A stretch of 64,000 bases of DNA from the NCBI RefSeq assembly GCF_000337515.1, contig NZ_AOIQ01000010.1:1-64000 (forward strand), written 5' to 3'. The stretch comes from Halovivax asiaticus JCM 14624. GTDB taxonomy: Archaea; Halobacteriota; Halobacteria; Halobacteriales; Natrialbaceae. Below the pieces are notes generated by a model. It ran no database searches, had not been told where the DNA came from, and worked only from the letters and a program-made list of their open reading frames with translations. The position numbers were made by a program, and so were the translations under genes. Shown here one piece after another: positions 1 to 64,000 of this stretch (within the stretch, counting starts at the first letter, position 1; every line of letters starts with the position of its first letter).

Positions 1-251
1 GTCAGCGCGATCGTCGGGTTCTCCTCGCCTTCGATCCCCGACGGCGACTTCCCCTCCCAGTGCGTCGTCATGCCCTTGAACAGGATCTCCGTGTCCGGCT
101 CGATCTCGACGGCACCGCCCCCACTGTCGTCGTTGTTGTCGTCAGAGCTATCGTCGTCACCGTCGCTACTTCCACAGCCTGCCAGAGTGACAGCAGCGAG
201 CGACGCACCAGACGCCTTCAGTACCGTCCGTCGGTTTGTAGCATCGTACAT
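1..251 (-). CDS. Halocyanin-like blue copper lipoprotein, N-terminal part (runs off the window)
   Basis: Only the first 83 codons are inside the window. The start is the ATG at 251, followed by an Arg-Arg signal (NRRTVLKASGASLAA) and a lipobox LAGC, so a Tat-exported, lipid-anchored surface protein is expected. A Gly/Asp/Asn-rich spacer comes next, then a segment with THWEGKSPSGIEGEENPT, which resembles the start of halocyanin domains (membrane-attached type I copper electron carriers). The copper ligands lie beyond the window edge and cannot be checked, so the family call rests on this short stretch. Confidence 0.7.
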   Translation of the reverse strand, partial: MYDATNRRTVLKASGASLAAVTLAGCGSSDGDDDSSDDNNDDSGGGAVEIEPDTEILFKGMTTHWEGKSPSGIEGEENPTIAL

Positions 252-387
252 AGGTTCTCCATCAGCAGATTGGTATCGAAACCCGTTCAAAAGTGGGGGC
301 GATTCCCGGCCAGTGGGAGTGGGGCGAATATGTTCGAATTCGTGACCGTATTGCCGATGTGGTGTGGGACCATCGGGCAGCTTGCCG

Positions 388-2160
388 TTATTCGTCACCG
401 GCCGAAACGGCTGACGGCTGCCCGGGCTCATCGTCTGGCCCTTCCGGGTCGTCGATGTACTTCTCTCGCCACGTACCGCGGCTGAACCAGGCGACCCCGA
501 CGAGTGCGCCGACGACGTTCCCCAGAGCCATGCCGATCCAGATGCCGGTCGCACCGAGGCCGAACGCACTGATCGTGATCCCGACGACGGGAACCGTCAC
601 CGACCAGTTGAACGCGAGGACGAAGACGCTGACGACCCGACCGATCCAGAGGGTGAGCATCGAGATGACCATCGCGGTCCGCGTGTTCCCCGCCCCGCGG
701 AACCCGCCGAGAATTACCTGCGAGACGCCGATGAAGGCAAACTCCACGGTCCGGGTACGGACGTACTCCACACCCAGCCCCTCCACGATCGCGGCGTTTT
801 CCACGTCGGGGCCGATGAACACCGAGACGATCGGTTCCGTAAACGCCAGTGCGACGACCGCAACGAGGAGCATCACGCCGGCGCCGGTCGAGGCCGCGAG
901 CCTGACGGCGCGTGCCGCTCGGTCGGCCCGATCTGCCCCCAGGTTCTGCCCGACCATCGTGTCGATCGCCCGGCCGAGCCCCATCGCTGGGAGGAAGACG
1001 AGCGAGATGAGCCGATTCCCGAGCCCGAAGGCCGTCACGACCGGCGGGGCGAACGTCACGATCATCGCCGTCAGCGTGATCATCGCCATCGCCGACATGG
1101 CCTGCTCGATCATGCTGGGCGTCCCCAGTCGAACGATGTCGCGAATCACGTCGAGATTGGGAACGAGGTGACTCGTCTCGATATCGGGCCCGCGTGAGGT
1201 GGCAAAGAGGACGTAGACGCCGACCGCCGTCGCGACGGCACGCGCACCGATCGTCGCGAGGGCCGCCCCTTCGATCCCCCAGCCGGTGAACCCGGTCAGC
1301 TCGTACAGTGTCGCTTCCAGCGCGAGGAAGTCGATCGTCCCGAGCACCGGGACACCTGCGAGCATCCCGAACAGCGGGTTGTCGGCGAACCCGAAGATCA
1401 AGAACGGGTCGGCGACGACGTTGACGACGACCGAGACGACCATCACGAGCATCGGCGTCCGGGTGTCGCCGTACCCCCGCATGAGCGCGGAGAAGACGAA
1501 GAAGCCACCGACGAGCGGAAGTCCGAGGAAAAAGACCTCCATGTAATCGGCGGCCAGCGGGATCACCGTCGCCTTTGTGTCCGGGTCGCTCGGCAGGATC
1601 GACAGCGCCGGGCGCGTGTAGAAGTACCCGACGATGGCGATCACAATCGAGAGGAGACTGACGAACGAGAGCGTCTGGCCCGCGACGAGCCCCGACGATC
1701 GATCCCCGCTTGCCCCGGTGTACTGGGCGACCAGAATCGCCCCGGCCGTCGTGAACCCACCGGCGATCGCGATCATGAGAAAGATCAACGGAAACGCCAG
1801 GCTGATCGCGCCGACGGACTCCGTCGAGAGCCGACCGAGCCACAGCGTGTCGGCGACGTTGTAGGTAACCTGCAACAGCTGGATGACGACGATCGGCCAC
1901 GCGAGGTGAAAGAGCGGCTTGACGAGACTCCCCTCGGTGATCGAGGATGATGCCGGATTCGAACCCCCGGCACCAGCGTCGGCGTCCGGGCCGGCAGCCG
2001 CTCCGGCAACTCCGTTTGCCGCGTCCGCCGGCGCTTCGTCGGACGGGCCAGCCGACCGGCTATCGGCTGGTGCCGGGTGACCGTCGTCCGGACTCGCGTC
2101 CGCAGACTCGGGACGGTCGGATGGAGCGTCGGTCGGGTCGGGGTCGTCTGAGTCGGTCAT
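388..2160 (-). CDS. MATE family multidrug/Na+ efflux transporter
   Basis: 590 residues. The first ~75 are a disordered Asp/Pro/Ser/Ala tail typical of haloarchaeal proteins. The rest is about 12 hydrophobic helices in two similar halves (TLWLGRLSTESVGAIS in the first, AFGLGNRLISLVFLPAMGLG in the second), the signature of the MATE/DinF fold. MATE proteins export cationic drugs or metabolites in exchange for Na+ or H+; the substrate cannot be read here. An internal start near residue 75 would also give a full MATE core, so the long N-terminal tail is the least certain part. It stands alone, downstream of gnd on the same strand. Confidence 0.9.
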   Translation of the reverse strand: MTDSDDPDPTDAPSDRPESADASPDDGHPAPADSRSAGPSDEAPADAANGVAGAAAGPDADAGAGGSNPASSSITEGSLVKPLFHLAWPIVVIQLLQVTYNVADTLWLGRLSTESVGAISLAFPLIFLMIAIAGGFTTAGAILVAQYTGASGDRSSGLVAGQTLSFVSLLSIVIAIVGYFYTRPALSILPSDPDTKATVIPLAADYMEVFFLGLPLVGGFFVFSALMRGYGDTRTPMLVMVVSVVVNVVADPFLIFGFADNPLFGMLAGVPVLGTIDFLALEATLYELTGFTGWGIEGAALATIGARAVATAVGVYVLFATSRGPDIETSHLVPNLDVIRDIVRLGTPSMIEQAMSAMAMITLTAMIVTFAPPVVTAFGLGNRLISLVFLPAMGLGRAIDTMVGQNLGADRADRAARAVRLAASTGAGVMLLVAVVALAFTEPIVSVFIGPDVENAAIVEGLGVEYVRTRTVEFAFIGVSQVILGGFRGAGNTRTAMVISMLTLWIGRVVSVFVLAFNWSVTVPVVGITISAFGLGATGIWIGMALGNVVGALVGVAWFSRGTWREKYIDDPEGPDDEPGQPSAVSAGDE

Positions 2161-2467
2161 CGTCTCACGTGAGGGCGGTCGTCGATCGGCTCACAGGGGA
2201 CCCGCTGCAGGGCGGTGGTGCGGCGAGTCGGGCCGATGGTCGGCGGGCGCTGCGATCGTCTCGATCAGGTGCAGTGGAGCGCAGACCGAGCGACAGGAGA
2301 CGGACTGGCTGTCGAGACAGCCCACCTGACGGCAGGTACCGAACCCCGTGATAGCGGGATCGGTGCGTACGTACCGGACACTGCCGTCGCCCGCCCATCA
2401 ATTTTGTGAAATACGCGCGTCCGCGAGAGGCCGGCCGGACGTGCCGTTCCGAACCGGTTGGTTGCAT
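2161..2467. other. Intergenic region between gnd and the MATE gene
   Basis: 307 bases without a convincing gene; open frames here are Arg/Ser-rich shadows. The only AT-rich spot is around 2399-2415, about 240 bases upstream of the MATE start, too far for a leaderless promoter. No strong hairpin or repeat seen. Confidence 0.6.
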
Positions 2468-3376
2468 TCAGGACCGTCGTTGGACTTCGTGGCGGCCGAA
2501 TCCGTAGCGAAGTCGGTTCGCGAGTCTGCGGGAAAACCGACCCTCGTCCGCGCGGGAACCGAACCGCTCGGCGAGTGCCGTATAGATCAGCGGGACCGGA
2601 ACCTCCTGTTCGAGACCCTCCTGGACGGTCCACGTCCCCGTCGAACCGCCCTCGATCCGGTCGGCGACGTCACCGAGCGCCGTCCCTTCCTCGCGGAACG
2701 CCTCCTCGCAGAGTTCGAGCAGCCACGAGCGGATGACCGCCCCGTTGTTCCAGACGCCGGCGACCGCTTCGAGGTCCAGGTCGTATCGACCCTCGTGGAG
2801 CAGTTCGAATCCCTCGCCGTAGGCCTGCATGAGTGCGTACTCGACGCCGTTGTGGACCATCTTGACGTAGTGTCCCGCCCCCGACGGCCCCATCCGCGCG
2901 TGGCCGTCGGGTCCCGTCGCGACGGCGTCGAAGACGGGTTCGAGTGCCTCGTACGCCCACGCCGGCCCACCGACCATCAGCGAAAAGCCGAGTTCGGCGC
3001 CGGCCGGGCCACCGGACGTGCCACAGTCGAGGTAGGCCGCGGGGCAGGCCTCGGCTCGCCGGACGGAGTCCTCGTAGTACGAGTTCCCGCCGTCGACGAC
3101 CACGTCGTCGCCGTCGAGGTGCGATTCGAGGTCGTCGAGCGCGGCGTCGACGGCTGGCCCTGCAGGCACCATCAACCAGACACAGGACGGGCCGTCCGTC
3201 GCCGCGAGTTGTGTCGCCAGGTCGGCCACCGAGTCGGCCGGCTCCGCACCGGCGTCGGCCGCCGCGGCGACGGCGTCTTCGTCCAGATCGAACGCGACCA
3301 CGTCGTGACCGGCGTCGAGACAGCGGTCCGCGACGATCTGGCCCATCCGTCCGAGCCCAATCAGTCCCAGTTGCAT
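2468..3376 (-). CDS. gnd: 6-phosphogluconate dehydrogenase (decarboxylating), short NAD-type
   Basis: 302 residues from the ATG at 3376. An upstream in-frame ATG at 3466 would add 30 Arg-rich residues, so I rejected it: the family begins directly with the Rossmann motif, here MQLGLIGLGRMG. Further family marks are GGNSYYEDS, the substrate loop CGTSGGPAGAELG and the catalytic-lysine region GHYVKMVHNGVEYALMQ. It oxidises and decarboxylates 6-phosphogluconate to ribulose 5-phosphate, the oxidative pentose-phosphate step used by haloarchaea. The length fits the short bacterial/archaeal class, not the ~470-residue form. Confidence 0.93.
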   Translation of the reverse strand: MQLGLIGLGRMGQIVADRCLDAGHDVVAFDLDEDAVAAAADAGAEPADSVADLATQLAATDGPSCVWLMVPAGPAVDAALDDLESHLDGDDVVVDGGNSYYEDSVRRAEACPAAYLDCGTSGGPAGAELGFSLMVGGPAWAYEALEPVFDAVATGPDGHARMGPSGAGHYVKMVHNGVEYALMQAYGEGFELLHEGRYDLDLEAVAGVWNNGAVIRSWLLELCEEAFREEGTALGDVADRIEGGSTGTWTVQEGLEQEVPVPLIYTALAERFGSRADEGRFSRRLANRLRYGFGRHEVQRRS

Positions 3377-3435
3377 GGCGCTCACTCGATGCGCCGCTGT
3401 CGTGAGCGTTGCGGTTTCCCGAGTCGACGAGCGCT

Positions 3436-3864
3436 TCAGTAAGCGGCCTCTTCGAGGCGCGCCCAACCGACCGCGTCCAGCACGACGATCCGGTCACCCC
3501 ACCGAACGTACACCCCGTTGTACTCGCCGTCGTCACCGTCGTAGTACGGAACCGTCTCGCGAAGGGTGTCGACGACGCTCCAGGCGCTCTCGTCGGTGAA
3601 CGTCACTTCCGCCCACGACGCCGCGTCGTCGCTGGCGACGGCACGCTCGATCGCGCGGGTGGCGCCCGGAATCTCCTGCAGCCGATGAGACGTACTGTCG
3701 ACGACCGTCGCCGTCTGTGGGACCTCCTCGACGATGCGTGCTCCGATACTGGCCTGGACGTGCGCTCGCGAGTGCCTTCGACCAACACGAAGCGCGAATC
3801 CGACGAGGGCTGCCGCGCCGACGACCAGCGCCGACAACCCGAGTGTCCTGCCACGGCCCATCAT
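3436..3864 (-). CDS. Hypothetical membrane-anchored haloarchaeal protein
   Basis: 142 residues, family not recognised. One N-terminal transmembrane helix (LGLSALVVGAAALVGFAL), then a basic patch and a ~110-residue soluble domain with acidic surface, ending in YNGVYVRWGDRIVVLDAVGWARLEEAAY. The C-terminal half looks like a small beta-rich domain (alternating hydrophobics, several Trp). It lies 59 bases upstream of gnd on the same strand. A TATA-like box 24-30 bases before the ATG suggests its own near-leaderless promoter. Confidence 0.75.
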   Translation of the reverse strand: MMGRGRTLGLSALVVGAAALVGFALRVGRRHSRAHVQASIGARIVEEVPQTATVVDSTSHRLQEIPGATRAIERAVASDDAASWAEVTFTDESAWSVVDTLRETVPYYDGDDGEYNGVYVRWGDRIVVLDAVGWARLEEAAY

Positions 3865-3887
3865 GCACCTACCTGAAATCGAACGGG

Positions 3888-3894
3888 TAAGTAT
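3888..3894 (-). promoter_or_regulatory. TATA-like box of the 142-aa membrane protein
   Basis: On the minus strand this reads ATACTTA within an AT-richer patch, centred about 27 bases before the ATG at 3864. That is the spacing of archaeal promoters driving leaderless or very short-leader transcripts. Confidence 0.4.
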
Positions 3895-4093
3895 CTTTCG
3901 CGGAAGATTTCAGAAGTGAGAACAGGTGCGTCGCGTCTCGAAAACGGGCGGGACCGGCGGTATCTCGAATCAAGCCAGGAGAAAATGGCTGGCCAGCAAC
4001 AGGTTAAATGCCACCAGCTTACGATAGATCGACACTGGAATGGGAGGAGGAAAGACACCGGCTCGACGGCAGGATTGGCGATAAACCGCGCAC

Positions 4094-4558
4094 CTAGAAC
4101 AGCGTGACAGCGTTCGTTGTGATCGCGCCGGCGACAAGCAACAGAGCGACCGAGACGAGCGCCGCGGCGCGGAACAGGAAGAGGCTGTCACGGGCCGGTT
4201 CGCGAAGTTGCTTCGCGTCGAGGCCGGTCTCGAAGCGACTCGCTGCGATCTCGACGAGTGCGGTCAGGACGAGCCACAGAAACGTCATGAGCAACACCAG
4301 TTGACCGTTCGTCGTCGAGGTCAGGCTCTCACTCGTGTAGATTCGACCGGCAAGGTGGCCGCCGGTCAGCAACAACACGAGCGAGCTCGCTCGGGAGAGA
4401 CGCTTGAGCGTCCGCAGCAGTGTGTGGAGCGGATCGGTCGTCGTGAACACGCCGTCGCGGGCGGCCGGGACCACCGACAGCGCGACGTAACAGACGCTGC
4501 CGGCCCAGATCGCCGCGACGAGAAGGTGGGTCATCCGCGCGAGAACGAGGTCGATCAT
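4094..4558 (-). CDS. CopD-like four-helix membrane protein
   Basis: 154 residues from the ATG at 4558 (MIDLVLARMTHLLVAAIWAGS). The longer frame from 4618 adds 20 residues with no homologue-like character. Four hydrophobic helices; the His in MTHLLVAAIWAGS and the GGHLAGR segment resemble the CopD/DUF2269-type membrane domain found in copper-resistance proteins and other heme or metal-handling membrane proteins. Function in haloarchaea is unknown; copper transport is only a family-level suggestion. Confidence 0.65.
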   Translation of the reverse strand: MIDLVLARMTHLLVAAIWAGSVCYVALSVVPAARDGVFTTTDPLHTLLRTLKRLSRASSLVLLLTGGHLAGRIYTSESLTSTTNGQLVLLMTFLWLVLTALVEIAASRFETGLDAKQLREPARDSLFLFRAAALVSVALLLVAGAITTNAVTLF

Positions 4559-4663
4559 ACTCGAACGACGTGACGACACGCAGTTGAACGTTCCGATGCA
4601 TCCGACCGGTCGGGACAACCGGACGGTCCTCCCGAAACACCCAACCCGCGACCCGCCGATCCG

Positions 4664-5209
4664 TTACTCGTCGATCCAGGACGGGAGTCGACGTCTGACG
4701 AGCGCGTAGCCGACCGAGCAGAGCAGGCCGAGGCCGACCAGTGGCCGAACGGGGCCATCGAAGACGACGAGGGCAGGAATCGCGAGGATGGCCCCGAGCG
4801 CGGCGTCTTCGGGCGCACCATCGTAGCGAATCCACCGCCTGGGGCGGATCCACCGGCCGTGCCAGTGATCGAAGACGGCGCGCTCGATCGGATTCGTCCA
4901 AGGGTCGAACCCGGCCCCGCCGCCGATGACGTCCGTCATCGCGTGAAACCAGGCGACGGTCAAAAACGCCGCGAGACCCACGACGGCCGGAGTCGAGACG
5001 ACCGCCGCCCCGATCATCGCCGCGGCGGCCGGGGCGGCTCCCAGGACCGGGAAGTGAAACGTTCGACGGTGGACGAAGAACAGATCGAGATCCGGCGCGA
5101 TACCGCCGACGATTGCCCCCGCCGCCAGTGGCGCCGCGACGTCGGGGACGACGACGGCGACCGGCGCCACGAGTGCGAGTCCGACGAGTGCGTGCGTCGT
5201 CGCCATCAT
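4664..5209 (-). CDS. Membrane-bound metal-dependent hydrolase-like protein (YdjM/DUF457 type)
   Basis: 181 residues with about five transmembrane helices. The N-terminal MATTHALVGLAL and GGIAPDLDLFF give the His and Asp-x-Asp pattern of the DUF457/YdjM family, with a further His-rich stretch (VHRRTFHFP, WFHAMTDVIGGG). This family is a predicted inner-membrane metal-dependent hydrolase related to phospholipase C/zinc-dependent enzymes; no substrate is established. Either of the two initial Met codons could be the start. Confidence 0.8.
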   Translation of the reverse strand: MMATTHALVGLALVAPVAVVVPDVAAPLAAGAIVGGIAPDLDLFFVHRRTFHFPVLGAAPAAAAMIGAAVVSTPAVVGLAAFLTVAWFHAMTDVIGGGAGFDPWTNPIERAVFDHWHGRWIRPRRWIRYDGAPEDAALGAILAIPALVVFDGPVRPLVGLGLLCSVGYALVRRRLPSWIDE

Positions 5210-5360
5210 GCGGTGTGCCCCATCATGTAGCGGTTCCCTCGCGAGTCGTGTGTGTCATGCAGGGTTCCTCTCGCGAGTCCAGCATACGCGGTCCATTCAC
5301 GGGAGCGACGAATCGGGAACGATCGGAATCGGGCGGTTCCAGATCGGTCGGGCGGCCGGA

Positions 5361-5840
5361 TTACAGATTTTCGCCCTGGTAAGAACCGTCGTAGACGTCC
5401 TCGTGCTCGGCCTCGGCGAGGACGAACTGGGCGATTCGGGCGCCGCGTTCGAGTTCGATGTCGTGGTGCACCTGCAACAGTCCCTCGCCGCGCCCTTCGT
5501 ACCCGGCGTCCCAGACGGCCGTGTTGAGCATGCAGGAGTTGCGCATGAGCGACGAGCGCGGGTAGACGAAGCCGACGTGTCCCTCGGGGACGCTGATCTG
5601 CTCGGCGTAACGCGCGACGTAGGTTCCCTCGGGGAGGTAGAACGTCGCAGGGGCCTTCTCGTCGAGTTCTTCGAGGGGACGGGCGACCCGGTCACCGATC
5701 TCTTTCCCGTCGCGCGTGATGCGACCCGGTTCGAGCTGTTCGAAGACGACGTCGAGCGTGAGGTCGACCCCGTTCGGCTGTTCCTGTTCGTCCGTCGTCG
5801 GCGTGACGTGATCGGCCACGAACGCGCCCGAGCGGTACAT
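5361..5840 (-). CDS. dUTPase/dCTP deaminase superfamily nucleotide hydrolase
   Basis: 159 residues from the ATG at 5840 (MYRSGAFVADHV); an ATG nine codons upstream is possible but adds an unlikely Pro-rich leader. Family motifs are NGVDLTLD, YPRSSLMRNS and NTAVWDAGYEGRGEG, with Asp in the catalytic position of motif III, followed by GARIAQFVLAEAE. These match the trimeric dUTPase/dCTP-deaminase fold. The Glu expected for a deaminase after the GYEG turn is not evident, so dUTP hydrolysis (keeping uracil out of DNA) is the better guess than dCTP deamination. Confidence 0.83.
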   Translation of the reverse strand: MYRSGAFVADHVTPTTDEQEQPNGVDLTLDVVFEQLEPGRITRDGKEIGDRVARPLEELDEKAPATFYLPEGTYVARYAEQISVPEGHVGFVYPRSSLMRNSCMLNTAVWDAGYEGRGEGLLQVHHDIELERGARIAQFVLAEAEHEDVYDGSYQGENL

Positions 5841-6075
5841 GAAAGGACCAGGCGCCGGTATCGCCAAAAGCGTATCGCGTTCGGAGCGCGATGGCGTCGG
5901 TCAACACGGGCCACCGTCCCACGCCCCGTCGCGAGATCCGGGTATCCGACGGTTTCGGGACCGTGAGTCCGTCGAAGGTACCGGTTACGGCGGACATTTC
6001 GAGGAATCGGGCGGTTCCGACCGGCACGACGCCCGTTTCGCCACCGGGTTGACGAGCGCCGCCGCCGGCCGTCGC

Positions 6076-7170
6076 TCACCAGTCCGCCGGGTCGAACTCC
6101 TGGAGGGCGGTAAGCACGTCGGCAGCCGAACCGTCGGCGACGGCCCCTCGTGCGCGCTCGACCGCCGCCGAAAGGGTCGAAGCGTCGTCGCGAGCATAGA
6201 TTCGCACGCCCGCGTTGAGTGCGACGGCGTCGGCGACGACACCGTCGCGAGCGCCGGAGACGACGTCACGGGTGACGCGTGCGGCGGTCGCCGCGAGATC
6301 GGCTCCGGTGACTTCCGCACCGGCTTCCACGCCGAACGATGCCGTCTCGATCTCGAAGACGTCGACTGCATCGTCGTCCGCGCCGTCGGGGTTCTCACCC
6401 TCCTGACCGTCGGGCCACGCCGCAATCCGGGTCGTTCCGGCACGGACGTCGTCGGACCCCTCCTGGCCCTGTACCATCACGACTCGATCGACGTCGACCG
6501 TCCGGCTCTCGCGGAGCGTCGCGACCACCTTCTCGGCGAACGGCCGGTGGAAGAAGCTCCCGACGTGGACGGCGGCGGCCGCCGGGTTCGCCAGCGTCTC
6601 GATCGTGTTGAGGAACGTCCGCACACCGAGCGCCGCCCGACGCTCGGAGAGGGCGTGAACGCCCGGATTGAATCGAGGGGCATAATAGAAGCCGAACCCG
6701 ACCGCGTCCACCATCGCGGCGCTTTCGGCCGGTTCGAGGTCGGTCCGAACGCCGAGTTCGTCCAAGACGTGACGAGCGGTCACCCCGTACGTCGTCGGGA
6801 GCCGGTCCGCGCTGTGGACCGCGACCGGCGTGCCGGCCGCCGCCGCGACGACGCCGCTCGCGACGCCCAGCGGCGCGGTGTCGGCCTTCCCGTCGTAATT
6901 CGCGCCGATATCGACGGGGTCGGCGTCCGGTTCGGCGGTCTCGACCGATACCGTTCGCATCGCGTCGAGAAACCCGGCGAGTTCGACCGGCGTGTTGCGC
7001 TTCCACCGGTTCGCCGTCCAGAATCCGCCCAGCGCGACCGGATCGGGGTCGCCGGTCAGGATGCGTTCCATGGCCTCCCGCGCCTGGTCGTATCGCATAT
7101 CCGACGCCGACCGGGGACCGGACCCGACGACCTCGCTCATCAGCCGATCGAGCGGCCAGTCGTCGGTCAT
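6076..7170 (-). CDS. TrpD2-like phosphoribosyl transferase family protein of the siroheme operon
   Basis: 364 residues from the ATG at 7170; the longer frame upstream is out-of-frame cobA sequence. It has the two-domain architecture of anthranilate phosphoribosyltransferase/nucleoside phosphorylase II: an N-terminal helical part (MTDDWPLDRLMSEVVG, TGDPDPVALGGFWTANRWK) and a Rossmann-like part with YDGKADTAPLGVASGVVAAAAG. The canonical TrpD glycine loop is altered, so tryptophan synthesis is not implied; TrpD2/YbiB-type proteins bind nucleic acid or act on other substrates. Its start overlaps the end of cobA by 4 bases (ATGA), placing it in the siroheme operon, where its role is unknown. Confidence 0.78.
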   Translation of the reverse strand: MTDDWPLDRLMSEVVGSGPRSASDMRYDQAREAMERILTGDPDPVALGGFWTANRWKRNTPVELAGFLDAMRTVSVETAEPDADPVDIGANYDGKADTAPLGVASGVVAAAAGTPVAVHSADRLPTTYGVTARHVLDELGVRTDLEPAESAAMVDAVGFGFYYAPRFNPGVHALSERRAALGVRTFLNTIETLANPAAAAVHVGSFFHRPFAEKVVATLRESRTVDVDRVVMVQGQEGSDDVRAGTTRIAAWPDGQEGENPDGADDDAVDVFEIETASFGVEAGAEVTGADLAATAARVTRDVVSGARDGVVADAVALNAGVRIYARDDASTLSAAVERARGAVADGSAADVLTALQEFDPADW

Positions 7171-8003
7171 CGCGATCCCCCGTCCGAACGCAGGCGCCCG
7201 GCGGTGCCGTCGGCGCACTCGCGAGCCGGCACGGACTGCGACGCATCGATCACCCGTTCGCGAACGTCGACCACGTCGCCGACCACGGTCACGGCCGGCG
7301 GTTCGATACCCACATCGACGGCCCGCTCGACGATCGTCGACAGGGTCCCGGTGAGCGTGTACTCCGCGTCCCACGTCGCCTTCTCGACCATCGCGACCGG
7401 CGTGTCGGCTGCCACCTCGTGGTCACGGAGGGTCGCGACGGTCTCGGGCAAGCGCCCGACGCCCATGAGAACGACGAGCGTCCCACCCGCGGCGACGGTG
7501 TCGGCCAGCGCCGCCCAGTCGAGGGCGCTCTCGGCTTTGGTCGGGTCCTCGTGGCCGGTGACGACCGTCAGGCAGGAGGCGTGATCGCGGTGCGTGACGG
7601 GAATGCCCGCGACGGCCGGCGCGGTGACGGCGCTCGTCAACCCGGGGACGACCTCGACGTCGACGCCGGCGGCCGCGAGGAACTCGGCCTCCTCGCCCCC
7701 GCGGCCGAAGACGTACGGATCGCCGCCCTTCAGCCGCACCACGTCGCGACCGCCCCGCGTCGCTCGGACCAACAGTCGATTGATCTCGGCCTGGGTGAGT
7801 CGCCCCCCGTTCGAGTTCGGCCGCTTTCCCACGTCGACGATCTCGGCCGAGTCCGGGCAGGTACCGAGGAGCTCCGGCGTCACCAGTGCGTCGTGGAGGA
7901 TCACGTCCGCCTCGTCGAGGCGGCGGCGCGCCTTCACCGTCAACAGGTTGGGATCGCCCGGCCCGGCGCCGACCAGCGCCACCGATCCCGCGGCGCCGCT
8001 CAT
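7167..8003 (-). CDS. cobA: Uroporphyrinogen-III C-methyltransferase
   Basis: 278 residues. SAM-dependent tetrapyrrole methylase: SVALVGAGPGDPNLLTVKA at the N-terminus, the GGDPYVFGRGGEEAEF loop and PVTHRDHA in the substrate region. It methylates uroporphyrinogen III at C2 and C7 to precorrin-2, the branch point to siroheme and cobalamin. It lacks the CysG dehydrogenase/chelatase domain; the chelatase is the next gene upstream (overlap of 4 bases). Context with a siroheme-type reductase argues for siroheme rather than B12 as the main product. Confidence 0.95.
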   Translation of the reverse strand: MSGAAGSVALVGAGPGDPNLLTVKARRRLDEADVILHDALVTPELLGTCPDSAEIVDVGKRPNSNGGRLTQAEINRLLVRATRGGRDVVRLKGGDPYVFGRGGEEAEFLAAAGVDVEVVPGLTSAVTAPAVAGIPVTHRDHASCLTVVTGHEDPTKAESALDWAALADTVAAGGTLVVLMGVGRLPETVATLRDHEVAADTPVAMVEKATWDAEYTLTGTLSTIVERAVDVGIEPPAVTVVGDVVDVRERVIDASQSVPARECADGTAGRLRSDGGSR

Positions 8004-9763
8004 CGGTCGTCACCCCGGGATGACGAGCGGTCGACGTCGTCTGAAGTGGCGTCATCCCAGTTTGGAGCGTCGGCTCCCTCGACCGGAGCGCCGTCGACGA
8101 CCGACTCACGCGCCCGCTCCAGAACCATCGAGCAGGGTTCGTGACAGGGAAACGATCCGTTCACTCGCGGAACATCGACGGCCTCCCCGTCGTCGTACTC
8201 CCAGCGCCGACGCTTCAAACACGCGTCGTCAACACAGCACGTGCGGACGACGGCGTCGACGGCCGACCGGTCGAGCGCGGCGACCCGGTCGTAGATGCCC
8301 GTCTGGCGGTCGGCGGTCGCCCGGAAGTTGGTGACGTCGAGCGACCCCTCGCGCTCGCGGGCCCAGTCGGCGATCGTCGCCGGATAGACGGTCTCGACGG
8401 CGCGGACGAGCGTCGCCCCGTCGAGTCCGGGGCAGTACCAGCCGGTCGGGAGCGTCGGGGCCGATCGAAGCGGGCGGAACTCGCCCTGCTCGTCGACGCG
8501 GACGCGGTCGCGAAGGTCGCGCAGCCGATCGAGTCTGTCGAGCGCGGCAGGGGTCGCTCCACGATCGGCTTCGTGGCGCAGTTCGTACGTTCGGGAGCCG
8601 TCGGCCAGCGTCGACCCAGCGACCTGCAGTTCGCCCCACGTGCGCATCACTCGCCCGCCCGATCGCGTCCGGCGTGCGTTCGCCGTCGCTCGCGGTTTCT
8701 CCGGATCCGAAGCGGATGGGGGCGACCGGCGAGACGCGGCCCCCGCTTCAGTGCCCCTACGCCCGGCCTCGATCCACCGCAGGAACGTCCGTCCGGACCG
8801 GGTCGTCGGTTCTCGGGCGGCAGCCCGAAAACCGAGAGCACCGTCCGCCGTCGAATCGCGACGATTCATCTCCGACGAGTCGCGGCGTCCGTTCGCCGAC
8901 GAGGCGTGGCGATCGGTCGACGGCGCGAGGGCACGGTCGGATCCGTTATCCGTACCGGCGGCTGCCTCACTCGCTCGCTCGACGATCACGTCCGCGAGAC
9001 GAGGGTCGGTCCCGACTGGACCGGCATACCAGACGCGGCGGCCGTCGACATCGGTCGGAACTGCATAGTCGCCGGATCCCTCGGCCAGACCCGCAGCGGC
9101 CGGAACATCCGCCCGGACGTGTCGGCCCTCGGCGACGAACAGCGGGACCAGCACCACCTCGTCGGTCGCGAAGTGATCGGTCAGGGTACCGACCGAGGGC
9201 GACTCGTCCAGGTAGAGCGCTCGCACCTCGTCGAACCGGTCCCAGTCCCGGATTCGCGCCGCATGCGCGCGGGCCGCCGCCGCGCTGTTCTCGTTGCGTT
9301 CGGTGCCGTGAGCGACGATCGCGAGGCCGAGGTCGTCACCGAGGTGACGGTCGCCCGCGACGCGGCCGGCCCGTTCGACGATGACGTCGGTCACCGCGTC
9401 GTGCGTCCCGACGGGCGACGCGTACCTGACGGTGCCGTCCACGTCCGGGGTCGACTGCCCCCCCAGGCCGAGTTCTCGGGGGATCACTTCCTTCGTGAAG
9501 TACCCCGCCGCGATGAACAACGGGACGACGATCGCGTTGTCGGTCTCGACGGTCCGCAGGACCGACCGCGGCGACGGCGCTTCCTTCCAGAGGGCCGTTC
9601 GAACGTCGGCGAAGACGTCGCGATCGCGGAGGGTGTCGGCGTGCGCGTAGACGGGAGTCGCCGATCGAGCGTCGTGGTGCGAGCCGTGCCCGACGATCAC
9701 GAGCGTCGTCGACGCGAGCGGCGCGGACGAACCGACCCGCCGTCCCGAGACGCCCTCAGGCAT
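8000..9763 (-). CDS. CbiX-DR2241 fusion: sirohydrochlorin chelatase with Fe-S domain
   Basis: 587 residues from the ATG at 9763. Two CbiX chelatase units lie in tandem: TTLVIVGHGSHH near residue 16 and LGLAIVAHGTERNENS near residue 155, each with the metal-binding His after the first strand. After a ~110-residue Arg/Ser-rich linker comes a DR2241-type domain (starting MRTWGELQVAG) with five Cys near the C-terminus (RTCCVDDAC, FPCHEPC), probably a 4Fe-4S site. Deinococcus DR2241 has the same layout. It likely inserts Fe2+ into sirohydrochlorin. The linker contains an ATG at 8647 that could restart the DR2241 part as a separate protein. Confidence 0.87.
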   Translation of the reverse strand: MPEGVSGRRVGSSAPLASTTLVIVGHGSHHDARSATPVYAHADTLRDRDVFADVRTALWKEAPSPRSVLRTVETDNAIVVPLFIAAGYFTKEVIPRELGLGGQSTPDVDGTVRYASPVGTHDAVTDVIVERAGRVAGDRHLGDDLGLAIVAHGTERNENSAAAARAHAARIRDWDRFDEVRALYLDESPSVGTLTDHFATDEVVLVPLFVAEGRHVRADVPAAAGLAEGSGDYAVPTDVDGRRVWYAGPVGTDPRLADVIVERASEAAAGTDNGSDRALAPSTDRHASSANGRRDSSEMNRRDSTADGALGFRAAAREPTTRSGRTFLRWIEAGRRGTEAGAASRRSPPSASDPEKPRATANARRTRSGGRVMRTWGELQVAGSTLADGSRTYELRHEADRGATPAALDRLDRLRDLRDRVRVDEQGEFRPLRSAPTLPTGWYCPGLDGATLVRAVETVYPATIADWAREREGSLDVTNFRATADRQTGIYDRVAALDRSAVDAVVRTCCVDDACLKRRRWEYDDGEAVDVPRVNGSFPCHEPCSMVLERARESVVDGAPVEGADAPNWDDATSDDVDRSSSRGDDR

Positions 9764-10073
9764 CGTCCTCCCGCCGTTCGGCGAGGTGTTCCCAGATTTC
9801 CGTACAGCCGCTCCCGACGGGAACGTCGCGGAGGTGGGCGGCATCGGCCGCCCGCTCGTCGCGTTCACCGCCCGTTCGTTCGTCGCGTTCCTCGCCTGCC
9901 CGCTCGTCGTCCGGCTGCAGGTCGCATTCTCCGTCCCTCAGTTCGTCGGAATCGATCGTCCGTCCGGCGCGGTCCGCCGACGCATCCGTCCCGTCCGACG
10001 GGTCCCCTCCGTCCGTTTCGTCCACGCACGAGTCGGCCGTCGAACCCGTCTTCGGACTCGGCTCGTCCGTCAT
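9756..10073 (-). CDS. Small acidic protein leading the siroheme operon
   Basis: 105 residues, mostly Asp/Glu/Gly/Arg-rich and probably disordered, with a structured-looking C-terminus (VPVGSGCTEIWEHLAERREDD) carrying one Cys and Trp. Family not recognised. Its last codons overlap the CbiX-DR2241 start by 8 bases, so translation is probably coupled. The C-terminal CTEIWEHL piece is the part to search; it might recruit the chelatase or an Fe-S partner, but that is inference. Confidence 0.65.
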   Translation of the reverse strand: MTDEPSPKTGSTADSCVDETDGGDPSDGTDASADRAGRTIDSDELRDGECDLQPDDERAGEERDERTGGERDERAADAAHLRDVPVGSGCTEIWEHLAERREDDA

Positions 10074-10702
10074 GGCCGATCACCGTGGTGGTTCGCGTCG
10101 TCGAACGCCGATTGCAGCAGTCGTGTCGTGCAGGCTCGGGGTGTCGGCATGGGCGAGCCGTCGCGTCGACCGTCTATAGCAGGTCTCACCGCGTCACGTC
10201 TGTCCGGCGAACCGACACCGGGTCGATTATTGCCGCCACCCGCGACGGACCGGGCAGACCGTTCGAGGAGGAAACCGAAGAAAATCGGGCATCCATGCCG
10301 GATTGGTTGTGAATCGGCGCAGGGACGGTTCGGAATCGAAGCCAGCGCGCGAGGGACGCGACGGTTTCCGTTCGTTCCGAGTGTCACCGGTGGGCGCCCC
10401 GGACGGGCGTCCGAGGCCCGACCGGGCGAAACGCCGCCGATCGGTGCGAAGCAGCCGGATGTTTCGGATCCTGGACGCGGACGACGCGCCCGGTAACGGG
10501 CGACCGGTCGACGCGAACGGAGCGAATACGTCGGCAAGCGTTGCCACCGTTTCGAACCCCTGTCAGTTCGTGCCTGGACGCCCAGCTACATCCACCGGGG
10601 TGTCGATTGACCGCCCACGATGACTCACCCACGAGCGATCGAGTCCGTGACCGCAGTACCGTCCGATCGGCGACCGACGTCGGTTTCCGGGGTGATTCGG
10701 CC
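10074..10702. other. Divergent control region between siroheme operon and reductase genes
   Basis: 629 bases without a convincing gene; the 155-residue minus frame at 10070-10537 is Arg/Pro-rich and looks like noise. AT-rich spots occur near 10228-10238 and 10276-10290. A short inverted repeat GGCAT-cc-ATGCC lies at 10288-10299. Both operons need promoters here, so shared regulation by a nitrogen or sulfur regulator is plausible, but I see no known operator. Confidence 0.6.
10689..10696 (+). promoter_or_regulatory. Shine-Dalgarno that sets the GTG start of the reductase
   Basis: GGGGTGAT, closely matching the anti-SD core GGAGGTGAT, ends six bases before the GTG at 10703. It selects this GTG over the ATG at 10541. 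Confidence 0.65.
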
Positions 10703-12421
10703 GTGAACGCCGTCGAGGCGTACAAGCGGGAGAAGCACCCGCTCGACGTGATCGCAGACGTGCGGGAGTACGCCGCGGACGGGTTGTCGTTCGCGGAGAT
10801 CGAGGAGCGCGCGGGCGACGGCGAGTGGGAGCGGCTGAAGTGGGCCGGCATGTACGCCCACGGCAAGCAGGACGACTACTTCATGCTGCGGACGAAAGCG
10901 CCCGGCGGGTTCCTCACCCCTGAACAGGCCGAAGTGATCGGCGAAGTCGCCGACGAGTTCGCGACCGCACCCGAGGCGTTCGGCGGCGCCGAGCAAAACG
11001 AGTTGTGGGGCGACGCCTTCCTGGACCTGACCACTCGCCAGGACGTCCAGATGCACTGGATCGAGATCGAAGACGTCCCCGAGATCTGGGATCGATACGA
11101 CGCGGTCGGGCTCACGACCGTGCAGGGCTGTGGCGACTCCGCACGGAACGTGCTGGGCTGTCCCGCAGCCGGGCTGGACGACCACGAGTGCTTCGACGCC
11201 CAGCCGGTCGTCGACGCTGTGACTGACTTCTTCACCGAAAATCGCGAGTACGCCAACCTTCCGCGGAAGTTCAAGCTGACCATCACGGGGTGTGCCCACG
11301 ACTGCGCCCAGTCCCAGATCAACGACGTGGGGCTGACACCGGCCCAGAAGGACCTCGACGGGGAGCCTTACTACGGCTTCCACGCCCGCGTCGGCGGCGG
11401 CCTCTCGGACGGGCCGCGCATGGCCTCGGAACTCGACGTGTTCGTCCGCCCAAAGGACGCCGTCGAGTTCTGCCGCGCCGTCGCCCAGACGTTCAAAGAA
11501 CTCGGCGACCGCGAGAACCGTGGCGTCTGCCGGATGCGTTACCTCGTCGAACAGCTGGGGCCCGATGCGTTCGAGGAAGCGGTCCGGGACCGGTGTTCGG
11601 CCGACCTCCGCGAGCGCGGCGAAGACCTCACCGAGGGGTACGTCGGCGATCACGTCGGCGTCCACGACCAGAAGCAAGCGGGGCTCACGTACGTCGGCTT
11701 CAACGTGGTCGGCGGGCGGATGGGCGGCGACGAGTTCGCGGCCGCCGCCCGCGCTGCGCGAAAGTACGGCACCGACGAGGCCTCGGTCAGACTCGCGACC
11801 GACCAGAACTTCCTCATCACGCACGTCCCCGCAGAGAACGTCGACGACCTGCTCGCCGAGCCGTTCGCGGCGGACTACCAGCCGAACCCCGGTCCGTTCT
11901 CACGGGGGGCGGTCGGCTGCACGGGCAACGAATTCTGTAACTACGCCATCATCGAGACCAAAAAGCGCACGAAACGCTGGGCGCGCGAACTCGACGCTCG
12001 TATCGAGACGCCGCCGGGCCTCGACGTCGTGCGGCTGCACATGTCGGGCTGCTCGGCCTCCTGCGCCCAGCCCCAGATCGCGGATATCGGCCTTCGGGGG
12101 GAGACGGTGGCGGTGGACGCCGATGCGCTCGATCGCGATGTGACCGCGAACGACGAGGGGGACGCCCTCGTCGAGGGGATGGACATCGGCCTCGGCGGGG
12201 CGCTCGGCGGCGACAACGCCTTTCTCGACTGGGTCGAGACGGCCGTTCCCGCCGACGCCGTCGTGCCGGCGCTCGAAGCGCTCTTCGCGGTGTACGTCGC
12301 CGAGCGGGCGGGCGGCGAGCGGTTCTACGAGTGGACTCGCCGGACCGATAACGACCGCCTGCGAGCGCTCATGCGCCGGGCCGACGCGCCGGTTTCCCGC
12401 GGGGTGGCACACGATGACTGA
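10703..12421 (+). CDS. nirA: Siroheme/4Fe-4S nitrite (or sulfite) reductase, NirA type
   Basis: 572 residues from a GTG start supported by a strong SD; the family begins with a similar KREKxxLDV segment. Two NIR_SIR ferredoxin-like halves are followed by siroheme/4Fe-4S motifs. The cluster ligands are C406 and C412 (GCTGNEFC) plus C450 and C454 (SGCSASC). The N-terminal half has the parallel TVQGCGDSARNVLGCP and TGCAHDCAQ. Such enzymes reduce nitrite to ammonium or sulfite to sulfide with six electrons; the sequence alone does not separate the two. The next gene, overlapping by 8 bases, is an F420-type oxidoreductase that may feed it electrons. Confidence 0.9.
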   Translation: MNAVEAYKREKHPLDVIADVREYAADGLSFAEIEERAGDGEWERLKWAGMYAHGKQDDYFMLRTKAPGGFLTPEQAEVIGEVADEFATAPEAFGGAEQNELWGDAFLDLTTRQDVQMHWIEIEDVPEIWDRYDAVGLTTVQGCGDSARNVLGCPAAGLDDHECFDAQPVVDAVTDFFTENREYANLPRKFKLTITGCAHDCAQSQINDVGLTPAQKDLDGEPYYGFHARVGGGLSDGPRMASELDVFVRPKDAVEFCRAVAQTFKELGDRENRGVCRMRYLVEQLGPDAFEEAVRDRCSADLRERGEDLTEGYVGDHVGVHDQKQAGLTYVGFNVVGGRMGGDEFAAAARAARKYGTDEASVRLATDQNFLITHVPAENVDDLLAEPFAADYQPNPGPFSRGAVGCTGNEFCNYAIIETKKRTKRWARELDARIETPPGLDVVRLHMSGCSASCAQPQIADIGLRGETVAVDADALDRDVTANDEGDALVEGMDIGLGGALGGDNAFLDWVETAVPADAVVPALEALFAVYVAERAGGERFYEWTRRTDNDRLRALMRRADAPVSRGVAHDD

Positions 12422-13805
12422 CGACGAGTCGGGGCTCCGGACCGACGGCGGTGCGCGACCGACCAACGTGGACGAGTCGGGCAGTCTCGGCGACGTCGAG
12501 TTCACCGAGCCCGCGGTCGGGCAGAGCCAGGACGTGGACAGTCCGGACGCGGATCCGACCGTCAGACCCGGGGTCCCCAACGGGGTGGAACTCGAGACGC
12601 CGAGCTACGCCATCCGGGCGGAGATGAACGACATCGAGACGCCCGAGGATAAGACGTGGTTCATGGAGCTCGACGAGGCCGTCATCGAGGCGGATCGCTG
12701 CATCCAGTGTGGGACCTGCGTCGCGGCCTGCCCGTCCGATTCCATCGGGGTCGGTGACGACGGCAAACCGGAACTCGTGAAGATGTGCACCGGCTGTTCG
12801 CTGTGCTGGGACTTCTGTCCGCGGGGCGGGCTGCGCTACGAGCGCCAGTGGAAGATCACGGGCGGCGACGACAACGTCTCGGGTGCCGGCGATCCGATCA
12901 CTGAGTTCTCAGCGCGGGTCACCGAGGACTGGCGCCGCGGCGCACAGGACGGCGGCGTCGTCACGTCGATCCTGTCACACCTGCTCGCCGCGGGCGAGAT
13001 CGACGGCGCGCTCGTCGCCACGGAGTCCGACGAGAATCCCTGGAAGGCCGAATCCTTCCTGGCGACGACCCGCGAGGAGCTGATCGAGAGCGCCGGGTCG
13101 TTCTACAACCAGACGATGGCGCTGGGCAACCTCGACCTCTCGCAGTGGGAACACAAGCTGCCCGACGAAGAGCCGGAGGACCTCAGCCTCGCCGTCGTCG
13201 GCACGCCCTGCGAGATCGAGGGGATCCGCGCACTGCAGGACTTCGACTGGGACCTGCAGGCCCAGGAGGCCGGCCTCCGGGCCGTCGAGTACCGCATCGC
13301 CCTGATGTGTACGAAGAACTTCAACTACCAGCGGCTTCTCGGCGAGGAACTCGAATCGAAGCGGGGAATCTCGCCCGATGAGATCGGGAAGATGGACGTC
13401 ATCGAGGGAGAGATGCGCGTTTACGACGACGAGCTCGATCTCCTCCTGGCGGAAGACGTTGCGGACTTCCACGACGCCACGCTGAAGGGCTGTGACGAGT
13501 GCGCCGACTTCACCGGCTACACGGCGGACCTCACGGTCGGCTCCGTCGGCTCGTCCGACGCGTTCTCCTCCGTCATCGTCCGCACCGAACGCGGCCTGCA
13601 GGCGTGGGAGCTCGCCGAACCCGACCTCGAGTACCACGATCTCGAGGACCGAAGCGCCATCGGCAAGCTCCAGAGCTGGGACAAGAAGAAAGCGTTCGAC
13701 TCGCTCGAACGCCCCTTCGATCCCGACGCGCCGCGGTTCATCGACTACACCGACCACGCCGACTGGTACGACACTGAACTGAATCCCCACGAAGCGGGCC
13801 ACTGA
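12414..13805 (+). CDS. Coenzyme F420 dehydrogenase-type (FrhB-like) iron-sulfur flavoprotein
   Basis: 463 residues. A ~70-residue acidic tail precedes two 4Fe-4S motifs: C96/C99/C102/C106 (CIQCGTCVAAC) and C125/C128/C131/C135 (CTGCSLCWDFC). The FrhB/FpoF N- and C-terminal domains follow, with VVGTPCEIEGIRALQ, ALMCTKNFNY and KGCDECADFTGYTADLTVGSVG. FrhB/FpoF proteins carry FAD and exchange hydride with coenzyme F420. The start codon lies inside the nirA stop region (8-base overlap), so the two are almost certainly co-translated. The likely role is an F420H2-oxidising partner of the reductase, comparable to the fused Fsr of methanogens; this is inference from context. Confidence 0.87.
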   Translation: MTDDESGLRTDGGARPTNVDESGSLGDVEFTEPAVGQSQDVDSPDADPTVRPGVPNGVELETPSYAIRAEMNDIETPEDKTWFMELDEAVIEADRCIQCGTCVAACPSDSIGVGDDGKPELVKMCTGCSLCWDFCPRGGLRYERQWKITGGDDNVSGAGDPITEFSARVTEDWRRGAQDGGVVTSILSHLLAAGEIDGALVATESDENPWKAESFLATTREELIESAGSFYNQTMALGNLDLSQWEHKLPDEEPEDLSLAVVGTPCEIEGIRALQDFDWDLQAQEAGLRAVEYRIALMCTKNFNYQRLLGEELESKRGISPDEIGKMDVIEGEMRVYDDELDLLLAEDVADFHDATLKGCDECADFTGYTADLTVGSVGSSDAFSSVIVRTERGLQAWELAEPDLEYHDLEDRSAIGKLQSWDKKKAFDSLERPFDPDAPRFIDYTDHADWYDTELNPHEAGH

Positions 13806-14131
13806 CACCCGGGCGGATCACCCGGCGACGATTCGGGTCGGGCACCGCTCGACGACTCGACTCGATCGCCGTTCGTCGGGTCGGGTCGATCGGCCGCCGC
13901 CCCACCGCGTTCGGCGGGCGACGACGGCGTATTCCGACCGGTATCGATGCGGAAAGATCACTCCCGATACCGCACGGCCACCGTCATTCTTGCGTTCGAG
14001 CAGCCGTTTCGCGGGTTCGTCACCGTTCGTGCAATATTCGCGCGATCATCCGTGCATCATCCAGATTCGGCGGGCGCAGAGCGTAGAAACACGCTGGTTT
14101 TATCAGGGCTGATAGTGGATTTGGAGACGCT
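13806..14131 (+). promoter_or_regulatory. Gap with possible terminator and the aconitase promoter
   Basis: 326 bases, no gene seen. Just after the F420-type gene a hairpin CCGGG-7-CCCGG (13809-13825) may terminate that operon. At 14098-14104 TTTTATC lies 28-34 bases before the aconitase ATG, the position of a TATA box for a leaderless transcript. Confidence 0.55.
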
Positions 14132-16102
14132 ATGGGACAAACACTTACCGAGAAGATTCTCGAGGATCACCTCGTCGAGGGCGACCTCGAAACTGGCGAG
14201 GAGATCGGCATCGAGATCGATCAGGTCCTCACACAGGACACGACGGGAACGATGGTCTGGCTGCAGTTCGAGGCGATGGGGCTGGACGAAGTCCAGACCG
14301 AGATCGCCGCCCAGTACTGTGACCACCAGACCTACCAGTTCGACTTCAAGAACACGGACGACCACCGCTTCCTGCGCTCCGCTGCCGGCACCTACGGCGC
14401 TCACTTCTCTCGCCCCGGCAACGGTATCTGCCACAACGTCCACCGCGAGAACTTCGCCGCCCCCGGCAAGACGCTACTGGGTTCCGACTCGCACACGCCG
14501 ACCCCCGGCGGTCTCGGCGAACTCGCCATCGGTGCCGGCGGGATCGACGTCACGGTCGCCATGGGCGGCGCGCCGTACTACATCGAGATGCCCGAAGTCG
14601 TCAACGTCCGCCTCGAGGGCGAACTGCCCGACTGGGCGACCGCGAAGGACGTCATCCTCGAACTTCTGCGACGCCTCACCGTGAAGGGCGGCGTTGGCAA
14701 GATTCTTGAGTACACGGGGCCGGGCGTCGAGACGCTCACCGCCCCCGAGCGGATGACGATCACGAACATGGGCACCGAACTCGGTGCGACCTCCTCGATC
14801 TTCCCGACCGACGAACAGACCGAGGACTACTTAGAACGCGTCGGCCGCGGCGGCGAGTACGTCCCGCTCCAGCCGGACGACGACGCCGAGTACGACGACG
14901 AGATCGTCGTCGACCTCTCGGACCTCGAACCGCTGATCGCACAGCCGTCGATGCCGGACAAGGTCGTCCCCGTCAGCGAGGTCGCTGGCACCGACGTCGA
15001 CCAGGTCATCGTCGGCTCCTGTACGAACGGCGCCTACGAGGACGTCCTCCCGGCCGCGAAGATGCTCGAGGGACGTGAGGTCAACAAGAAGACCGAGATG
15101 ATCGTCGCCCCGGGCTCGAAGCAGGCCTCCGAACTGCTCGCCCGCCAGGGCTGGGTCGCCGAGATGATGGCCGCCGGCGTCAACTTCTCCGAGGCGACCT
15201 GTGGCGCTTGCATCGGCATCGGCCACGTCCCGGCTTCCAACTCCGTCTCGCTGCGCACCTTCAACCGCAACTTCGAGGGGCGCTCAGGCATCGAGGACGA
15301 CAACGTCTACCTCTGCTCGCCGGAAGTCGCCGCCGCTGCCGCGCTCAAGGGCGAAATTATCGATCCGCGGGACCTGTCCGACGAGCTCGGCGACTTGGAG
15401 GCGCCCGGCTTCGAGCTCGCCGAAGAGTACAACGCCTCGAAGGCCGACCTCATCACCCCCGACGAGGCCGTCGACGACGAGCTCGTCAAGGGCCCGAACA
15501 TCGGCGAGGTACCACTGCGCGAGGGCATCGACGAGGACATCGAGGGTGAGGTCCTGCTCAAGATGGACGACAACATCACGACGGACCACATCATCCCCGC
15601 GACGCAGGACATCCTGATGTACCGCTCGAACATCGACAAGCTCTCGGAGTTCACACTCAGCCGCGTCGACGAGACCTTCGCCGACCGCGCGGCCGAGGCC
15701 GACGGCGGCGTCCTGCTCGCCGGCGAGAACTACGGCCAGGGCTCCTCCCGCGAACACGCCGCGATGTGTCCGATGCACCTGGGCGTCGAGGCCGTCCTCG
15801 CCCAGAGCTTCGCCCGGATCCACCGCGCGAATCTCTTCAACTTCGGCATCGTCCCGCTCGTCATCGACGAGGACGCCTACGACGGCATCGACCAGGGCGA
15901 CGAGGTCGAAATCGTCGAGGACGTCGAGACCGGCGTCTCCGAAGGGCGCTCCGAGTTCACCGTGACGGTCAACGGCGACGAGGAGTACACCGCGACGCTC
16001 GACGCCTCTCAGCGCGAACGCGACATTCTCGCCGCTGGCGGCAAACTCTCCTGGACCAAGGCACAGGCGCAGTCCGGATCCGACGCACCGGCAGACGACT
16101 GA
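14132..16102 (+). CDS. acn: Aconitate hydratase
   Basis: 656 residues, the size of the archaeal/bacterial single-chain aconitase related to mitochondrial aconitase. Marks: GSDSHTPTPGGLGELAIG, VGSCTNGAYED with the first cluster Cys, ATCGACIGIGHVPAS with the other two, and the swivel domain with QGSSREHAAMCP. It interconverts citrate and isocitrate in the TCA cycle through a 4Fe-4S cluster. It stands alone with its own TATA box. Codon use is strongly C/G-ending, as in highly expressed haloarchaeal genes. Confidence 0.96.
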   Translation: MGQTLTEKILEDHLVEGDLETGEEIGIEIDQVLTQDTTGTMVWLQFEAMGLDEVQTEIAAQYCDHQTYQFDFKNTDDHRFLRSAAGTYGAHFSRPGNGICHNVHRENFAAPGKTLLGSDSHTPTPGGLGELAIGAGGIDVTVAMGGAPYYIEMPEVVNVRLEGELPDWATAKDVILELLRRLTVKGGVGKILEYTGPGVETLTAPERMTITNMGTELGATSSIFPTDEQTEDYLERVGRGGEYVPLQPDDDAEYDDEIVVDLSDLEPLIAQPSMPDKVVPVSEVAGTDVDQVIVGSCTNGAYEDVLPAAKMLEGREVNKKTEMIVAPGSKQASELLARQGWVAEMMAAGVNFSEATCGACIGIGHVPASNSVSLRTFNRNFEGRSGIEDDNVYLCSPEVAAAAALKGEIIDPRDLSDELGDLEAPGFELAEEYNASKADLITPDEAVDDELVKGPNIGEVPLREGIDEDIEGEVLLKMDDNITTDHIIPATQDILMYRSNIDKLSEFTLSRVDETFADRAAEADGGVLLAGENYGQGSSREHAAMCPMHLGVEAVLAQSFARIHRANLFNFGIVPLVIDEDAYDGIDQGDEVEIVEDVETGVSEGRSEFTVTVNGDEEYTATLDASQRERDILAAGGKLSWTKAQAQSGSDAPADD

Positions 16103-16183
16103 CGCTTCCGACCTGTCGGATTTGTCTCTCTGTTTTTCGGCCGTCTGTCGGTTCACGCTCGGTCGATTCGTCGTTCGAGACGG

Positions 16184-17122
16184 TCACCGCGAGCCCGTCG
16201 GAAGCCGAATCGTGACGAGCGGCAGCGAGCCGTCGCTAGTTGCCTCCTCACCGGTGAGGAGAACGTCGAAAGCGCCGGTCACCGAGGTGTCATGGATGGA
16301 AGCGTCGCGCTCGCTGACGGTCGCCGTCACGCCTGCGCCCGTTCGAACAGTGGGTGGGCCGACCGACCCGCCGGGATCGGCCGACTCGGTCGAAACGGCA
16401 GCCTGATTCGCATCGGCAGCGACCGGCACGGACGGCTGATCGATGGCCGAGGACCGCTCGAACCGAACGAGAAGGCCCCCAGTCTGTCGAAATCCGGGAA
16501 CGGAAACCTGTCTGCAGCGGATGTGTGCTCCCGATCGGCCGTCGATCACCCCGAGACCGATCGAGTTCGGGCGCGCCCGCCGAGAGAGGACGATTTCGTA
16601 GTCTCCAGCCGAGATCACGGCGATTCCCGCAGCGTCGAGCGAGAGCGATCGCCGGAGGGTTGCTGTCGTCTCCCCCGTTTCCGATCGGGCCTGAAACGTC
16701 ACGGCGTCGGAGACGGGATCGAGCGGGTCTGCTGGCGAGATGGCGACAGTGTGAGCAGTGCCCGGGTCGAGCGCTGGGAGCGTGAGTGGCCGGGTGCCAC
16801 ACCGGGTCGTTCCCCCTCCGAGGCGACGAAATTGCAGCCCGTCGGCCCCAGACCGGAGGGAAACGGTCACCGACTCGGTCAGTCGATTCGCGATCGAAAC
16901 AGTCGCTGGTGCCGATCGCGAACCCTCGGCGTCGAAGAGGGTGCCACTCGCCTCGACGCCGTCACCGTCCTCGACGAGCCCGAGATACGCGTCCGCATCG
17001 TCGGCGGTGGCGACCGACACCCGTCTGTCGATCTCGGTGGTGGACGAGCCGAGGGTTCCGGCCGCCAGTAGCGTCCCCGAACCGAGGATGGCGAGCGCCG
17101 CTGCGCGTCTCGTGTACGTCAT
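16184..17122 (-). CDS. Secreted TasA/DUF1102-like protein, long form
   Basis: 312 residues. The N-terminus (TRRAAALAILGSGTLLAAG) is a signal peptide, followed by RRVSVATADDADAYLGL, the same signature found in the two shorter proteins at 18160 and 18680. Together they belong to the haloarchaeal DUF1102-like secreted group, whose N-termini resemble SipW-type substrates such as TasA. The rest is beta-rich and Thr/Ser/Ala-rich, with no catalytic motif. Its ATG overlaps the stop of the winged-helix gene by 4 bases. Being much longer than its relatives it could be a tip or minor subunit (inference). Confidence 0.7.
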   Translation of the reverse strand: MTYTRRAAALAILGSGTLLAAGTLGSSTTEIDRRVSVATADDADAYLGLVEDGDGVEASGTLFDAEGSRSAPATVSIANRLTESVTVSLRSGADGLQFRRLGGGTTRCGTRPLTLPALDPGTAHTVAISPADPLDPVSDAVTFQARSETGETTATLRRSLSLDAAGIAVISAGDYEIVLSRRARPNSIGLGVIDGRSGAHIRCRQVSVPGFRQTGGLLVRFERSSAIDQPSVPVAADANQAAVSTESADPGGSVGPPTVRTGAGVTATVSERDASIHDTSVTGAFDVLLTGEEATSDGSLPLVTIRLPTGSR

Positions 17123-17730
17123 CGGTGCTCCCGGTAATCAAATTCGACGCCGAGTCGATCCTCGTCGATTCCGAGGCGAGAGCGACGGGCGACGTACCGG
17201 TGTGCGAGTGCGAATACGCTGAACGAGACGACGACGAACACCGGGACTGCACGGGCTGGCAAGACGGTGAACGGAACCACCGAGAACGACGAGGCGACGA
17301 GGACGAGCACGGAGAGTGCCGCGAGTCCCAGATAGTAATCGCTCCACGGGAGTTCGCGGCCACGAACGACGTCCATGTAGATCTCGACGTTCTCGAGCGC
17401 CGCCGTCGGCTCGACCGTGCCACGGTCCCGATCGAAGTCGACGACACCCGACCGATCCAACTTCGGCAGGTGTGATTGCTGCAGTGCCGTGTAGACGCGT
17501 TTTCGATCCTTGCTCGAGACGTCTTCGAAGTCGAGTCCGTCTTCCTGCGCGGCGATCTCCTGAGAGATGGTCCCGATATCCAGGGTCGTTCCTTCGCGCA
17601 GGAGTGCGTTGAGGATGTGGCGTCGTCGACCGTTCGCCAACAACTCGAACAACTCGTCTTCCGTCAGTCGACGGCTCTCCGCCGGCGACGAGCCGCTCCT
17701 GTCGATCGTATCGTGTATCGTGCCCCCCAT
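17119..17730 (-). CDS. Winged-helix regulator with C-terminal membrane helices
   Basis: 203 residues from the ATG at 17730 (MGGTIHDTID); the upstream frame runs into the promoter. Residues ~15-105 form an ArsR-like winged helix (LTEDELFELLANGRRRHILNALL, then DRKRVYTALQQSHLPKLDRSGVVDFD), the layout common in haloarchaeal membrane-linked regulators. Two hydrophobic helices follow (LGLAALSVLVLVASSFSVV, AVPVFVVVSFSVFALAH) and a basic/acidic tail. It is the first gene of a two-gene operon and faces the TasA-like operon, so it is the obvious candidate regulator of that locus, possibly from the membrane. Confidence 0.8.
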   Translation of the reverse strand: MGGTIHDTIDRSGSSPAESRRLTEDELFELLANGRRRHILNALLREGTTLDIGTISQEIAAQEDGLDFEDVSSKDRKRVYTALQQSHLPKLDRSGVVDFDRDRGTVEPTAALENVEIYMDVVRGRELPWSDYYLGLAALSVLVLVASSFSVVPFTVLPARAVPVFVVVSFSVFALAHRYVARRSRLGIDEDRLGVEFDYREHR

Positions 17731-17754
17731 TCGGACGAAACCAACTATCGTCCA

Positions 17755-17764
17755 TAAAATAAAA
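17755..17764 (-). promoter_or_regulatory. TATA box of the winged-helix operon
   Basis: The minus strand reads TTTTATTTTATG across this spot, 25-34 bases before the ATG at 17730, in a clear AT-rich patch inside GC-rich surroundings. Confidence 0.55.
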
Positions 17765-17932
17765 GTAACTATTAATATCATTCGAGTTTTGTACCCCCAG
17801 TATTATAGTAGCGGACGGTACGGTCTGATCGGCGATAACTCGGGGCGACGGATGGCGTCAGTTGACCACACACACATCGAAGCGTAGGGACGGCATCGTC
17901 GAAGGCTGTCAGTGACCGCGCTCAACGGTTCG

Positions 17933-17946
17933 TTGACCCCAGTCAA
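17933..17946. promoter_or_regulatory. Palindromic operator candidate, box 1
   Basis: TTGACCCCAGTCAA: inverted TTGAC half-sites with a 4-base spacer. Same half-site as boxes 2 and 3. Confidence 0.5.
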
Positions 17947-17984
17947 TGTATCGCCCCAACCAATAATGGAAGAGAAACTATCAA

Positions 17985-17999
17985 TTGACCAGTGATCAA
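17985..17999. promoter_or_regulatory. Palindromic operator candidate, box 2
   Basis: TTGACCAGTGATCAA: half-sites TTGACC and GATCAA (one mismatch to GGTCAA) around a 3-base centre. Its centre is about 52 bases from box 1. Confidence 0.5.
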
Positions 18000-18059
18000 C
18001 GGGCCCCACATACTGCAGTGCGCCTCGTATTCGAGGGGTTGAGGAACCCACTCGAGTGG

Positions 18060-18074
18060 TTGACCGTCGGTCAA
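18060..18074. promoter_or_regulatory. Palindromic operator candidate, box 3 (perfect)
   Basis: TTGACCGTCGGTCAA is a perfect 6-3-6 inverted repeat about 75 bases from box 2 and 86 bases before the first TasA-like ATG. It sits just upstream of the TATA-like box at 18102, a typical place for an activator site. Confidence 0.55.
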
Positions 18075-18159
18075 TGCCGACCGGAGTCGAGTCCACTACC
18101 GTATTACAATACCCGTCTCACGGGTGGGTCGACTCGTCCCGGAAGGGGCGATACCAACT

Positions 18160-18675
18160 ATGCAACGACGTAAATTCGTAATCGGGATGGGAGCACTGGC
18201 ATCGGGCGCCGCTGCGATGGTCGGAACCGGCGCGTTCACCTCTGTGACGGCCGCTCGAGATATCGACGTCGCGGTTGCGGACGACGCATCCGCCTACCTG
18301 CGATTGAAGGGCACTGATTCACACTACGTCACCGACGACGGCGATGGTGGCACGCTCGCGCTCGACCTCAGCGGCGATAATGCAACGCCATCGGGCGGCT
18401 CGGGTGTGAACCCGAACGCCGTGACCGAGTTCGGTTCTCTGTTCGAGATTGCAAATCAGGGGACCCAGCCGGTCACCGTCGAGGTGACGAAATCCGGCCA
18501 GCACCCGGATGCAGTCGCGTTCGAGGACGGAAACGGCGACGCACTCGCCGACGGCATCGAGCTCGCCGTCGGTGAGAGCGCCGACATCAGCCTCGTCGTC
18601 GACACGACGGACAATGCGATCGACGTCGACGAACAACTGGTCGACTCGGTCGTGTTCCACGCGGTCGATAACTAG
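18160..18675 (+). CDS. TasA/DUF1102-like secreted protein 1
   Basis: 171 residues from the ATG at 18160; the longer frame begins upstream with unrelated sequence. N-terminus: QRRKFVIGMGALASGAAAM, then VGTGAFTSVTAARDIDVAV and a DDASAYLRL motif. The short positively charged start, glycine/alanine-rich helix and Gly-x-Ala-Phe junction resemble signal peptides cut by SipW-type peptidases (TasA, camelysin). The mature part is an acidic beta-rich domain with NPNAVTEFGSLFEIANQG and no catalytic motif. It is first in an operon that ends with such a peptidase, so it is a probable surface filament or matrix subunit (inference). Confidence 0.8.
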   Translation: MQRRKFVIGMGALASGAAAMVGTGAFTSVTAARDIDVAVADDASAYLRLKGTDSHYVTDDGDGGTLALDLSGDNATPSGGSGVNPNAVTEFGSLFEIANQGTQPVTVEVTKSGQHPDAVAFEDGNGDALADGIELAVGESADISLVVDTTDNAIDVDEQLVDSVVFHAVDN

Positions 18676-18679
18676 GACG

Positions 18680-19252
18680 ATGGAACGACGAACATTCGTC
18701 CTGAGTGCCGGTGCGATCGTCGGCGGTGGCGGCCTCGCACTCGGCACCGGGGCGTTCGACAGCGTCGAGGCCGAACGGGACGTCAGCATTACGGTCGCGG
18801 ACGACGCCGACGGCTACCTGAGTATCCGGCCACACGACGGTCCTAACGGCGCGTACGCGACGATGGACGACGGCGAGCTGGCAGTAGAATTGACCGACGA
18901 CAACGGCGCCGTCGCCGGCGACGGCGTCAATGCGAACGCTCTGACGGGGGTCGCGAACCTGTTCACGATCCAGAATCAGGGGACGAACGAGGTCGAACTC
19001 GCCGTCTCGCCGCTCACGTTCCTCGATGTATCCGGAAGCATCTTCCCGCCGAGCATCGACGGCGTTCTGGGCGTCTTGCTCGTCCCACAGAGCGGCAGTT
19101 GGAGTGTCGATCCCGACCGCGGGGTGCTCTCGATCACCGACCTCGCCCCAGGCGAGGAGACCGACTTCAGCCTCGCGGCCGTCGCGTTCCCGGAGAGCGC
19201 GATCGACGAAGTGGAAATCGACGACGAACTCCTGATCACTGCGGAGGCCTGA
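18680..19252 (+). CDS. TasA/DUF1102-like secreted protein 2
   Basis: 190 residues, ATG 4 bases after the previous stop. It shares the plan of its neighbour: MERRTFVLSAGAIVGGG, then GTGAFDSVEAERDVSITVADDADGYLSI, later NANALTGVANLFTIQNQGT. The two clearly arose by duplication but have diverged, mainly in the C-terminal half, where this one has an extra hydrophobic stretch (IDGVLGVLLVPQSGSW). Probably a second filament or anchor subunit exported and cleaved together with protein 1. Confidence 0.8.
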   Translation: MERRTFVLSAGAIVGGGGLALGTGAFDSVEAERDVSITVADDADGYLSIRPHDGPNGAYATMDDGELAVELTDDNGAVAGDGVNANALTGVANLFTIQNQGTNEVELAVSPLTFLDVSGSIFPPSIDGVLGVLLVPQSGSWSVDPDRGVLSITDLAPGEETDFSLAAVAFPESAIDEVEIDDELLITAEA

Positions 19253-19254
19253 CG

Positions 19255-19377
19255 ATGGATACTGCACCGACACTCGCCGACTACGAGGAACTGGCCGACG
19301 TCGAGATCGACCTGAGCGACACCGATCTCGACAGGGAAACGATCGACGCGGAACTGGAGCGGCTCTTCGACGCCTAA
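19255..19377 (+). CDS. 40-residue acidic peptide between TasA-like and peptidase genes
   Basis: ATG 2 bases after the stop of the second TasA-like gene, same strand. Reads MDTAPTLADYEELADVEIDL, then SDTDLDRETIDAELERLFDA; over a third of residues are Asp/Glu, it is probably helical, and there is no signal peptide. Tight spacing and a haloarchaeal codon pattern make it a likely real gene. No family recognised. It could be a cytoplasmic chaperone or regulator for the exported subunits. Confidence 0.6.
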   Translation: MDTAPTLADYEELADVEIDLSDTDLDRETIDAELERLFDA

Positions 19378-19613
19378 TCGAGGATAATCGTTCGCGGGTG
19401 GCTACCGCCCGTCGTCGGTCCAGCGGGCGTCTCGGCCGGCCGCGAAATCTTCGTGAATAGCGCCAACTCGACCGATCAGAGCAGTCGGTGGAAAAATCGA
19501 CCGACGATGTTCCTGTCCGGAACCGATCCCTGCCGATTCCGGACGTGGTCGCTATTGGGCCAACCGTAACCGAGGTCGGCAGTCCCTTCCTCCGTAAGAA
19601 CAATAGAAGGTAG

Positions 19614-19621
19614 AAATAAAT
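19614..19621 (+). promoter_or_regulatory. TATA box of the signal peptidase gene
   Basis: AAATAAAT in an AT-rich patch 26-33 bases before the ATG at 19647. The peptidase therefore has its own promoter besides any read-through from the TasA-like operon. Confidence 0.5.
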
Positions 19622-19646
19622 GTTTCAAAATAGCATACCGTAATAG

Positions 19647-20798
19647 ATGGGAATAGGCCGAGCGGGTCGGGGATTGGCGGTGGGAGCCGGAGTCGTCGTA
19701 TGCCTCCTGATAGTCGGCCAAGTACTCGGATACCCGATCCTGCTCGGATTCGTCGAGACGGGGAGCATGGAACCGGAGATTCCCGCTGGAGATGGGTTCG
19801 TCGCGATACCGACGGCCGTCAGTGACGACCCGGAGCCGGGCGACGTCGTGGTCTTCGACGCACGTGATATCCAGGGCGGTGGGCTGACCACCCACCGGAT
19901 CGTCGACGAAACCGGGGCTGGCTACGTCACACGCGGTGACGCGAATCCGTTTACCGATCAGGACGGTGGCGAACCACCGGTCACCGACGAGCAAATTCAC
20001 GCGACGGCCTGGCAGGTCGACGGGCAGGTCGTGACGATTCCACATCTGGGTACGGTCAGCGCGACGATCAGCCGGTGGGTCGACGGGGTGAACGGTGCCG
20101 CCACGGGCGCGCTGGGTGTCCGAAACGGTGTGGGGTCGAGCGGCGGCGCGGCGGTGCTGTTCGTCCTCTCGGTGCTGTGGTACGGCGTCGAGACCCTTCG
20201 TGACCGACGCCGCACGACCACACAGTCTCGCTTCGCGTCCGACGAATCTTCCCCGATCGATCCACGATATCTCTGTGCCGGGTTCGCGCTCCTCGTAGTC
20301 GTCGCAGGCGCCGGAGCTATGATCGTTCCCGGCGGCACACAGCACTACGACCTCGTCAGTGCCGAGTTCGATTCCGACGACCCGACGGTCGTCAGGCAGG
20401 GAACGACCGCGGAGACGACCTACCGGGTCGAAAACGACGGACTCGTCCCCGTCGTCGCGTACGTCGACGGCGGCGATCACGTGCAGGCCGGATCCGAACG
20501 GGTGACGGTTGGCCCACGCTCCGCGACCGACGTGGCGCTCGCGATCAGCGCCCCCGACCAGACGGGGTACTACCCGACCGCGGTGACCGAACAGCGGTAT
20601 CTGCGTCTCCTTCCGAGCCCAGTCCTCGACGCCCTCCACGGGGTGCATCCCGTGGTCGCACAGCTTGCAATCCTCGCCACGCTCGGCGGTGGAACGTACG
20701 GACTCGCCCGCGTCCTCTGGCGACGCGTAGACGCCAGCCCACGTGCGGGAGGACAGGCCCGAACCGAGCGTTCGCGACGGCGACCGAACCGACGGTGA
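19647..20798 (+). CDS. Signal peptidase I, ER/SipW type, with long membrane extension
   Basis: 383 residues. One N-terminal helix (residues ~11-30), then the S26 catalytic Ser40 in ETGSMEPEI, His83 in LTTHRIVDE (the His instead of Lys marks the ER/archaeal/SipW class) and Asp98 in TRGDANPFTDQD. Beyond the catalytic core come two helices (about residues 163-180 and 212-232), an external beta-domain with YRVENDGLVPVVAYVDGG and a final helix. Ordinary Sec11 proteins end near residue 200, so the second half is a special extension. It lies between TasA-like and DUF5305 genes and is probably dedicated to them. Confidence 0.88.
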   Translation: MGIGRAGRGLAVGAGVVVCLLIVGQVLGYPILLGFVETGSMEPEIPAGDGFVAIPTAVSDDPEPGDVVVFDARDIQGGGLTTHRIVDETGAGYVTRGDANPFTDQDGGEPPVTDEQIHATAWQVDGQVVTIPHLGTVSATISRWVDGVNGAATGALGVRNGVGSSGGAAVLFVLSVLWYGVETLRDRRRTTTQSRFASDESSPIDPRYLCAGFALLVVVAGAGAMIVPGGTQHYDLVSAEFDSDDPTVVRQGTTAETTYRVENDGLVPVVAYVDGGDHVQAGSERVTVGPRSATDVALAISAPDQTGYYPTAVTEQRYLRLLPSPVLDALHGVHPVVAQLAILATLGGGTYGLARVLWRRVDASPRAGGQARTERSRRRPNRR

Positions 20799-22078
20799 CT
20801 ACAATGGAACACGATCCGATCCCACACGAGACTGATTCGACCGACGACCGGCGGCTTCGATTCCGTGCGTTTCTCGCCGAGTACCGACCGATACTGGTCG
20901 TGGCGCTGCTCGCCACCGCCGCGATGGGCGGCTGGTTCTGCTACGGTGCCTACGCGGCCCAGCCGGAGACGACAGAGGTACGGACGGACGAAGCCTGGTC
21001 GCTCTCCGGCGAGTTCCACCACAGCGCCGAGGTTACAGACTCCACGACGCTCTACGCCGCGGGAACGGTCCTGGAGGATCGACCGCGGTACTTCACCGCC
21101 GTGACGCCGACGACCGACGGCGAGTACGCCGTCACCTACGACGCGCCCGACGGGACGGCCGACGTCGACATCTCGATCGATCGATACGTCCAGGCGGTCG
21201 AGGGGAACACGGTGTACTGGGAGTCGGCCGAACCGGTCGCGTCGACGACACAGACCGACGTCGAACCGGGTGAGACTGTCACCATCGACCTGGACGTTCC
21301 CGTCTCCGACGTCGTCGACCGTATCGAAACGATCCAGGCCGAACTCGGCGCGCGACCCGGCGAGAACAGCGTATTCCTGCAGGCCACCGTCTCGGTCGAC
21401 GGATCGATCGCGGGCGCCGAGCGCTCGACCAGTGAGACGCATCGGATCCCCATGACCATCGACGGCGGAACGTACGGGTTCGACGACGAGACCATAACGG
21501 AACCGTATCGGGACGCCGAAACCGTCACGGTGAGCGAGTCAGCCGGCCCAATCGAGTCGGTCGGTGGACCGCTTTTCCTGCTCGCCGGATTGGGCGGACT
21601 CGGCGGGGTTGCCGTCGCGACCCGACGGTATCACGCACTCACAACCGCCGAACGCGAGTGGCTCGACTACCGCGCCGACGTCGACGAACACGGCGAACTG
21701 GTCACTCCCGCGAGCCTTCCCGCCGCCGTCACCGATCGGCCTCGCGCGTCGGTCGAATCACTCGCGCACCTGGCCCAGCTGGCGATCGACCTCAGGACCG
21801 GGCTCCACTACGACCCACTCGAACGGACGTACCTCGTCGTGGCCGACGAGATCCTCTACAGTTACGAGCCACCGAGGCCGCCGCAGCGCCACTCGTCGGG
21901 GACTGTCGACGGGAGTTCCGCCGCTGGCCCCGATCGAGCGAGCAAGACAGGCGAGATCGTTCTCACGAGCGACGAATCGAGTGCCGCCGGATCAGCTCCC
22001 GACGAACCGGGCGATGGCGTTTTCACGGCACGCAGCGATGGGACCGGCTCGAACACTGACGGACCGCCAGAGTCGTGA
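20795..22078 (+). CDS. DUF5305-type membrane protein
   Basis: 427 residues from a GTG overlapping the peptidase stop by 4 bases; the ATG at 20804 is the alternative start. An N-terminal helix (ILVVALLATAAMGGWFCYG), a ~200-residue extracellular domain rich in Thr/Val strands (WSLSGEFHHSAEVTDSTTLYAAG, YAVTYDAPDGTADVDISIDRY), a second helix (GPLFLLAGLGGLGGVAVA), then a cytoplasmic acidic region. This matches the haloarchaeal DUF5305 family, which I recall as a frequent neighbour of such signal peptidases. It may be an assembly or anchoring factor for the secreted subunits. Confidence 0.75.
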   Translation: MTTMEHDPIPHETDSTDDRRLRFRAFLAEYRPILVVALLATAAMGGWFCYGAYAAQPETTEVRTDEAWSLSGEFHHSAEVTDSTTLYAAGTVLEDRPRYFTAVTPTTDGEYAVTYDAPDGTADVDISIDRYVQAVEGNTVYWESAEPVASTTQTDVEPGETVTIDLDVPVSDVVDRIETIQAELGARPGENSVFLQATVSVDGSIAGAERSTSETHRIPMTIDGGTYGFDDETITEPYRDAETVTVSESAGPIESVGGPLFLLAGLGGLGGVAVATRRYHALTTAEREWLDYRADVDEHGELVTPASLPAAVTDRPRASVESLAHLAQLAIDLRTGLHYDPLERTYLVVADEILYSYEPPRPPQRHSSGTVDGSSAAGPDRASKTGEIVLTSDESSAAGSAPDEPGDGVFTARSDGTGSNTDGPPES

Positions 22079-22141
22079 GGAGAGACGGAGACAAGAGAGA
22101 GAGAGAGTCGCGACCGATTGCGAGTCCGATACCTGTCCCCG

Positions 22142-23899
22142 TTAGCCGTCCACCACGAACTCCTCCGTCCGAGATTCGGTGAGTTCGATCTCCCGTTCGT
22201 CGGCGATATTGTCGAAGCCCGGGTCGGCCACGTCGGGGGACCACACCTGGATCGTGATGTCCCCGACGAGTTCGGCGCCGCTCTCGCCGAGGCCATCATA
22301 CTGGAAGTAACCGTCCGCGTTCGTCTCCCGAGGGGCCGAACCCCAGCACGACGAGCCATCGGGTGAACAACTCCAGACGCAGGCGTGGGCGCCTTCCACC
22401 GGGTTTCCACTCGCGTCCACGACGCGTACGTCGAGGACGTGCGCTTGGGGGAGTTCGACGTCGCCGAGATCGACCACGCCGTCGATGTCTACGAGGTCGA
22501 AGTGGTAGATGTCCGGCATCCCATCTCGTTCCGGGGAGGTCGGATCGCCGTCTTGCTCCTGAATGTACCCGAGTGCGTAGGCTCCCGGGTTCTCGACCTC
22601 GGCGCTGAAGTACCCGCCGTGATCCGTGGTCGTGCGGTACTCCTTCGTCGGATGTTCGTTCGAGCGTCGCGGGCCCCGGATCTGTACTCGATCGCCAGTC
22701 GCCAGCTCGCCATCCGGGCCGGAAATCGTGCCGGTGATCGCGAGTTCGCCCGCTCCTCGATCGAGTACGAATTCCTCGGTCCGCGGTCCGTCGAGTTCGA
22801 TCTGGCGTTGGGCTGCGTAATTACCCGGTTCGGGGTCGACACCCGGTTCCCAGACCTGAATTCGGACGGCACCATGTAGTTCGATCCCGGTGACGTCGAG
22901 ATTCTCGTACTGGAAGTACCCATCAGCATTGGTCTGTTGTCCCCGTCCGATTTCCCAGGAATCACGGTGGAGGAAGTTGACGGGTGCACCCGCTATGGGC
23001 GTCCCAGCATCGTCGACGACGCGGACGTCAAGGACGTGGGCGTCCGGGAGTTCGATCGTTCCCAGTTCCAGGACTTCGTCTCCGACCTCAACCGGGTCGA
23101 GACTGTAGATGTCCGGCGAGCCGTCCCGTTCTGGCGTGTTCGTTTCCCGCTGCACCCGCTGATTATATCCCAGTGAGTATGTCCCCGGTTCGGTGAACAT
23201 CGTGTGGAAGGCGCCGTTTTCGTCGGTGTACGTGGTATCGAACTCGGGTGACCCGTCTTGGGGACCGAGCACGTCGAGTTGGTCGTCCGCTCCTGGATCA
23301 CCGTTCGCCGTGACGATCCGGCCCCTCATTCCCGGAACATCGCTACGTGGCTGTTCGGATGCTGTAAGATCGTGTTCGAAGTACCGGGCCCAATCTGCGG
23401 TATCTGGTATCGACTTGGTCCCAGCCCAGACGTCCGTCGTCTGGAACTCCCGCTGGACCACTGCGTGCCCTGCGACGACGACCTGCTCGAGACCGTCGTC
23501 GATACCGACGTCGGCGAATTCGATCGTATCAGTGGGACTGTCCGGTTGCGTTACCCGTTCGAATTGGTGTACGTGCGGGTTTCCGTTGTCGTTTCTGGGA
23601 ATGTCGGAGTCGGCTGATCCAACGTGGAGGGACGCCTGGCTGATCGTCCACGGCGAATCACCGGTCTCGAACGCCACCGTCAGGTGACTCCCCTCCTGTG
23701 CGATCGAGACCGTTCCAACGAGCTCGTCCCGGGCGGTGTATAGCCTCGCAGCGTCTTCGTCGGTCGCCGAGTCGCCGTCCGAATCGGTCCCGTTCGGGTC
23801 GTTCGTAGGAATGTCGCCGAGACAACCAGCCAGCGTCGCGGTCGCTAGCGTAGCGAATCCAGAAGCAATCGTCGACCGCCTGCTGAAGTGTTTGGCCAT
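22142..23899 (-). CDS. Surface lipoprotein with duplicated carboxypeptidase-regulatory-like domains
   Basis: 585 residues. RRSTIASGFATLATATLAGC is a signal with lipobox. After a short spacer and a ~130-residue N-terminal domain come two tandem repeats of ~180 residues. Each has a beta-sandwich of the CarboxypepD_reg type followed by a second one: (T/D)ENGAFHTMFTEPGTYSLGY with PDAHVLDVRVVDDAGTPI, and DHGGYFSAEVENPGAYALGY with PQAHVLDVRVVDASGNPV. Both repeats end in a TEEFV(L/V)D motif. No enzyme motif. It converges with the DUF5305 gene and has an AT-rich promoter region at 23930-23960. A surface scaffold or binding protein is likely. Confidence 0.8.
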   Translation of the reverse strand: MAKHFSRRSTIASGFATLATATLAGCLGDIPTNDPNGTDSDGDSATDEDAARLYTARDELVGTVSIAQEGSHLTVAFETGDSPWTISQASLHVGSADSDIPRNDNGNPHVHQFERVTQPDSPTDTIEFADVGIDDGLEQVVVAGHAVVQREFQTTDVWAGTKSIPDTADWARYFEHDLTASEQPRSDVPGMRGRIVTANGDPGADDQLDVLGPQDGSPEFDTTYTDENGAFHTMFTEPGTYSLGYNQRVQRETNTPERDGSPDIYSLDPVEVGDEVLELGTIELPDAHVLDVRVVDDAGTPIAGAPVNFLHRDSWEIGRGQQTNADGYFQYENLDVTGIELHGAVRIQVWEPGVDPEPGNYAAQRQIELDGPRTEEFVLDRGAGELAITGTISGPDGELATGDRVQIRGPRRSNEHPTKEYRTTTDHGGYFSAEVENPGAYALGYIQEQDGDPTSPERDGMPDIYHFDLVDIDGVVDLGDVELPQAHVLDVRVVDASGNPVEGAHACVWSCSPDGSSCWGSAPRETNADGYFQYDGLGESGAELVGDITIQVWSPDVADPGFDNIADEREIELTESRTEEFVVDG

Positions 23900-24070
23900 A
23901 GGAACAGGTCCCTCATCAAGTGATACTCAAACAATAAATTCGTCTTGCATATAATAGTTTCCATCGGCACTATCCCGTCGTGATGCAACATTCTAATAAG
24001 GGCAATTGTGGGTTCAACTGGTCGCATTCGATGGCCCCATCACCGTAGTCGAGCATCAGAGCCGTGACGG

Positions 24071-24910
24071 TCACTCCGACCGTAATCGAATACCGATCTC
24101 GTCTGGGTCGGTGAACGCTATCCCTTCGCTGGTATCGGTGACGGCGATATCGGCCTCACGGAAGCGGTTCTTACTGCTCGCAAACGTTTCAGAGTCCGGG
24201 ACGACGAACTCGAACCACTCGAGGCCCTGGCCACCGGCGGGTTCGGACCGACCGTTCCATGCGTTCACCCCGACGTGGTGGTGATAGTCGCCGATCGAGG
24301 TGAAGAGGGCGCCCTGTCCGGCCATCTGGACGCGCAGGCCGAGCATGTCGGCGTAGAACGAGCGCGCGGCGCCGAGGTCGGTCGTCTCGAGGTGGACGTG
24401 ACCGATCGTCGTGTCCGCCGGTGCGTCGGCCGCCCCATCGGACGCCGCCGCGATAGTGTCGAGGTCGAGCGGGAGCGTTCGCATGCGGATCGACCCGTCG
24501 TCCGCTCGCGGCCACACCTCACGGGGTTTGTCCGCGTAGATCTCCACGCCGTTTCCCTCCGGATCGGTGAGGTACAGCGCCTCGCTCACGTCGTGATCGG
24601 AAGCGCCCTCGAGTTCCCCGGCCACTCGCACGCGTTCGAGTGCCGCACCGAGTGCGGCCCGGGAGGGAACGAGGAACGCGGTGTGGAACAGCCCCGCCTG
24701 CGCGGAACCTCTCGGCGTCGCCTCGGTATCTTCCTGCAGCACGAGCAGGGGCGTTCCGTCGACACCGAGTGCCACCTCGCGCTCCGAACGCGACAGGACG
24801 GAGAGGCCGACGACGGTCCGGTAGAAGTCGGTGAGTTCGTCGAGGTCGGCGACGCGGAGTGCGACGCGTCCGATACGTGCGGTGTCCGGAATGGGTGGTG
24901 TCTGTGGCAT
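24071..24910 (-). CDS. Two-domain VOC protein (glyoxalase/extradiol dioxygenase fold)
   Basis: 279 residues from the ATG at 24910 (MPQTPPIPDTARIG); an ATG seven codons upstream is equally possible. Two VOC units: RVALRVADLDELTDFYRTVVG with YLTDPEGNGVEIYAD, and IGHVHLETTDLGAARSFYADM with DYHHHVGVNAW and FTDPDEIGIRLR. Both halves keep His and Glu positions that bind divalent metal in catechol 2,3-dioxygenase-type enzymes. The substrate is unknown; isolated context gives no hint. Confidence 0.85.
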   Translation of the reverse strand: MPQTPPIPDTARIGRVALRVADLDELTDFYRTVVGLSVLSRSEREVALGVDGTPLLVLQEDTEATPRGSAQAGLFHTAFLVPSRAALGAALERVRVAGELEGASDHDVSEALYLTDPEGNGVEIYADKPREVWPRADDGSIRMRTLPLDLDTIAAASDGAADAPADTTIGHVHLETTDLGAARSFYADMLGLRVQMAGQGALFTSIGDYHHHVGVNAWNGRSEPAGGQGLEWFEFVVPDSETFASSKNRFREADIAVTDTSEGIAFTDPDEIGIRLRSE

Positions 24911-25159
24911 CTGAAGTCGTGGGTGAGTCAAGGGCAGTTTGTCCCAGGTGATGACGCATCACCACCGGCGGGGAACGTGGCTCGGGACGACCGCAGACGT
25001 GCGAGGGCGTCCGTACTGTCGTCCGACGAGTGCTGTCGTCCCTCTAGAAGGCCGCGACTGTGTAATACCTTCCCGGCCGCCCCCGTCACCAGGTCACACC
25101 GGTGTCACCTGCAGTCCGTCAGTGGCTGGCAGTAGTCGGGAGCCCTGCGAGACGGCCGC

Positions 25160-26515
25160 TCAGACCGTCGTGACGCTACCGAGTTCCGGAGCCCGGGCCG
25201 CGTAGCCGTCCTCGCGTAGGGCCGCGGCGAAGTGTTCACACCGGTCGCCGTGATTGACGAGAATCTCGGCGTCGTCGTAGGCGTCGAGAAAGTCCAGGAG
25301 GCCGTTACGGTCGGCGTGAGCCGAGAAGTCGTAGTGTTCGGCCTGTGCGCTGATCGGCATGAGTCGCCCGTCGATCTCGGCGCGACCGGTGTCGAGCAGT
25401 TCGCGGCCTGGCGTGCTCTCGACCTGATAGCCCGTGAACGCGATCGTGTTGACCGGGTGGTCCCGGATCTCGGGAACGTAGGTCATGGCCGGGCCGCCGT
25501 GGAGCATCCCGCTCGTCGTGACGATCACGGTATTCTGGGCGGCGATCCGCGTTCGTTGTCCGCGAGACGCACCGCGTCTCGCGCGGCCAGCAAGTGCTCC
25601 GCTCTTGCGCTGGCCGTCCCGGCCGTCGACGAACCGGGCGTTCGCGGTCGCTCGACGGAGGACGTCCGGGTCGCGCAAGAAGTCCCGGTTTCGCTCGCGG
25701 CCGAGCAGGTCGGCGACGCGCGTGCCCATCCCGTCCGCGTAACAATCGATGTCGTGTTCGGCGCAGATGGCCAGCACCTCCTGTGTTCGCCCGATGGCGA
25801 AGGCCGGAACGACCACTGTTCCACCTTCCCACAGCGTCGTCCGGAGGCGCTCGACGAACGCGGCCTCGATGTCGGCCCGGGGCGGGCGGGTGGTGTCGGC
25901 GTAGGTACTCTCGACGATCACCGCGTCGGCGTCCGGGCGGGCCGTCGATCCGGCGAGCAACTGCTGGTCCTCGGTGTTGAAATCCCCGGAGTAGAGCAAC
26001 CGGGTCTCGCCGTCGTCGTCATCGGACTGCGTCCGATTGCTCGAGGGACTTCGTCCCTCGCTGACGAGCACGTGGGCGCTCCCGGGGACGTGGCCGGCGT
26101 CGTAAAACGTAACGTCGTAGCCGCCGGCATCGGTGCCGCCGAGGACGGGGAACGGCTCGCGATAGCCGTGCGTCTCCGAGACCTGCGTGAGACGAGCGAT
26201 CTCGGCCTCCGTAAACGGACAGTCGTAGGTCCCACCGTGGAGGTTCAGGGTATCCCTCGCCAGCAAGAGCGCGAGATCGCGCGTCGGCGGCGTCCAGTGG
26301 ACCGGTGGGCGAGCGTCGCCCGAGAGCAGCGAGGGGAGCGACCCGACGTGATCCAGATGGCCGTGGCTGACGACGACGGCGTCGGGATCTGGGTCGCGGA
26401 TCGGGAACTGTGGCGGGTCGCCGGAGTCCATCCCGTAGTCGAGCAGCAGGCGATCGTCGACGAGGATGGCGCTCCGCCCGATCTCGCGCGCCCCGCCGAG
26501 AAACTCGACCTCCAT
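25160..26515 (-). CDS. Metallo-beta-lactamase/beta-CASP ribonuclease
   Basis: 451 residues. MBL motif 2 SHGHLDHVGS, motif with YDAGHVPGSAH, motif 4 YSGDFN, then the beta-CASP marks VIVESTYAD (motif A), SAHAD (motif B) and LVNHGD (motif C). The plan is that of archaeal CPSF-like nucleases without N-terminal KH domains (aCPSF2-like), acting on RNA. Two low-complexity insertions (SPSSNRTQSDDDDGE and an Arg/Gly-rich loop near residue 300) are unusual and probably surface loops. The start ATG is followed directly by the first strand MEVEFLGGAREIG. Confidence 0.9.
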   Translation of the reverse strand: MEVEFLGGAREIGRSAILVDDRLLLDYGMDSGDPPQFPIRDPDPDAVVVSHGHLDHVGSLPSLLSGDARPPVHWTPPTRDLALLLARDTLNLHGGTYDCPFTEAEIARLTQVSETHGYREPFPVLGGTDAGGYDVTFYDAGHVPGSAHVLVSEGRSPSSNRTQSDDDDGETRLLYSGDFNTEDQQLLAGSTARPDADAVIVESTYADTTRPPRADIEAAFVERLRTTLWEGGTVVVPAFAIGRTQEVLAICAEHDIDCYADGMGTRVADLLGRERNRDFLRDPDVLRRATANARFVDGRDGQRKSGALAGRARRGASRGQRTRIAAQNTVIVTTSGMLHGGPAMTYVPEIRDHPVNTIAFTGYQVESTPGRELLDTGRAEIDGRLMPISAQAEHYDFSAHADRNGLLDFLDAYDDAEILVNHGDRCEHFAAALREDGYAARAPELGSVTTV

Positions 26516-26641
26516 CTGGGCGAGCTAGGGGCGAGCGCCGTTTGGATCCGTCGGTTCGACGATCGTAACTCACAGTGGCGCCCCCGCAAGCCGTCGACCG
26601 GCCTGGCGATCGGATGCGATCTGGTTCGGCGAACGGGAACG

Positions 26642-26923
26642 TCACTCCGATCGGAAGCGCCGGACCCCGAACTGACCGTAGCCACCGTAGGCGACCTCCA
26701 GCGATCCGATCCACCAGTTCCAGCGGTCCGCCGGTGTCCCGTCCGGTGCGTCGGCGAGTTCGTCGAGCACCAACTCGGTCGAGAGCGGGACGCCGACGTC
26801 GGCCTCGTACTGCCCGCTGGCTTCGAGGTCGACGGCCTGGCGAACGACGACCCTGGATTCGCCGACCGTGCCACCGTAGGCTGCGCGGAGCCGAACTTCG
26901 AGGCGGCCGGGATCGAGACTCAC
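26642..26923 (-). CDS. Small conserved-looking hypothetical protein
   Basis: 93 residues, family not recognised. Compact mixed composition with VRLRAAYGGTVGESRVVVRQA at the start and a Trp-rich end (DRWNWWIGSLEVAYGGYGQF). Two copies of an AYGG(T/Y) motif, near residues 15 and 79, hint at an internal symmetry. Acidic, no signal or membrane helix. It lies between the beta-CASP nuclease and the S6e pair, all on the minus strand. Confidence 0.65.
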   Translation of the reverse strand: MSLDPGRLEVRLRAAYGGTVGESRVVVRQAVDLEASGQYEADVGVPLSTELVLDELADAPDGTPADRWNWWIGSLEVAYGGYGQFGVRRFRSE

Positions 26924-27014
26924 AGGGGCCGTACGACCGCATGATACTTGGGTGGACCGTCACGGTCGTGGCGACGCCGCGGCGGCGACAAATAACCCGT
27001 CGAAGCCGATCGAC

Positions 27015-27449
27015 TCAGTCCTCCAGATCCTCGGCGATCGAGGCGAGCGAGTCCGACGGCGGTTCTTTGGCCGCGTACACCGTCGATTCGCCGGGGGTTC
27101 GGAGCCCGTAGTAAAAGTCCGCTTCGACGACGTCGAGCAACACCGACGAGCCGTCGTCGATGCCGTTCTCGTCGAGCCACGCCTCGAGCAGGTCCGTTCC
27201 CTCGCCAGGCGTTCGAGCGAGACTCGGTGACTCGTAGACGCCCGTGATCGACCGGGTCTCGCCGGTGAGCGCCGGCTCGATGCGAGCCGAGCGTTCGTCA
27301 CCGTCGACGACCAGCCGGACGACGTCGTCCGCCGGCACCAGCTCGACTGCGTCGGCCGGAATCTCGAGTCGATGGCCGGTCGCCGTGGCCACGCACGACG
27401 TCCGAACCGTCTCGACCGACGGGTGGTCGCTGGCGATACGATCTGCCAC
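27015..27449 (-). CDS. Uncharacterised haloarchaeal protein downstream of S6e
   Basis: 144 residues, no catalytic motif seen. The first half reads as a small beta-barrel (VETVRTSCVATATGHRLEIP, VVRLVVDGDERSARIEP), the second as alpha/beta with LLEAWLDENGIDDGSSVLLDVV and FYYGLRTPGESTVY. It starts 17 bases after the S6e stop, so it is probably in the same transcript; a translation-linked role is possible from context only. Confidence 0.75.
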   Translation of the reverse strand: MADRIASDHPSVETVRTSCVATATGHRLEIPADAVELVPADDVVRLVVDGDERSARIEPALTGETRSITGVYESPSLARTPGEGTDLLEAWLDENGIDDGSSVLLDVVEADFYYGLRTPGESTVYAAKEPPSDSLASIAEDLED

Positions 27450-27466
27450 GAGAACTCGCCTCCGAG

Positions 27467-27871
27467 TTACTCCTCAGCCTCGTCGTCGCCCTCGCCGAGC
27501 AGTTCGTCGATGGCGGTCGAGCCGGACTCGGTGACGGTGGCGTTGATCTGGCTCACGTCGTCTGCGATCTCGCGACCGCGAACCGTGACACGGCGTCGCT
27601 CGCCGTCGCGACGCTGGTGGTAGCCGGTCCCGGTTTCGCGCATCATGACCTCGGTAAGCGACGAGCCAGTCACGCCAGCGTGCAGCGGCCGGCCGGTCTC
27701 GTCGGACCCGCCCGTGATCTCGAGCGTGTAGCCGTCGAGGCCGAGTGCGCCGCCGTCGACCTCGTCACCGATCGACTTGCCCATGAATCGATTCGCGTCC
27801 TGTCCGTCGGCTTCGAGCTGGTAGGCCAGCCCCGAATCCGGGTCGCCGACGACGACATTGAAGGTTGCCAT
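27467..27871 (-). CDS. rps6e: 30S ribosomal protein S6e
   Basis: 134 residues from the ATG at 27871 (MATFNVVVGDPDSG); a frame extended to 27898 adds nine non-family residues. Family marks: QLEADGQDANRFMGKSIGDEV, TGGSDETGRPLH and the C-terminal RRRVTVRGREIADD. It is part of the archaeal small ribosomal subunit. Strong codon bias and acidic tail (EGDDEAEE) fit a haloarchaeal ribosomal protein. Confidence 0.96.
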   Translation of the reverse strand: MATFNVVVGDPDSGLAYQLEADGQDANRFMGKSIGDEVDGGALGLDGYTLEITGGSDETGRPLHAGVTGSSLTEVMMRETGTGYHQRRDGERRRVTVRGREIADDVSQINATVTESGSTAIDELLGEGDDEAEE

Positions 27872-28032
27872 GCGTGGGACAACTCGGCGGTCGCTCAAAA
27901 GGACATCGAACCGAGCCGACGGGTCGGGGCGTCAGTGACCCCAGCCACTCGTACAGGGCCGCCACATTTCGGCCGGCTACGTCGTCGAATGCCGTCGCTA
28001 CCGAACGTTCGAGCCGGAATCGACCCGGAAAA

Positions 28033-28536
28033 CTACAGTCGGGGCAAGAACGCGTACAGCAACAGGCCGAACGCGAGGTGCTGGACCATCGTGCGCTCGA
28101 CACGACCTCTGACGGCGTCTTCGTCGTCGATCGCGTACTCCTTGGTGCGAACTTTCGCGTGCATCGAGAGGACTTCCTCGTCTTCGAGTGCGTGGAGGCT
28201 CGGGTAGACGGTTCCAGGGCTGAGCTGCGTCCCGAAGAACTGGGAGAGGTCCGAGAGGAGTTCCTTGCCGTGGGTCTCGCCGTGCAGCGAGATGAGCATG
28301 AGCAGGACTTCCTCTAAGTTTTCTTTGACGATCGCCTCGTCGAACTGGACATCGTCCGTCGGCAGTGCGCCGCGAACCTGCTCCATCAGTTCGTCGATGT
28401 CTGCTTCGATATCGTGCGTCGCATCCTCGACGGCGCCGATCGTGATATCGTACGATTCAGTCGAATCTGCGCCCTGAGTCGCCGTTGCGAGCTCGTCGAG
28501 CACTGAGTGCGTGTCGTTGGGGGTCGTATCGCGCAT
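28033..28536 (-). CDS. PadR-type transcriptional regulator
   Basis: 167 residues from the ATG at 28536, chosen by a perfect anti-SD match. The upstream ATG at 28620 lies beside the TATA box and cannot be transcribed from it. Residues ~1-75 are acidic helices (VEDATHDIEADIDELMEQV). The PadR winged helix follows with LLMLISLHGETHGKELLSDL, LSPGTVYPSLHALEDEEVL and the wing KVRTKEYAIDD. It ends with a hydrophobic helix (HLAFGLLLYAFLPRL), unusual for PadR and possibly a membrane or dimer contact. It sits beside the archaellum cluster, so motility control is a reasonable but untested idea. Confidence 0.85.
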   Translation of the reverse strand: MRDTTPNDTHSVLDELATATQGADSTESYDITIGAVEDATHDIEADIDELMEQVRGALPTDDVQFDEAIVKENLEEVLLMLISLHGETHGKELLSDLSQFFGTQLSPGTVYPSLHALEDEEVLSMHAKVRTKEYAIDDEDAVRGRVERTMVQHLAFGLLLYAFLPRL

Positions 28537-28994
28537 AGTCCGATCACCTGTCGGGGAACCGTCGTTCGACGGAGCCGAAGCGATGGTTCGCTCCCGAAGT
28601 ATCACAGCAGATGAACCCACGGGTTATAAAAAATATGGCCATTCCCAAACCCAGATGTCCACCGAAATCCACACTCTAAGGACATTCATCACCTAACCGG
28701 CCATATTCAATGGGAATGTGGGCAAGTTGTGCCAAGAATACGTGAATCGGTCACGATTCAAGTGTGTTGAGGGAACATATAATATTTCGTTTACCAGCAG
28801 TCCGATTCCGGCAGTGGACGACGGAATGGGCGGAAGGAAGGCCGAAACGCCGGTTTTAGTCACGCACCGGGAGTGCAACTCAGCCACTCGAACGACTGGT
28901 TCTAGCAGCGATACAGTCGGATCGAATATATGATTTGAACGTATACTGTCTCGGCCGGCGGTAGCGATCCACCGATCGGATCCCGATCGAGTGC
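28537..28994. other. Control region upstream of the PadR gene
   Basis: 458 bases without a convincing gene. A TATA box (minus strand TTTTTTATAAC, 28623-28633) lies ~90 bases before the PadR ATG. Around it are paired inverted words: ATATGGCC (28633-28640) with GGCCATAT (28699-28706), and CATTCCCA (28640-28647) with TGGGAATG (28711-28718). Further out, TGAATCG-gtca-CGATTCA (28743-28760) is a perfect 7-base inverted repeat, and a TATA-like stretch lies at 28776-28788. These may be autoregulatory PadR sites. Confidence 0.6.
28542..28549 (-). promoter_or_regulatory. Shine-Dalgarno of the PadR gene
   Basis: AGGTGATC on the minus strand, 5 bases before the ATG, matching the 16S 3' end. It decides the start. 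Confidence 0.7.
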
Positions 28995-29462
28995 TCAGTC
29001 CGAAAACGTCGAATCATCACGAATAACGCTGACGAGTTGGCCGCCACCGTCCTCGTCGTTGTCGGACTCGTCGTCGATACGGCGATCGACGCGACGTTCG
29101 GCCATTCGAGCCACCATGACGTGTTCTTCCAGATCGTCACCGTTGATTCGGGAGATATACTCGAGCGACTGGGCGTGTGCGCCAAAGAGCGTCCCGGAGA
29201 GCGATTCGAGCGGATACTCGAGCGTCGTCGGTTCGTCGTAGCGCTTGTTGTGGATCTCCCCCATCGACAGGCCCCGAAGGTACGAGATCATCTGCTCGCG
29301 CACGAGCGGGCTGATCCAGCCCAGGTCTTCGTAGTACCGAAGACAGTTGAGCGCACCCGTCGTCCCGAACGTTTCCCCGAGGAAGCGCGCCCACTTGATC
29401 GTCGCATCGGTGCGACCGACCGACTGTTCTAAGCTTTCGAGGAGTGGTGTCGATTCCGTCAT
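28995..29462 (-). CDS. ArlD/E-type archaellum accessory protein
   Basis: 155 residues from the ATG at 29462 (MTESTPLLESLEQS). The core TIKWARFLGETFGTTGALNCLRYYEDLGWISPLVREQM is the ArlD/E (FlaD/E) C-terminal domain that, with ArlC, links the archaellum motor to the chemotaxis system. It is a single-domain version with an acidic Asp/Glu-rich tail. It lies 269 bases beyond arlJ on the same strand, so it is either the operon end or separately transcribed. Confidence 0.82.
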   Translation of the reverse strand: MTESTPLLESLEQSVGRTDATIKWARFLGETFGTTGALNCLRYYEDLGWISPLVREQMISYLRGLSMGEIHNKRYDEPTTLEYPLESLSGTLFGAHAQSLEYISRINGDDLEEHVMVARMAERRVDRRIDDESDNDEDGGGQLVSVIRDDSTFSD

Positions 29463-29731
29463 AGTGGCGACCAGACTACGCAACTAGAGGTCAGGGCGGT
29501 CAAAGTAAGTTCCCTCCGTATCGAGCCCTGAGTCGAGTCTCGACAGCGAGGGACCTCCGGGTCCTCGGACCATGCGAACGGACGCTGCGCGCCCGTGAGC
29601 AGATCGCGAGACGCATAACACGAGCGGAGAGCATGAACCTTCTGCCGGGGATCCCGGCCAGAGCGGGAGTCCACACGAAAGCCCCGCAACGAAGCGAGGT
29701 CGCCAAACTGGGCGAAGTAGGGGAAGATAGT

Positions 29732-31453
29732 TTAGACGCTCATCACACTGCCGACGACGTGGCCGGTGATGACCGCGACGATCGCCCCGAGCCAGGTGAG
29801 AAAGACGAAGTTCACGAGCCCGGAGATGAGGTGACCACGGTCGGTCAACCGGATCATGACCGCCGACAACGCCGCATTGATCAGGATCGTCGCGATCAGC
29901 AGGTACTCGATCATCACCAGGTTGTACTGGCCCGTCTGGAGGAGGTTCCCGACCATCTGCTGGTCGATGTCCATCTCGTTGGTGATATCCATCATGAGCT
30001 TTACGACTTCGAGTCCGATGAAAAAGGAGAACACGGAGGAGGCCGTGATCCCGTAGAGCACGCCCGTCAGCGTCGTCGTCGCTTGCTGGCGCTTCTCTCT
30101 GACCTTGAGGACGTGGCTCTGGTTCGTACTGATGAGCTGCCCGAGCAGTCGCGGATTGCCACCCATCTGTCGTCCCATCACGTACATATCGCCGAACTTC
30201 TGGATCAGGTACGAGCCAGTCTCGGCTGCGAAGAGCCGCCACGAACGGACGTTGTCGACGCGCATGTGGAGACGCTTGTAGAGGGCGTCGACGTTCTTGG
30301 TGAGTGCGCCAAAGTCTTTCTTGCGCAACGAGGAGAGGACACTCGACGTGGAGGTCTGTTTGACGCTCTCGACGGCACCGAGCGCCCGAATGAACGACGG
30401 AAACTCCTGATCCCGCTCTTTGACGTTCTTCTCCTCCTGACGCATTCGCCAGCCGGGGAGCAACAGCGGCGTGACGGGAATCGCCGCCATGACCGGCGCC
30501 GGAATGCGATCCGGTGCAATCGGCGTGACCCCGAGAAGGATCGCGAGCACGGCGACACCAAGGAGGAGGCAGGCACCGAACCCGACGACGAGCGCCTGCG
30601 GGATACGCTCGGTCGGCCCGCCGCCCGCCGTCTTCTCGATGTACCAGACGGGATCGTACGGCGAGACGACGTGGATCGCGTAGACGAACGCCGCCTGAAC
30701 GATCGAGAACATCAGGATGGTCGATCCGATCAGGAGCGTCGGGCTCATCCCGATCAAGATCGGCAACACGATGGCGAAGACGAGGATGAACGCCACCGAG
30801 AGCATCATCGACATGTACAGCTCCTTCATCACGTCGAGTTTCGCCAGATCCGACTCGTACCGCGTGGTAAACTGCTGAATCATCGAATCTTGTTCCTCGA
30901 CGAGGAACTCGCTGATCTCCTGGCCGGCGCCGACGGTGTAGGCGAGTCGTTCGAGGAAGTCCGAGAGGAGCGGACTCGACACCTGCTTCGCGCGCATCCG
31001 GCAGGCGTCGTCTAAGCTCTGATTCCAGGTGTCGACCAGCGCGACGAGGTAGCCCATCTCCTCGGCCAGCGCCTGATACTCGTCCTCCTCGGCGAGGATC
31101 CGGAAGATTTCTACCCGGTTGATGTTCGCCATCGAGAGGACCGTGATGTGGGTCAGGAACAGGTGGAACCGCTGTCTCACCTGCTTCTTTCGGCGGTCCT
31201 GGGAGAGTTTCGGATAGATGATGGCAGTGGTCAGTGCGAGGAAGCCGAACGCCACGAGCGGTCCGGCGACGAACAGCGGGAGACCGACCACGAACGGCGC
31301 GACGAGCGCGCCCACGAACAGTCCAACCGCGGGCGTGATGACGAGGAGAACGTACCGCTCGATCGACATCCCCATCGTCTCGTACGCGCGGTAGAGCGAG
31401 AACAACAGCGACCGCGCACTCAGATCCGGCTGTGACTGGGTCTCCGTCGACAT
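29732..31453 (-). CDS. arlJ: Archaellum assembly membrane protein ArlJ
   Basis: 573 residues, type IV pilus GspF/TadC-like platform protein. Hydrophobic helices at residues ~35-80 (VLLVITPAVGLFVGALVAP), ~225-275, ~290-345 and a C-terminal block, flanking cytoplasmic helical domains (QRFHLFLTHITVLSMANINR and VDALYKRLHMRVDNVRSW). ArlJ anchors the ArlI motor in the membrane and passes archaellins to the base of the filament. Its start is 2 bases after the arlI stop. Confidence 0.93.
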   Translation of the reverse strand: MSTETQSQPDLSARSLLFSLYRAYETMGMSIERYVLLVITPAVGLFVGALVAPFVVGLPLFVAGPLVAFGFLALTTAIIYPKLSQDRRKKQVRQRFHLFLTHITVLSMANINRVEIFRILAEEDEYQALAEEMGYLVALVDTWNQSLDDACRMRAKQVSSPLLSDFLERLAYTVGAGQEISEFLVEEQDSMIQQFTTRYESDLAKLDVMKELYMSMMLSVAFILVFAIVLPILIGMSPTLLIGSTILMFSIVQAAFVYAIHVVSPYDPVWYIEKTAGGGPTERIPQALVVGFGACLLLGVAVLAILLGVTPIAPDRIPAPVMAAIPVTPLLLPGWRMRQEEKNVKERDQEFPSFIRALGAVESVKQTSTSSVLSSLRKKDFGALTKNVDALYKRLHMRVDNVRSWRLFAAETGSYLIQKFGDMYVMGRQMGGNPRLLGQLISTNQSHVLKVREKRQQATTTLTGVLYGITASSVFSFFIGLEVVKLMMDITNEMDIDQQMVGNLLQTGQYNLVMIEYLLIATILINAALSAVMIRLTDRGHLISGLVNFVFLTWLGAIVAVITGHVVGSVMSV

Positions 31454-31455
31454 GG

Positions 31456-33135
31456 TCAGGCGAACTGGTGCATCCCGGTGGGCTGTATGGGCAGCCCTTC
31501 GATCCCGTCACGCTGGAAGTCGGAGATCGCCTTGTTGACCTCGTGGTACCCGAGCACGTCCGCGTCGATGAGCTGGCGGATGATCTCCGCTCGTCTGTCG
31601 AGTTCGTTGTAAATCTCTCGCGTGTCCGCGTAGCCCAGCAGCGTCGCGATCTGCTCTTCCAGGACGAACGAGTTGTTACGCCCGGTGAAGACGACCTCGT
31701 CGTCACGAGGGTCCCAGCGAAACGCCTGCCGAGTGACGACGCCGCCCTCGTAGTCGGAGTAGCCCTCGATCTCCTGGACCGAGGTGACCCGCCGGAGGAC
31801 GTCGTCCCCTTGCTTGACGCGGTTCTGGAAGAGCGCAACGTCGCAGTTGTCCATGAACGTCTCGGGGACGTTGATCGGCGCGCCGGTAAAGCGCTGGATC
31901 ATCGAGACGATGTCGCTCGCGTGGAAGGTAAGCATCACCGGGTGGCCCGTCTGGGCCGCCTGGAATGCCATCTGCCCCTCCGCTCCACGGACCTCCCCGA
32001 CGACGATGTAATCGGGGCGCGATCGCAGTGCAGCGGCGACCAGATCGAACATGTCCACGTCGGCACTCTCGTCGCCCGAGCCCTCCCGGGTCAGGAGTTG
32101 CTGCCAGGTATCGTGGGGCGGGACGACCTCGGCCGTGTCCTCAGCGGTATAGATCTTCGAGTCCCGAGGGATGAACGACAGCGAGGCGTTCAGCGTCGTC
32201 GTCTTGCCCGACGCCGTCTCGCCGACGACGAAGACGGTCTGCTCGTTCTCCAGACAGAGCCAGAGATAGGCGGCGAGTTCGGGGCTGATCGTCCCCCATT
32301 TCGTGATCTGAAAGACCGACAGCGGGATCTCTTCGCCCTGTCGGATGGTCAGCGACGGGCCCTGTACCGAGACGTCGTCGGAGTAAATGATGTTGATACG
32401 CGAGCCATCGGGCAGCGTGGAGTCGATGATGGGATCCGAGTCGCTGACCGGGTGGCTCATCCGTTCGCCCATGTTTCGCAGCCACTGTTCGAACTCTTCG
32501 GGCGAGCCGAAATCGACGGTGGCGCTGATCATCCCGTACGTGCCGTGATCGAGGTAGCACTGCTTCGGCCCGATCACGTGAATGTCCTCGTTAGCCGTAT
32601 CGGCCATGACCGGTTCGAGGGGGCCGAGGCCGACGATGTCACGCTGGAGCTGGTAGCGCAACCGGTCGAACCGCTGCTGCGAGATCGAGACCTTGGTCGT
32701 TCCGAGGGATTTGAGGCGGCCGATCGACTGGCCGGTAATCCCGCTCGTGACCTCCACGACCTCGTCTAGGAGTGCGTCGAGGTGTTCCTCGAACTCCTCG
32801 TCGTTCGTCGGCGCCGGCCGGGTGACGCTCTTGTCGAGGATCCGCTGGCGGATCCGGTCGTACAGCTCCTTGTCTGCCTCGTCGAGCGTCGGTTCGACGC
32901 AGTAGTAGGTCGTGTCGATGCCGAGGTCGCCGTAGACGTGACAGAAGATGGGCGCCTCTGCCTCGTAGATGACGTTCGGCCGGTGAGACTCCCACTCCTC
33001 GGTCGGCTCGTCGATCAGCGCAGGGTACTCGGTGTACTCCTCGTAGAACCACTCGAGGTGCTCTCCGAGGTGCGGGTGCTCGCTCGCCAGTGCATCCAGT
33101 TCGTTCGAAAGTCGTGTCGAGCCAAAGTCAGCCAT
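31456..33135 (-). CDS. arlI: Archaellum motor ATPase ArlI
   Basis: 559 residues. Secretion ATPase of the GspE/VirB11 superfamily: Walker A VGETASGKTTT, Asp box IYTAEDTAEV, Walker B PDYIVVGEVRGAEGQM and His box TGHPVMLTFHA. A ~200-residue N-terminal domain precedes the core, as in other haloarchaeal ArlI. It powers both filament assembly and rotation. One base separates its start from the arlH stop. Confidence 0.96.
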   Translation of the reverse strand: MADFGSTRLSNELDALASEHPHLGEHLEWFYEEYTEYPALIDEPTEEWESHRPNVIYEAEAPIFCHVYGDLGIDTTYYCVEPTLDEADKELYDRIRQRILDKSVTRPAPTNDEEFEEHLDALLDEVVEVTSGITGQSIGRLKSLGTTKVSISQQRFDRLRYQLQRDIVGLGPLEPVMADTANEDIHVIGPKQCYLDHGTYGMISATVDFGSPEEFEQWLRNMGERMSHPVSDSDPIIDSTLPDGSRINIIYSDDVSVQGPSLTIRQGEEIPLSVFQITKWGTISPELAAYLWLCLENEQTVFVVGETASGKTTTLNASLSFIPRDSKIYTAEDTAEVVPPHDTWQQLLTREGSGDESADVDMFDLVAAALRSRPDYIVVGEVRGAEGQMAFQAAQTGHPVMLTFHASDIVSMIQRFTGAPINVPETFMDNCDVALFQNRVKQGDDVLRRVTSVQEIEGYSDYEGGVVTRQAFRWDPRDDEVVFTGRNNSFVLEEQIATLLGYADTREIYNELDRRAEIIRQLIDADVLGYHEVNKAISDFQRDGIEGLPIQPTGMHQFA

Positions 33136-33136
33136 G

Positions 33137-33865
33137 TTAAGCCACCGTCCTGCTCACGATCGAGAGGCCACGGCCCTGCTGAACCGTGTACCCGATCGAG
33201 TCGTCGACCGGATTTTTCATGTTCTGAAAGCGACGCACCCTGACGTTTCGTCTGATCTCCTGGCCGACCGAGCTCGTCTCGAGCTGGAAGTAGACGTCGA
33301 CCACGTTCCGAAGCGGCCTGAGGGCGTCGTCGCCGACGCTCGTCGGGTCGACGGTGAAGATCACCGTCTTGTCCTGCTCGGTCACCGACCGAAGGAACGA
33401 GACCAGCCGTTGCAGGACGTGGTCCTCGTCGCCAGTGCCGGCGACGGCCTCGTAGCGGGGATCGTTACGAAGCAACGCCGAGAGACTGTCGACGAAGACG
33501 ACGTCGGCCTGCCACAGCGTCGTCGCCTCCGTAAAGCGCGTGAGGAGTTCCCGCTGCTGGCCATCGTTGTGGGTGTCGATGTCCGCGTGCAGAAACAACA
33601 GTTGCTCGCCCAGTAGGTGATCGACCACGTCGTACGACAGCGAGTGCATCTGCTGGACGAACTCCCAGGAGGCCAGTTCGGTCGAGATGTACGTCACGTA
33701 AACGTCCTCTTCGGCCATGCCGTAGGAGAAGCGCTGCGAGATAGCGCTCTTGCCGGCCCCGTCTTCCCCTTCGACGAGCACGATCGACCCCTGCGGAATT
33801 CCGCCGCCGAACGCACTCTCGACGCGATCACTCCCCGTCAATCCGAGCGGGTAGTGGTCCACCAC
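33137..33865 (-). CDS. arlH: Archaellum RecA-like regulator ArlH
   Basis: 242 residues, KaiC/RecA fold. Walker A EGEDGAGKSAIS and Walker B-like ADVVFVDSLSALL. ArlH binds ATP and docks on ArlI, forming the motor with ArlJ. The ending (RNVRVRRFQNMKNPVDDSIGYTVQ) matches the family. It starts 2 bases after the arlG stop. Confidence 0.94.
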   Translation of the reverse strand: MVDHYPLGLTGSDRVESAFGGGIPQGSIVLVEGEDGAGKSAISQRFSYGMAEEDVYVTYISTELASWEFVQQMHSLSYDVVDHLLGEQLLFLHADIDTHNDGQQRELLTRFTEATTLWQADVVFVDSLSALLRNDPRYEAVAGTGDEDHVLQRLVSFLRSVTEQDKTVIFTVDPTSVGDDALRPLRNVVDVYFQLETSSVGQEIRRNVRVRRFQNMKNPVDDSIGYTVQQGRGLSIVSRTVA

Positions 33866-33867
33866 GT

Positions 33868-34335
33868 TCAGGCACCCCCGTAGTAGAACTGGAACGTGCT
33901 CTCGGACCCTCGAACCGACAGCATGACCCGGTGTTCACCGGCGTCGAGCGGTTCCGAGAGGGAGAGCGTAACCTGAGCGACGGTACCGGCGTTCCACGTC
34001 GGCTCTTCGAGCACGGTCACCGAGAGGTTCTCGTTCGAGACGTACCTGCCATCGACGAGCGGATCGAGCTCCGTCCCATCCGACGGGAGCGTCCGGTCGC
34101 CCGTGTTCTTCACCAGCAGCGTCACCGTCTGATTGTTGTCTCCGACGATCGCGTCGCTTCCCGGATCGCTGATGATCTCGACGTCCGTCTCGATGTCGTC
34201 GCTGACATCACCACTGTAACCGTCGATCGAGCCGCTGAGTTCACCGACGCTCGTGACGAGCGTTCCCGCCACGCTCGCCGCGACGAGCATCGCCGCGATG
34301 AACAGGATGAGCGTCGAGATCGATTCACCCGACAT
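33868..34335 (-). CDS. arlG: Archaellum stator protein ArlG
   Basis: 155 residues. An N-terminal helix (STLILFIAAMLVAASVAGTLV) resembling an archaellin is followed by a beta-sandwich outside the membrane (VTLLVKNTGDRTLPSDG, VTLSLSEPLDAGEH). ArlG and ArlF form a complex that ties the motor to the S-layer. Its start overlaps the arlF stop by 11 bases. Confidence 0.9.
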   Translation of the reverse strand: MSGESISTLILFIAAMLVAASVAGTLVTSVGELSGSIDGYSGDVSDDIETDVEIISDPGSDAIVGDNNQTVTLLVKNTGDRTLPSDGTELDPLVDGRYVSNENLSVTVLEEPTWNAGTVAQVTLSLSEPLDAGEHRVMLSVRGSESTFQFYYGGA

Positions 34336-34774
34336 TCGTGACCTCCGTCACCGTCTTGGCGACACCGTTTCCGGTGATCACCTTGAGTCGGTTCGGTTCC
34401 GTGTTCCGGTCGATGGTCAGCTCGAGCAACTCGCCGGGCTGGACGAGCGTTCGCGCCGAGTCACCCTCGACTGATCGGTCAGATTCGTTCCAGCCGGTGA
34501 TGAATTGTCCATCGACGAGGAGGTCGACGTGTTCGACCGTGAGCGTGGTCGAGCCGGTGTTCGTGACGTTCACGGTAAGCGTGTCGGTACCGGAGTCGTA
34601 CGCGCCGTCCACCTCGATCGCCGTATTTCTGACCTCGAGCGCGCGGTCGTCACGCTCTTCTATCGCCGCCGACTGTCGTTCGTAGGCCGTCTCCATCACC
34701 GGAAACACCATCCCGATCGCGATCAACACCCCCAGAAAGAGGATGACGACGGCCGCACTGGAACTAAATCCCAT
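34325..34774 (-). CDS. arlF: Archaellum stator protein ArlF
   Basis: 149 residues. N-terminal helix (AAVVILFLGVLIAIGMVFPV), a short coiled region and a beta-sandwich with LTVNVTNTGSTTLTVEHVDLLVDGQ; ArlF binds the S-layer as part of the stator. A 105-base gap with no gene separates it from arlCE. Confidence 0.9.
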   Translation of the reverse strand: MGFSSSAAVVILFLGVLIAIGMVFPVMETAYERQSAAIEERDDRALEVRNTAIEVDGAYDSGTDTLTVNVTNTGSTTLTVEHVDLLVDGQFITGWNESDRSVEGDSARTLVQPGELLELTIDRNTEPNRLKVITGNGVAKTVTEVTNVG

Positions 34775-34879
34775 CGGCTACCCCCCAAACTGAACGGCGC
34801 CAGTCGGCCGAGGCGAATCGAGACCGCTGGCGACAGTCTCGACGCCGGCTCGAACGATATCCGTCAGTACCGACCGACA

Positions 34880-36064
34880 TCAGAGTTCCACCTCTGCGCT
34901 GGCCTCGTGGACTTCCTGGAGCTTCATGATGTACTCGTAACTGTCGGCGTGGTCCTCCGCGGTCAGTTCCTCCGGCGTCCGTTCGGGATCGACGTGAATA
35001 TCGAGGTCCGGCCCGCTGAGGACGGCCTCGAGATGCTGGCGCACGTCGTCGTCGATCCAGCCGATCTCGTGGTAGTACGAAATCGCACGCAGCGTCGCAG
35101 ACGGTCCACCGGTCCGGACCAGCTCGGTGAGCCACTCGAAGACGAGGAGATCTGCCGCATACGTGTCCGCAAGCGATGAGAGCGTGACGTCCGAGTCGTC
35201 GGCATCCGCATCGTCGTCCTCGGTTACGTCGGTAGCTCCTTCCCCAGCTACCTCGTCGGTCGCTTGCACTTCGACGGACGCGTCCGTCGACGTCTCGTCG
35301 GATTCGCGGTCTGCATCGGCCGGTTTCCCCGGTTCGTCGTCGAGTTCGTCTTCGAAGGGAATTCGCTGTGGCTCCCCGGCACCGTCCGCCTCCTCGACTG
35401 CCGATCGAAGGTCGTCGAAGGAAATCGAGGCTCCACCGGTTTCGGTGGTCTGCTGGTTCAATCCGAACCCTTCCTCGTGATTTTCGCCGAAGACGCCGAA
35501 GCCCTCGGCCTCCTCGCCCGCCCCGGTGAACGGGTTGACTTGCTCCGTCAGTCGGTCGTAGACGCCGAGCAGCCGCCGGACGGTGTCGTTTACCTCCTCG
35601 ATGTCGTCGCTGACGCTCTCCTGGGCGTCGCGAATCGAACCGAGTCGAGTGCCGTTCCGTTCGAGTTCCTCTTCGAGCGTCTCGATACGGTGGTAGAGAT
35701 CGTCGACCACTTCGTCGTCGTCGAGCTCGTCCGAATCCGGCCGGTCCTGGTCGAACGAGGAAGTGGACTGATCGGTGCTCGATGTGTCGGTGGCGTCCGC
35801 TCCCCCTCCCTGTGCACCCTGGGCGTTCGCCGGATCACCAGTCTGGCCCGCTGGCTGCTGTTGGCCGGCCGCGGCGCCCGGCTGTTGGCTCGCCTCGGCG
35901 CTCGGTTCGCCGGGAAATCCCTGCCCGGCCGGATCGTCCGTGACGGCGCCCTGTGAGTCGGCCTGTTGCTGGCGCACCTGCTCTCGTTCGCGACCACGGC
36001 GGCCACCCGTGTTCCCGAGCAGGTTCTGGAAGAGCTCCCTGAGATTGGCTAACGTTAGATCCAT
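34880..36064 (-). CDS. arlCE: ArlC-ArlE fusion (archaellum/chemotaxis adaptor)
   Basis: 394 residues. After a Gln/Gly/Asp-rich disordered N-terminus (residues ~20-110) comes the ArlC-like helical region (LYHRIETLEEELERNGTRLG, VNDTVRRLLGVYDRLTEQVNPF). A long acidic linker then leads to the ArlE domain (LLVFEWLTELVRTGGPSATLRAISYYHEIGWIDDDV). In haloarchaea these subunits receive the CheY signal through CheF-type adaptors. It is the first gene of the arlCE-F-G-H-I-J operon. Confidence 0.92.
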   Translation of the reverse strand: MDLTLANLRELFQNLLGNTGGRRGREREQVRQQQADSQGAVTDDPAGQGFPGEPSAEASQQPGAAAGQQQPAGQTGDPANAQGAQGGGADATDTSSTDQSTSSFDQDRPDSDELDDDEVVDDLYHRIETLEEELERNGTRLGSIRDAQESVSDDIEEVNDTVRRLLGVYDRLTEQVNPFTGAGEEAEGFGVFGENHEEGFGLNQQTTETGGASISFDDLRSAVEEADGAGEPQRIPFEDELDDEPGKPADADRESDETSTDASVEVQATDEVAGEGATDVTEDDDADADDSDVTLSSLADTYAADLLVFEWLTELVRTGGPSATLRAISYYHEIGWIDDDVRQHLEAVLSGPDLDIHVDPERTPEELTAEDHADSYEYIMKLQEVHEASAEVEL

Positions 36065-36496
36065 AGGCGTGTGCGCATCGAGCGAGCGTGAGCGTCGAAG
36101 TGGGGCGACGCCATCCCTGTCGCGCGAGACGGGTTCATCTACCCATCCCTACCGATACCATCCCTAAAGCCCTACGCGAAGAGTCGGCCGCCGATTCGGC
36201 CCGTGTTTCGAGCCGTGAGTCGAGGCTCGATTCGCCGAGTGAAGTGATACGGAGGTTAATAGAAGAACGAGAGAATGTCTTCGTCGGGGTACATCCCCAG
36301 ATACTGTGATGCCATACGACACAACCGCTCCCAGCGATCGACGGACCGACCGACGGCCCGTCGCCACTTCCGCAGCACCGACGGCTGTGGACGCGACGGG
36401 GACTGCCCGTCGACGTGGGCTGACCGCACGGGCGGCAGCGGGGCCGGGTCGACCGGCTCCCGATCGGTTGGGTCACGCATGCAGGGTGTACACATA
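36065..36496. other. Divergent region between arlCE and the archaellin genes
   Basis: 432 bases. It contains the possible small minus-strand gene 36256-36480. No clear TATA box lies 25-35 bases before the archaellin ATG at 36497; the nearest AT-rich patch is GGTTAATAGAAG at 36253-36264, which would imply a ~200-base leader. The arlCE promoter is expected between 36065 and 36255, where I see no strong box. Confidence 0.5.
36256..36480 (-). CDS. Possible small protein in the archaellin upstream region
   Basis: 74 codons from ATG to TAA with strongly G/C-ending third positions, as in real haloarchaeal genes. Begins [19 protein letters not shown], has a basic centre ([19 protein letters not shown]) and ends [19 protein letters not shown]. 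No family recognised. It would be transcribed towards arlCE. Against it: no visible promoter, and it fills the space expected for the archaellin promoter. Confidence 0.35.
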
Positions 36497-37072
36497 ATGT
36501 TCGAAAAGTTAACAAATCCGGAGGAACGCGGTCAGGTCGGTATCGGTACCCTGATCGTGTTCATCGCGATGGTGCTCGTTGCAGCCATCGCAGCAGGCGT
36601 ATTGATCAGCACCGCCGGGCAACTGCAGGCCCAGGGCGAGGCGACCGGGGAGGACTCGCAATCTCAGGTTTCAGACACGGTTACCGTGGTTCACTCAGTT
36701 GGTGAGACAGATTCCAATAACACCGTCACCCAACTGAACTTGACCGTCATGCGATCACCAGGGGCGAGTGCGATCCAGCTCGAAGAGGCGACGATCCATT
36801 ACACCTCTTCGAGCACCTCTGATACGCTCGTTTCATCGGCCAGCGGCGGAACGGCACCGCACTTCAGCGTTTCGAACCCGGTCCTCACTGAATCCGGCGA
36901 GGAGAGCGTGATCACGATCGACCTCACGCAAACCGAGTTCAGTGGAACGGCGACACTCGAAGAAGGTGAAGAAGCGGAACTGAACATCATCGATCAGTCC
37001 GGTGCGACGACAGTCTTCGTCGCGCAACCGCCGGATGGAATCACGGCCGATGATAATTACGTCCCAGTGTGA
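36497..37072 (+). CDS. Archaellin 1
   Basis: 191 residues from the ATG at 36497 ([12 protein letters not shown]). Class III signal: cleavage by the archaellin peptidase after Gly in EERG, leaving [18 protein letters not shown] as the assembly helix. The outer domain is Thr/Ser-rich with sequons NNT and NLT for N-glycosylation and ends [18 protein letters not shown]. It forms the swimming filament. The ATG at 36479 would add six residues that the family lacks. Confidence 0.93.
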
Positions 37073-37077
37073 TACCA

Positions 37078-37683
37078 ATGAGAGAACAAACCAACCAAAC
37101 AGATAGTTCCGAACGCGGCCAGGTGGGTATCGGTACCCTGATCGTGTTCATCGCGATGGTGCTCGTCGCAGCCATCGCAGCAGGCGTATTGATCAGCACC
37201 GCCGGGCAATTGCAGGCCCAGGGTGAGGCAACCGGTGAAGAATCCCAGGCACAGATCTCCGACAATATTCAGGTGTTGACGTCCAGTGCTGCTGTCGACG
37301 ACTCGACGGACCCATCAAACGTCGACGAAATTAACCTCGTCGTTGGACCAGCATCTGGAGCAGATACGATCGACCTCACGCAAGCGACGATTCACGCGTT
37401 GAGTAGCGATGCGAGTGAAAGTCTCGAGTACGCAGATGCCGACGGCGCTGGTTCCTTCACAACTGAGAACGTGTACGGAACGAGCTCTAGCAATGGCAGC
37501 GTGCTCACGTCAAGTGGAGACCGCTCGCAAATAACGATCACTAGCACCGGTTCGAGCGTGATTTCCAACCTCGAGCCGGGCGACAGTGCGACGCTCGAGA
37601 TCGTCGACCAGTCCGGTGCAACGACCTACGTCGAAGTTCGCCTGCCGTCGTCGTTCGCTGACAAGTCCGAAGTCAGCCTCTAA
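37078..37683 (+). CDS. Archaellin 2
   Basis: 201 residues from the ATG at 37078, 5 bases after archaellin 1; a GTG at 37069 is also in frame. Signal SSERG then [18 protein letters not shown], identical to archaellin 1 through [11 protein letters not shown] and nearly identical in DNA there, while the outer domain differs (NGS sequon; end [16 protein letters not shown]). Probably co-transcribed with archaellin 1 as major/minor filament subunits. Confidence 0.93.
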
Positions 37684-37694
37684 CGACGACTCGT

Positions 37695-37717
37695 TCGATC
37701 ACTTTTTTAGTGAGCGA
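37695..37717 (+). terminator. Terminator of the archaellin operon
   Basis: Inverted repeat TCGATCACT / AGTGAGCGA (one mismatch) around a five-T loop, starting 12 bases after the archaellin 2 stop. The T run plus stem fits an archaeal terminator. Confidence 0.6.
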
Positions 37718-37942
37718 GGACATGCTTGACAGCGACAGTATTCCAGTACGTGTTCGATTATTTTACCGACCGGAACCATCAGCTGTACCCGGTCGTCTGC
37801 GACAGGCGTGGTACAGTAACGCTCCAGCCAAGCGGGGAGGTGAAAACGTGTTTTCGGCCGTCGGTTGCCCACGAATCGAATCCTGAAACGAGTCTCGACA
37901 TCGTGTAAGGCCTTTTCGTGGAACAGTTCGACTATTCTCCCG

Positions 37943-38284
37943 ATGACAGCTACGCGCCGACGCTTCCTCGCTGGAACCGGAGTTACCTCGGTCGCCGCCC
38001 TCGCCGGCTGTATGGGCGATGCTGCCGAGATCTCCGTCCAGTCGAGTAACATTCGATTCGACGAAGAGAACCCTGACGGCCCCGCCCAGGTCACGTTCAT
38101 GCTCGAAACCGACTCCGCACCGCTCGACGTGGCAATTGACGTAACGACCTACGACGAAGACGACGCGGAGGTCGACTCGTTTTCCCACGAGGGAACCATC
38201 GAATCGTCGCCGGAAGTCATTCGATTCGAAGTCGATACACCGCAGGAGTTCGACCGCTACGAGTACTCGGTTACCGAACAGTAA
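37943..38284 (+). CDS. Small Tat lipoprotein
   Basis: 113 residues from the ATG at 37943. ATRRRFLAGTGVTSVAALAGC is a Tat signal with lipobox; the mature ~90 residues form a beta-rich domain (AQVTFMLETDSAPLDVAIDV, VIRFEVDTPQEFDRYEYSV) like haloarchaeal FxLYD/immunoglobulin-type lipoproteins. No enzyme motif. Located after the archaellins, but with no proven link to motility. Confidence 0.8.
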   Translation: MTATRRRFLAGTGVTSVAALAGCMGDAAEISVQSSNIRFDEENPDGPAQVTFMLETDSAPLDVAIDVTTYDEDDAEVDSFSHEGTIESSPEVIRFEVDTPQEFDRYEYSVTEQ

Positions 38285-38335
38285 CCCGCGCCCCGACCGA
38301 TTCGGACGCGACCGGCAATCAGACCACACCATCCC

Positions 38336-38863
38336 ATGACATCCGATGACGACGGCGTTCTCGATCCCGATGAACTCACCCTCGATCCCGATCAGGTCGA
38401 TCGACTCGACGACAACCGGTTCGTCGTCCGAGCCGACGACTCGCCGGAGCAACTGCTCGGTGACAGTGGCGCGTCAGGGATGGACGCCGCCGGTACGGGA
38501 GACGGTCCGGGCGTCGATGGAGCCGGACTGGGCACCCCGACGAGTGACCGGAAGCGATCCCAGACGACGCCAGACCCGCTTGCCGACGCCTCCCACGAAT
38601 CGGGCGGCACCGACCGAGCGGACGCGAGTGAGGAGCCACGGGAGCCGACCGACGTGTTGGCAGCCCACGACGCGCCCCACGGGGTCGACATCAGTCTGAA
38701 AACCGACGGCGAGGTCGCGCGATTCCAGAGCACCTCCCACGACATCCGAGAAGTCTTCGCGGACATGATGGCCTGGTACGCGACCCAGCTGGACGAGGAC
38801 GTGACACCGATGGAGGCCCTCGAAGTGCTGATTGCGACGACCGATCTCGACGAGCGGGCGTGA
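38336..38863 (+). CDS. Acidic haloarchaeal protein of the archaellum neighbourhood
   Basis: 175 residues. N-terminal motif LDPDELTLDPDQVDRLDDNRFVV, a disordered Asp/Gly/Ser/Thr middle (residues ~45-110) and a conserved-looking C-terminal helical domain (FQSTSHDIREVFADMMAWYATQL). It resembles a haloarchaeal family I recall as DUF7500, function unknown. No signal peptide, so cytoplasmic; location suggests, but does not prove, a link to archaellum control. Confidence 0.7.
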   Translation: MTSDDDGVLDPDELTLDPDQVDRLDDNRFVVRADDSPEQLLGDSGASGMDAAGTGDGPGVDGAGLGTPTSDRKRSQTTPDPLADASHESGGTDRADASEEPREPTDVLAAHDAPHGVDISLKTDGEVARFQSTSHDIREVFADMMAWYATQLDEDVTPMEALEVLIATTDLDERA

Positions 38864-38941
38864 CGACGATCCACTACGGCAGCCGATACAGCGCTCGATA
38901 TCGAACGGCACTATTTCCGGATCGAACGCCGAGCACTAGAC

Positions 38942-39538
38942 ATGGCCGACCACGATTTCAGGACGTCGAACAGGTCACGCCGTCACCTGCTGGCCGGCGT
39001 CGCCGGCGGTGGACTCGCTGCGATCGCTGGCTGTCTCAGTTCCTCCGACGACGACTCCGAGGGAACCACGATCGAACCCGCCGAACCGCCGATCGAACGC
39101 GAGGGAACGCCACCGGAGTTCTACTACTTCCTCGAGGAGAACGGCATCGAGGTCTCGTCACTCGAACGCGACGCGGACGTCCTCTCGCTCACCTACGAAT
39201 CTGATGCAGCAACGGTCACCGAATCGAACGACGAGATCGGCATCGTCTATCAGGTCTACCGGAGCGGGCTCATCCTCAGAGGCTCCGACGTCGAATATCT
39301 CGAGTGTAAGATAGCGAACCCGTTCGCCAAACAGGCCCACAGCTGGGCGATCGATACCGAGTGGATCCACGAGTACGACGGGGCGGACGACGAGGACGAC
39401 ACCAACAGTGAGAACGAATCGACGAGCGATATGGACTCCGACGTACGGACCCTCTGGGCGCTGATTCAACGAACGAAAACGTACGGTGACGAGGGGTTCC
39501 CAGACGGCGACGGAAACGAATCGAACGAATCCGAGTAA
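38942..39538 (+). CDS. Tat lipoprotein of unknown function
   Basis: 198 residues. SRRHLLAGVAGGGLAAIAGC gives Tat signal and lipobox. The mature domain (PEFYYFLEENGIEVSSLERD, IGIVYQVYRSGLILRGSDVEYLEC) is followed by a Glu/Asp/Asn-rich strip and a short conserved-looking piece (VRTLWALIQRTKTYGDEGF). Resembles haloarchaeal families that follow a Ser/Asp spacer after the lipid anchor; no function assigned. Confidence 0.78.
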   Translation: MADHDFRTSNRSRRHLLAGVAGGGLAAIAGCLSSSDDDSEGTTIEPAEPPIEREGTPPEFYYFLEENGIEVSSLERDADVLSLTYESDAATVTESNDEIGIVYQVYRSGLILRGSDVEYLECKIANPFAKQAHSWAIDTEWIHEYDGADDEDDTNSENESTSDMDSDVRTLWALIQRTKTYGDEGFPDGDGNESNESE

Positions 39539-39621
39539 ACACGCGAAAAACGCCCCAGGCGAGAGCGAGACCGACGACGCGAATGACGTCCTTTTTCCCC
39601 GTTCGGCACTCACGTGGTCGT

Positions 39622-40065
39622 ATGCCGACCGACCGCGAGGCGTTCCTGGCCGGAGATCGGCCGGACGACGTCGCCATCTACATCGAAGACGACGCGATCG
39701 ACGACGAGACGAAACTCGAAGACTACGGCGACCGGGTCGCCGACGGCACCCTCCTCGTCGTCGAAGGCGAACAGGGTCGCAACGCCTTCCGCGCCGCAAC
39801 CGGTCTCGACGCGATGGCCTTCGCGAAGGAAGCGATGGGAACTGACGGCGAGATCGCTGAGACGCTGACCGACGCGACCTGTCCGGAGCACGGTGACGGA
39901 GACACCGACGCAGACGACGGACACGACCTCAAGTTCATCTTCGCCTTCAGTGAGGAGCAAAACGAGGACGTCGGCGGGCTCTACGCCGAAGGCGACGTCG
40001 TTCACGCCTACGCCCGGTGTACGTGCGGCGAGGCGTACTCGGACAAGTGGGTCGTCGAGGAGTGA
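39622..40065 (+). CDS. DUF5807-like haloarchaeal protein
   Basis: 147 residues from the ATG at 39622 (MPTDREAFLAGDRPDDVAIY). Alternating hydrophobic/acidic segments, then a cysteine pair region: CPEHGD and ARCTCGEAYSDKWV, a possible zinc site. The ending DVGGLYAEGDVVHAYARCTCG matches the haloarchaeal family I know as DUF5807. Cytoplasmic, function unknown. Confidence 0.78.
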   Translation: MPTDREAFLAGDRPDDVAIYIEDDAIDDETKLEDYGDRVADGTLLVVEGEQGRNAFRAATGLDAMAFAKEAMGTDGEIAETLTDATCPEHGDGDTDADDGHDLKFIFAFSEEQNEDVGGLYAEGDVVHAYARCTCGEAYSDKWVVEE

Positions 40066-40198
40066 GCCGACGACTGGAAGGCGCGATGGAGTGTGGGACG
40101 ATCGAGCGCAGAAATCGAGCGCCAGTGGGAGTGCGACGGCGCCTTCCCTGACGAATCCGCCCCGCCTATTTTCCCCCTGCTCGCCGTAGCATTCACCC

Positions 40199-40897
40199 AT
40201 GAACTCCGTCGAGACCGGGACGTCGACCGAGACCGGATTCGGTCTCTCCGGACGGGACGCCAGAGTCATCGGCGGTGCCACCGGCCTGCTGCTCGTGACG
40301 ATCGCCGTCATGTACATCCTCGCGACGACGCCGCTGGCCGCCCTCAATCGACGGCTGTTCGCAGCCCCGATCGTCGGCGTCCTCGTCTACGGGGTCGCGA
40401 TCGGTGGGGGCGAGTACGTCGCCGAGCGGGGCGTCGAACGCGGTAATCTCGCCATTGCCGGGCTCGGAACGGCGATACTGATTCTCGCGTTCGGTACCTT
40501 CGGTGCGGGTGTCCTGGCGATCGCCCCACTCGACCTTCGCGTCGAGATCCTCGCCATCACGGCCCTCGTCACGGCGGTGCTCACCGCCCTCATCGCTACG
40601 TACGTCTACGGGCGAGCCAAATCGTTCGCCTCGTGGGGCACCTACGCCACCTACGCGTTTCTCGGCGGTATCGGCGCCATCGCGATCGGTACCTTCGTCC
40701 TCTCACAGCTCCTGCTCGTCGGGTTCGTCCTGCTCTTTCTCGGATTCTTGCTGCGACTCGGTTGGGAGATCTGGCGCGTCCGCGAGAACACGGTCGCCTC
40801 GGCGACGATCCAGGCGATCGGCGTCTACGTGGCCATCGCCGGCGTCTTCGTCCACGTCCTGCAACTCGTCATGCGGTACGTGCTCTCGCGGGAGTGA
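40199..40897 (+). CDS. Seven-helix membrane protein
   Basis: 232 residues. Seven hydrophobic helices: VIGGATGLLLVTIAVMYIL, LFAAPIVGVLVYGVAIGGG, AIAGLGTAILILAFGTFGAG, ILAITALVTAVLTALIATYVY, YATYAFLGGIGAIAIG, LLLVGFVLLFLGFLL and IQAIGVYVAIAGVFVHVLQLV. The arrangement resembles Bax-inhibitor-1-like proteins in outline, but no diagnostic motif was found. Function unknown. Confidence 0.72.
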   Translation: MNSVETGTSTETGFGLSGRDARVIGGATGLLLVTIAVMYILATTPLAALNRRLFAAPIVGVLVYGVAIGGGEYVAERGVERGNLAIAGLGTAILILAFGTFGAGVLAIAPLDLRVEILAITALVTAVLTALIATYVYGRAKSFASWGTYATYAFLGGIGAIAIGTFVLSQLLLVGFVLLFLGFLLRLGWEIWRVRENTVASATIQAIGVYVAIAGVFVHVLQLVMRYVLSRE

Positions 40898-40944
40898 GTG
40901 ACCGGTAACCCAACTGTTATTTCGACCCGAGTGTACGTCGGGGT

Positions 40945-42783
40945 ATGCACACACAGGACACACAGGCCGTCGACCCCGAGACACTCGCCCGACTGCCCGA
41001 ATTCTACCACCCCGTCGTCTCGCCAGACGGCAGTCAGATAGCGTTCTACTACGACGAACACGGTCGGAACGATCTCTACCTGTTCGATCGGGAGCGTGGG
41101 AGCTACGAGCAAGTCACCGACGGCGAGGCGCCGCGGAGTGCGCGCTGGCACGTCCAGTGGAGCCGGGACGGGGCCGGCGTCTACATCCATCAGGACGACG
41201 CCGGCGACGAGCAGAACGACCTCGTTCGGGTGAACTCCGATGGAATAGTCGAGCCCGTCGTCTCGGTGGACGGCCAGGCCATCTTCATGGACACGACGAT
41301 GGACGGCCAGACGGTGCTGTACGGCAGCGACGAGGGCGAGCAGATGAACCTCTACCGGTACGACACGGCGCGCGACGAGCGCCAGCAGCTCACCGCCTAC
41401 GAGCATCCGGTCATGTACGGGGCGTTCAGTCCCGACGACGACCGGATCGCGTACGCCACCAACGAATCGGACGCCCTCGAGAACCGCGACGCGTACGTGA
41501 TGGCCGCCGACGGGAGCGAGAAGCGCCGGCTCGACATCGGCGAGGACGGATCCGAGTCGATGGTCAGCGGCTGGTTCCCCGACGGCGAGCGAGTACTCGT
41601 CTCGGACAACGCCGCCGACCTCCGTCGCGTCGGCATCTACGACCTTCCGACCGACGAAATCGAGTGGCTCGGCCCGCACGAGGCCGAAGAGGGCCCGGCG
41701 GCGATCTCGCTAGACGGCCGCTACGTCCTCGTCTCGCGACAGCGCCGCGGGGCGACGATGCCTGTCGTGTACGATCTCGAGACGGGCGAGGCGACCGAAC
41801 TGGCCGTCGCGGAGGGGGTCGCCTCGATCCCCGGCGGCCGGACGAGTGCGTTCGTCGACAACTCGACGCTCGTCTTCGCCCACTCTCGCCCGGACGCGCG
41901 CAAGGAACTGTACGAGTACGACCTCGCAACCCACGAGTACGAGGTTCTGCTCGAGGCGACCTACGGCGACGTCGACCCCGACGCCTTCGTCGACGCCGAG
42001 TACGTCACCTACGAGAGCGAGGACGGCCTCGAGATCGGCGGGCTCCTGTACGATCCCCGAGACGGACCGGCCAGAGCGGGCGACGAGACGGCCGTTCCGG
42101 GCGTGGTCCACGTCCACGGCGGCCCGCACGCGCGCTCGTCGAAGGCGTTCGGCCTGATCGCTCAGTTCCTCGTCTCCCGCGGCTACGCGGTCTTCCAGCC
42201 CAACTATCGAGGGTCGACGGGGCGTGGTCGGACGTTCAAGCAGACAATCCTCGGCGACTGGGGCGGGATGGAGCAGGCCGACGTCGCCGCCGGCGGCCGA
42301 TGGCTGATGGACCGAGACTGGATCGACGCGGACCGGGTTGCCGTCTACGGCGGTAGTTACGGCGGCTACTCCGTCTACTCGCAGCTGACGCGCTACCCGA
42401 CGCTGTGGACGACCGGCATCGCCTCGGTCGGCATCACCGACCTCCACCGCCTCTACGAGGAAGACATGCCCCACTTCCAGTACATGCTCCGCCAGCAGAT
42501 GGGCGATCCGGAGGAGAATTACGAGCTGTGGCGCGACCGGAGCCCGATCGAACACGTCGAAAGCGTCGAGCGACCCATCTACATGATCCACGGCGTCAAC
42601 GATCCCCGCTGTCCGATCGAACAGGCCCGCATCTTCCGTGACGCGCTCGAGGAACGCGGCTGGACCGAGGGTGCGGACTACGAGTACACCGAACTCGGCG
42701 AGGAGGGCCACGGCTCGACTGACATCGAGCAGAAGGTTCGGAAGTTCGACCTCCTCGGCGACTATCTGGAACGGCGGCTCTGA
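40945..42783 (+). CDS. S9 family serine peptidase (acylaminoacyl-peptidase type)
   Basis: 612 residues. The N-terminal ~350 are a beta-propeller with repeated PDG/PDD blades (VVSPDGSQIAFYYDEHGRND, FSPDDDRIAYATNESD). The C-terminal alpha/beta-hydrolase has VVHVHGGPHARS (oxyanion), nucleophile Ser471 in YGGSYGGYS, Asp in VNDPRCP and His in EEGHGS. It would cleave oligopeptides or release N-acylated residues in the cytoplasm. Its last ten codons are the first unit of a 48-base tandem repeat that continues past the stop. Confidence 0.93.
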   Translation: MHTQDTQAVDPETLARLPEFYHPVVSPDGSQIAFYYDEHGRNDLYLFDRERGSYEQVTDGEAPRSARWHVQWSRDGAGVYIHQDDAGDEQNDLVRVNSDGIVEPVVSVDGQAIFMDTTMDGQTVLYGSDEGEQMNLYRYDTARDERQQLTAYEHPVMYGAFSPDDDRIAYATNESDALENRDAYVMAADGSEKRRLDIGEDGSESMVSGWFPDGERVLVSDNAADLRRVGIYDLPTDEIEWLGPHEAEEGPAAISLDGRYVLVSRQRRGATMPVVYDLETGEATELAVAEGVASIPGGRTSAFVDNSTLVFAHSRPDARKELYEYDLATHEYEVLLEATYGDVDPDAFVDAEYVTYESEDGLEIGGLLYDPRDGPARAGDETAVPGVVHVHGGPHARSSKAFGLIAQFLVSRGYAVFQPNYRGSTGRGRTFKQTILGDWGGMEQADVAAGGRWLMDRDWIDADRVAVYGGSYGGYSVYSQLTRYPTLWTTGIASVGITDLHRLYEEDMPHFQYMLRQQMGDPEENYELWRDRSPIEHVESVERPIYMIHGVNDPRCPIEQARIFRDALEERGWTEGADYEYTELGEEGHGSTDIEQKVRKFDLLGDYLERRL

Positions 42784-42880
42784 CCGACGTCGTCACCACT
42801 GCTCGGCGATTGTCTGGAACGGCGGCGCTAACTCATGCTGTCACTACTGCTCGACGAGTACCTAGAACGGCGGCTCCGAC
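42751..42880 (+). repeat. 48-base tandem repeat copying the 3' end of the S9 peptidase
   Basis: Three units begin at 42751, 42799 and 42847, exactly 48 bases (16 codons) apart. Each carries a 34-base similar core encoding LLGDYLERRL-stop, LLGDCLERRR-stop and LLDEYLERRLR respectively. Most differences fall at third codon positions. The first unit is the true C-terminus; the other two are outside the gene, and the third ends 12 bases before the DHH gene stop. Confidence 0.75.
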
Positions 42881-42891
42881 CCGCGTCGACG

Positions 42892-44085
42892 CTACTCCTC
42901 GTCAGGCCGGTCGGTTGCCACGACGGCTTCGAACGCCCGCAGGATGACGCGTTTGGTGACCGCACCACGGGTTGTCCAGTGGTTCGCATAATCGAGCATG
43001 TCGTCGTAGATGTCGGGTTTGCAGCCCGCGGCCTTCGGATGACCGCCGCCGTTGACGCGGTCGGCGACCTCGTGGCAGCGGTCGAACGTGTCGGTCCCGC
43101 GGATCGAGGCGCTCCCGGCGGGTTTGACGACGACGGCGGCGTCGGCACCCTGTTCGCGAAGCGCCTCCGCGACCTCGTTCTGCGAGCAGCGGCCGTAGGT
43201 GACGCCGACGGTGTAGGGACCGACCGCGTGGAACTCCGCGCGGTCGACCGCATACTCGATCAGGCGCTCTTTCTCGACGCGACGCTCGGCGAGGAACTCG
43301 CGCACCCACTCGGGCAGGTCGGCGCCGTGTTTACGGACGACTTCGACGTACTCCTCGGGATCGGTCCAGTACGCGTAGTCCGCGAGGTCGTCGCTGCGTG
43401 CATCCTCGCGGATCCAGAGGTCGTGATCGCGCGTGACGGCGACGAGATCGGTGAGGCGATCGTCGAACGTGGTTTCGAGCGATCGCGCGACGACATCCGC
43501 GCTGCACTCCTCGTCGGAGTCGCCGACGACGAGTTCCGCGCCCGCGTCCCGGACGGCCGCCGCGACGTCGTCGTCCCACTGGTGGTGGTCGTACCAGCGA
43601 ACCGAGTCGGCGACGTTCACCGCCGCATCGAGGTCGTCGGCGACGTACTCGTACCGATCGGGAGCGAGGTCGCAGACGAAGAGGTCGACGCCGGACCTGG
43701 CGGCACCGGCGACGCGACCGAGGGCGTCCTCGACGTCGTGGGGACTCGCCGGCACCAGCACCACGTCGTGTGGACCCGGCTCGGGGGCGTCGATCGCCTC
43801 GGCCGGAGTGTCGTCCTCGTCGCCTTCGGTGTCGCCCTCGTCGTTTCTCGCGTCCGGCTCCGGCGGTTCCAGCACGTCGTCGTAGGCCTCGCGGATCAGC
43901 GCGACGCAGGCCAGCCCATCGGCGTCGGGGTCGGCGACGACGACACACTCGGCGTCGGCGACGGCGGCTTCGATGCGGTCGCTCTCGAGGTCGGCCTCGA
44001 GGTCGTCGGGGAGGAAGAAGCCGGCTCCGGGGAGCAGACTCCGGCGCGCCGGGTCGAGATCCGTCGTGTCGAACAGGTCGTCCAT
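42892..44085 (-). CDS. DHH family phosphoesterase with DHHA1 domain
   Basis: 397 residues. DHH motifs: VVADPDADGLAC (motif I), LFVCDLAPD, YDHHQW (motif III) and the DHHA1 substrate loop GGGHPKAAGC. This set is typical of RecJ/Orn-like or NrnA-like nucleases acting on single-stranded DNA or short oligonucleotides. An acidic insertion (EGDTEGDEDDTP, residues ~80-95) is a haloarchaeal addition. It converges with the S9 peptidase gene. Confidence 0.9.
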   Translation of the reverse strand: MDDLFDTTDLDPARRSLLPGAGFFLPDDLEADLESDRIEAAVADAECVVVADPDADGLACVALIREAYDDVLEPPEPDARNDEGDTEGDEDDTPAEAIDAPEPGPHDVVLVPASPHDVEDALGRVAGAARSGVDLFVCDLAPDRYEYVADDLDAAVNVADSVRWYDHHQWDDDVAAAVRDAGAELVVGDSDEECSADVVARSLETTFDDRLTDLVAVTRDHDLWIREDARSDDLADYAYWTDPEEYVEVVRKHGADLPEWVREFLAERRVEKERLIEYAVDRAEFHAVGPYTVGVTYGRCSQNEVAEALREQGADAAVVVKPAGSASIRGTDTFDRCHEVADRVNGGGHPKAAGCKPDIYDDMLDYANHWTTRGAVTKRVILRAFEAVVATDRPDEE

Positions 44086-44148
44086 GCGCTCCGTTCGCGG
44101 AGCGGGGGGAAGAACTCGGCGGTCTCCGGTCGGTCTGTAGTGTGATAC

Positions 44149-44595
44149 TCAGCGTTCGGCTTCCTCGTCCGTGGCGAGCTGGCGCACCGTGAGGACCGGG
44201 ACCGACGACGTCCTGACGAGGTGTTCGGCGACGCTGCCGAGGAGCTGACGGTGTTCACCGTGGCGCCCGCGCGTGCCAGCGACGATCAGGTCGGCGTCGA
44301 TCTCGTCGGCGTGGGCCCGGATCTCGGCTTCGGGCCGCCCGTCGCGGATGGCCGTCGAGACGGACTCGGTCGCCACCTGCTGCTCGAAGGAATCGAGCGC
44401 CGTCTCCGCCTGCGACTCCAGCGCGGCTCGATACTCCTCGCGGAGCGCCTCGGGAGTGGACGCGAGTTCACCCGTATCCAGCACCGTCACCGCGTGAAGG
44501 TCGGCGTCGAAGCGCTCTGCGACGTCGAGGCCGACGTCGATGGCGCGCCTGACGCTTTCGGACCCGTCCGTCGCGACGAGCACTCGCTCGAACAT
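44149..44595 (-). CDS. Universal stress protein 1
   Basis: 148 residues from the ATG at 44595 (MFERVLVATDGSES). UspA fold with ATP-binding loop near the C-terminus: IVAGTRGRHGEHRQLLGSVAEHL fits G-2x-G-9x-G(S/T). Probably an ATP-binding dimer. A TATA-like patch (minus strand GGAATTATGGG, near 44621-44631) sits 26-36 bases upstream. It is divergent from a second UspA gene. Confidence 0.9.
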   Translation of the reverse strand: MFERVLVATDGSESVRRAIDVGLDVAERFDADLHAVTVLDTGELASTPEALREEYRAALESQAETALDSFEQQVATESVSTAIRDGRPEAEIRAHADEIDADLIVAGTRGRHGEHRQLLGSVAEHLVRTSSVPVLTVRQLATDEEAER

Positions 44596-44730
44596 AGGCG
44601 TGGGTTCGGATCGCCCGCCCATAATTCCTCCCGTCCACCTCGGCACTGCTCCCTGGCCGACAATCCCTCGTCCCGGCATCGCCCACGCCGCTCGACTCGA
44701 CGCCTTCGAATCCCCGGCCGAAGAGGGACC

Positions 44731-44738
44731 TTTTTGAT
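44731..44738 (+). promoter_or_regulatory. TATA-like box of the second UspA gene
   Basis: TTTTTGAT, 23-30 bases before the ATG at 44761, preceded by GC-rich sequence. Confidence 0.45.
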
Positions 44739-44760
44739 CCCGGTCGACGCACCCTCCGGC

Positions 44761-45216
44761 ATGGACGACACCGCTGCGCTTTCGGTCGAAACGGTGCTCG
44801 CTCCCGTCGACGGCAGCGACGCCTCGACGGCCGCGGTCGACGACGCCGTCGAACTCGCCGACCGCTACGACGCCACCGTCCACGTCCTCTTCGTCCTCGG
44901 TCGCGAGGTCGTCCTCGGGATGGACGCCGACGCCGTCGAGGAAGCCGACGTTGCCGAGAGCGTCAGGACGTACCTCGCGGACGTGCGGTCCCACGCCGAC
45001 GACCGCGGCGTCCCGATCACCACGTCGACGGTTCACGGCTTCTCGCGCGAGCGAAAGACGACCCACCCGGGAAGCGTCGTACTGGACACGGCCGACGATG
45101 TCGACGCCGACCTCGTCGTCGTCCCGCGGCCCTCGACCGACGGCCCCGCCACCGTCCTGGAAACCGTCGCCGAGTACGTGCTGGGCTATGCGACCCAGCC
45201 GGTGCTCTCGGTCTGA
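44761..45216 (+). CDS. Universal stress protein 2, non-ATP-loop type
   Basis: 151 residues. Starts ETVLAPVDGSDASTAAVDDA, typical UspA beta1-alpha1. The C-terminal part (DLVVVPRPSTDGPATVLETVAEYVLGYATQPVLSV) lacks the clear G-2x-G-9x-G(S/T) loop, so it may belong to the subgroup that does not bind ATP. Divergent from UspA 1 with a shared 165-base promoter region. Confidence 0.86.
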   Translation: MDDTAALSVETVLAPVDGSDASTAAVDDAVELADRYDATVHVLFVLGREVVLGMDADAVEEADVAESVRTYLADVRSHADDRGVPITTSTVHGFSRERKTTHPGSVVLDTADDVDADLVVVPRPSTDGPATVLETVAEYVLGYATQPVLSV

Positions 45217-45283
45217 GGAGCGGTGGAATCACCGGCACGCACACGGGTCACCGTCGCGAGGCGAGAATCGATACCGTCGCCGA

Positions 45284-45994
45284 TCAGGCCGGATCGAGCT
45301 GGATCGACATCTCGATGTCGAATCGCTCCGTTCCCACGGATTCGAACCCGGTCGATTCGTACAGCGAGATCGCCGGGCTGTTCCAGCGTTCGACGGTGAG
45401 CCAGACGTGTTCGATCCCGACCGCGGCCGCTTCGCCGAGGAGGTGTTCGAGCAGTGCGGTTCCGACGCCTGCCCCCTGATACTCCTGTAAGACGAAGATC
45501 GCGAGTTCCCACTCGTAGCGACCCGGTTCGTCGAGTGCGTCCGACTCGTCGGTGTCGGGGACGAGGACGGCGTGGCCGACGTACTCGATCGATCCGGCGT
45601 CGGCGCTGGTGGCGTCTGCGTCCGCGTCGATGTTCCGGTCGGCGCCAGCGTCGTCGTTCCGGTCGACGTCAGCGTCGAGCGTGGACGCGTCCGGTGTCGC
45701 TTGGCCAGCCGAGGCGGTCGGCTCCAGCGGCCGAACCGCGACGTTGACACCGGTGTCGATCAGCGGGTCGAGCCAGTCGCGGATCTGCGCCTCGCCGGTC
45801 GGCGGGATGCCCTGGGCCCGATCGGCCGGGTTGAATCGATCGTACATCCGCGTGAGCGAGTCGTGGACTGCCCCATCGGTGGCCACCCGTTCGATCGCGA
45901 GGTCGCGGCCCTCGGCGTCGGTGTGCGTCGCGGGCGGGGTCGGAAACGGCCCGGCGGGTTCGTCCGGGTACCGTCGCGAGCGTTCCACGTTCAT
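45284..45994 (-). CDS. GNAT family N-acetyltransferase
   Basis: 236 residues. The acetyl-CoA site is LQEYQGAGVGTALLEHLL (Q/R-x-x-G-x-G/A), followed by VWLTVERWNSPAISLYESTGFE, the standard GNAT ending. The middle holds a long Asp/Ala/Asn-rich insertion (about residues 90-140) between the second and third strands. Substrate unknown. Its start overlaps the stop of the UspA gene at 45991 by 4 bases. Confidence 0.85.
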   Translation of the reverse strand: MNVERSRRYPDEPAGPFPTPPATHTDAEGRDLAIERVATDGAVHDSLTRMYDRFNPADRAQGIPPTGEAQIRDWLDPLIDTGVNVAVRPLEPTASAGQATPDASTLDADVDRNDDAGADRNIDADADATSADAGSIEYVGHAVLVPDTDESDALDEPGRYEWELAIFVLQEYQGAGVGTALLEHLLGEAAAVGIEHVWLTVERWNSPAISLYESTGFESVGTERFDIEMSIQLDPA

Positions 45995-46359
45995 CGGATG
46001 AGGGTGACCGGCATCGAGGCGTTCAACAGGACGAACTCCGTGATCGGGCCGAGGCGGATCTTGCCCATCGGCGTCTCGGTCCCGCCGCCGATGACGACGT
46101 GGTCGAACCCCTCCCGTTCGGCGAGGTCGACCAGCGCCGGGCCGGGATCGCCCTCGAGTTCGCGGATATCCGCGTCGAACCCGGCCGCTTCGAGGGTCGC
46201 TGCCGTCTCCGACCGCATCTCCGCTGGCGATCGCGGGGCGTCGGCTTTGTCCAGGATAGCCACGACCAGCTCGTCACCGACCGCGCTGGCGCGGTCGATG
46301 GTGGCCTCCAGGGCCTGGATCGATTCGTCGGTCCCGCCGAGGCCCAGCAACACGTTCAT
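45991..46359 (-). CDS. Universal stress protein 3, short form
   Basis: 122 residues from the ATG at 46359 (MNVLLGLGGTDES). Shorter than most UspA; retains FDHVVIGGGTETPMGKIRLGPITEFV, close to the ATP-loop pattern. It overlaps the acetyltransferase gene downstream (ATGA), so the two are translationally coupled; acetylation linked to a UspA is a known theme, but no specific function can be given. Confidence 0.85.
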   Translation of the reverse strand: MNVLLGLGGTDESIQALEATIDRASAVGDELVVAILDKADAPRSPAEMRSETAATLEAAGFDADIRELEGDPGPALVDLAEREGFDHVVIGGGTETPMGKIRLGPITEFVLLNASMPVTLIR

Positions 46360-46455
46360 ACTCCGCGTTTGCGGGGCCGGGGGAAAATAATTGCGGGGCC
46401 ACGCACCGATCACGCCGAGCCGTCGCGAGAAGCCGACCGGTTCGAGAGGAGGGCG

Positions 46456-46644
46456 CTATTCGGCGTCCGTCCGGTCTTTGATCGTCCCGAACTGGTCGAG
46501 CGGTTCGTCGGTCGAGTCGTCGGATTCGACCGAGACCGTTCCGTCGTAGTCGTTTCGTGGACCGAAACCGCGGCTTCGTCGTCCACCTCCGGTGTTCGAC
46601 GATTGCGTCTCCTGTTTGGATTCGTCGTCGCTTCCAAAACCCAT
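46456..46644 (-). CDS. DUF5786-like small protein
   Basis: 62 residues from the ATG at 46644. MGFGSDDESKQETQ at the start and EPLDQFGTIKDRTDAE at the end match the haloarchaeal small-protein family known as DUF5786 (MGFGSYDESEQ type). The middle is Gly/Arg-rich (NTGGGRRSRGFGPRN), an unusual insertion for that family. Soluble, function unknown. Confidence 0.7.
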   Translation of the reverse strand: MGFGSDDESKQETQSSNTGGGRRSRGFGPRNDYDGTVSVESDDSTDEPLDQFGTIKDRTDAE

Positions 46645-46802
46645 ACCCGCGCTGGGGTGACCAGTGGCGAAAGTCCGGCGAAATTCACTGATACAGGGAC
46701 GGTGAATCACGGGATGGGTGAGTATTCGCCGTCAGCGTGGCGCCCTGACGCGAGGGTCCGGGAACAAATAGAATACCCTACAAATATAGATTTCAGCGAG
46801 CG

Positions 46803-46808
46803 TTTATC
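46803..46808 (+). promoter_or_regulatory. TATA-like box of the superoxide dismutase gene
   Basis: TTTATC 30-35 bases before the ATG at 46838, with a further AT-rich patch at 46766-46793. Confidence 0.5.
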
Positions 46809-46837
46809 CTCGACGCCGCCGTCGGTACGTTCGACGC

Positions 46838-47440
46838 ATGACAACGTACGAACTCCCACCGTTACCTTACGAGTACGATGCACTGGAACCGCACATCTCC
46901 GAGCAGGTGCTCACCTGGCACCACGACACGCACCACCAGGGCTACGTGGACGGTTGGAACGCCGCCGAGCGGACGCTCGCCGAGAACCGAGACTCGGGGG
47001 ACGTCGACTCCTCACCTGGCGCGATTCGCGACGTGACCCACAACGGCTCGGGCCACATCCTGCACGACCTATTCTGGCAGAACATGTCTCCCGGCGGCGG
47101 CGACAAGCCGACCGGCTCGCTGGCCGAACGCATCGAGGCCGACTTCGGCTCCTACGACGCCTGGAAGGCCGAGTTCGAGGCCGCCGCGGGCGCCGCCGGC
47201 GGCTGGGCGCTACTCGTCTACGACAGCGTCTCGAACCGGTTGCGCAACGTCGTCGTCGACAAGCACGATCAGGGCGCGCTCTGGGGATCGCACCCGATTC
47301 TGGCGCTCGACGTCTGGGAACACTCGTACTACTACGACTACGGCCCGGATCGCGGCGACTTCGTCGACGCGTTCTTCGCCGTCGTCGACTGGGACGAGCC
47401 GACGAGGCGGTACGAATCGGCCACCGAACGCTTCGAGTAA
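46838..47440 (+). CDS. sod: Superoxide dismutase (Mn/Fe type)
   Basis: 200 residues. Metal ligands lie in LTWHHDTHHQGYVDG (first His), SGHILHDLFWQN (second His) and ALDVWEHSYYYDYG (Asp and third His), and the family start YELPPLPYEYDALEPHIS is intact. It converts superoxide to peroxide in the cytoplasm. Haloarchaeal members use manganese; the sequence suits that. It stands alone with its own promoter. Confidence 0.96.
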   Translation: MTTYELPPLPYEYDALEPHISEQVLTWHHDTHHQGYVDGWNAAERTLAENRDSGDVDSSPGAIRDVTHNGSGHILHDLFWQNMSPGGGDKPTGSLAERIEADFGSYDAWKAEFEAAAGAAGGWALLVYDSVSNRLRNVVVDKHDQGALWGSHPILALDVWEHSYYYDYGPDRGDFVDAFFAVVDWDEPTRRYESATERFE

Positions 47441-47613
47441 GGACTCGAGCGAGCGATTAGACGCCGATTGGCGGGTCTACCGTGGGTAGGTGGCCCCGAT
47501 CGCGACGAGTAACGATTGTCGCGGCCCGGCAGTCCGCTTCTGCCTCCGTCCATCTCCATCGAGTTCGCACGAGTCGGCCGCCGAGCGGGTGGCCGGACGC
47601 GACGACAGTCCGC

Positions 47614-47778
47614 TCACCCAGACAGGAACGCGGCGGCGACGATCCCGATCGCCAGTCCGATCGAGAGGCCGAGCGCCGGGTCGTCCATCACGACGCCGAG
47701 GAGGAGACCGATCCCCGCGCCGACGGCGATTCCCGCGCCAACCGTCTCGCCGTCGGGCCGGTCGTCGGAGCGTGGCAT
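47614..47778 (-). CDS. 54-residue glycine-zipper membrane protein
   Basis: ATG at 47778 to TGA at 47614. MPRSDDRPDGETVGAGIAVG, then AGIGLLLGVVMDDPALGLSI and GLAIGIVAAAFLSG: two hydrophobic Gly/Ala-rich helices joined by a DDPALG loop, after an acidic/basic head. Small-residue spacing suggests tight helix packing. G/C-ending codons support coding. Function unknown; the family is probably wider than this genome. Confidence 0.7.
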   Translation of the reverse strand: MPRSDDRPDGETVGAGIAVGAGIGLLLGVVMDDPALGLSIGLAIGIVAAAFLSG

Positions 47779-47846
47779 GGCAAACCGGACACCGCAGCGG
47801 CGGAAAACCCCTCCGCCGCGTCTCAGCGCTCGTAGCAGCCTGAACG

Positions 47847-48542
47847 CTATCGACTCGCCTGAAGCTCGAGCTGGGTGGGCTGCTCACCGCGCCCGGAGAC
47901 GGCCACCGACAGCGTGTCGGGAACAACCTGGGCAAACACGAGTCGGACGAGCACGGAGACAGGTGTGATCGCCTCGCCGCAGAGGTCCTCGGGTGGGGCG
48001 GTTCGCGTCACGGCGAGCGGGAGCTGAGGCCGCCCTGCCTCGTCGACCGTCGGCTCGTCGTCGAGTTCGAGGGCGTAACAGGTCTGGGGCGCAAGCGCCT
48101 GGACGTAGACGAGCGTCTCGCCGTCATCGAACGCCGTTTCGGCGACGAAGGCGCGGACGGCGTCGGCGTCAGGGCCGGTGGCGGCCGCGAACGCCGTCTC
48201 CGCGGCCGATCTCGAGGCCAGGTAGACACCCCAGACGTCCGTCTCGGCCCCGCGCCCGACGGTCGGGTCGACGACATGATCGCTCACCGCGTAGTCGGTG
48301 AGCGTGACCGCTGGGTCGTCGCCGGACGCGTCTGTGCCGGGCGTACCGTCGGCGGACTTGTTCGAGCCGGACTCGGGGTCCGCAGATTCGTTGTCGCCAG
48401 TCGGTCCACCGGCGGACTCGTTGTCGCCAGGTTCGTCGGGCCCGGCCGGCCCGCCACCGGAACCGATGCGGTCCCGAAGACAGCCCCCGGCCGTGGCCGC
48501 GAGGAGCGTTGCCACGCTGGCGAGTGTTCGACGGCGGTGCAT
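47847..48542 (-). CDS. Lipoprotein with disordered spacer
   Basis: 231 residues. RRRTLASVATLLAATAGGC is the signal with a Cys for lipidation. Residues ~25-75 are Gly/Asp/Asn/Ser repeats of NESA(G/D)-type words, then a ~150-residue domain (VTLTDYAVSDHVVDPTVGRG, ALAPQTCYALELDDEP) with two Cys that could pair. Divergent from another lipoprotein gene at 48684. No function assigned. Confidence 0.78.
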   Translation of the reverse strand: MHRRRTLASVATLLAATAGGCLRDRIGSGGGPAGPDEPGDNESAGGPTGDNESADPESGSNKSADGTPGTDASGDDPAVTLTDYAVSDHVVDPTVGRGAETDVWGVYLASRSAAETAFAAATGPDADAVRAFVAETAFDDGETLVYVQALAPQTCYALELDDEPTVDEAGRPQLPLAVTRTAPPEDLCGEAITPVSVLVRLVFAQVVPDTLSVAVSGRGEQPTQLELQASR

Positions 48543-48683
48543 ACTCGGTCAGTGGCCGCTATACTCGACAGCGATAAACCGCTTTGTGCTGGCTATCGCG
48601 TCTGTTCAGTTCGCGAGAACGAGAGTTACGAGAGGCGTCGCCAGACTCGCCGGACTAATATAGCCACTCCGACAAGACAGGGT

Positions 48684-49181
48684 ATGGAGTCGACCGGCGG
48701 CGACCACGCTACCGAGCGCGGCGCGGTTTCTCGACGCCGCGTGCTCGCGATGGGGACGGGCGCACTCGCCGTCGCGACCGCGGGCTGCACACGGCTGAGC
48801 GAGATGATCGTCGATCGCGTCGTCGGCGACGTCAACGTGTTCAACACGACTGATGAACCCGTGACCGGCTCGCTCACACTGACCGATCCGAGCGGCGAGA
48901 CACTGCTCGATACGGAACTGGACCTGACCCCGGACGGGGACGACGGGATCTACGAGGACACGCTGACGACCGCCGGCACGTACGCGATCGCCGTTATGTT
49001 CGAGACGGCTGACGGATCCACGTCCGGTGCCGACTCCGGGACGATCGAGGTCAGTGACCCCGACGAAGAACACGTCGTCGTTTTCCTCGGCCAGGCCTAC
49101 ACCGACCAGCCGGTCACGATCGAAGTCGTCGAGGACTTCGCCGAACTGGAGGGGACGATCGAGGGCGACGGTCGGCCCTGA
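48684..49181 (+). CDS. Tat lipoprotein with immunoglobulin-like domain
   Basis: 165 residues from the ATG at 48684. SRRRVLAMGTGALAVATAGC is a Tat lipobox signal. The mature part (VNVFNTTDEPVTGSLTLTDP, TTAGTYAIAVMFETADGS) is a single beta-sandwich of the kind haloarchaea use at the cell surface. No catalytic residues seen. Confidence 0.8.
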   Translation: MESTGGDHATERGAVSRRRVLAMGTGALAVATAGCTRLSEMIVDRVVGDVNVFNTTDEPVTGSLTLTDPSGETLLDTELDLTPDGDDGIYEDTLTTAGTYAIAVMFETADGSTSGADSGTIEVSDPDEEHVVVFLGQAYTDQPVTIEVVEDFAELEGTIEGDGRP

Positions 49182-49208
49182 TCGGCGTCCACAGCCACCC
49201 GACGGGAC

Positions 49209-49709
49209 CTACCCACCGCGCCGGTGGCGCTCGGGGCGCGTGTCCGCATCCGGATCGTGCAGCCAGTAGAAGGCCGGCACGTAGGCGAGCCAGGCGAGAA
49301 CGTACGCCCCGCCGAGCACGAGACTCCGCGTGTCGAACGCCTGGACGGCGCCGTCGACCAGCCCGATGGCGAGGACGATCGCGACGAGCGCCGCTATCGA
49401 GGGATTCTCGAGCCAGTCGTAGACGACGCCGACGAGCGAGCCGATCACGTACGCCAGTGCGTACCGGCCGACGACCGCGCCCGCGGTGTAGAGCCAGAAG
49501 TAGACCGTCACCGTCGCGCCGGGATCGAGTCCGACGAGACTCGGGCCGAGGCCGACGAGTTCGACCGACGTGAGCAGACGTCCGACGAACGCCTCGCGGA
49601 CCGACAGCAGGCTCACGACGGCCAGGATCGCCGTCAGGAGCCCGACGACGCGGCCCGCCTTGACGCCGGTCCGTGCCGGATCGACGCGATCGATCGAGAC
49701 GTCGCTCAT
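49209..49709 (-). CDS. Four-helix membrane protein
   Basis: 166 residues from the ATG at 49709 (MSDVSIDRVDPARTG); the frame continues upstream to 49820 with Ala/Pro-rich sequence that is less likely. Helices: VVGLLTAILAVVSLLSV, TVYFWLYTAGAVVGRYALAYV, PSIAALVAIVLAIGLVDGAV and LGGAYVLAWLAYVPAFYWL. Ends with a basic cytoplasmic tail. Family not recognised. Confidence 0.7.
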   Translation of the reverse strand: MSDVSIDRVDPARTGVKAGRVVGLLTAILAVVSLLSVREAFVGRLLTSVELVGLGPSLVGLDPGATVTVYFWLYTAGAVVGRYALAYVIGSLVGVVYDWLENPSIAALVAIVLAIGLVDGAVQAFDTRSLVLGGAYVLAWLAYVPAFYWLHDPDADTRPERHRRGG

Positions 49710-49875
49710 GTGGTGGGCGAACAGCGCTGGAGTGGCGAACAGGTTCGCGGCCGGGGTAGATGACGGCGCGGTAGCGGCCGGGGTGGCTGCCAGTGCGGGA
49801 GCCGACGCGGGAAGTGCCAACGAGGTAGCGAACGCGGCAGGTGCCAGCGCAACACCCGCCGAGGTACGACGGCGG

Positions 49876-50190
49876 TCACTGCAGCGTCACTGCCGTCCCG
49901 TAGGCGATGACCTCCGAACTGCCGCCGGCGATCTCCGAACTCTCCATACGGACGTTGACGACCGCGTCGGCGCCCATCGCCTCCGCATCGTCGGTCATCC
50001 GGGCGATAGCCTCGTCGCGCGCATCGGTGAGCAGTTCCGAGTACGCCTTGAGCTCGCCGCCGGTGATGTTGCGGATGCTCTGGGTGATGTCGCGGCCGAC
50101 GTTTCTCGCCTTGACGGTGTTCCCGCGGGCGATGCCGAGTGCTTCTTCGATCTCTTCGTCCGGGATCGTCTCCGTCGTGACTATCTCCAT
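49876..50190 (-). CDS. YbjQ/UPF0145 family protein
   Basis: 104 residues. Typical YbjQ order: EIVTTETIPDEEIEEALGIA, RGNTVKARNVGRDI, KAYSELLTDARDEAIARM and GADAVVNVRMESSEI. The family forms a homopentamer and is sometimes called heavy-metal-binding, but its role is unproven. Confidence 0.92.
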   Translation of the reverse strand: MEIVTTETIPDEEIEEALGIARGNTVKARNVGRDITQSIRNITGGELKAYSELLTDARDEAIARMTDDAEAMGADAVVNVRMESSEIAGGSSEVIAYGTAVTLQ

Positions 50191-50335
50191 ACGAGAATAG
50201 TAGGAGAACCAAACAGTTCATCCTTACTATTACGCGCTATCATGTTCGAGCGATCGACCAGACGGACGTCGAGCGATCGGCCAGATAGACGGACCGGCTA
50301 GCAGTGGCGGCTTCGCTGGCTCCGAGGTCGGCCGA

Positions 50336-51019
50336 CTACGCGACACCGAGTTCGTCCAGCAACGTCCGGGCCGCCGCGTGCGAGGATTCGGGCCCGCGGC
50401 CCGTGATGAGATCGCCGTCGACCTGCACCGAGGTGTCGGCGTCGAGTTCGGCGTCCCAGTTCGCGCCGACGGCGCGGACCTCGTCTTCGACCCAGTAGGG
50501 AAGCTTTCGCCCGTCCGGCAGCAGCTCCTGGTCGTCGACGATCCCCTCCTCCCAGGCGTTCGGGAAGCCGGTGACGGTTCTGTCCGCTGCGAGGAACTCG
50601 CCGTCGGCGTCTCGCGTAAACGCCAGGAGCCCCACGGCGTGACAGACGACGAGCGCTTTGCCATCCTCGCCCGCGACGGCCTCACTGAAGAGCTCACGGG
50701 CGTGGTGATCCTGCGTCACGTCCCACGCCACCCCGTGCCCGCCGGGGAAGAAGACGGCGTCGTAGTCGTCCGCCACGGCGTCGGCGAGCGCGATTGGATC
50801 GTCGAGGCGCTCGTCGGAGTCGATCACGGTGCTGACGCGTTCAGCCGTCTCCTCGCCCACCTCGTCCGGGTCGAGCGACATGTCGTCGACGACCGGCGGC
50901 TCACCCGTCGGGGTGGCGACGGTGATCTCGACGCCCGCGTCGGATAGCGTCGTGAGCGGGTCGACGCACTCTTCTGCCCAGTAGCCGTGCTCGCTGACGA
51001 CGAACAGAATTGCAGTCAT
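50336..51019 (-). CDS. DJ-1/PfpI (class I glutamine amidotransferase-like) protein
   Basis: 227 residues from the ATG at 51019 (MTAILFVVSEHGYWAEE); the extended frame upstream is promoter sequence. Nucleophile Cys in ALVVCHAVGLL, preceded by the FFPGGHGVAWD strand and the family Glu in EHGYWAEE. The length matches the Hsp31/glyoxalase III-like branch. It could repair or detoxify glyoxal-type damage; exact activity unproven. Confidence 0.9.
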   Translation of the reverse strand: MTAILFVVSEHGYWAEECVDPLTTLSDAGVEITVATPTGEPPVVDDMSLDPDEVGEETAERVSTVIDSDERLDDPIALADAVADDYDAVFFPGGHGVAWDVTQDHHARELFSEAVAGEDGKALVVCHAVGLLAFTRDADGEFLAADRTVTGFPNAWEEGIVDDQELLPDGRKLPYWVEDEVRAVGANWDAELDADTSVQVDGDLITGRGPESSHAAARTLLDELGVA

Positions 51020-51190
51020 ACAGGAGCGGGAGGTACGGTGGCGATGATTGTAAGCGGCCGGGTCGCGGAACCCGCTGACGGTCGCGTCCTGAGACGGCGT
51101 TGCCACATCGACCGGGTCGAGACGGTCTGGCTTCGAATCGCCAAATGCTGGCCACAACGCCTACCAGCCGAGATCGGTCACCAATCGACA

Positions 51191-51556
51191 ATGGGAGAGG
51201 ATATTTCGGTCCTCCACGTCGACGACAACCCGGCGTTCGGGTCTCTCGTCGAGGCGTTCCTCTCGTGAGGAGCGGACGGATTCAAAATCCACAGCGAGCA
51301 CACCGTGTGAACCGGTCTCGAACGGCTCGCCGACGACGAGCCGACCGGCGACTGCGTCGGCAGCGATTACGACATGCCGTCGACCTGGGACTCGGTTCAG
51401 TCACGGGTCGAGACGAAGGAGACGGTCGAACTCGCCTATCGGGTTCGGACGAAGCAGGGGGACGTTCGCCACGTCGGTGAACGCTGACACGGCTGCCTCG
51501 ACGATTCGGGCTCGGTCGCTGCGCTCTATGGCCTGATCGTCGACATCACGGAGTGA
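51191..51556 (+). pseudogene. Decayed receiver-PAS signalling gene
   Basis: One open-like frame interrupted by in-frame TGA at 51266, 51308 and 51485, ending at TGA 51554. It still reads SVLHVDDNPAFGSLVEAFL (receiver start with acidic Asp pair), TGLERLADDEP, DCVGSDYDMP (phospho-Asp site), then after an apparent deletion VELAYRVRTKQGDVRHVGER and GSVAALYGLIVDITE (PAS/PAC end). Each stop could come from CGA or TGG by one transition. Haloarchaea have many such receiver-PAS kinases; this one is dead. Confidence 0.75.
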
Positions 51557-51993
51557 CGTCGCCGACACCCACACGGGCGGCGACAGCTGAATGATCGTTA
51601 GACTGGCTGGACCACTGGTCAGACTTATCAGCAATTCACCGTAAGAATGATTTTTCAGCACTGAAAGCGCGGAATTTCGCGTATTCACGGTGAAACCGAT
51701 GTCTCCTTCAACAGATACTTTTACGCCACGCCGCTGGTCGCCGGGCACATGCAGGTACTCGGCGTACCGGCACGCGACGCGACGAGGCGCGACAGTGGCG
51801 GACAATCGACGATGGCGACGGCCCCCGCTTCGTCGACGGATATCGATTCGGCGCCGACGAGGGGCGATTCGGGGTCGGCGGGACACGACCCGCTGTCGGC
51901 GAGACACGAACCGACGGGCACAGCACGAGCAAGCGAGGGTGCGGCGGCGGTAGCGCCGGCGAGCCGTAGACACAGATTCGGCGCTGCCAACCC
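51557..51993. other. Region between the decayed gene and the BCCT transporter
   Basis: 437 bases. An AT-rich patch (51640-51665) and a TATA-like TACTTTTAC (51715-51723), about 25-34 bases before an ATG at 51749, precede a possible leader ORF (see next entry). The stretch before 51640 holds no gene. Confidence 0.5.
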
Positions 51994-51997
51994 ATGA
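51749..51997 (+). CDS. Possible upstream ORF coupled to the BCCT gene
   Basis: 82 codons, MQVLGVPARDATRRDSGG onward, low-complexity Ala/Arg/Ser with no family. In its favour: a TATA-like box at the right distance and an ATGA overlap with the transporter start. Against it: Arg-rich composition like non-coding frames. It may be only the transcribed leader. Confidence 0.25.
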   Translation: MQVLGVPARDATRRDSGGQSTMATAPASSTDIDSAPTRGDSGSAGHDPLSARHEPTGTARASEGAAAVAPASRRHRFGAANP

Positions 51998-53628
51998 GTG
52001 CGATCGAGTCGTTCAAACGGGAGACCGACCTGCCCGTGTTCGCACTCGCAGTAGCTGCCCTCCTCGGGCTCATCGTGGCCATCGTCGGCTGGCCCGACGC
52101 CGCGGCGGCGAAGCTGGCGACCGCGAACGAACTCATCGTTGCCAACCTGGGATGGCTCTACCTCTGGGTCGTCTTCCTCTCGTTCGTCTTCGTGGTCTAC
52201 ATCATGATCGGCCCGTGGGGGAAGCTCAAACTCGGCGATCCCGACGACGAACCCGAGTTCTCCTTCTGGCAGTACATCGTGTTGACGTTCACCGCCGGGC
52301 TCTCCTCGGGCGGCCTCGAGTTCTGGGGACCGGCGGAACCGCTCGTCCACTACGACACGCGGCCGCCGTACTTCAGCGGCGAGGCGGGGACGTGGGCCGG
52401 GATGGCCGACGCGCTCCAGTACGCCATCTTCCACTACGGCCTGTCGGCGTGGGCGACGTACCTCGTGTTCGCGGTGGCGATCTCGTACTACGTCTACCGG
52501 AAAGGGGCCGACTTCCGACCCGCCGTCGTCCTCGCGCCGTTCGTCGGCGTCGACAACCTGGACGGCTGGCTCGCGAAGGTAGTCGACGCGCTGATGATCA
52601 TCGTGATCGTCAGCGGGATCACCGTCTCCTTCGGCCTCGGGATCAGCCAGTTCGCCTCGGGGCTCGGCTTCAAGTGGGGCGTCGCGCTCGGTGACGGCGG
52701 GAAGATCGGCCTCGCGCTGCTGGTCGGCGTCCTGTTCTTGCTCTCGGTTCTCGCCGGCATCCAGAAGGGCATCCAGCGCTTCGCCGATCTCAACGTCGTC
52801 CTGCTCATCGGGCTGATGGTCGCGACGTTCGCCTTCGGCCCGCTCTCGTCGCTGGTCGACCTCGGGACGCAGGCGGTCACCGGCTACGCGACCGACTTCG
52901 TCGGCATGAGCCTCTTCTTCGCACCCGGCGCCGAGGGGGCGAACTGGTTGAGCAACTGGACGCTGTTCTTCTGGCCCTGGTGGCTCACCTTCGCGCCGAT
53001 GGTCGGCATCTTCATGGCCCGGATCTCGAAGGGGCGGACGCTCCGCCAGCTCGTCGCGGCGGGGCTCTTCGGCTCCTTCGGACTGACCGTCCCCTGGTAC
53101 GTCGGGACGGGCGGGTCGGCGCTGCTGCTCCAGACCTCCGGCGCGGCCGACCTGCTGGGCGTCTACAACTCGGCTGGCCTGGAGGCCGTCGGCTTCGCCC
53201 TCTTCGAGGAACTCCTGCCGTTCGCTGGCCTGTTCTCGGGCGTCCTCCTGCTGCTCGTCGTGAGCTTCCTCATCACCACCATGGACTCCTCAACGCTCAG
53301 CCTCGCCATGATCGTCGCCGACGGCGAGTCGCCCTCCTGGATCACGCGCGTCGTCTGGGGCGTCCTCATGGTGTTGCTGACCATCGCGCTGATGCTCGCC
53401 GGCGGCATGAGCGTCATGCAGTCGTTTACCATTCTCGTCGGGCTGCCGACGGCGATCCTCTGTGCCGTCGCAATGGTCGGGATGGTGCTGGAATTGGAGC
53501 GAGAGGTGCCCGTCTTGGGTGCCGCGCTGGGTGGTGACGATGGCGGGGAACGGACGGATGACACACCGGAATCGACGTCGTCGGTGTCCGTCCAGGGATC
53601 GACTGGGCAACCCGCCGACTCGGACTAG
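51994..53628 (+). CDS. BCCT family transporter (betaine/choline/carnitine)
   Basis: 544 residues with about 12 helices. BCCT marks: the Gly-rich segment LTFTAGLSSGGLEFWGPAEP, and the aromatic motif NWTLFFWPWWLTFAPMVGIF on helix 8 that forms the betaine site. It imports quaternary-ammonium osmolytes with Na+ or H+, expected of a halophile. The C-terminal ~40 residues are acidic and unstructured. Confidence 0.94.
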   Translation: MSAIESFKRETDLPVFALAVAALLGLIVAIVGWPDAAAAKLATANELIVANLGWLYLWVVFLSFVFVVYIMIGPWGKLKLGDPDDEPEFSFWQYIVLTFTAGLSSGGLEFWGPAEPLVHYDTRPPYFSGEAGTWAGMADALQYAIFHYGLSAWATYLVFAVAISYYVYRKGADFRPAVVLAPFVGVDNLDGWLAKVVDALMIIVIVSGITVSFGLGISQFASGLGFKWGVALGDGGKIGLALLVGVLFLLSVLAGIQKGIQRFADLNVVLLIGLMVATFAFGPLSSLVDLGTQAVTGYATDFVGMSLFFAPGAEGANWLSNWTLFFWPWWLTFAPMVGIFMARISKGRTLRQLVAAGLFGSFGLTVPWYVGTGGSALLLQTSGAADLLGVYNSAGLEAVGFALFEELLPFAGLFSGVLLLLVVSFLITTMDSSTLSLAMIVADGESPSWITRVVWGVLMVLLTIALMLAGGMSVMQSFTILVGLPTAILCAVAMVGMVLELEREVPVLGAALGGDDGGERTDDTPESTSSVSVQGSTGQPADSD

Positions 53629-53683
53629 GTGGCTTGGGTTCGGCGCGATTGTGAAAATCAGTTCACGACATCACACGAAACGA

Positions 53684-53700
53684 CCCGGTCACGGGCCGGG
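53684..53700. terminator. Hairpin between convergent genes
   Basis: CCCGG-7-CCGGG lies between the BCCT stop and the acetyltransferase stop; it could terminate either transcript. Confidence 0.35.
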
Positions 53701-53705
53701 ATCAC

Positions 53706-54224
53706 TTACAGATCGCGGCGATATCGCACGGTCGGGTACGTCCTCCCGTCGATCGCCGTTTCGTCCGTCCCGATCCGCTCGAACCCGCGCGCCTCGACGA
53801 ACCCGGCGCCGATCTCGTTCCCGTCGAGCATCTCCAGCGTGAGGGCGTCGATGTCGTCCGGGAGTTCGTTCAGCTCGCGCTCGAGCAGGGCCGTCCCGAC
53901 GCCCTCGCCCCAGCCCTCCGGGTCGACGTAGAGCTCTTTGAGGCCCGCCTCGGTCTCGCCGACGAACGGCTGGGTGTCCTCGCCCCACCGGAGGTGAGCG
54001 TAGCCCAGCACCTCACCCTCGTCGTCCTCGGCGACAAGGAAGCCCGCCGGGTCGTCCAAGAGTTGGTCGAACCGACGGTCCACGTGTTCGTCTACGGGAT
54101 CGCTCGTGACCTGTTTGAGGACGTCCGCCGGGAGAACGTTGGCGTAGGCCTCCTCCCACGCCCGGCCGTTAATCTCGATCGCCGCGCGCACGTCCTCGCG
54201 ACCGCGGAGCTGTCGAACGTTCAT
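53706..54224 (-). CDS. GNAT family N-acetyltransferase
   Basis: 172 residues. NVRQLRGREDVRAAIEINGRAWEEAYANVLP is the N-terminal GNAT start; LYVDPEGWGEGVGTALLERELN is the acetyl-CoA loop and LEMLDGNEIGAGFVEARGFERI the ending. It resembles RimI-like or small-molecule acetyltransferases; substrate unknown. Confidence 0.88.
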   Translation of the reverse strand: MNVRQLRGREDVRAAIEINGRAWEEAYANVLPADVLKQVTSDPVDEHVDRRFDQLLDDPAGFLVAEDDEGEVLGYAHLRWGEDTQPFVGETEAGLKELYVDPEGWGEGVGTALLERELNELPDDIDALTLEMLDGNEIGAGFVEARGFERIGTDETAIDGRTYPTVRYRRDL

Positions 54225-54395
54225 GGCTGGTGGGTTGGAGCGGACGCGACAAAAAACGGAGCGGTCGCGATGGACGATCGAACCGCGAACTCGCGAGTGA
54301 GTTTTGACGCAAGGGGTACGTTCCGATGAAAGAGTATCAGGTGTCGCCGCGTTCGACAGTCGCGAGAAACTCCAGTTCGATGCGTCGCAGCACGT

Positions 54396-54445
54396 TGTAA
54401 CACAACACGAAATAAGTTTATAAGTCAGTTTCGAGTAGTGTTACA
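54396..54445. promoter_or_regulatory. Inverted repeat around a TATA-like box
   Basis: Perfect 8-base arms TGTAACAC (54396-54403) and GTGTTACA (54438-54445) bracket AGTTTATAAG (54415-54424). The layout suggests a repressor site over a promoter; which gene it serves is uncertain, as the toxin start is ~230 bases away. Confidence 0.4.
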
Positions 54446-54571
54446 TCGAGTGGATCGAGATTCGTCGCTTGCTTTCGTCCCTGTGAACTCACCACCCTCT
54501 CGTTCGTAGGGTGTGTACCGAATCGCATTCAGCGGCGTGTACGAACGATTTCCCACTAGAGAAAGGATTAT

Positions 54572-54595
54572 GCTATATTATAATAAAATTATAGC
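54572..54595. promoter_or_regulatory. Palindromic AT-rich promoter of the toxin gene
   Basis: GCTATA and TATAGC arms flank a 12-base A/T centre (TTATAATAAAAT). It contains several TATA-like words and ends 60 bases before the toxin ATG. Candidate promoter/operator. Confidence 0.45.
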
Positions 54596-54655
54596 AAATG
54601 CGCTTCTCGCCCTGCCACAAATCTCGTTGTCCACAGTTGCTGGAGGGACCCGTCG

Positions 54656-55792
54656 ATGGCTAGACGCGCGAGACGTCGGTCACGACACAATTCGACGGAC
54701 GAACGCGAGTCGGCGGAAGCGTCCCGGCCGCGTCGGAGCACACGCTCCGAGTCCTCCGAGCCGAACGCGCCTGGCCCCATGGGAATACCCGTTCTAGGGG
54801 CCGAACAACAGACGCTCGACGAGCCAGTCACGCTCGGGCCGACGGCAAGCGAACAAGCGGGCGATATCCTCTCTGACTTCCTGAATCGACCCGACGAAAT
54901 CCCGGACGATATCAACCGGCAAAACCTGGCGTCGCACAAGCGAAACTGGGACGCCCATTCGGCGACGGGCCCGGCGGGCGATGCCGACGTGCCCGAGAGC
55001 ATCCGCGAGGTCATCTCGTCGTCGGGGCGGTCCCTCGACGCGTCGATCCAGCGTGCTGTGGAGGATCGGATGGGCGATTCGTTCGGCGACGTGCGGATTC
55101 ACACCGGTCCGAACGCTGCGGCGGCCTGTGAGGACATCAACGCGCGGGCATTCACCGTTGGGAACCACATCGCGTTCAATTCGGGTGAGTACGATCCGAA
55201 GAGTCAGGAGGGACAGCACCTGCTCGCGCACGAGTTGGCGCACGTGAGACAGCAGACCGGCGGGGCCCTATCGATGCTCCCGCGGGAGGGCCTGGAGGTG
55301 GATCCGGATCCGGTCCTGGAGCGCGAAGCCCAGGTGGCCGCGGAGCGCGTGATGGACGGCGGCACGCTGGGGATTTCCCGAATGCAAAAGACAGGGATAC
55401 ATATCCAGCGGATGCCTGACCGATCTCAGAGTTACGAAATTGGATCAGGGAATGCAAGTGATTCAGAATCGACTCATACGATCTCATTTTCGGATGGTCA
55501 ACTTCAAAAGAAGTTCAAGCACGCGGATGACTTCGGTGTAACTGAATCTTGGAATTTAGATAGCAAAGAAGCGTTTCGACGAGCGCTCAAGGAACATATA
55601 GCGGACAAAGATACCATCGCAATCGACGGAACGTATAGAGGGGAGACCATACCAGTCACGCATTATTTCAATACTCGTACATCCAATAACGTGATGATTC
55701 ATCGGAGTGGGGATAAACGAGGAGAGTTTTTGTCTGGATGGACTCTCGATCCTGAACAGGCAAACTACGTCACATCGACTGGAGACCTATAA
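54656..55792 (+). CDS. Polymorphic toxin: DUF4157 domain fused to a colicin-D-type tRNase
   Basis: 378 residues. Residues 1-40 are Arg/Ser-rich and disordered. The DUF4157 (eCIS-core) metallopeptidase-like domain spans ~113-235, with HELAH at 192-196 and LEREAQVAAERVM after it. From ~260 the sequence changes to a less GC-biased style and matches colicin D: K286-F-K288-H289, GTYRGE, VTHYFN, NNVM and S360-G-W362 correspond to colicin D K608/K610/H611 and S677/W679. Colicin D cuts the anticodon loop of arginine tRNAs. The SD GGAGGG supports the start, and an immunity gene follows 3 bases later. Confidence 0.88.
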   Translation: MARRARRRSRHNSTDERESAEASRPRRSTRSESSEPNAPGPMGIPVLGAEQQTLDEPVTLGPTASEQAGDILSDFLNRPDEIPDDINRQNLASHKRNWDAHSATGPAGDADVPESIREVISSSGRSLDASIQRAVEDRMGDSFGDVRIHTGPNAAAACEDINARAFTVGNHIAFNSGEYDPKSQEGQHLLAHELAHVRQQTGGALSMLPREGLEVDPDPVLEREAQVAAERVMDGGTLGISRMQKTGIHIQRMPDRSQSYEIGSGNASDSESTHTISFSDGQLQKKFKHADDFGVTESWNLDSKEAFRRALKEHIADKDTIAIDGTYRGETIPVTHYFNTRTSNNVMIHRSGDKRGEFLSGWTLDPEQANYVTSTGDL

Positions 55793-55795
55793 CAT

Positions 55796-56110
55796 ATGAG
55801 TGAGACTGAGCTAACTCGAAAGTATCTCGAATTGATCCGGGAATTCATCGGCGGCGAGATGACTGCGCCCGAATTCGAGAGGCAGTATCTCGACGAGTTC
55901 AAATCAGATCGGGGTAACTTTCCGAGTGGAGATGCGTTCGACCCGTATCATCAACTGTTCGTCGCGGTCGACGCGTATTGTTCGGATCCGGAACTGCGAG
56001 ACGAGTACGACATCGACGAAACAGAGCTTCGAGAAACGGCTGCTGAGACAAAAGCGCAAATGGAACAACGGCTAGAAACGATTACGGGTGAAGCGGAAGA
56101 CATCCATTGA
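55796..56110 (+). CDS. Colicin-D-type immunity protein
   Basis: 104 residues, very acidic. LTRKYLELIREFIGGEMTAPEFERQYLDEF, then LFVAVDAYCSDPELRDEYDIDETELRETA closely fit the colicin-like immunity family (ImmD/Colicin_immun), all-helical proteins that block the tRNase active site by tRNA mimicry. It starts 3 bases after the toxin stop, so it is cotranscribed, as a self-protection gene must be. GC is lower than in neighbouring core genes. Confidence 0.9.
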   Translation: MSETELTRKYLELIREFIGGEMTAPEFERQYLDEFKSDRGNFPSGDAFDPYHQLFVAVDAYCSDPELRDEYDIDETELRETAAETKAQMEQRLETITGEAEDIH

Positions 56111-56530
56111 TCTCACAGAAAGTTGGTAGACATACGACCGTACTTGTACTTCCGTAGGAAAGAGGCTGACTCTGATATCGACCCCGATCCATCAGGGCGT
56201 TCAGGGTAGACTCGTTCTCCCAAACGGGACACAAACCAGATTCGACCTCGAGTGCCCGACGGACAGCTGAACAATCGACCGGGGTCGGCGATACTTTGGT
56301 CAGTGGATAGCCCGTGTCGGTTTCGGAATTCGAATCCAGACCCGTATTCAGTTACGTTTCTTCGTGTTCTGGTTCAATTCTCCGAATTAGAGTTAGATAT
56401 AAGTCACTGTACAACGCACTGACTGGTGGAAGCGATCGTCTCCAGAAGGCCAGGGGACTGCCAGTTGAATGTCCCGGGTGGTGGAGCACCCGAGACGATT
56501 GCTTCCACACCTATGGAGGGGTATGCAAGC
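56111..56530. other. Region between immunity and zinc-ribbon genes
   Basis: 420 bases without a convincing gene. On the minus strand ~56130-56260 a frame reads RALEVESGLCPVWENE and could be a relic, but no family was recognised. The right part holds a three-way-junction element (separate entry). Confidence 0.5.
56427..56507 (+). ncRNA. Three-way-junction structured element
   Basis: A 16-base outer stem (56427-56442 with 56492-56507, all paired allowing one G-U) encloses an 11-base strand, hairpin GGGAC-12-GTCCC (56454-56475) and hairpin GGGTG-6-CACCC (56476-56491). The second hairpin abuts both its neighbours with no linker. It ends 24 bases before the zinc-ribbon ATG. Could be a leader RNA, a small RNA or a cruciform DNA site. 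Confidence 0.45.
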
Positions 56531-56923
56531 ATGACTGGATACAATTCAGACCGACATAAGCGTCCCGGGAGCGAAGCACGCGAAAACGACCGCCAGATGG
56601 CGACAGACGGCGGAATTAGGGATGAGTCTGTAGAGACTGGTCAGGAATCAGAGGCAGACGACTCGATGCCCGACACGGACGATTCTGATGACGACTGTGA
56701 TCCCGATCCACCAGCGACTGGTGGGGAGGCAGGCAGGGGCGAAGGCGAAGAAGAGGAAGTGCCGGCGTGGAAGGAGTACGGTTATCCGCGAGAGCCCAAA
56801 TGGGCGCCCGACTGTCCGAGCTGTGGCGGACCGGTACTCAATGTTACCATCGCCGGGCCAGGGGTGAGTCAGGTCTCGCCGTGTGGGTGTAATGTCGCGC
56901 CGTCGGACGTGGAAATTCTCTGA
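56531..56923 (+). CDS. Zinc-ribbon protein with acidic disordered N-terminus
   Basis: 130 residues from the ATG at 56531, preceded by GGAGGGG (56516-56522). The first ~80 are Asp/Glu/Ser-rich; the end has WAPDCPSCGGPVLNVTIAG and SPCGCNVAPS, a two-knuckle zinc ribbon. The function is unknown; it might bind nucleic acid. Located between the toxin pair and the nuclease pair. Confidence 0.68.
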   Translation: MTGYNSDRHKRPGSEARENDRQMATDGGIRDESVETGQESEADDSMPDTDDSDDDCDPDPPATGGEAGRGEGEEEEVPAWKEYGYPREPKWAPDCPSCGGPVLNVTIAGPGVSQVSPCGCNVAPSDVEIL

Positions 56924-56997
56924 GCGAAGGAACGGTTCGTGGATGCTGGAAGTCGATTTTTGGAAGTGATTCTCCGTTCGAGGACAGCTAAGTATTC

Positions 56998-57136
56998 AAA
57001 AGCCCCTGACGCTCTCGGCGGCTGCGACTCGCTGCGGTCCTCGCTCACTTCGTTCGCTGTGGTCCTTGCGTCGTCTCGCTCGCCGAGACCGCCAGCCCCT
57101 TTTATTCCCACCCGGGTGGTTGACCGGGCGCTGTAG
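56998..57136 (+). repeat. Structured repeat, copy A
   Basis: Starts AAAAGCCCCTG and ends GCGCTGTAG. The inner part has inverted arms TCTCGGCG (57013-57020)/CGCCGAGA (57081-57088), a direct repeat TCGCTGyGGTCCT, and a perfect palindrome CCACCCGGGTGG (57108-57119) preceded by CAGCCCCTTTTATT. The same landmarks in the opposite direction occur at 59316-59503, on the other side of two nuclease genes. Confidence 0.7.
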
Positions 57137-57164
57137 CGGGCGAACGGACAGGAAATCACATACC

Positions 57165-58412
57165 TCAAACCAGTTCTCGAAGCGCCCAGACGTCGTCCGT
57201 CGGATCCAGTTTGTTCGGCTCCTTCCCACGCTCCGTCACGATCCCGGCGTGGTAGAGCATCGCCTTCAGTTGAAACACCGTCGGCGAGTGATAGACGTTC
57301 CCGTCCGCTAACTCGGACGTCTGCAGTTCCCCATCCTCATCGAGCACCCGACTTCGCACGTCCTCGTCGCCTTTGATGAACAGTTCCACCGCGAAGGTCG
57401 AGTGCGTCCCGTGGAGGTACGTGACCAATTCGACCAGCGACGGGCAGGAGTTGCCGATCTCGTGTAATTCCTGCAGTATCGAGACCAGGAGCGTCGTGGC
57501 TTTGTATTCGAAGACAATCCGCCGAGCGAGCTGGCCCCACAGCGGTTCGTCGTCGATGAAGCGTTTCCGGCTGCGTTGCCAGTTTTCGAACTCCCGAAGG
57601 GCAGCCTCAACGGTCTCGTAGTTTGACTTCGCGAAGCGGACGACCTCCTGGCCCAGCGTGGTGAGTTCAATATGTCCGTCTCGCTCGTGAACCAGTCCGA
57701 GAAACTCGGCCCCCTGTCGCGACCCGTCGACCTCGCCGACGACGTGTTTCGCTTGCAGGGTTGCCGTGTCGCCGTCGGCGTAGCACGCCAGCGCGTACCC
57801 GAGGTAGTTCTTCGGGTGGTTCAGCGAGAAGGACTTGTCGGCCACGCCCTGCGCACTCGCCTGGAAGCGGATCGCCGTGGCGTCCGAAGTGGTCCGGTTG
57901 CCCACGACTCTGGGGCGCTCGATGGGCGTCACGGTTCCCTGCTCGGACACACCCAGCACGCCCACGTTCAACTCGCGGGCTAGCGTCCGGTCGGTCTTCG
58001 TAATCGTCTTCGCCGGGGCCGCGAGGTAGGCCACGTTGGCCTCCGCGAGCCGATCGTAGGCCTGCGTGATTCCCTTCTCGGTCGGCACGCCATCTTCCTT
58101 GCTGTCATAGCCCTTCGCCTCGATCACGATCAGCGGCGGCTCGTCGCCAAATCGCTCCACCGCCAGAAACTCGTTGTCCAGGTTTCGGACACCGACGAGG
58201 TCGGGATAGCCACCGCCGAGGCGAACGTGGTTGAACGGCGAGAGCCGATCGCGGATACGCTGATCGAGCGGCTGGCCGGACAGCCACTCGTTCTTGGCGA
58301 ACTGCGTGTCAACGACCGCGTAGGTGTCCGAGGCCCCGTCCTCGGGAAAGAGCGCCTCCTTCGTCCGCGCGAGGACGTGGGGCTCGGAAAGTGAGACTGC
58401 CGAGCTGCTCAT
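57165..58412 (-). CDS. PD-(D/E)XK nuclease-like protein
   Basis: 415 residues. The catalytic core is D71 (GGGYPDLVGV), E98 and K100 (IVIEAKGY), with Q117 and Y119 in the following helix (GITQAYDRLAEANVAYLA), the restriction-endonuclease-like pattern. The rest is an alpha-rich C-terminal region (residues ~190-415) possibly with winged-helix domains (LVHERDGHIELTTLGQEVV). Divergent from a GIY-YIG-like gene. Nucleic-acid cleavage, perhaps in defence, is likely; the target is unknown. Confidence 0.78.
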   Translation of the reverse strand: MSSSAVSLSEPHVLARTKEALFPEDGASDTYAVVDTQFAKNEWLSGQPLDQRIRDRLSPFNHVRLGGGYPDLVGVRNLDNEFLAVERFGDEPPLIVIEAKGYDSKEDGVPTEKGITQAYDRLAEANVAYLAAPAKTITKTDRTLARELNVGVLGVSEQGTVTPIERPRVVGNRTTSDATAIRFQASAQGVADKSFSLNHPKNYLGYALACYADGDTATLQAKHVVGEVDGSRQGAEFLGLVHERDGHIELTTLGQEVVRFAKSNYETVEAALREFENWQRSRKRFIDDEPLWGQLARRIVFEYKATTLLVSILQELHEIGNSCPSLVELVTYLHGTHSTFAVELFIKGDEDVRSRVLDEDGELQTSELADGNVYHSPTVFQLKAMLYHAGIVTERGKEPNKLDPTDDVWALRELV

Positions 58413-58579
58413 GCCCGAAAATCGAAGGCTGACGGCAAGAACGTTCGCACTCGATACACGATGGATCGGTCACAAACAGGACTTCGAAATCACAGACCCG
58501 CCATAAATTACCCTAGTTTTCTGCCCCTAATCGGCCAGATGGCTTTAGATAATAGAAGGGATTGGTCCGCTGACCGAAG

Positions 58580-59293
58580 ATGGGACGACGCGACGATCTC
58601 GATCGACTGTACGACCTGCTGGATCGACTCGACGACCGCGTCGGCGGCGCGAAGACGCTCGACGACTGCACGGGCTACATGGACTGGCCGGAGCGCGGCC
58701 TCTACGTGTTCTTCGCCGACGGCGAGACCCGGGACGGGACCGACCAGCCGCGGGTCACGCGCGTCGGGACGCACGCAGTATCCTCAGGAAGTGGCACGTC
58801 ACTCTGGAATCGGCTCAGGGCGCACCGCGGCGCGAACAGCGGTACCTACGGCGGTGGCGGTAACCACCGTGGCTCCGTCTTCCGAAAACGCGTCGGCGAA
58901 GCACTCCTCGCCAGAGACGATCTCGAAGCCGATTATCCCGAGTGGGGCGTCGGATCGAGCGCGGACAAAGACGTTCGGCTCGACGAGCACGATCACGAGG
59001 TCCGCGTCAGCGAGTGCATTCGCGACCTTCCGTTCCTCTGGATCGACGTCGACGACGAACCGGGACCGGACAGCGAACGCGCGTACCTCGAATCGAACCT
59101 GATCGCGCTCGTCAGCAACTACGAGACCGAACCGATCGACCCGAGAGCAGGTGATTGGCTCGGCCGCCACTGCCCCTCCGAACCAATTCGCAGTTCGGGC
59201 CTCTGGAACGTCAACCACGTCGACGAAGCGTACGACTCGAACTTCCTGACCCTGCTCGAAACCCGAATCGACGAGACGGAACCGGTCGACTAA
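58580..59293 (+). CDS. GIY-YIG-like nuclease domain protein
   Basis: 237 residues. GLYVFFADGET, then RVTRVGTHAV and SLWNRLRAHRG give a degenerate GIY-YIG signature (GLY...RVG plus the helix Arg). A Gly/His-rich loop follows (GNHRGSVFRKRVGEALL). The C-terminal half has SERAYLESNLIALVSN with a Glu that could be the metal ligand, then DWLGRHCPSEPIRSSGLWN. Probably a nuclease working with the divergent PD-(D/E)XK protein; not a recognised named system. Confidence 0.65.
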   Translation: MGRRDDLDRLYDLLDRLDDRVGGAKTLDDCTGYMDWPERGLYVFFADGETRDGTDQPRVTRVGTHAVSSGSGTSLWNRLRAHRGANSGTYGGGGNHRGSVFRKRVGEALLARDDLEADYPEWGVGSSADKDVRLDEHDHEVRVSECIRDLPFLWIDVDDEPGPDSERAYLESNLIALVSNYETEPIDPRAGDWLGRHCPSEPIRSSGLWNVNHVDEAYDSNFLTLLETRIDETEPVD

Positions 59294-59315
59294 CTGGAAC
59301 CGAACGATCTACGTT

Positions 59316-59503
59316 CTACAGCACTTCGACTAGCCGCCCGAGCGGGAATGAAAAGGCTGGCATGCGTGGCGGCGGAAGCCGCCACGGTATAGGCGGTCGG
59401 TTCCACCGACCACCCTCTCGGCCCCTCCCGGGCGACGTAAGCACCGCAGGCGATACCGAGGAGCGCAGCGAAACCTGGAGAGTCGAGACCGGCAGGGGCT
59501 TTC
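59316..59503 (-). repeat. Structured repeat, copy B (opposite orientation)
   Basis: On the minus strand it starts GAAAGCCCCTG, contains TTCGCTGCGCTCCTCG and ends CAGCCTTTTCATTCCC...GTGCTGTAG, the landmarks of copy A. It is ~50 bases longer and adds two perfect hairpins: GTGGCGGC-GGAA-GCCGCCAC (59366-59385) with a GNRA loop, and GGTCGG-5-CCGACC (59395-59411). It lies 22 bases after the GIY-YIG-like stop. Confidence 0.7.
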
Positions 59504-59572
59504 GTCATCGACGTCGCCCTCGCGACAGCACGCAATCATAATATTCAAGTATTCTCTCAGTAATATCCTTAC

Positions 59573-60037
59573 ATGCCGCTCGCATCGATTCCCCAATACT
59601 GTCTTCCGCCCCAATCCCTCGGCCTCACCCCCCGCACCCTCCACATCGGTCGCGGTTCCCCAATTCGAATCAGTGCGGGCCACAGGCTTCTCCACCACGA
59701 TGGAAAGTGCGCCAGGCCCCACGGCCACAATTACGAGATCACCGCGAAGATCACGGGTTACCTTGGACGCGAGGGCTGGGTCGTCGACAAAGGAAGTGTT
59801 ACTGGGGTATTCTCCGAGTGGGATCACCGATTCCTCGTCGAAGAAGGCGATCCACTGATCGAGGCGTTCGAAGCGTCGGGCGACGATGACGCGCTGGTCG
59901 TCCTCGAACAGCCACCCACAGCTGAAGTCATGAGCGTCCTGCTCGAAAAACGTCTCGAGACCGACCTCCCCGACACTGTCACCGACGTTTCCGTCCAGGT
60001 ACGCGAGAGCGGTGAACTTTGCGCCGAAGGGTTCTGA
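59573..60037 (+). CDS. queD: 6-carboxy-tetrahydropterin synthase
   Basis: 154 residues. Zinc and catalytic residues are in SAGHRLLHHDGKCARPHGHNYEI (His, Cys, His-x-His) and EWDHRFLV; the end has TAEVMSVLLEKRLETDLP. It makes 6-carboxytetrahydropterin from dihydroneopterin triphosphate, the first preQ0 step. An AT-rich promoter (TAATATTC region, 59540-59550) precedes the ATG. First gene of queD-queE-queC. Confidence 0.94.
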   Translation: MPLASIPQYCLPPQSLGLTPRTLHIGRGSPIRISAGHRLLHHDGKCARPHGHNYEITAKITGYLGREGWVVDKGSVTGVFSEWDHRFLVEEGDPLIEAFEASGDDDALVVLEQPPTAEVMSVLLEKRLETDLPDTVTDVSVQVRESGELCAEGF

Positions 60038-60891
60038 TGCCGGTCGAGACCACTGCGACCGAACTCACGAGTGCCGACACCGAACAGCAGTCCGATTCTC
60101 CGCCCACAGATTCCACACCAGCCGACGCCCTCCCAATCAACGAACTCTTCTATTCTCTCCAAGGGGAGGGCCGACTCGCCGGCGTCCCCTCAGTCTTCGT
60201 GCGCACGAGCGGGTGCAACCTCCGGTGCTGGTTCTGTGACTCCTATCACACCTCGTGGGAGCCGACCCACGCCTGGCAGTCGGTCGACGACATCGTCGAC
60301 GAGGTCGAAACCCACGACGCCGACCACGTCGTCCTCACCGGGGGCGAACCCCTCATCTACGACGCAGCGGTCGACCTGCTCGAACGATTGGACGAGCTGG
60401 ACTACCACGTCACCGTCGAGACTAACGGGACGATCTACCGAGACGCACCGATCGACCTGGCGAGCATCAGCCCGAAACTCGCGAGTAGCACGCCGACACC
60501 CGATCGCCTACCGGCCGGAGTGGACGACGCCAACGACACGAATCCGAACGAGACGACGTCCGACGCCGTCGCCGCCTGGACCGAGCGCCACGAGGACGAC
60601 AGAATCGACCTCGACGCACTCACGGACCTCGTCGAGACCTACGACAGCCAGCTCAAATTCGTCGTCACAGACGAATCCGACCTCAAGGAAATCACCGACC
60701 TCCTCGAGCGACTCCGTGCCAGAACGACCACCTCCATCCCGAATAGCGACGTTCTCCTCATGCCCGAAGGCACCACCCGAGACGCACTCGACGAGCATCG
60801 AAACCAAGTCGCCGAACTCGCCCTCACCCACGGATTCCGATACACCCCAAGACTTCACGTCGATCTCTGGGACGACGCAGCGGGGCGATAA
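60037..60891 (+). CDS. queE: 7-carboxy-7-deazaguanine synthase
   Basis: 284 residues from the ATG at 60037, which shares a base with the queD stop. Radical-SAM motif CNLRCWFC, preceded by NELFYSLQGEGRLAGVPSVFVRTSG; TGGEPLIYD and VETNGTIYRDAPID follow. A ~35-residue acidic insertion (PAGVDDANDTNPNE) is haloarchaeal. It turns carboxytetrahydropterin into 7-carboxy-7-deazaguanine. Confidence 0.95.
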   Translation: MPVETTATELTSADTEQQSDSPPTDSTPADALPINELFYSLQGEGRLAGVPSVFVRTSGCNLRCWFCDSYHTSWEPTHAWQSVDDIVDEVETHDADHVVLTGGEPLIYDAAVDLLERLDELDYHVTVETNGTIYRDAPIDLASISPKLASSTPTPDRLPAGVDDANDTNPNETTSDAVAAWTERHEDDRIDLDALTDLVETYDSQLKFVVTDESDLKEITDLLERLRARTTTSIPNSDVLLMPEGTTRDALDEHRNQVAELALTHGFRYTPRLHVDLWDDAAGR

Positions 60892-60893
60892 CG

Positions 60894-61631
60894 ATGACGG
60901 ACACAGACCAGACCGCCAGCCCCGGATCAGCCGTCGTGCTCGCCTCCGGAGGGATGGACAGCGCGACCACCGCGTACGAAGCCCGCGCCCAGGGCTACGA
61001 CCTCCATTTCCTCCACACCTCCTACGGCCAGCACACCGAGTCGAAGGAGTACGAATGTGCTCGCGCGCAGGCCAACGAACTCGACGCCGCGTTCCACCAC
61101 GTCGAGACGGACCACCTCGCCAGTATCGGCGGGTCGAGCCTCACCGACGAGAGCGGAGCCGTCCCCGATGCTGCCGACGTGGACGATGCGGACGAGCCCG
61201 TCCCGGACGCAGCCGACACCACTCCCGACGAGATCCCCTCCACCTACGTCCCCTTCCGGAACGCGAACCTCCTCTCGATGGCCGTCGCCTACGCGGAGGC
61301 CAACGACTGCGACGCGGTCTTCGTCGGCGCCCACTCGGAAGATCACGGCGGCTATCCCGACTGTCGCCCGCAGTTCTTCGAGGCCTTCCAGCGCGTCGTC
61401 GACACCGGCACGGCGGACGACACCGAGATCGGGATCGAGGCGCCGTTCGTCGACGCCAGCAAAACCGACATCGCCGCTCGCGGCCGCGAGCTCGAGGTTC
61501 CCTACGACTTGACCTGGAGTTGCTATCGCGACGACGAGCCGGCCTGTGGAACCTGTGACTCCTGTGCTCGTCGACTCGAAGCGTTCCAAGATATCGGCGA
61601 ACGGGATCCGATCGCGTATCGAGAGCGTTGA
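60894..61631 (+). CDS. queC: 7-cyano-7-deazaguanine (preQ0) synthase
   Basis: 245 residues, 2 bases after queE. PP-loop ATPase motif VLASGGMDSATTAYEA, PFRNANLLSMAVAYAEA, GAHSEDHGGYPDCRP, and the zinc site CYRDDEPACGTCDSC near the end. It makes preQ0, used for archaeosine in tRNA. A ~25-residue Asp-rich insertion (residues ~85-110) is not in bacterial QueC. The 3' ~107 bases reappear twice downstream. Confidence 0.95.
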   Translation: MTDTDQTASPGSAVVLASGGMDSATTAYEARAQGYDLHFLHTSYGQHTESKEYECARAQANELDAAFHHVETDHLASIGGSSLTDESGAVPDAADVDDADEPVPDAADTTPDEIPSTYVPFRNANLLSMAVAYAEANDCDAVFVGAHSEDHGGYPDCRPQFFEAFQRVVDTGTADDTEIGIEAPFVDASKTDIAARGRELEVPYDLTWSCYRDDEPACGTCDSCARRLEAFQDIGERDPIAYRER

Positions 61632-61688
61632 CATCCTGATCCCTCCAAGCTGGCACCGACAAGCGAGTCGGGGGAGAAGACGACTGTC

Positions 61689-62078
61689 CTACTCGGTTCG
61701 ACCCAAAACGAAGTTCGCCATCCGTGAGACGAATCCGTCGACGTCATCGAGCAGTTCCGCGGGGTCGATGGGCGGGTCGCCCACACCGTAGTCCGCCTGT
61801 TGACGATAATCGTACAGTTCGCCCAGCAATCGGCCGTCGGCCCGCGTCGCATCGTCGTTCAGAACGAGTTCCTGTCCGAACGCTTGCCGAACGTGGCCGT
61901 GAGAAGTGGGCACGGTTCCGTTCGCGTAGAGTGCAGCCTGGGCGGCGTGAAAGGCGGCGTAGTACAGGCGATTCACGACGCCGGCCCGAGTCCCGTCACC
62001 AGCGTGGAGAATCCGGGCGTCGGCGAGCGCATCGCGCGCCAGCTCCAGTTCGGCGGATGGATCGCCTGCGTTAGCCAT
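61689..62078 (-). CDS. HEPN domain protein of a HEPN/MNT module
   Basis: 129 residues. VVNRLYYAAFHAAQAALYANG and LYDYRQQADYGVG are HEPN family words (PF05168-type). HEPN toxins are RNases; the R-x4-H-x-Y motif of HepT is not present, so this may belong to another subgroup. It overlaps the MNT gene by 8 bases, which comes first on the minus strand. Confidence 0.85.
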   Translation of the reverse strand: MANAGDPSAELELARDALADARILHAGDGTRAGVVNRLYYAAFHAAQAALYANGTVPTSHGHVRQAFGQELVLNDDATRADGRLLGELYDYRQQADYGVGDPPIDPAELLDDVDGFVSRMANFVLGRTE

Positions 62079-62415
62079 ACAACGTCTGTCCGGTTCGGGT
62101 TACCGTCCGAACGAACGGTTGATTCCGGTCGCGTTCGAGCGCCGATTGCGTCCGTATGACCAGCGAAAGGACGACGCCGTAGTCGAGTTCGATGTCGTAC
62201 GCGATAGTACGGATTTCCTCCGTAACGCGCGACTCGTCGGCGTCGTCCGAAAGGACGACGAGCAAGTCGACGTCAGAATCGACGCCCCGTTCTTCCCTGC
62301 GGACGACGCTGCCGAAGAGGTGGATCGCCTCGAGTTCGTCGTCGAATCGATCGCGTACCGATCGGCCGAAGGCGGCTGCCGCCCGTCTGTGGGTCGTCTC
62401 GGCAGGCGGTTCCAT
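62071..62415 (-). CDS. Minimal nucleotidyltransferase (MNT) of a HEPN/MNT module
   Basis: 114 residues from the ATG at 62415. IHLFGSVVRREERGVDSDVDLLVVL carries GSx10DxD, the NTase core. In MNT-HEPN systems the NTase AMPylates or otherwise neutralises the HEPN partner. Located directly after queC and before a queC fragment. Confidence 0.87.
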   Translation of the reverse strand: MEPPAETTHRRAAAAFGRSVRDRFDDELEAIHLFGSVVRREERGVDSDVDLLVVLSDDADESRVTEEIRTIAYDIELDYGVVLSLVIRTQSALERDRNQPFVRTVTRTGQTLYG

Positions 62416-62515
62416 ACGTATCGTTCGAGGTCGACTGGCATAAATCCTCGTCGGTAGATCCATCACTCCAATCCGAACTAGCGACCGTCCACACTCGCTT
62501 AGCTTCTGTCCACTT

Positions 62516-62646
62516 CCTGGAGTTGCTATCGCGACGAGGAACCCGCCTGCGGAACCTGTGATTCCTGCATTCGTCGACGCAAGGCCTTCCGAGAGATCGG
62601 CGAACGGGGTCCGATCGCGTACGGAAAACCACTAGTCGGCGAGTAG
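62516..62646 (+). pseudogene. Displaced 3' fragment of queC, copy 2
   Basis: Matches the queC end from CCTGGAGTTGCTATCGCGAC (16 differences in 107 aligned bases by hand count). In frame it reads WSCYRDEEPACGTCDSC, IRRRKAFREIGERGPIAYG to a TAG. It lies between the HEPN/MNT and RelE/RHH modules. Confidence 0.85.
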
Positions 62647-62662
62647 CTGCTCACTGAGAGTA

Positions 62663-62980
62663 TCACGTCTCTCGGTCGTAGAAATTCCGTCGATGACCGA
62701 CCGACTTCACGTACAGCGCATCGCCACCGTCGGTTTCAGTCTCACCGCCGCCATCACGGAGCCCATCTTCGGTGCCTTCGTCGGTATTTTTCCGCCAGTC
62801 GATGAGAACGCGGTAGTCACCGACACGGAGGACGTAGTCATCGCGCCCGGTCAGCGGCTTCAGGAAGTGATCGGGCCAGTCACGACTTTCGCGTAGTTTC
62901 TTGGTGATCCGTTCTTTTGTTTCCGCGTCTTGTTCGTCGAGACGCTCCTTCCCACGTTCGGTGAAAAAGACAGCCGCCAT
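62663..62980 (-). CDS. RelE/ParE-family toxin
   Basis: 105 residues. FFTERGKERLDEQDAETKERI, LTGRDDYVLRVGDYRVLIDW and VKSVGHRRNFYDRET match RelE-type mRNA interferases. A ~25-residue acidic Gly/Glu/Asp insertion before the last strand is unusual. The ATG follows the antitoxin stop directly. Confidence 0.88.
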   Translation of the reverse strand: MAAVFFTERGKERLDEQDAETKERITKKLRESRDWPDHFLKPLTGRDDYVLRVGDYRVLIDWRKNTDEGTEDGLRDGGGETETDGGDALYVKSVGHRRNFYDRET

Positions 62981-63199
62981 CTATACGTCGTCGAGCGCGA
63001 CGACGTCACCAGCGTCGATCTGCTCGCGAGAAAGGCGGTCGTCGGCCAGGGTTCGCTGGGACAGCCGTGGAGAATCCAGGAGGTGTCGCAGGGCGTCACG
63101 AGCCAGTTCGCTCTTGTTCAGATAGTGCGGATGATCTTCGAGGAACGTTTCGAGATCGTCTTCCATCTCGTCCGGGATTTTGACGTTGAGTGTGCTCAT
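62981..63199 (-). CDS. Ribbon-helix-helix antitoxin
   Basis: 72 residues. STLNVKIPDEMEDDLETFL is the strand and first helix of a CopG/ParD fold; NKSELARDALRHLLDS the second. The C-terminal tail (LSREQIDAGDVVALDDV) would bind the toxin. First gene of the module, directly followed by the RelE-type gene. Confidence 0.88.
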   Translation of the reverse strand: MSTLNVKIPDEMEDDLETFLEDHPHYLNKSELARDALRHLLDSPRLSQRTLADDRLSREQIDAGDVVALDDV

Positions 63200-63261
63200 C
63201 GTGTTACTAGTGTGTTACACTCGGTGGACGAAAAAACCTTCCGCCAATGAAATTGCCCACA

Positions 63262-63392
63262 GAACCTGCGACTCCTGCGTCCGTCGACTCGAGGCGGTCC
63301 GAGAGATCGGCGAACAGGATCCGATTACCTACACAGAACCGATCGATTGCAGCGGATCGAGCCGTCACAAAAAAAAACTGCGTGCGAACTGA
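63262..63392 (+). pseudogene. Displaced 3' fragment of queC, copy 3
   Basis: From GAACCTGCGACTCCTGC it follows the queC end for 71 bases (13 differences by hand count), reading RTCDSCVRRLEAVREIGEQD, then PITYTEPIDC and on to a TGA at 63390. It starts 62 bases after the antitoxin start and ends 20 bases before the PKD gene stop. Confidence 0.8.
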
Positions 63393-63412
63393 CGCGTCCC
63401 GTTTCGGTCGCG

Positions 63413-64000
63413 TTACTGACCGAGTTCGTCGACAGTCAGCGTGTAGGAGCCGCTGCCGGAGTAGGCATCGACGAGCAGGCCGAGCTCTTCGTCGCCCGAG
63501 AGATCGACGGTGATCTCTTCCTGGCTGTCCGGCGAGTACGACACCTCGTCGTAATCGTAGGTCGTCGGCGTCCGACCGTCGTACGTGAGGTAGAGGTCGA
63601 AGTCAGCCGACGAGGGCCCGGAGAGCGTCACCGTCGCCTGGCACGGGTTCGCCGTGTCCAGCGAGTAGGTGTAGTTGTCGCTGCCGTTGCCCCACCAGCC
63701 GCCACTCAGATAGCCCGAGACCGTGTCGGAGCTCGTCTCGGCACCACACTGACCGCCACCGCCGTCGCCGCCGACGGCGACCGTCTGCGTCGACGTGTCC
63801 GTGTTGCCGTTGTCGGCGGTCACGGTGAGTTCGACCGAGTAGTCACCCTCGGACGCGAAGCGGTGATCGATCGTCTGGCCGCTCTTGGTCGCGCCGTCAC
63901 CGAGGTCCCACTCGTAGGCGGTGATCGAGCCACCCTCTGGCGGCGTGGAGCCGCTGGCGTCGAACGCGACGGTCTCGTCGACCTCGGGATCGGACGGGGT
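63413..64000 (-). CDS. Secreted PKD- and PPC-domain protein, C-terminal part (runs off the window)
   Basis: The 195 codons inside the window give a PKD domain ([49 protein letters not shown]) and then a C-terminal PPC domain ([54 protein letters not shown]). These are typical tails of haloarchaeal extracellular proteases (halolysin-like) or glycosidases. The catalytic part lies beyond the window, so the enzyme class is not known. Confidence 0.85.

Follow-up and report, generated by a model that had tools for sequence, protein, structure and literature searches.

A probable second, compact tafi-type surface-filament locus in Halovivax asiaticus, with a 40-residue gene beside one of its subunits

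Tat-fimbriae (tafi) were described in 2025 (Galeva et al. 2025 iScience 28:111793, as cited in PMC12687288), and the structure of a Tafi pilus from Natrinema sp. J7-2 is available (9p0a). The canonical tafi locus used here for comparison (L070) encodes TafA, TafC, TafE and TafF, all above their NCBIfam cut-offs, together with a DUF7344 protein, a peptidase and a DUF5305 protein, and its DUF7344 and TafC genes overlap by 4 nt. Other filaments of related logic include the archaeal bundling pilus AbpA (7ueg) and the Sulfolobus threads (7pnb), both built of beta-sandwich subunits that are joined by a donor strand according to PMC9715654 and PMC9674648. In the Bacillus TasA/TapA/SipW system, a dedicated signal peptidase is encoded beside the filament proteins, and the abstract of PMC10269814 places a Phe at P2' of the TasA cleavage site.

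The window analyzed here is a 64,000-nt stretch of the genome of Halovivax asiaticus JCM 14624 (contig NZ_AOIQ01000010.1, positions 1 to 64,000). At 16184-22078 it contains a locus, with genes A to G, that we interpret, with a probability of roughly 70%, as a separate two-subunit tafi-type subtype without TafF, that is, a second, compact tafi-type surface-filament locus. The kind of filament is already known, as it belongs to the Tat-fimbriae and is not a new TasA system; what is new is the 40-aa gene E after D and the palindromes upstream of C. A preliminary description of the window gave correct coordinates and open reading frames and proposed a filament locus of haloarchaeal type that includes a dedicated signal peptidase, an assignment that is well supported, with 9p0a as the nearest solved structure, although the nearest relative was misnamed as TasA instead of tafi. 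That description missed three elements: a DUF7344 gene lying between A and C, the 40-aa gene that comes after D, and the palindromes resembling operators.

As in tafi, the locus combines homologous subunits that carry RR signals and GTGAF junctions, a DUF7344 gene overlapping a TafC-type gene (B and A share the same 4-nt overlap), a peptidase, and a DUF5305 gene nearby; the overlapping pair together with a peptidase is a feature of the tafABCDEF set. Unlike tafi, it has two short subunits, C and D, instead of TafA/TafE, no TafF, a different gene orientation, the extra gene E, the palindromes, and subunits below the NCBIfam cut-offs. Two of these differences count against a tafi assignment: no NCBIfam Taf cut-off is reached by the proteins of the locus, although the solved Tafi pilin also falls below them, and the NCBIfam TafF model has no match among the six proteins of the locus, the D-F interval holding only E and a gap. 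The same gene order, adjoining aconitase, is found in relatives, whose 72 stretches include an F-like peptidase in 50 cases (against a chance expectation of about 0.8 across those 72, by arithmetic from two copies per genome), a DUF7344 gene in 62 and a DUF5305 gene in 33. In a tree of the best 75, by score, of the 152 named subunits found (130-240 aa), C and D each fall into one clade, with identical sets of 12 genomes and support values of 0.978 (C) and 0.977 (D).

C (18160..18675, plus strand; 171 aa) and D (18680..19252, plus strand; 190 aa) are short fimbrillin-like subunits that share 48% identity (E-value 1.3e-20). C matches the Tafi pilin 9p0a_C over its full length, with an E-value of 1.6e-11 as a single sequence and 3.9e-34 as a profile, and it also matches the Pfam family DUF1102 (23.9 bits, cut-off 22.2). 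The RR signal start and the ADDA..YL motif previously attributed to three secreted proteins are present in C (VAVADDASAYLRL), D (ITVADDADGYLSI) and A (VSVATADDADAYLGL), whereas the GTGAF junction attributed to all three occurs in C and D and is replaced by GTLGSS in A. At the motif level, RR is found in 20/20 sequences of alignment A1, and position 4 is R in 88 of 91 homologues. The junction reads G[TS]GAF in 76 of these 91 distinct homologues, with F or Y at the same place in 86, for a set drawn from loci picked by homology with a search profile that itself contained the GTGAF motif. Its invariance in alignment A2 is partly by construction, the scan pattern and filter having demanded the motif, and A1 and the 91 homologues were used instead. 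Since 188 of the 215 residues of 9p0a are modelled and the numbering ends at 215, the solved pilin would start at the Phe of GTGAF, if it has no internal gap.

For the structure model of C, VIA-align identified 9p0a as the best match (Z 10.1, rmsd 2.6 over 119). Two observations count against the filament interpretation: Foldseek alone ranks 9p0a fourth, after two FimA variants and a Sulfolobus thread, and the N-terminal strand of the model has low confidence, donor-strand exchange not being seen in it. AbpA and the Sulfolobus thread share the beta-sandwich fold with the subunits, at Z 7.5 and 7.9, values under 8 that may reflect a common arrangement only, but their sequences do not match up to E 10. 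Z values of 6-8 with the C model are reached by many unrelated chains, and no filament has been seen for this locus, as would be expected if C, D and A were secreted beta-sandwich proteins that stay monomeric at the surface or in the matrix and have only signal and fold in common with pilins. We consider this very unlikely, given that 9p0a stands above the rest in fold comparison, matches in sequence over its full length, and that the signal junction is so widely kept among the homologues.

The link drawn in the preliminary description to TasA and the archaeal bundling pili holds for the shared fold and logic. Like the bacterial system, the locus pairs secreted beta-sandwich proteins with a dedicated, non-LepB peptidase and has an aromatic residue right after the cut, which is predicted here, in line with the Phe that the abstract of PMC10269814 reports just past the cut in TasA. 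However, the subunits have no match to the Pfam TasA/camelysin families up to E = 1, the SipW model stays far below its cut-off, the signals are of the RR type, and 9p0a is a much closer relative, so that true kinship with tapA-sipW-tasA is extremely improbable. No TasA chain is among the 50 fold matches listed for the C model; absence from such a list is no proof and was not used as evidence.

The NCBIfam scores bear on whether the locus builds its own filament. Both C and D fit TafE, the "adapter" (65.6 and 57.8 bits; cut-off 155), better than TafA (35.3 and 27.7 bits; cut-off 190), which would suit a role of C, D and A as minor subunits (adapters, tip) on the filament of a TafA-type subunit encoded elsewhere in the genome, at a second locus on contig C12 (L041, G000:C12:82427-87293). 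Within this genome, the C12 subunit is indeed the one closest to 9p0a (49.5%), and it lies with canonical TafA in a clade with support 0.99. Nevertheless, the solved pilin too scores higher with TafE than with TafA (77.3 against 52.8 bits, both below cut-off), so this ranking is not telling, and the A-G locus has its own peptidase, its own DUF5305 protein, and palindromes found only there. We therefore regard the minor-subunit role as unlikely. The C12 locus shares with the A-G locus a DUF7344 gene, one short subunit, a peptidase (46% identical) and a DUF5305 gene. It differs in grouping with TafA and 9p0a and in a protein of 302 aa that separates the subunit from the peptidase; neither E nor a palindrome with at most one mismatch was found in it.

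A (16184..17122, minus strand) is a secreted protein of 312 aa that is TafC-like in its N-terminal part, scoring 28 bits with NCBIfam TafC over residues 3-92 (cut-off 410). Its N-terminal fimbrillin-like domain (26-165) matches the C profile at an hhalign probability of 98.07% (E-value 1.2e-13), and still at 90.97% without the N-terminal motif, while the separate C-terminal domain (166-312) has no hhalign match to C (0.18%) or F (0.10%). Orthologues of A mostly read T-x-G-[FYS]-S at the junction, and dN/dS against G003 is 0.49. The structure model of A is poor (pLDDT 48.9), which we count against the filament reading of the locus.

F (19647..20798, plus strand) is a membrane signal peptidase of 383 aa with a C-terminal extension. 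The earlier designation as ER/SipW-type stands in its archaeal/ER-type half: Ser40 and His83 are invariant in 33/33 sequences, the F profile matches human SEC11A (E-value 3.2e-5), and TIGR02228 gives 48.3 bits, just under the cut-off of 51.85, whereas the SipW equivalog NF046067 gives 28.8 bits of the 190 needed. Counted against the reading are three of the 12 C/D-clade genomes (L091, L092, L094), in whose examined stretches the peptidase was not found, and G004, in which it is about 9 kb distant. As a separate matter, the C-terminal beta domain of F (226-322) was considered as a fused fimbrillin-like anchor and rejected at the sequence level (hhalign to C 1.10%, E-value 0.049). G (20795..22078, plus strand; 427 aa from GTG, or 424 aa from ATG 20804) is, as first described, a DUF5305 membrane protein, with 206.5 bits against PF17231 (cut-off 29).

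Gene E (19255..19377, plus strand) encodes an acidic 40-aa protein with no signal peptide. Its start codon lies 2 nt past the D stop, and a GGAGG (19243-19247) precedes it within the end of D. Its coding status is supported by tblastn, alignment, a genome survey, and substitution patterns: E follows D in 12/12 genomes of the C/D clade, one further genome (G022) carries an in-frame D-E fusion, and dN < dS in 15/15 pairs. Among 195 genomes searched, matches occur in seven, one of which (E-value 0.0044) lies away from D and appears to be a chance match. E is probably a dedicated folding or assembly partner of D.

B (17119..17781, minus strand) is a DUF7344 winged-helix-type protein with C-terminal hydrophobic segments (PF24035, 89.5 bits, cut-off 27.8) and a candidate regulator. 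Its start is probably at 17730, giving 203 aa, because orthologues start at the inner Met; its dN/dS is 0.07. Upstream of C lie three operator-like palindromes: TTGACC-N2-AGTCAA (17933..17946), TTGACCAGTGATCAA with one mismatch (17985..17999), and the perfect TTGACCGTCGGTCAA (18060..18074). Their centers are 52.5 and 75 nt apart, and the C start codon follows 92.5 nt after the last center. A TATA-like TATTACAATA (18102..18111, plus strand), recognized by eye, is shared with G003 and G001, and G004 has it with a single change.

With at most one mismatch, TTGACC-N3-GGTCAA has only two sites in the 3.24-Mb genome, both upstream of C, and the reversed control at one mismatch has five occurrences per strand. 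Over the window as a whole, the frequency of two-mismatch palindromes is unremarkable (3 observed against 2.13 expected). The argument rests instead on the 75-nt distance between the real sites and on degenerate matches over seven genomes, which number 13 against one for the control, 12 of the 13 in this same region. At one mismatch, the palindrome is missing from 11 of 21 regions examined, including those of three genomes (G012, G016 and G029) that encode B proteins with 58-64% identity to the one studied here. The palindromes appear to form a private on/off switch of the locus.

A mechanism can be proposed in which C and D would be exported folded, probably via the Tat route given their RR signals, and cut by F at the conserved GTGA|F junction, whereupon the freed N-terminal strand may complete the beta-sandwich of the next subunit and C and/or D polymerize. 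A, with the same kind of N-terminal domain and a fast-changing second domain, may be a tip or adhesive minor subunit, and G a membrane partner at the filament base. B would probably control the divergent A-B and C-D-E-F-G units via the palindromes before C, and E would be made together with D, probably as its dedicated partner. A more detailed joint reading is tentative and, taken as a whole, doubtful: E would be an obligate signal-less partner that binds D in the cytoplasm and either occupies its open groove or keeps it folded ahead of Tat export; E might leave the cell alongside D as a Tat hitch-hiker and would come free once F has cut D; the G022 fusion would be a permanently joined form; and B would switch C-D-E through helically phased, locus-only palindromes. 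To our knowledge, from a literature search not directed at E, no dedicated export or assembly factor is known for a Tat-exported filament, and E would, if this reading is true, be the first.

These findings indicate that two different tafi-type loci can coexist in one genome. Comprising two subunits and a single peptidase, candidate regulator and 40-aa partner, the locus offers a small system for testing filament assembly, in particular how folded, probably Tat-exported subunits avoid polymerizing inside the cell and what triggers their assembly, while the palindromes provide a direct route to finding when the filaments are made.

The locus comprises seven genes. A (16184-17122, 312 aa) and B (17119-17781; listed at 220 aa but probably 203) lie on the minus strand; C (18160-18675, 171 aa), D (18680-19252, 190 aa), the 40-aa ORF E (19255-19377), F (19647-20798, 383 aa) and G (20795-22078, 427 aa) are on the plus strand. 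Pfam assigns B to DUF7344 and G to DUF5305 and gives C a weak DUF1102 match (23.9 bits against a cut-off of 22.2), while A, D and F match no Pfam family above cut-off. F, an archaeal/ER-type Ser-His enzyme, matches the archaeal signal peptidase I family of NCBIfam below cut-off; C and D match TafE and TafA, and A matches TafC, likewise all below cut-off. Between G and the next gene, a 585-aa secreted protein with repeated domains, probably lipid-anchored, is encoded on the minus strand (22142-23899); no gene is called at this place in genome G003 (stretch L042).

The preliminary description held that three secreted proteins share RR, GTGAF and ADDA..YL. This applies in full to C and D, which are homologous (48% identity, E 1.3e-20), whereas A carries RR and ADDA..YL but lacks GTGAF. 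Residues 26-165 of A align with the C profile in hhalign (98.07%, E 1.2e-13; 90.97% when the N-terminal motif is removed), and residues 166-312 give no hhalign match to it. Among 91 distinct homologues, drawn from loci picked by homology, G[TS]GAF is found in 76, F or Y occupies its fifth place in 86, and 88 have R at position 4.

Three lines of evidence (sequence, fold and gene content) point to a locus of the Tat-fimbriae (tafi) kind. According to PMC12687288, components of these fimbriae leave the cell by the Tat system, and TafA is the core. Up to E 0.1, the sole PDB match of C alone is 9p0a_C, from the solved Tafi pilus (E 1.6e-11), which the C profile matches at E 3.9e-34. When C is modelled with AlphaFold2 (mean pLDDT 81.5), the top VIA-align match of the model is 9p0a, “Structure of Natrinema sp. 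J7-2 Tafi pilus” (Z 10.1, rmsd 2.6, 119 residues). Next come the Sulfolobus thread, at Z 7.9, and the bundling pilus of Pyrobaculum, at 7.5, values similar to those reached by unrelated beta-sandwiches. Foldseek places 9p0a fourth, after two FimA variants and the Sulfolobus thread. Of 146 genomes from the order, 7 have a TafA above its cut-off, among them G055 and G156, which belong to one genus. The G156 stretch, L070, is a canonical tafi locus with TafF, TafE, TafA and TafC all above cut-off; like the window locus, it has a peptidase and a DUF5305 gene, and a DUF7344 gene precedes TafC with a 4-nt overlap, as in B/A. Because C and D fall below the NCBIfam cut-offs, they are not TafA or TafE equivalogs; the solved Tafi pilin also fails the Taf cut-offs, and missing them does not exclude C and D as putative tafi-type subunits.

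The 9p0a chain is identical to a Natrinema gari protein (L143) across the 210 residues compared, and its best match in the Halovivax asiaticus genome is on contig C12 (L041, 49.5%), not in the window locus. In a tree of the 75 best-scoring named subunits of 130-240 aa, out of 152 found, C and D form separate clades that cover the same 12 genomes (support 0.978 for C, 0.977 for D), and the C12 subunit shares an 11-tip clade (0.99) with canonical TafA and 9p0a. With 9p0a nearer to C12 and C and D in clades of their own, this genome thus holds two tafi-type loci, the one in the window being a subtype with two subunits. The C12 locus (L041 3380-9294) encodes DUF7344, a 151-aa subunit, a 302-aa CARDB-type protein, a peptidase and DUF5305. 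Some relatives, L055 (44.8 bits to TafF) and L048 (by blastp to the L055 protein), carry large TafF-like proteins between the short subunits and F, whereas the window locus has none there.

Of the stretches (up to 18.8 kb each) from 72 named relatives, 62 include a DUF7344 gene, 50 an F-like peptidase and 33 a DUF5305 gene. The order A-B/C-D-F-G is kept, sometimes with an extra gene, in own-family genomes G003, G001, G019, G026, G022, G016, G012 and G027, and several own-family loci adjoin aconitase. In G002, of the same genus, a larger set lies beside aconitase where others hold the compact set (L060 2953-14024), with a peptidase, DUF5305, two DUF7344 genes and four fimbrillin-like proteins of 555, 201, 365 and 312 aa; G004 has both sets and is missing A. 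On a Haloarcula rara plasmid, fimbrillin-like genes of this family occupy two matching places (L110, L111). Within the C/D clade, the peptidase is adjacent in 8 of 12 genomes, about 9 kb off in G004 and not found in the examined stretches of L091, L092 and L094, which argues against a strict link.

Protein E, which has no signal and no Pfam or NCBIfam family, follows D in relatives (tblastn). A script whose pattern was fitted to known members detected E in 14 of 15 stretches given, each time with a start codon at -4 to +7 nt relative to the stop of D; in L042, which escaped it, a 98% identical E lies 2 nt downstream of D. All 12 C/D-clade genomes have E, the divergent forms of L095 and L096 being assigned by position and motif, and in G022 (L047 10303-11064) a natural in-frame fusion joins it to the end of D. 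Matches occur in 7 of 195 genomes of the order, 6 of them adjoining D-type genes, and all 15 pairs from six genomes have a dN lower than dS; the role of E is one that we infer.

Upstream of C lie three copies of TTGACC-N2/3-GGTCAA (at most one mismatch), centred at -220, -167.5 and -92.5 from its start. The two N3 copies are the only matches with at most one mismatch in the 3.24-Mb genome, against 5 per strand for a control pattern. In seven genomes, the TTGACYNNNRGTCAA pattern gives 13 sites, 12 of them within the C-upstream intergenic region, against 1 for the control. Sites are present in 10 of 21 regions examined and missing from the other 11; spacings in multi-site regions (52.5, 75, 52.5, 74, 53, 42, 42, 55, 53 and 54) are mostly near whole turns of 10.5 bp. 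B is a natural candidate for the protein that binds these palindromes.

The Tat system carries folded proteins, so the subunits would have to be held closed inside the cell. The TasA monomer closes its own groove, according to PMC9674648; by analogy, a cut by protein F at GTGA|F would release the strand. In 9p0a, 188 of 215 residues are modelled, the last being 215; this count agrees with a chain that begins at the GTGAF Phe, provided there is no internal gap. Between the H. asiaticus genome and G003, dN/dS is 0.49 for A, the fastest of six, and 0.07, 0.10, 0.13, 0.31 and 0.31 for B, C, D, F and G. The fast evolution of A is consistent with a role at the tip or in adhesion, though no proof of one; the C-terminal part of canonical TafC contains a Laminin_G_3 domain.

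The locus reported from the sequence is real, mostly matches its description and is probably a filament locus, as proposed, but its kind, tafi, was already known. What is new is the two-subunit subtype, protein E and the palindromes.

What the first reader, a model, noticed from the sequence alone, without database searches (positions are those of the whole stretch)
54656..56110. Archaeal DUF4157-colicin D toxin with its immunity gene
The protein joins a DUF4157 domain (HELAH zinc motif) to a C-terminal domain with the colicin D catalytic pattern K-F-K-H and S-G-W, and the next gene matches colicin-D immunity proteins. A tRNase toxin carried by an eCIS-core-type domain is a rare arrangement in haloarchaea and implies inter-archaeal killing. 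No sheath, tube or baseplate gene is in the window, so delivery must come from elsewhere or be independent.
Basis: partly seen in the sequence, partly recalled or inferred. Interest (0 to 1): 0.88.

Follow-up and report, generated by a model that had tools for sequence, protein, structure and literature searches.

The report
Haloarchaeal colicin-D effector and immunity pair
A salt-loving archaeon carries a predicted tRNA-cutting toxin, its antidote gene, and, elsewhere in its genome, the parts of a spring-loaded injection machine that could deliver it; a related species has lost this toxin from the same spot but kept the antidote.

Summary
ORF 54656-55792 joins an eCIS_core/DUF4157 domain (E=8e-32, HELAH) to a colicin D tRNase domain (E=7e-18). 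All five residues reported essential in colicin D are conserved. The next ORF (55796-56110) is a Colicin_immun protein (E=1.7e-13). The delivery question is largely answered: the same genome encodes the expected parts of a haloarchaeal contractile injection system (CIS), dispersed over three loci (C17, C15, C9). In 394 Halobacteria genomes DUF4157 and sheath co-occur (45 both, 10 discordant). All four genomes with DUF4157-colicin D have a sheath; the five with colicin D otherwise have none. The colicin D-immunity block is a swapped-in, AT-rich cassette: flanks and carrier are conserved in two congeners, but the toxin end is replaced. One congener keeps the orphan immunity gene (92% identical); this genome in turn keeps an orphan immunity gene 92% identical to that of the congener's own colicin-D pair. 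Best reading: one of at least four polymorphic effectors of a T6SS-like haloarchaeal CIS. New member of a known kind: haloarchaeal DUF4157 toxin-immunity pairs were tested in 2024, and colicin D was listed with this carrier in 2012. Toxicity, tRNA target and delivery are inferred.

The parts
54656..55792 (+). Toxin gene: 378-aa DUF4157 - colicin D effector
54656..55375 (+). Carrier part (residues 1-240): basic, low-complexity N-terminus plus DUF4157; conserved with the congeners' genes at the same locus (76-78% DNA identity), where homology ends at about 55375
55034..55264 (+). eCIS_core / DUF4157 domain (residues 127-203)
   Evidence: E 8.2e-32
55229..55243 (+). HELAH (HExxH) zinc motif, residues 192-196
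55499..55768 (+). Colicin D tRNase domain (residues 282-371); K-K-x-K-H-x-x-D and S-G-W conserved
55376..56110 (+). Exchangeable toxin-immunity cassette: toxin C-terminal part GC 45%, GC3 0.43; immunity GC 52%, GC3 0.56; carrier GC 66%, GC3 0.78; absent or replaced in congeners
55796..56110 (+). Immunity gene, Colicin_immun family, 104 aa, acidic, helical in the predicted model
56111..56384 (.). Stretch between the cassette and the right flank shared with G101 (flank resumes at 56385). The congener G043 has a recognisable DUF4157-carrier remnant here (EIDPNPQLDGEAGETARRVMEGGELG); in the window only a short IDPDP trace is left
54557..54600 (+). AT-rich, TATA-like block upstream of the toxin gene (possible promoter; inference, no archaeal promoter model was available)

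Best explanation
The pair is a polymorphic effector-immunity module of a haloarchaeal contractile injection system, probably of the T6SS-like, membrane-anchored type. The DUF4157 carrier marks the protein as CIS cargo. On firing, the machine puts it into a touching haloarchaeal cell, where the colicin D domain cuts tRNA (tRNA-Arg in the E. coli enzyme) and stops translation. The 104-aa protein made from the next gene binds the colicin D domain and protects the producer and its sisters. The colicin D-immunity block is a cassette exchanged by recombination at the end of the carrier, and immunity genes can outlast toxins when a new cassette arrives. Shown here: domains, catalytic residues, gene pair, CIS gene set in the genome, co-occurrence, cassette exchange. 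Inferred: toxicity, tRNA specificity, loading, delivery and target.
For: Domains and catalytic residues. CIS genes in the same genome: C17 sheath, two gp19 tubes, DUF6760; C15 CIS_tube/LysM, GPD hub, spike OB, PAAR, gp25, Baseplate_J; C9 AAA ATPase and Pvc16/DUF4255 cap. Apart from one small upstream protein matched over 34 residues only, the Haloferax larsenii plasmid CIS proteins tested match over most of their length, including the plasmid's membrane protein near its CIS. DUF4157 and sheath co-occur in 45 of 394 genomes with 10 discordant, odds ratio about 640. All four DUF4157-ColD genomes have a sheath, none of the five with ColD otherwise. H. borinquense secretes DUF4157 proteins in a sheath-dependent way, including ones encoded away from the cluster, and four toxins were neutralised by the next gene (PMC11566945). 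Cassette exchange and retained orphan immunity.
Against: No activity, secretion or killing data exist for this protein. The gene lies far from the CIS genes, and the machine itself is split over three loci, so its assembly is not proven. The toxin-immunity interface was not modelled. The co-occurrence test ignores shared ancestry. The immunity profile reaches E. coli ImmD only weakly (E 0.1; Foldseek E 1.3).
Confidence: 0.82

Rival explanations
1. A diffusible, bacteriocin-like archaeocin that reaches its targets without a contractile machine.
For: The colicin D domain is typical of bacteriocins, and the gene lies outside any CIS cluster.
Against: No colicin-like receptor or translocation domain was found beside DUF4157 and ColD. 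The N-terminus is basic, not an apparent Sec/Tat signal (by inspection). DUF4157 tracks the sheath across genomes, and DUF4157 proteins of H. borinquense encoded away from its cluster need the sheath for full secretion (PMC11566945).
Confidence: 0.07
2. An intracellular toxin-antitoxin or abortive-infection pair that acts on its own cell.
For: Two-gene toxin and neutraliser operon layout; colicin D acts inside cells on tRNA (PMC9990079).
Against: The fused DUF4157 carrier is a secretion-linked domain (PMC8213781). The same carrier at this locus bears unrelated toxins in congeners, which fits export cargo better than a fixed internal pair.
Confidence: 0.05
3. A decaying relic: the pair, or the split CIS, is no longer functional.
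For: The CIS is broken into three loci; a DUF4157 fragment sits on C2; the congener G043 toxin has substitutions at the D614, S677 and G678 positions.
Against: The window toxin and immunity ORFs are intact with all five essential residues. Sheath, tube and baseplate genes are full length, and sheath and baseplate are also separated in the closed congener genomes G101 and G043. Immunity divergence from the G043 orphan shows fewer amino-acid changes than neutral expectation (dN/dS 0.24, P 0.006).
Confidence: 0.06

Closest known systems
Halogeometricum borinquense T6SS/CIS effector-immunity pairs with DUF4157 (PMC11566945)
   Same: N-terminal DUF4157, variable C-terminal toxin, downstream immunity gene, CIS in the same genome, some effector genes far from the cluster
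   Different: The paper's main text does not mention colicin (0 occurrences); the CIS here is dispersed over three loci; nothing has been tested here
PVC-metallopeptidase polymorphic toxins; Tox-Colicin D with ImmD (Zhang et al. 2012, PMC3482391)
   Same: Tox-Colicin D is tabulated with PVC-metallopeptidase association, ImmD immunity and occurrence in euryarchaeota; haloarchaeal PVC toxins with variable C-termini are described
   Different: The table does not say whether the fused form was seen in a haloarchaeon; the passages read give no locus-level exchange history
E. coli colicin D and ImmD (PDB 1v74, 1tfo)
   Same: Catalytic domain 49% identical over the compared residues; all essential residues conserved; predicted fold matches
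   Different: Carrier is DUF4157 instead of colicin receptor-binding and translocation domains; immunity protein is only remotely similar to ImmD
Haloarchaeal colicin D toxins on non-DUF4157 repeat proteins (genomes G016, G083, G084, G169)
   Same: Colicin D plus Colicin_immun gene pair
   Different: Different carrier; those genomes show no sheath gene

Membership tests
Colicin_D tRNase toxin (PF11429) | HMM match over the curated cut-off | tested here: met
   65.2 bits against cut-off 25
Colicin_D tRNase toxin (PF11429) | Essential residues K607, K608, H611, D614, S677 | tested here: met
Colicin_D tRNase toxin (PF11429) | Fold | tested here: met
   best PDB matches are colicin D, TM 0.70, from a modest model
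Colicin_D tRNase toxin (PF11429) | Cleavage of tRNA-Arg between positions 38 and 39 | not testable with these tools
   known for E. coli colicin D (PMC9990079)
Colicin_immun (PF09204) / ImmD | HMM match and position next to the toxin | tested here: met
   51.4 bits against cut-off 22, 3 nt downstream
Colicin_immun (PF09204) / ImmD | Structural similarity to ImmD | tested here: inconclusive
   profile E 0.1; Foldseek rank 7, E 1.3, TM 0.38
Colicin_immun (PF09204) / ImmD | Neutralises the toxin | not testable with these tools
   needs co-expression or binding assay
CIS (eCIS/T6SS-like) effector | eCIS_core/DUF4157 domain | tested here: met
   E 8.2e-32
CIS (eCIS/T6SS-like) effector | CIS machine encoded in the same genome | tested here: met
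   C17, C15, C9 gene sets
CIS (eCIS/T6SS-like) effector | Gene within or next to the CIS cluster (usual, not required) | tested here: not met
   orphan on contig C10; effectors encoded away from the cluster are known to be secreted in H. borinquense
CIS (eCIS/T6SS-like) effector | Sheath-dependent secretion | not testable with these tools
   needs secretomes of wild type and sheath mutant
Haloarchaeal T6SS (membrane-anchored clade) | CIS-linked membrane protein with six predicted TM helices and a cytoplasmic domain of about 150 residues | tested here: inconclusive
   393-aa C15 protein, about six hydrophobic segments, 38% identical to a protein near the H. larsenii CIS; Hbor_38620 itself was not compared
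Polymorphic toxin system | Constant N-terminal carrier with interchangeable C-terminal toxin and partner gene | tested here: met
   three alleles at one locus in G000, G043 and G101

The most novel reading that the evidence does not exclude
Two congeneric haloarchaea carry a genomic record of a two-way arms race. At two loci, one species holds the colicin-D toxin-immunity pair, while the other has a different effector there and keeps only the matching orphan immunity gene (92% protein identity each way). The orphan immunity genes would then give cross-species protection against the other lineage's CIS-delivered tRNase.
Probability: 0.4. Interest if true: 0.65.

Novelty: new member of a known kind. 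Interest (0 to 1): 0.52.

Why it matters
Contact-dependent killing by an archaeal contractile machine was reported in 2024 (PMC11566945), and that paper found no obvious toxin candidates by bioinformatics in the central region of its cluster. This pair offers an effector with a predictable enzymatic activity (tRNA cleavage), known essential residues and a defined immunity gene, so archaeal CIS killing can be tested biochemically. The orphan immunity genes in congeners make resistance evolution and cross-protection in archaea directly testable, and the machine dispersed over three loci asks how a CIS is regulated and assembled without a single cluster.

Tried and rejected
Single-sequence search of the immunity protein against the PDB gave only chance matches. 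NCBIfam added nothing useful. No relatives of toxin domain or immunity in viral contigs; in phages only one weak match, in a Pseudomonas phage record; the immunity protein has no plasmid match. Genome contigs gave only RHS-carried colicin D domains of Bacillota. My simple gene caller first missed the immunity ORFs beside the G043 and G212 toxins; the PF09204 search corrected this, so an early idea that altered toxins lack immunity genes was dropped. A first translation of the window domain in the wrong frame was redone. The complex was not predicted: the tool folds single proteins only. The Foldseek hit of the immunity model to ImmD is too weak to count. The Makarova 2019 paper on archaeal polymorphic toxins is not in the library.

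Full report
What is there. ORF 54656-55792 (+) encodes 378 residues; ORF 55796-56110 (+) follows after 3 nt. Pfam places eCIS_core (DUF4157) at residues 127-203 (E 8.2e-32) and Colicin_D at 282-371 (E 7.1e-18), and calls the second protein Colicin_immun (E 1.7e-13); all exceed their curated cut-offs. By sequence the best solved relatives of the C-terminal domain are E. coli colicin D structures (1v74_A, E 7.1e-18). The five residues that PMC3482391 lists as essential in colicin D (K607, K608, H611, D614, S677) are K, K, H, D and S in the window protein; the numbering was checked by the H611-S677 distance of 66 residues in the colicin D sequence and by the alignment. A model built from three sequences has modest confidence (pLDDT 63), but its only significant PDB matches are the five colicin D chains (TM up to 0.70). 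The immunity model is helical (pLDDT 82); its similarity to ImmD is suggestive only (profile E 0.1).

Delivery. A sheath gene is on contig C17, with two gp19-type tube proteins and a DUF6760 protein next to it. Spike, hub, LysM adaptor, PAAR, gp25 and Baseplate_J genes are together on C15. The CIS-type AAA ATPase and the Pvc16/DUF4255 protein are on C9 beside another DUF4157 effector. Using the annotated CIS of the Haloferax larsenii plasmid NZ_CP078064.1 as a checklist, the components tested have counterparts in this genome; the one exception is a small upstream hypothetical protein matched over 34 residues only. A 393-aa protein upstream of the C15 block has about six hydrophobic segments and resembles (38%) a protein on the same H. 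larsenii plasmid, near its CIS. It may be the membrane anchor that PMC11566945 links to the T6SS mode; this was not tested against Hbor_38620. The separation of sheath and baseplate is not an assembly artefact: in the closed congener genomes G101 and G043 they lie hundreds of kilobases apart, while in G209 they are about 18 kb apart.

Carrier and machine go together. Across 394 Halobacteria genomes, strong DUF4157 hits occur in 51 and a sheath in 49, with 45 having both (from; shared ancestry is not corrected for). Colicin D occurs in 9 genomes. In the four where it is fused to a DUF4157 protein, or to part of one (G000, G104, G043, G212), a sheath is present. In the five where it is on another carrier or is a fragment (G016, G083, G084, G169, G320) there is none. 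PMC11566945 shows that DUF4157 proteins of H. borinquense, including ones encoded away from the CIS cluster, are secreted in a sheath-dependent manner, and that four toxins were neutralised by the downstream gene. So an orphan location is no obstacle to delivery.

The cassette. The closed congener G101 has the same flanks (86-89% identical; window 51385-54285 and 56385-59361) and the same carrier (77.5%, ending at window 55374), but then an unrelated C-terminus and a 301-aa partner. In congener G043 the same locus holds another DUF4157 protein with its own partner gene. After it come a DUF4157 fragment, the last codons of the colicin D gene, and an intact colicin-type immunity gene 92% identical to the window's. 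Base composition changes at the same point: carrier GC 66% and GC3 0.78, toxin C-terminus GC 45% and GC3 0.43 (below all 237 coding segments of that size in the window), immunity GC 52%. Synonymous divergence of the immunity gene from the G043 orphan (dS 0.15) is lower than that of the neighbouring GNAT gene (0.44; 9/66 against 42/126 sites, P 0.003), which suggests exchange after the species split, though codon composition differs.

Mirror image. This genome carries on contig C8 an orphan Colicin_immun gene 92% identical to the immunity gene of G043's own colicin D pair, in a locus with matching stretches of carrier and neighbouring genes but a different effector. Thus each species has one colicin D pair and an orphan immunity gene against the other's type. 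The G043 colicin D domain has substitutions at the D614, S677 and G678 positions, so it may be weak or dead. The orphan immunity of G043 shows fewer amino-acid changes than neutral expectation (dN/dS 0.24, P 0.006); the C8 orphan does not significantly (0.57, P 0.27). Retention under selection by neighbours' attacks is therefore plausible but not shown; simple stacking of cassettes would leave the same pattern.

Mechanism. Most likely, the DUF4157 part makes the protein cargo of the CIS, the machine injects it into a touching haloarchaeon, the colicin D domain cuts tRNA and stops translation, and the 104-aa protein protects the producer. Colicin D of E. coli cuts tRNA-Arg between positions 38 and 39 (PMC9990079); whether the archaeal enzyme keeps this specificity is unknown. 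The role of DUF4157 (loading, processing or release) is also unknown (PMC8213781, PMC11297309).

Novelty. The ingredients are known: haloarchaeal DUF4157 effectors with immunity genes (PMC11566945), Tox-Colicin D tabulated with PVC-metallopeptidase and euryarchaeota (PMC3482391; the table does not say that the fused form was in a haloarchaeon), and colicin D in archaeal polymorphic toxin loci (PMC6393860). New here, as far as these searches go, are this member, its cassette history across three congeners, the mutual orphan immunity genes, and a CIS dispersed over three loci. It is a new member of a known kind, of moderate interest.

Noticed in passing
G000 contigs C17:126063-131254, C15:15569-31774, C9:198091-201740 (L026, L042-L043, L011): CIS gene set dispersed over three loci in this genome; sheath and baseplate are also far apart in closed congeners G101 and G043 but together in G209, G104 and G212.
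   Followed up: partly
L008:11750-15051 (G000:C2:76749-80053): A 935-aa effector with two DUF4157 domains, LysM and a C-terminal GH-E (HNH/EndoVII) nuclease, followed by an ankyrin-repeat partner; a third DUF4157 fragment lies downstream, and an MrcB_N/AAA protein (McrB-like) lies upstream.
   Followed up: partly
L011:8805-9647, L012:10978-11895, L103:8611-9513, L089:10561-11595, L111:4353-5402: A protein family of 281-350 aa (no Pfam match in the three members scanned) sits directly after five DUF4157 effectors; among those compared, the C-termini show no similarity beyond the first 16-35 residues past the carrier. It may be a shared adaptor or chaperone rather than a specific immunity protein.
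   Followed up: partly
L088:6489-9962 (G000:C8): A 323-aa protein with the basic, PDAPIPDSP-rich N-terminus of DUF4157 effectors but no DUF4157 match, followed by an array of small genes, an orphan colicin-type immunity gene and a SUKH-family gene.
   Followed up: partly
L091:6113-7543 (G076): An orphan colicin-type immunity gene next to a SUKH-family gene 66% identical to the one on C8, in a genome without a sheath hit: immunity genes without the weapon.
   Followed up: partly
L032-L035 (G016, G084, G083, G169): Colicin D plus immunity on a different carrier with repeated DAATQRRF-type modules, in genomes without a sheath; some of these loci hold several such proteins in a row.
   Followed up: no
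L029:4562-7517 (G212): A colicin D module with a partial DUF4157 carrier in two frames and its immunity gene, directly behind another complete DUF4157 effector and partner: probably a displaced cassette.
   Followed up: no
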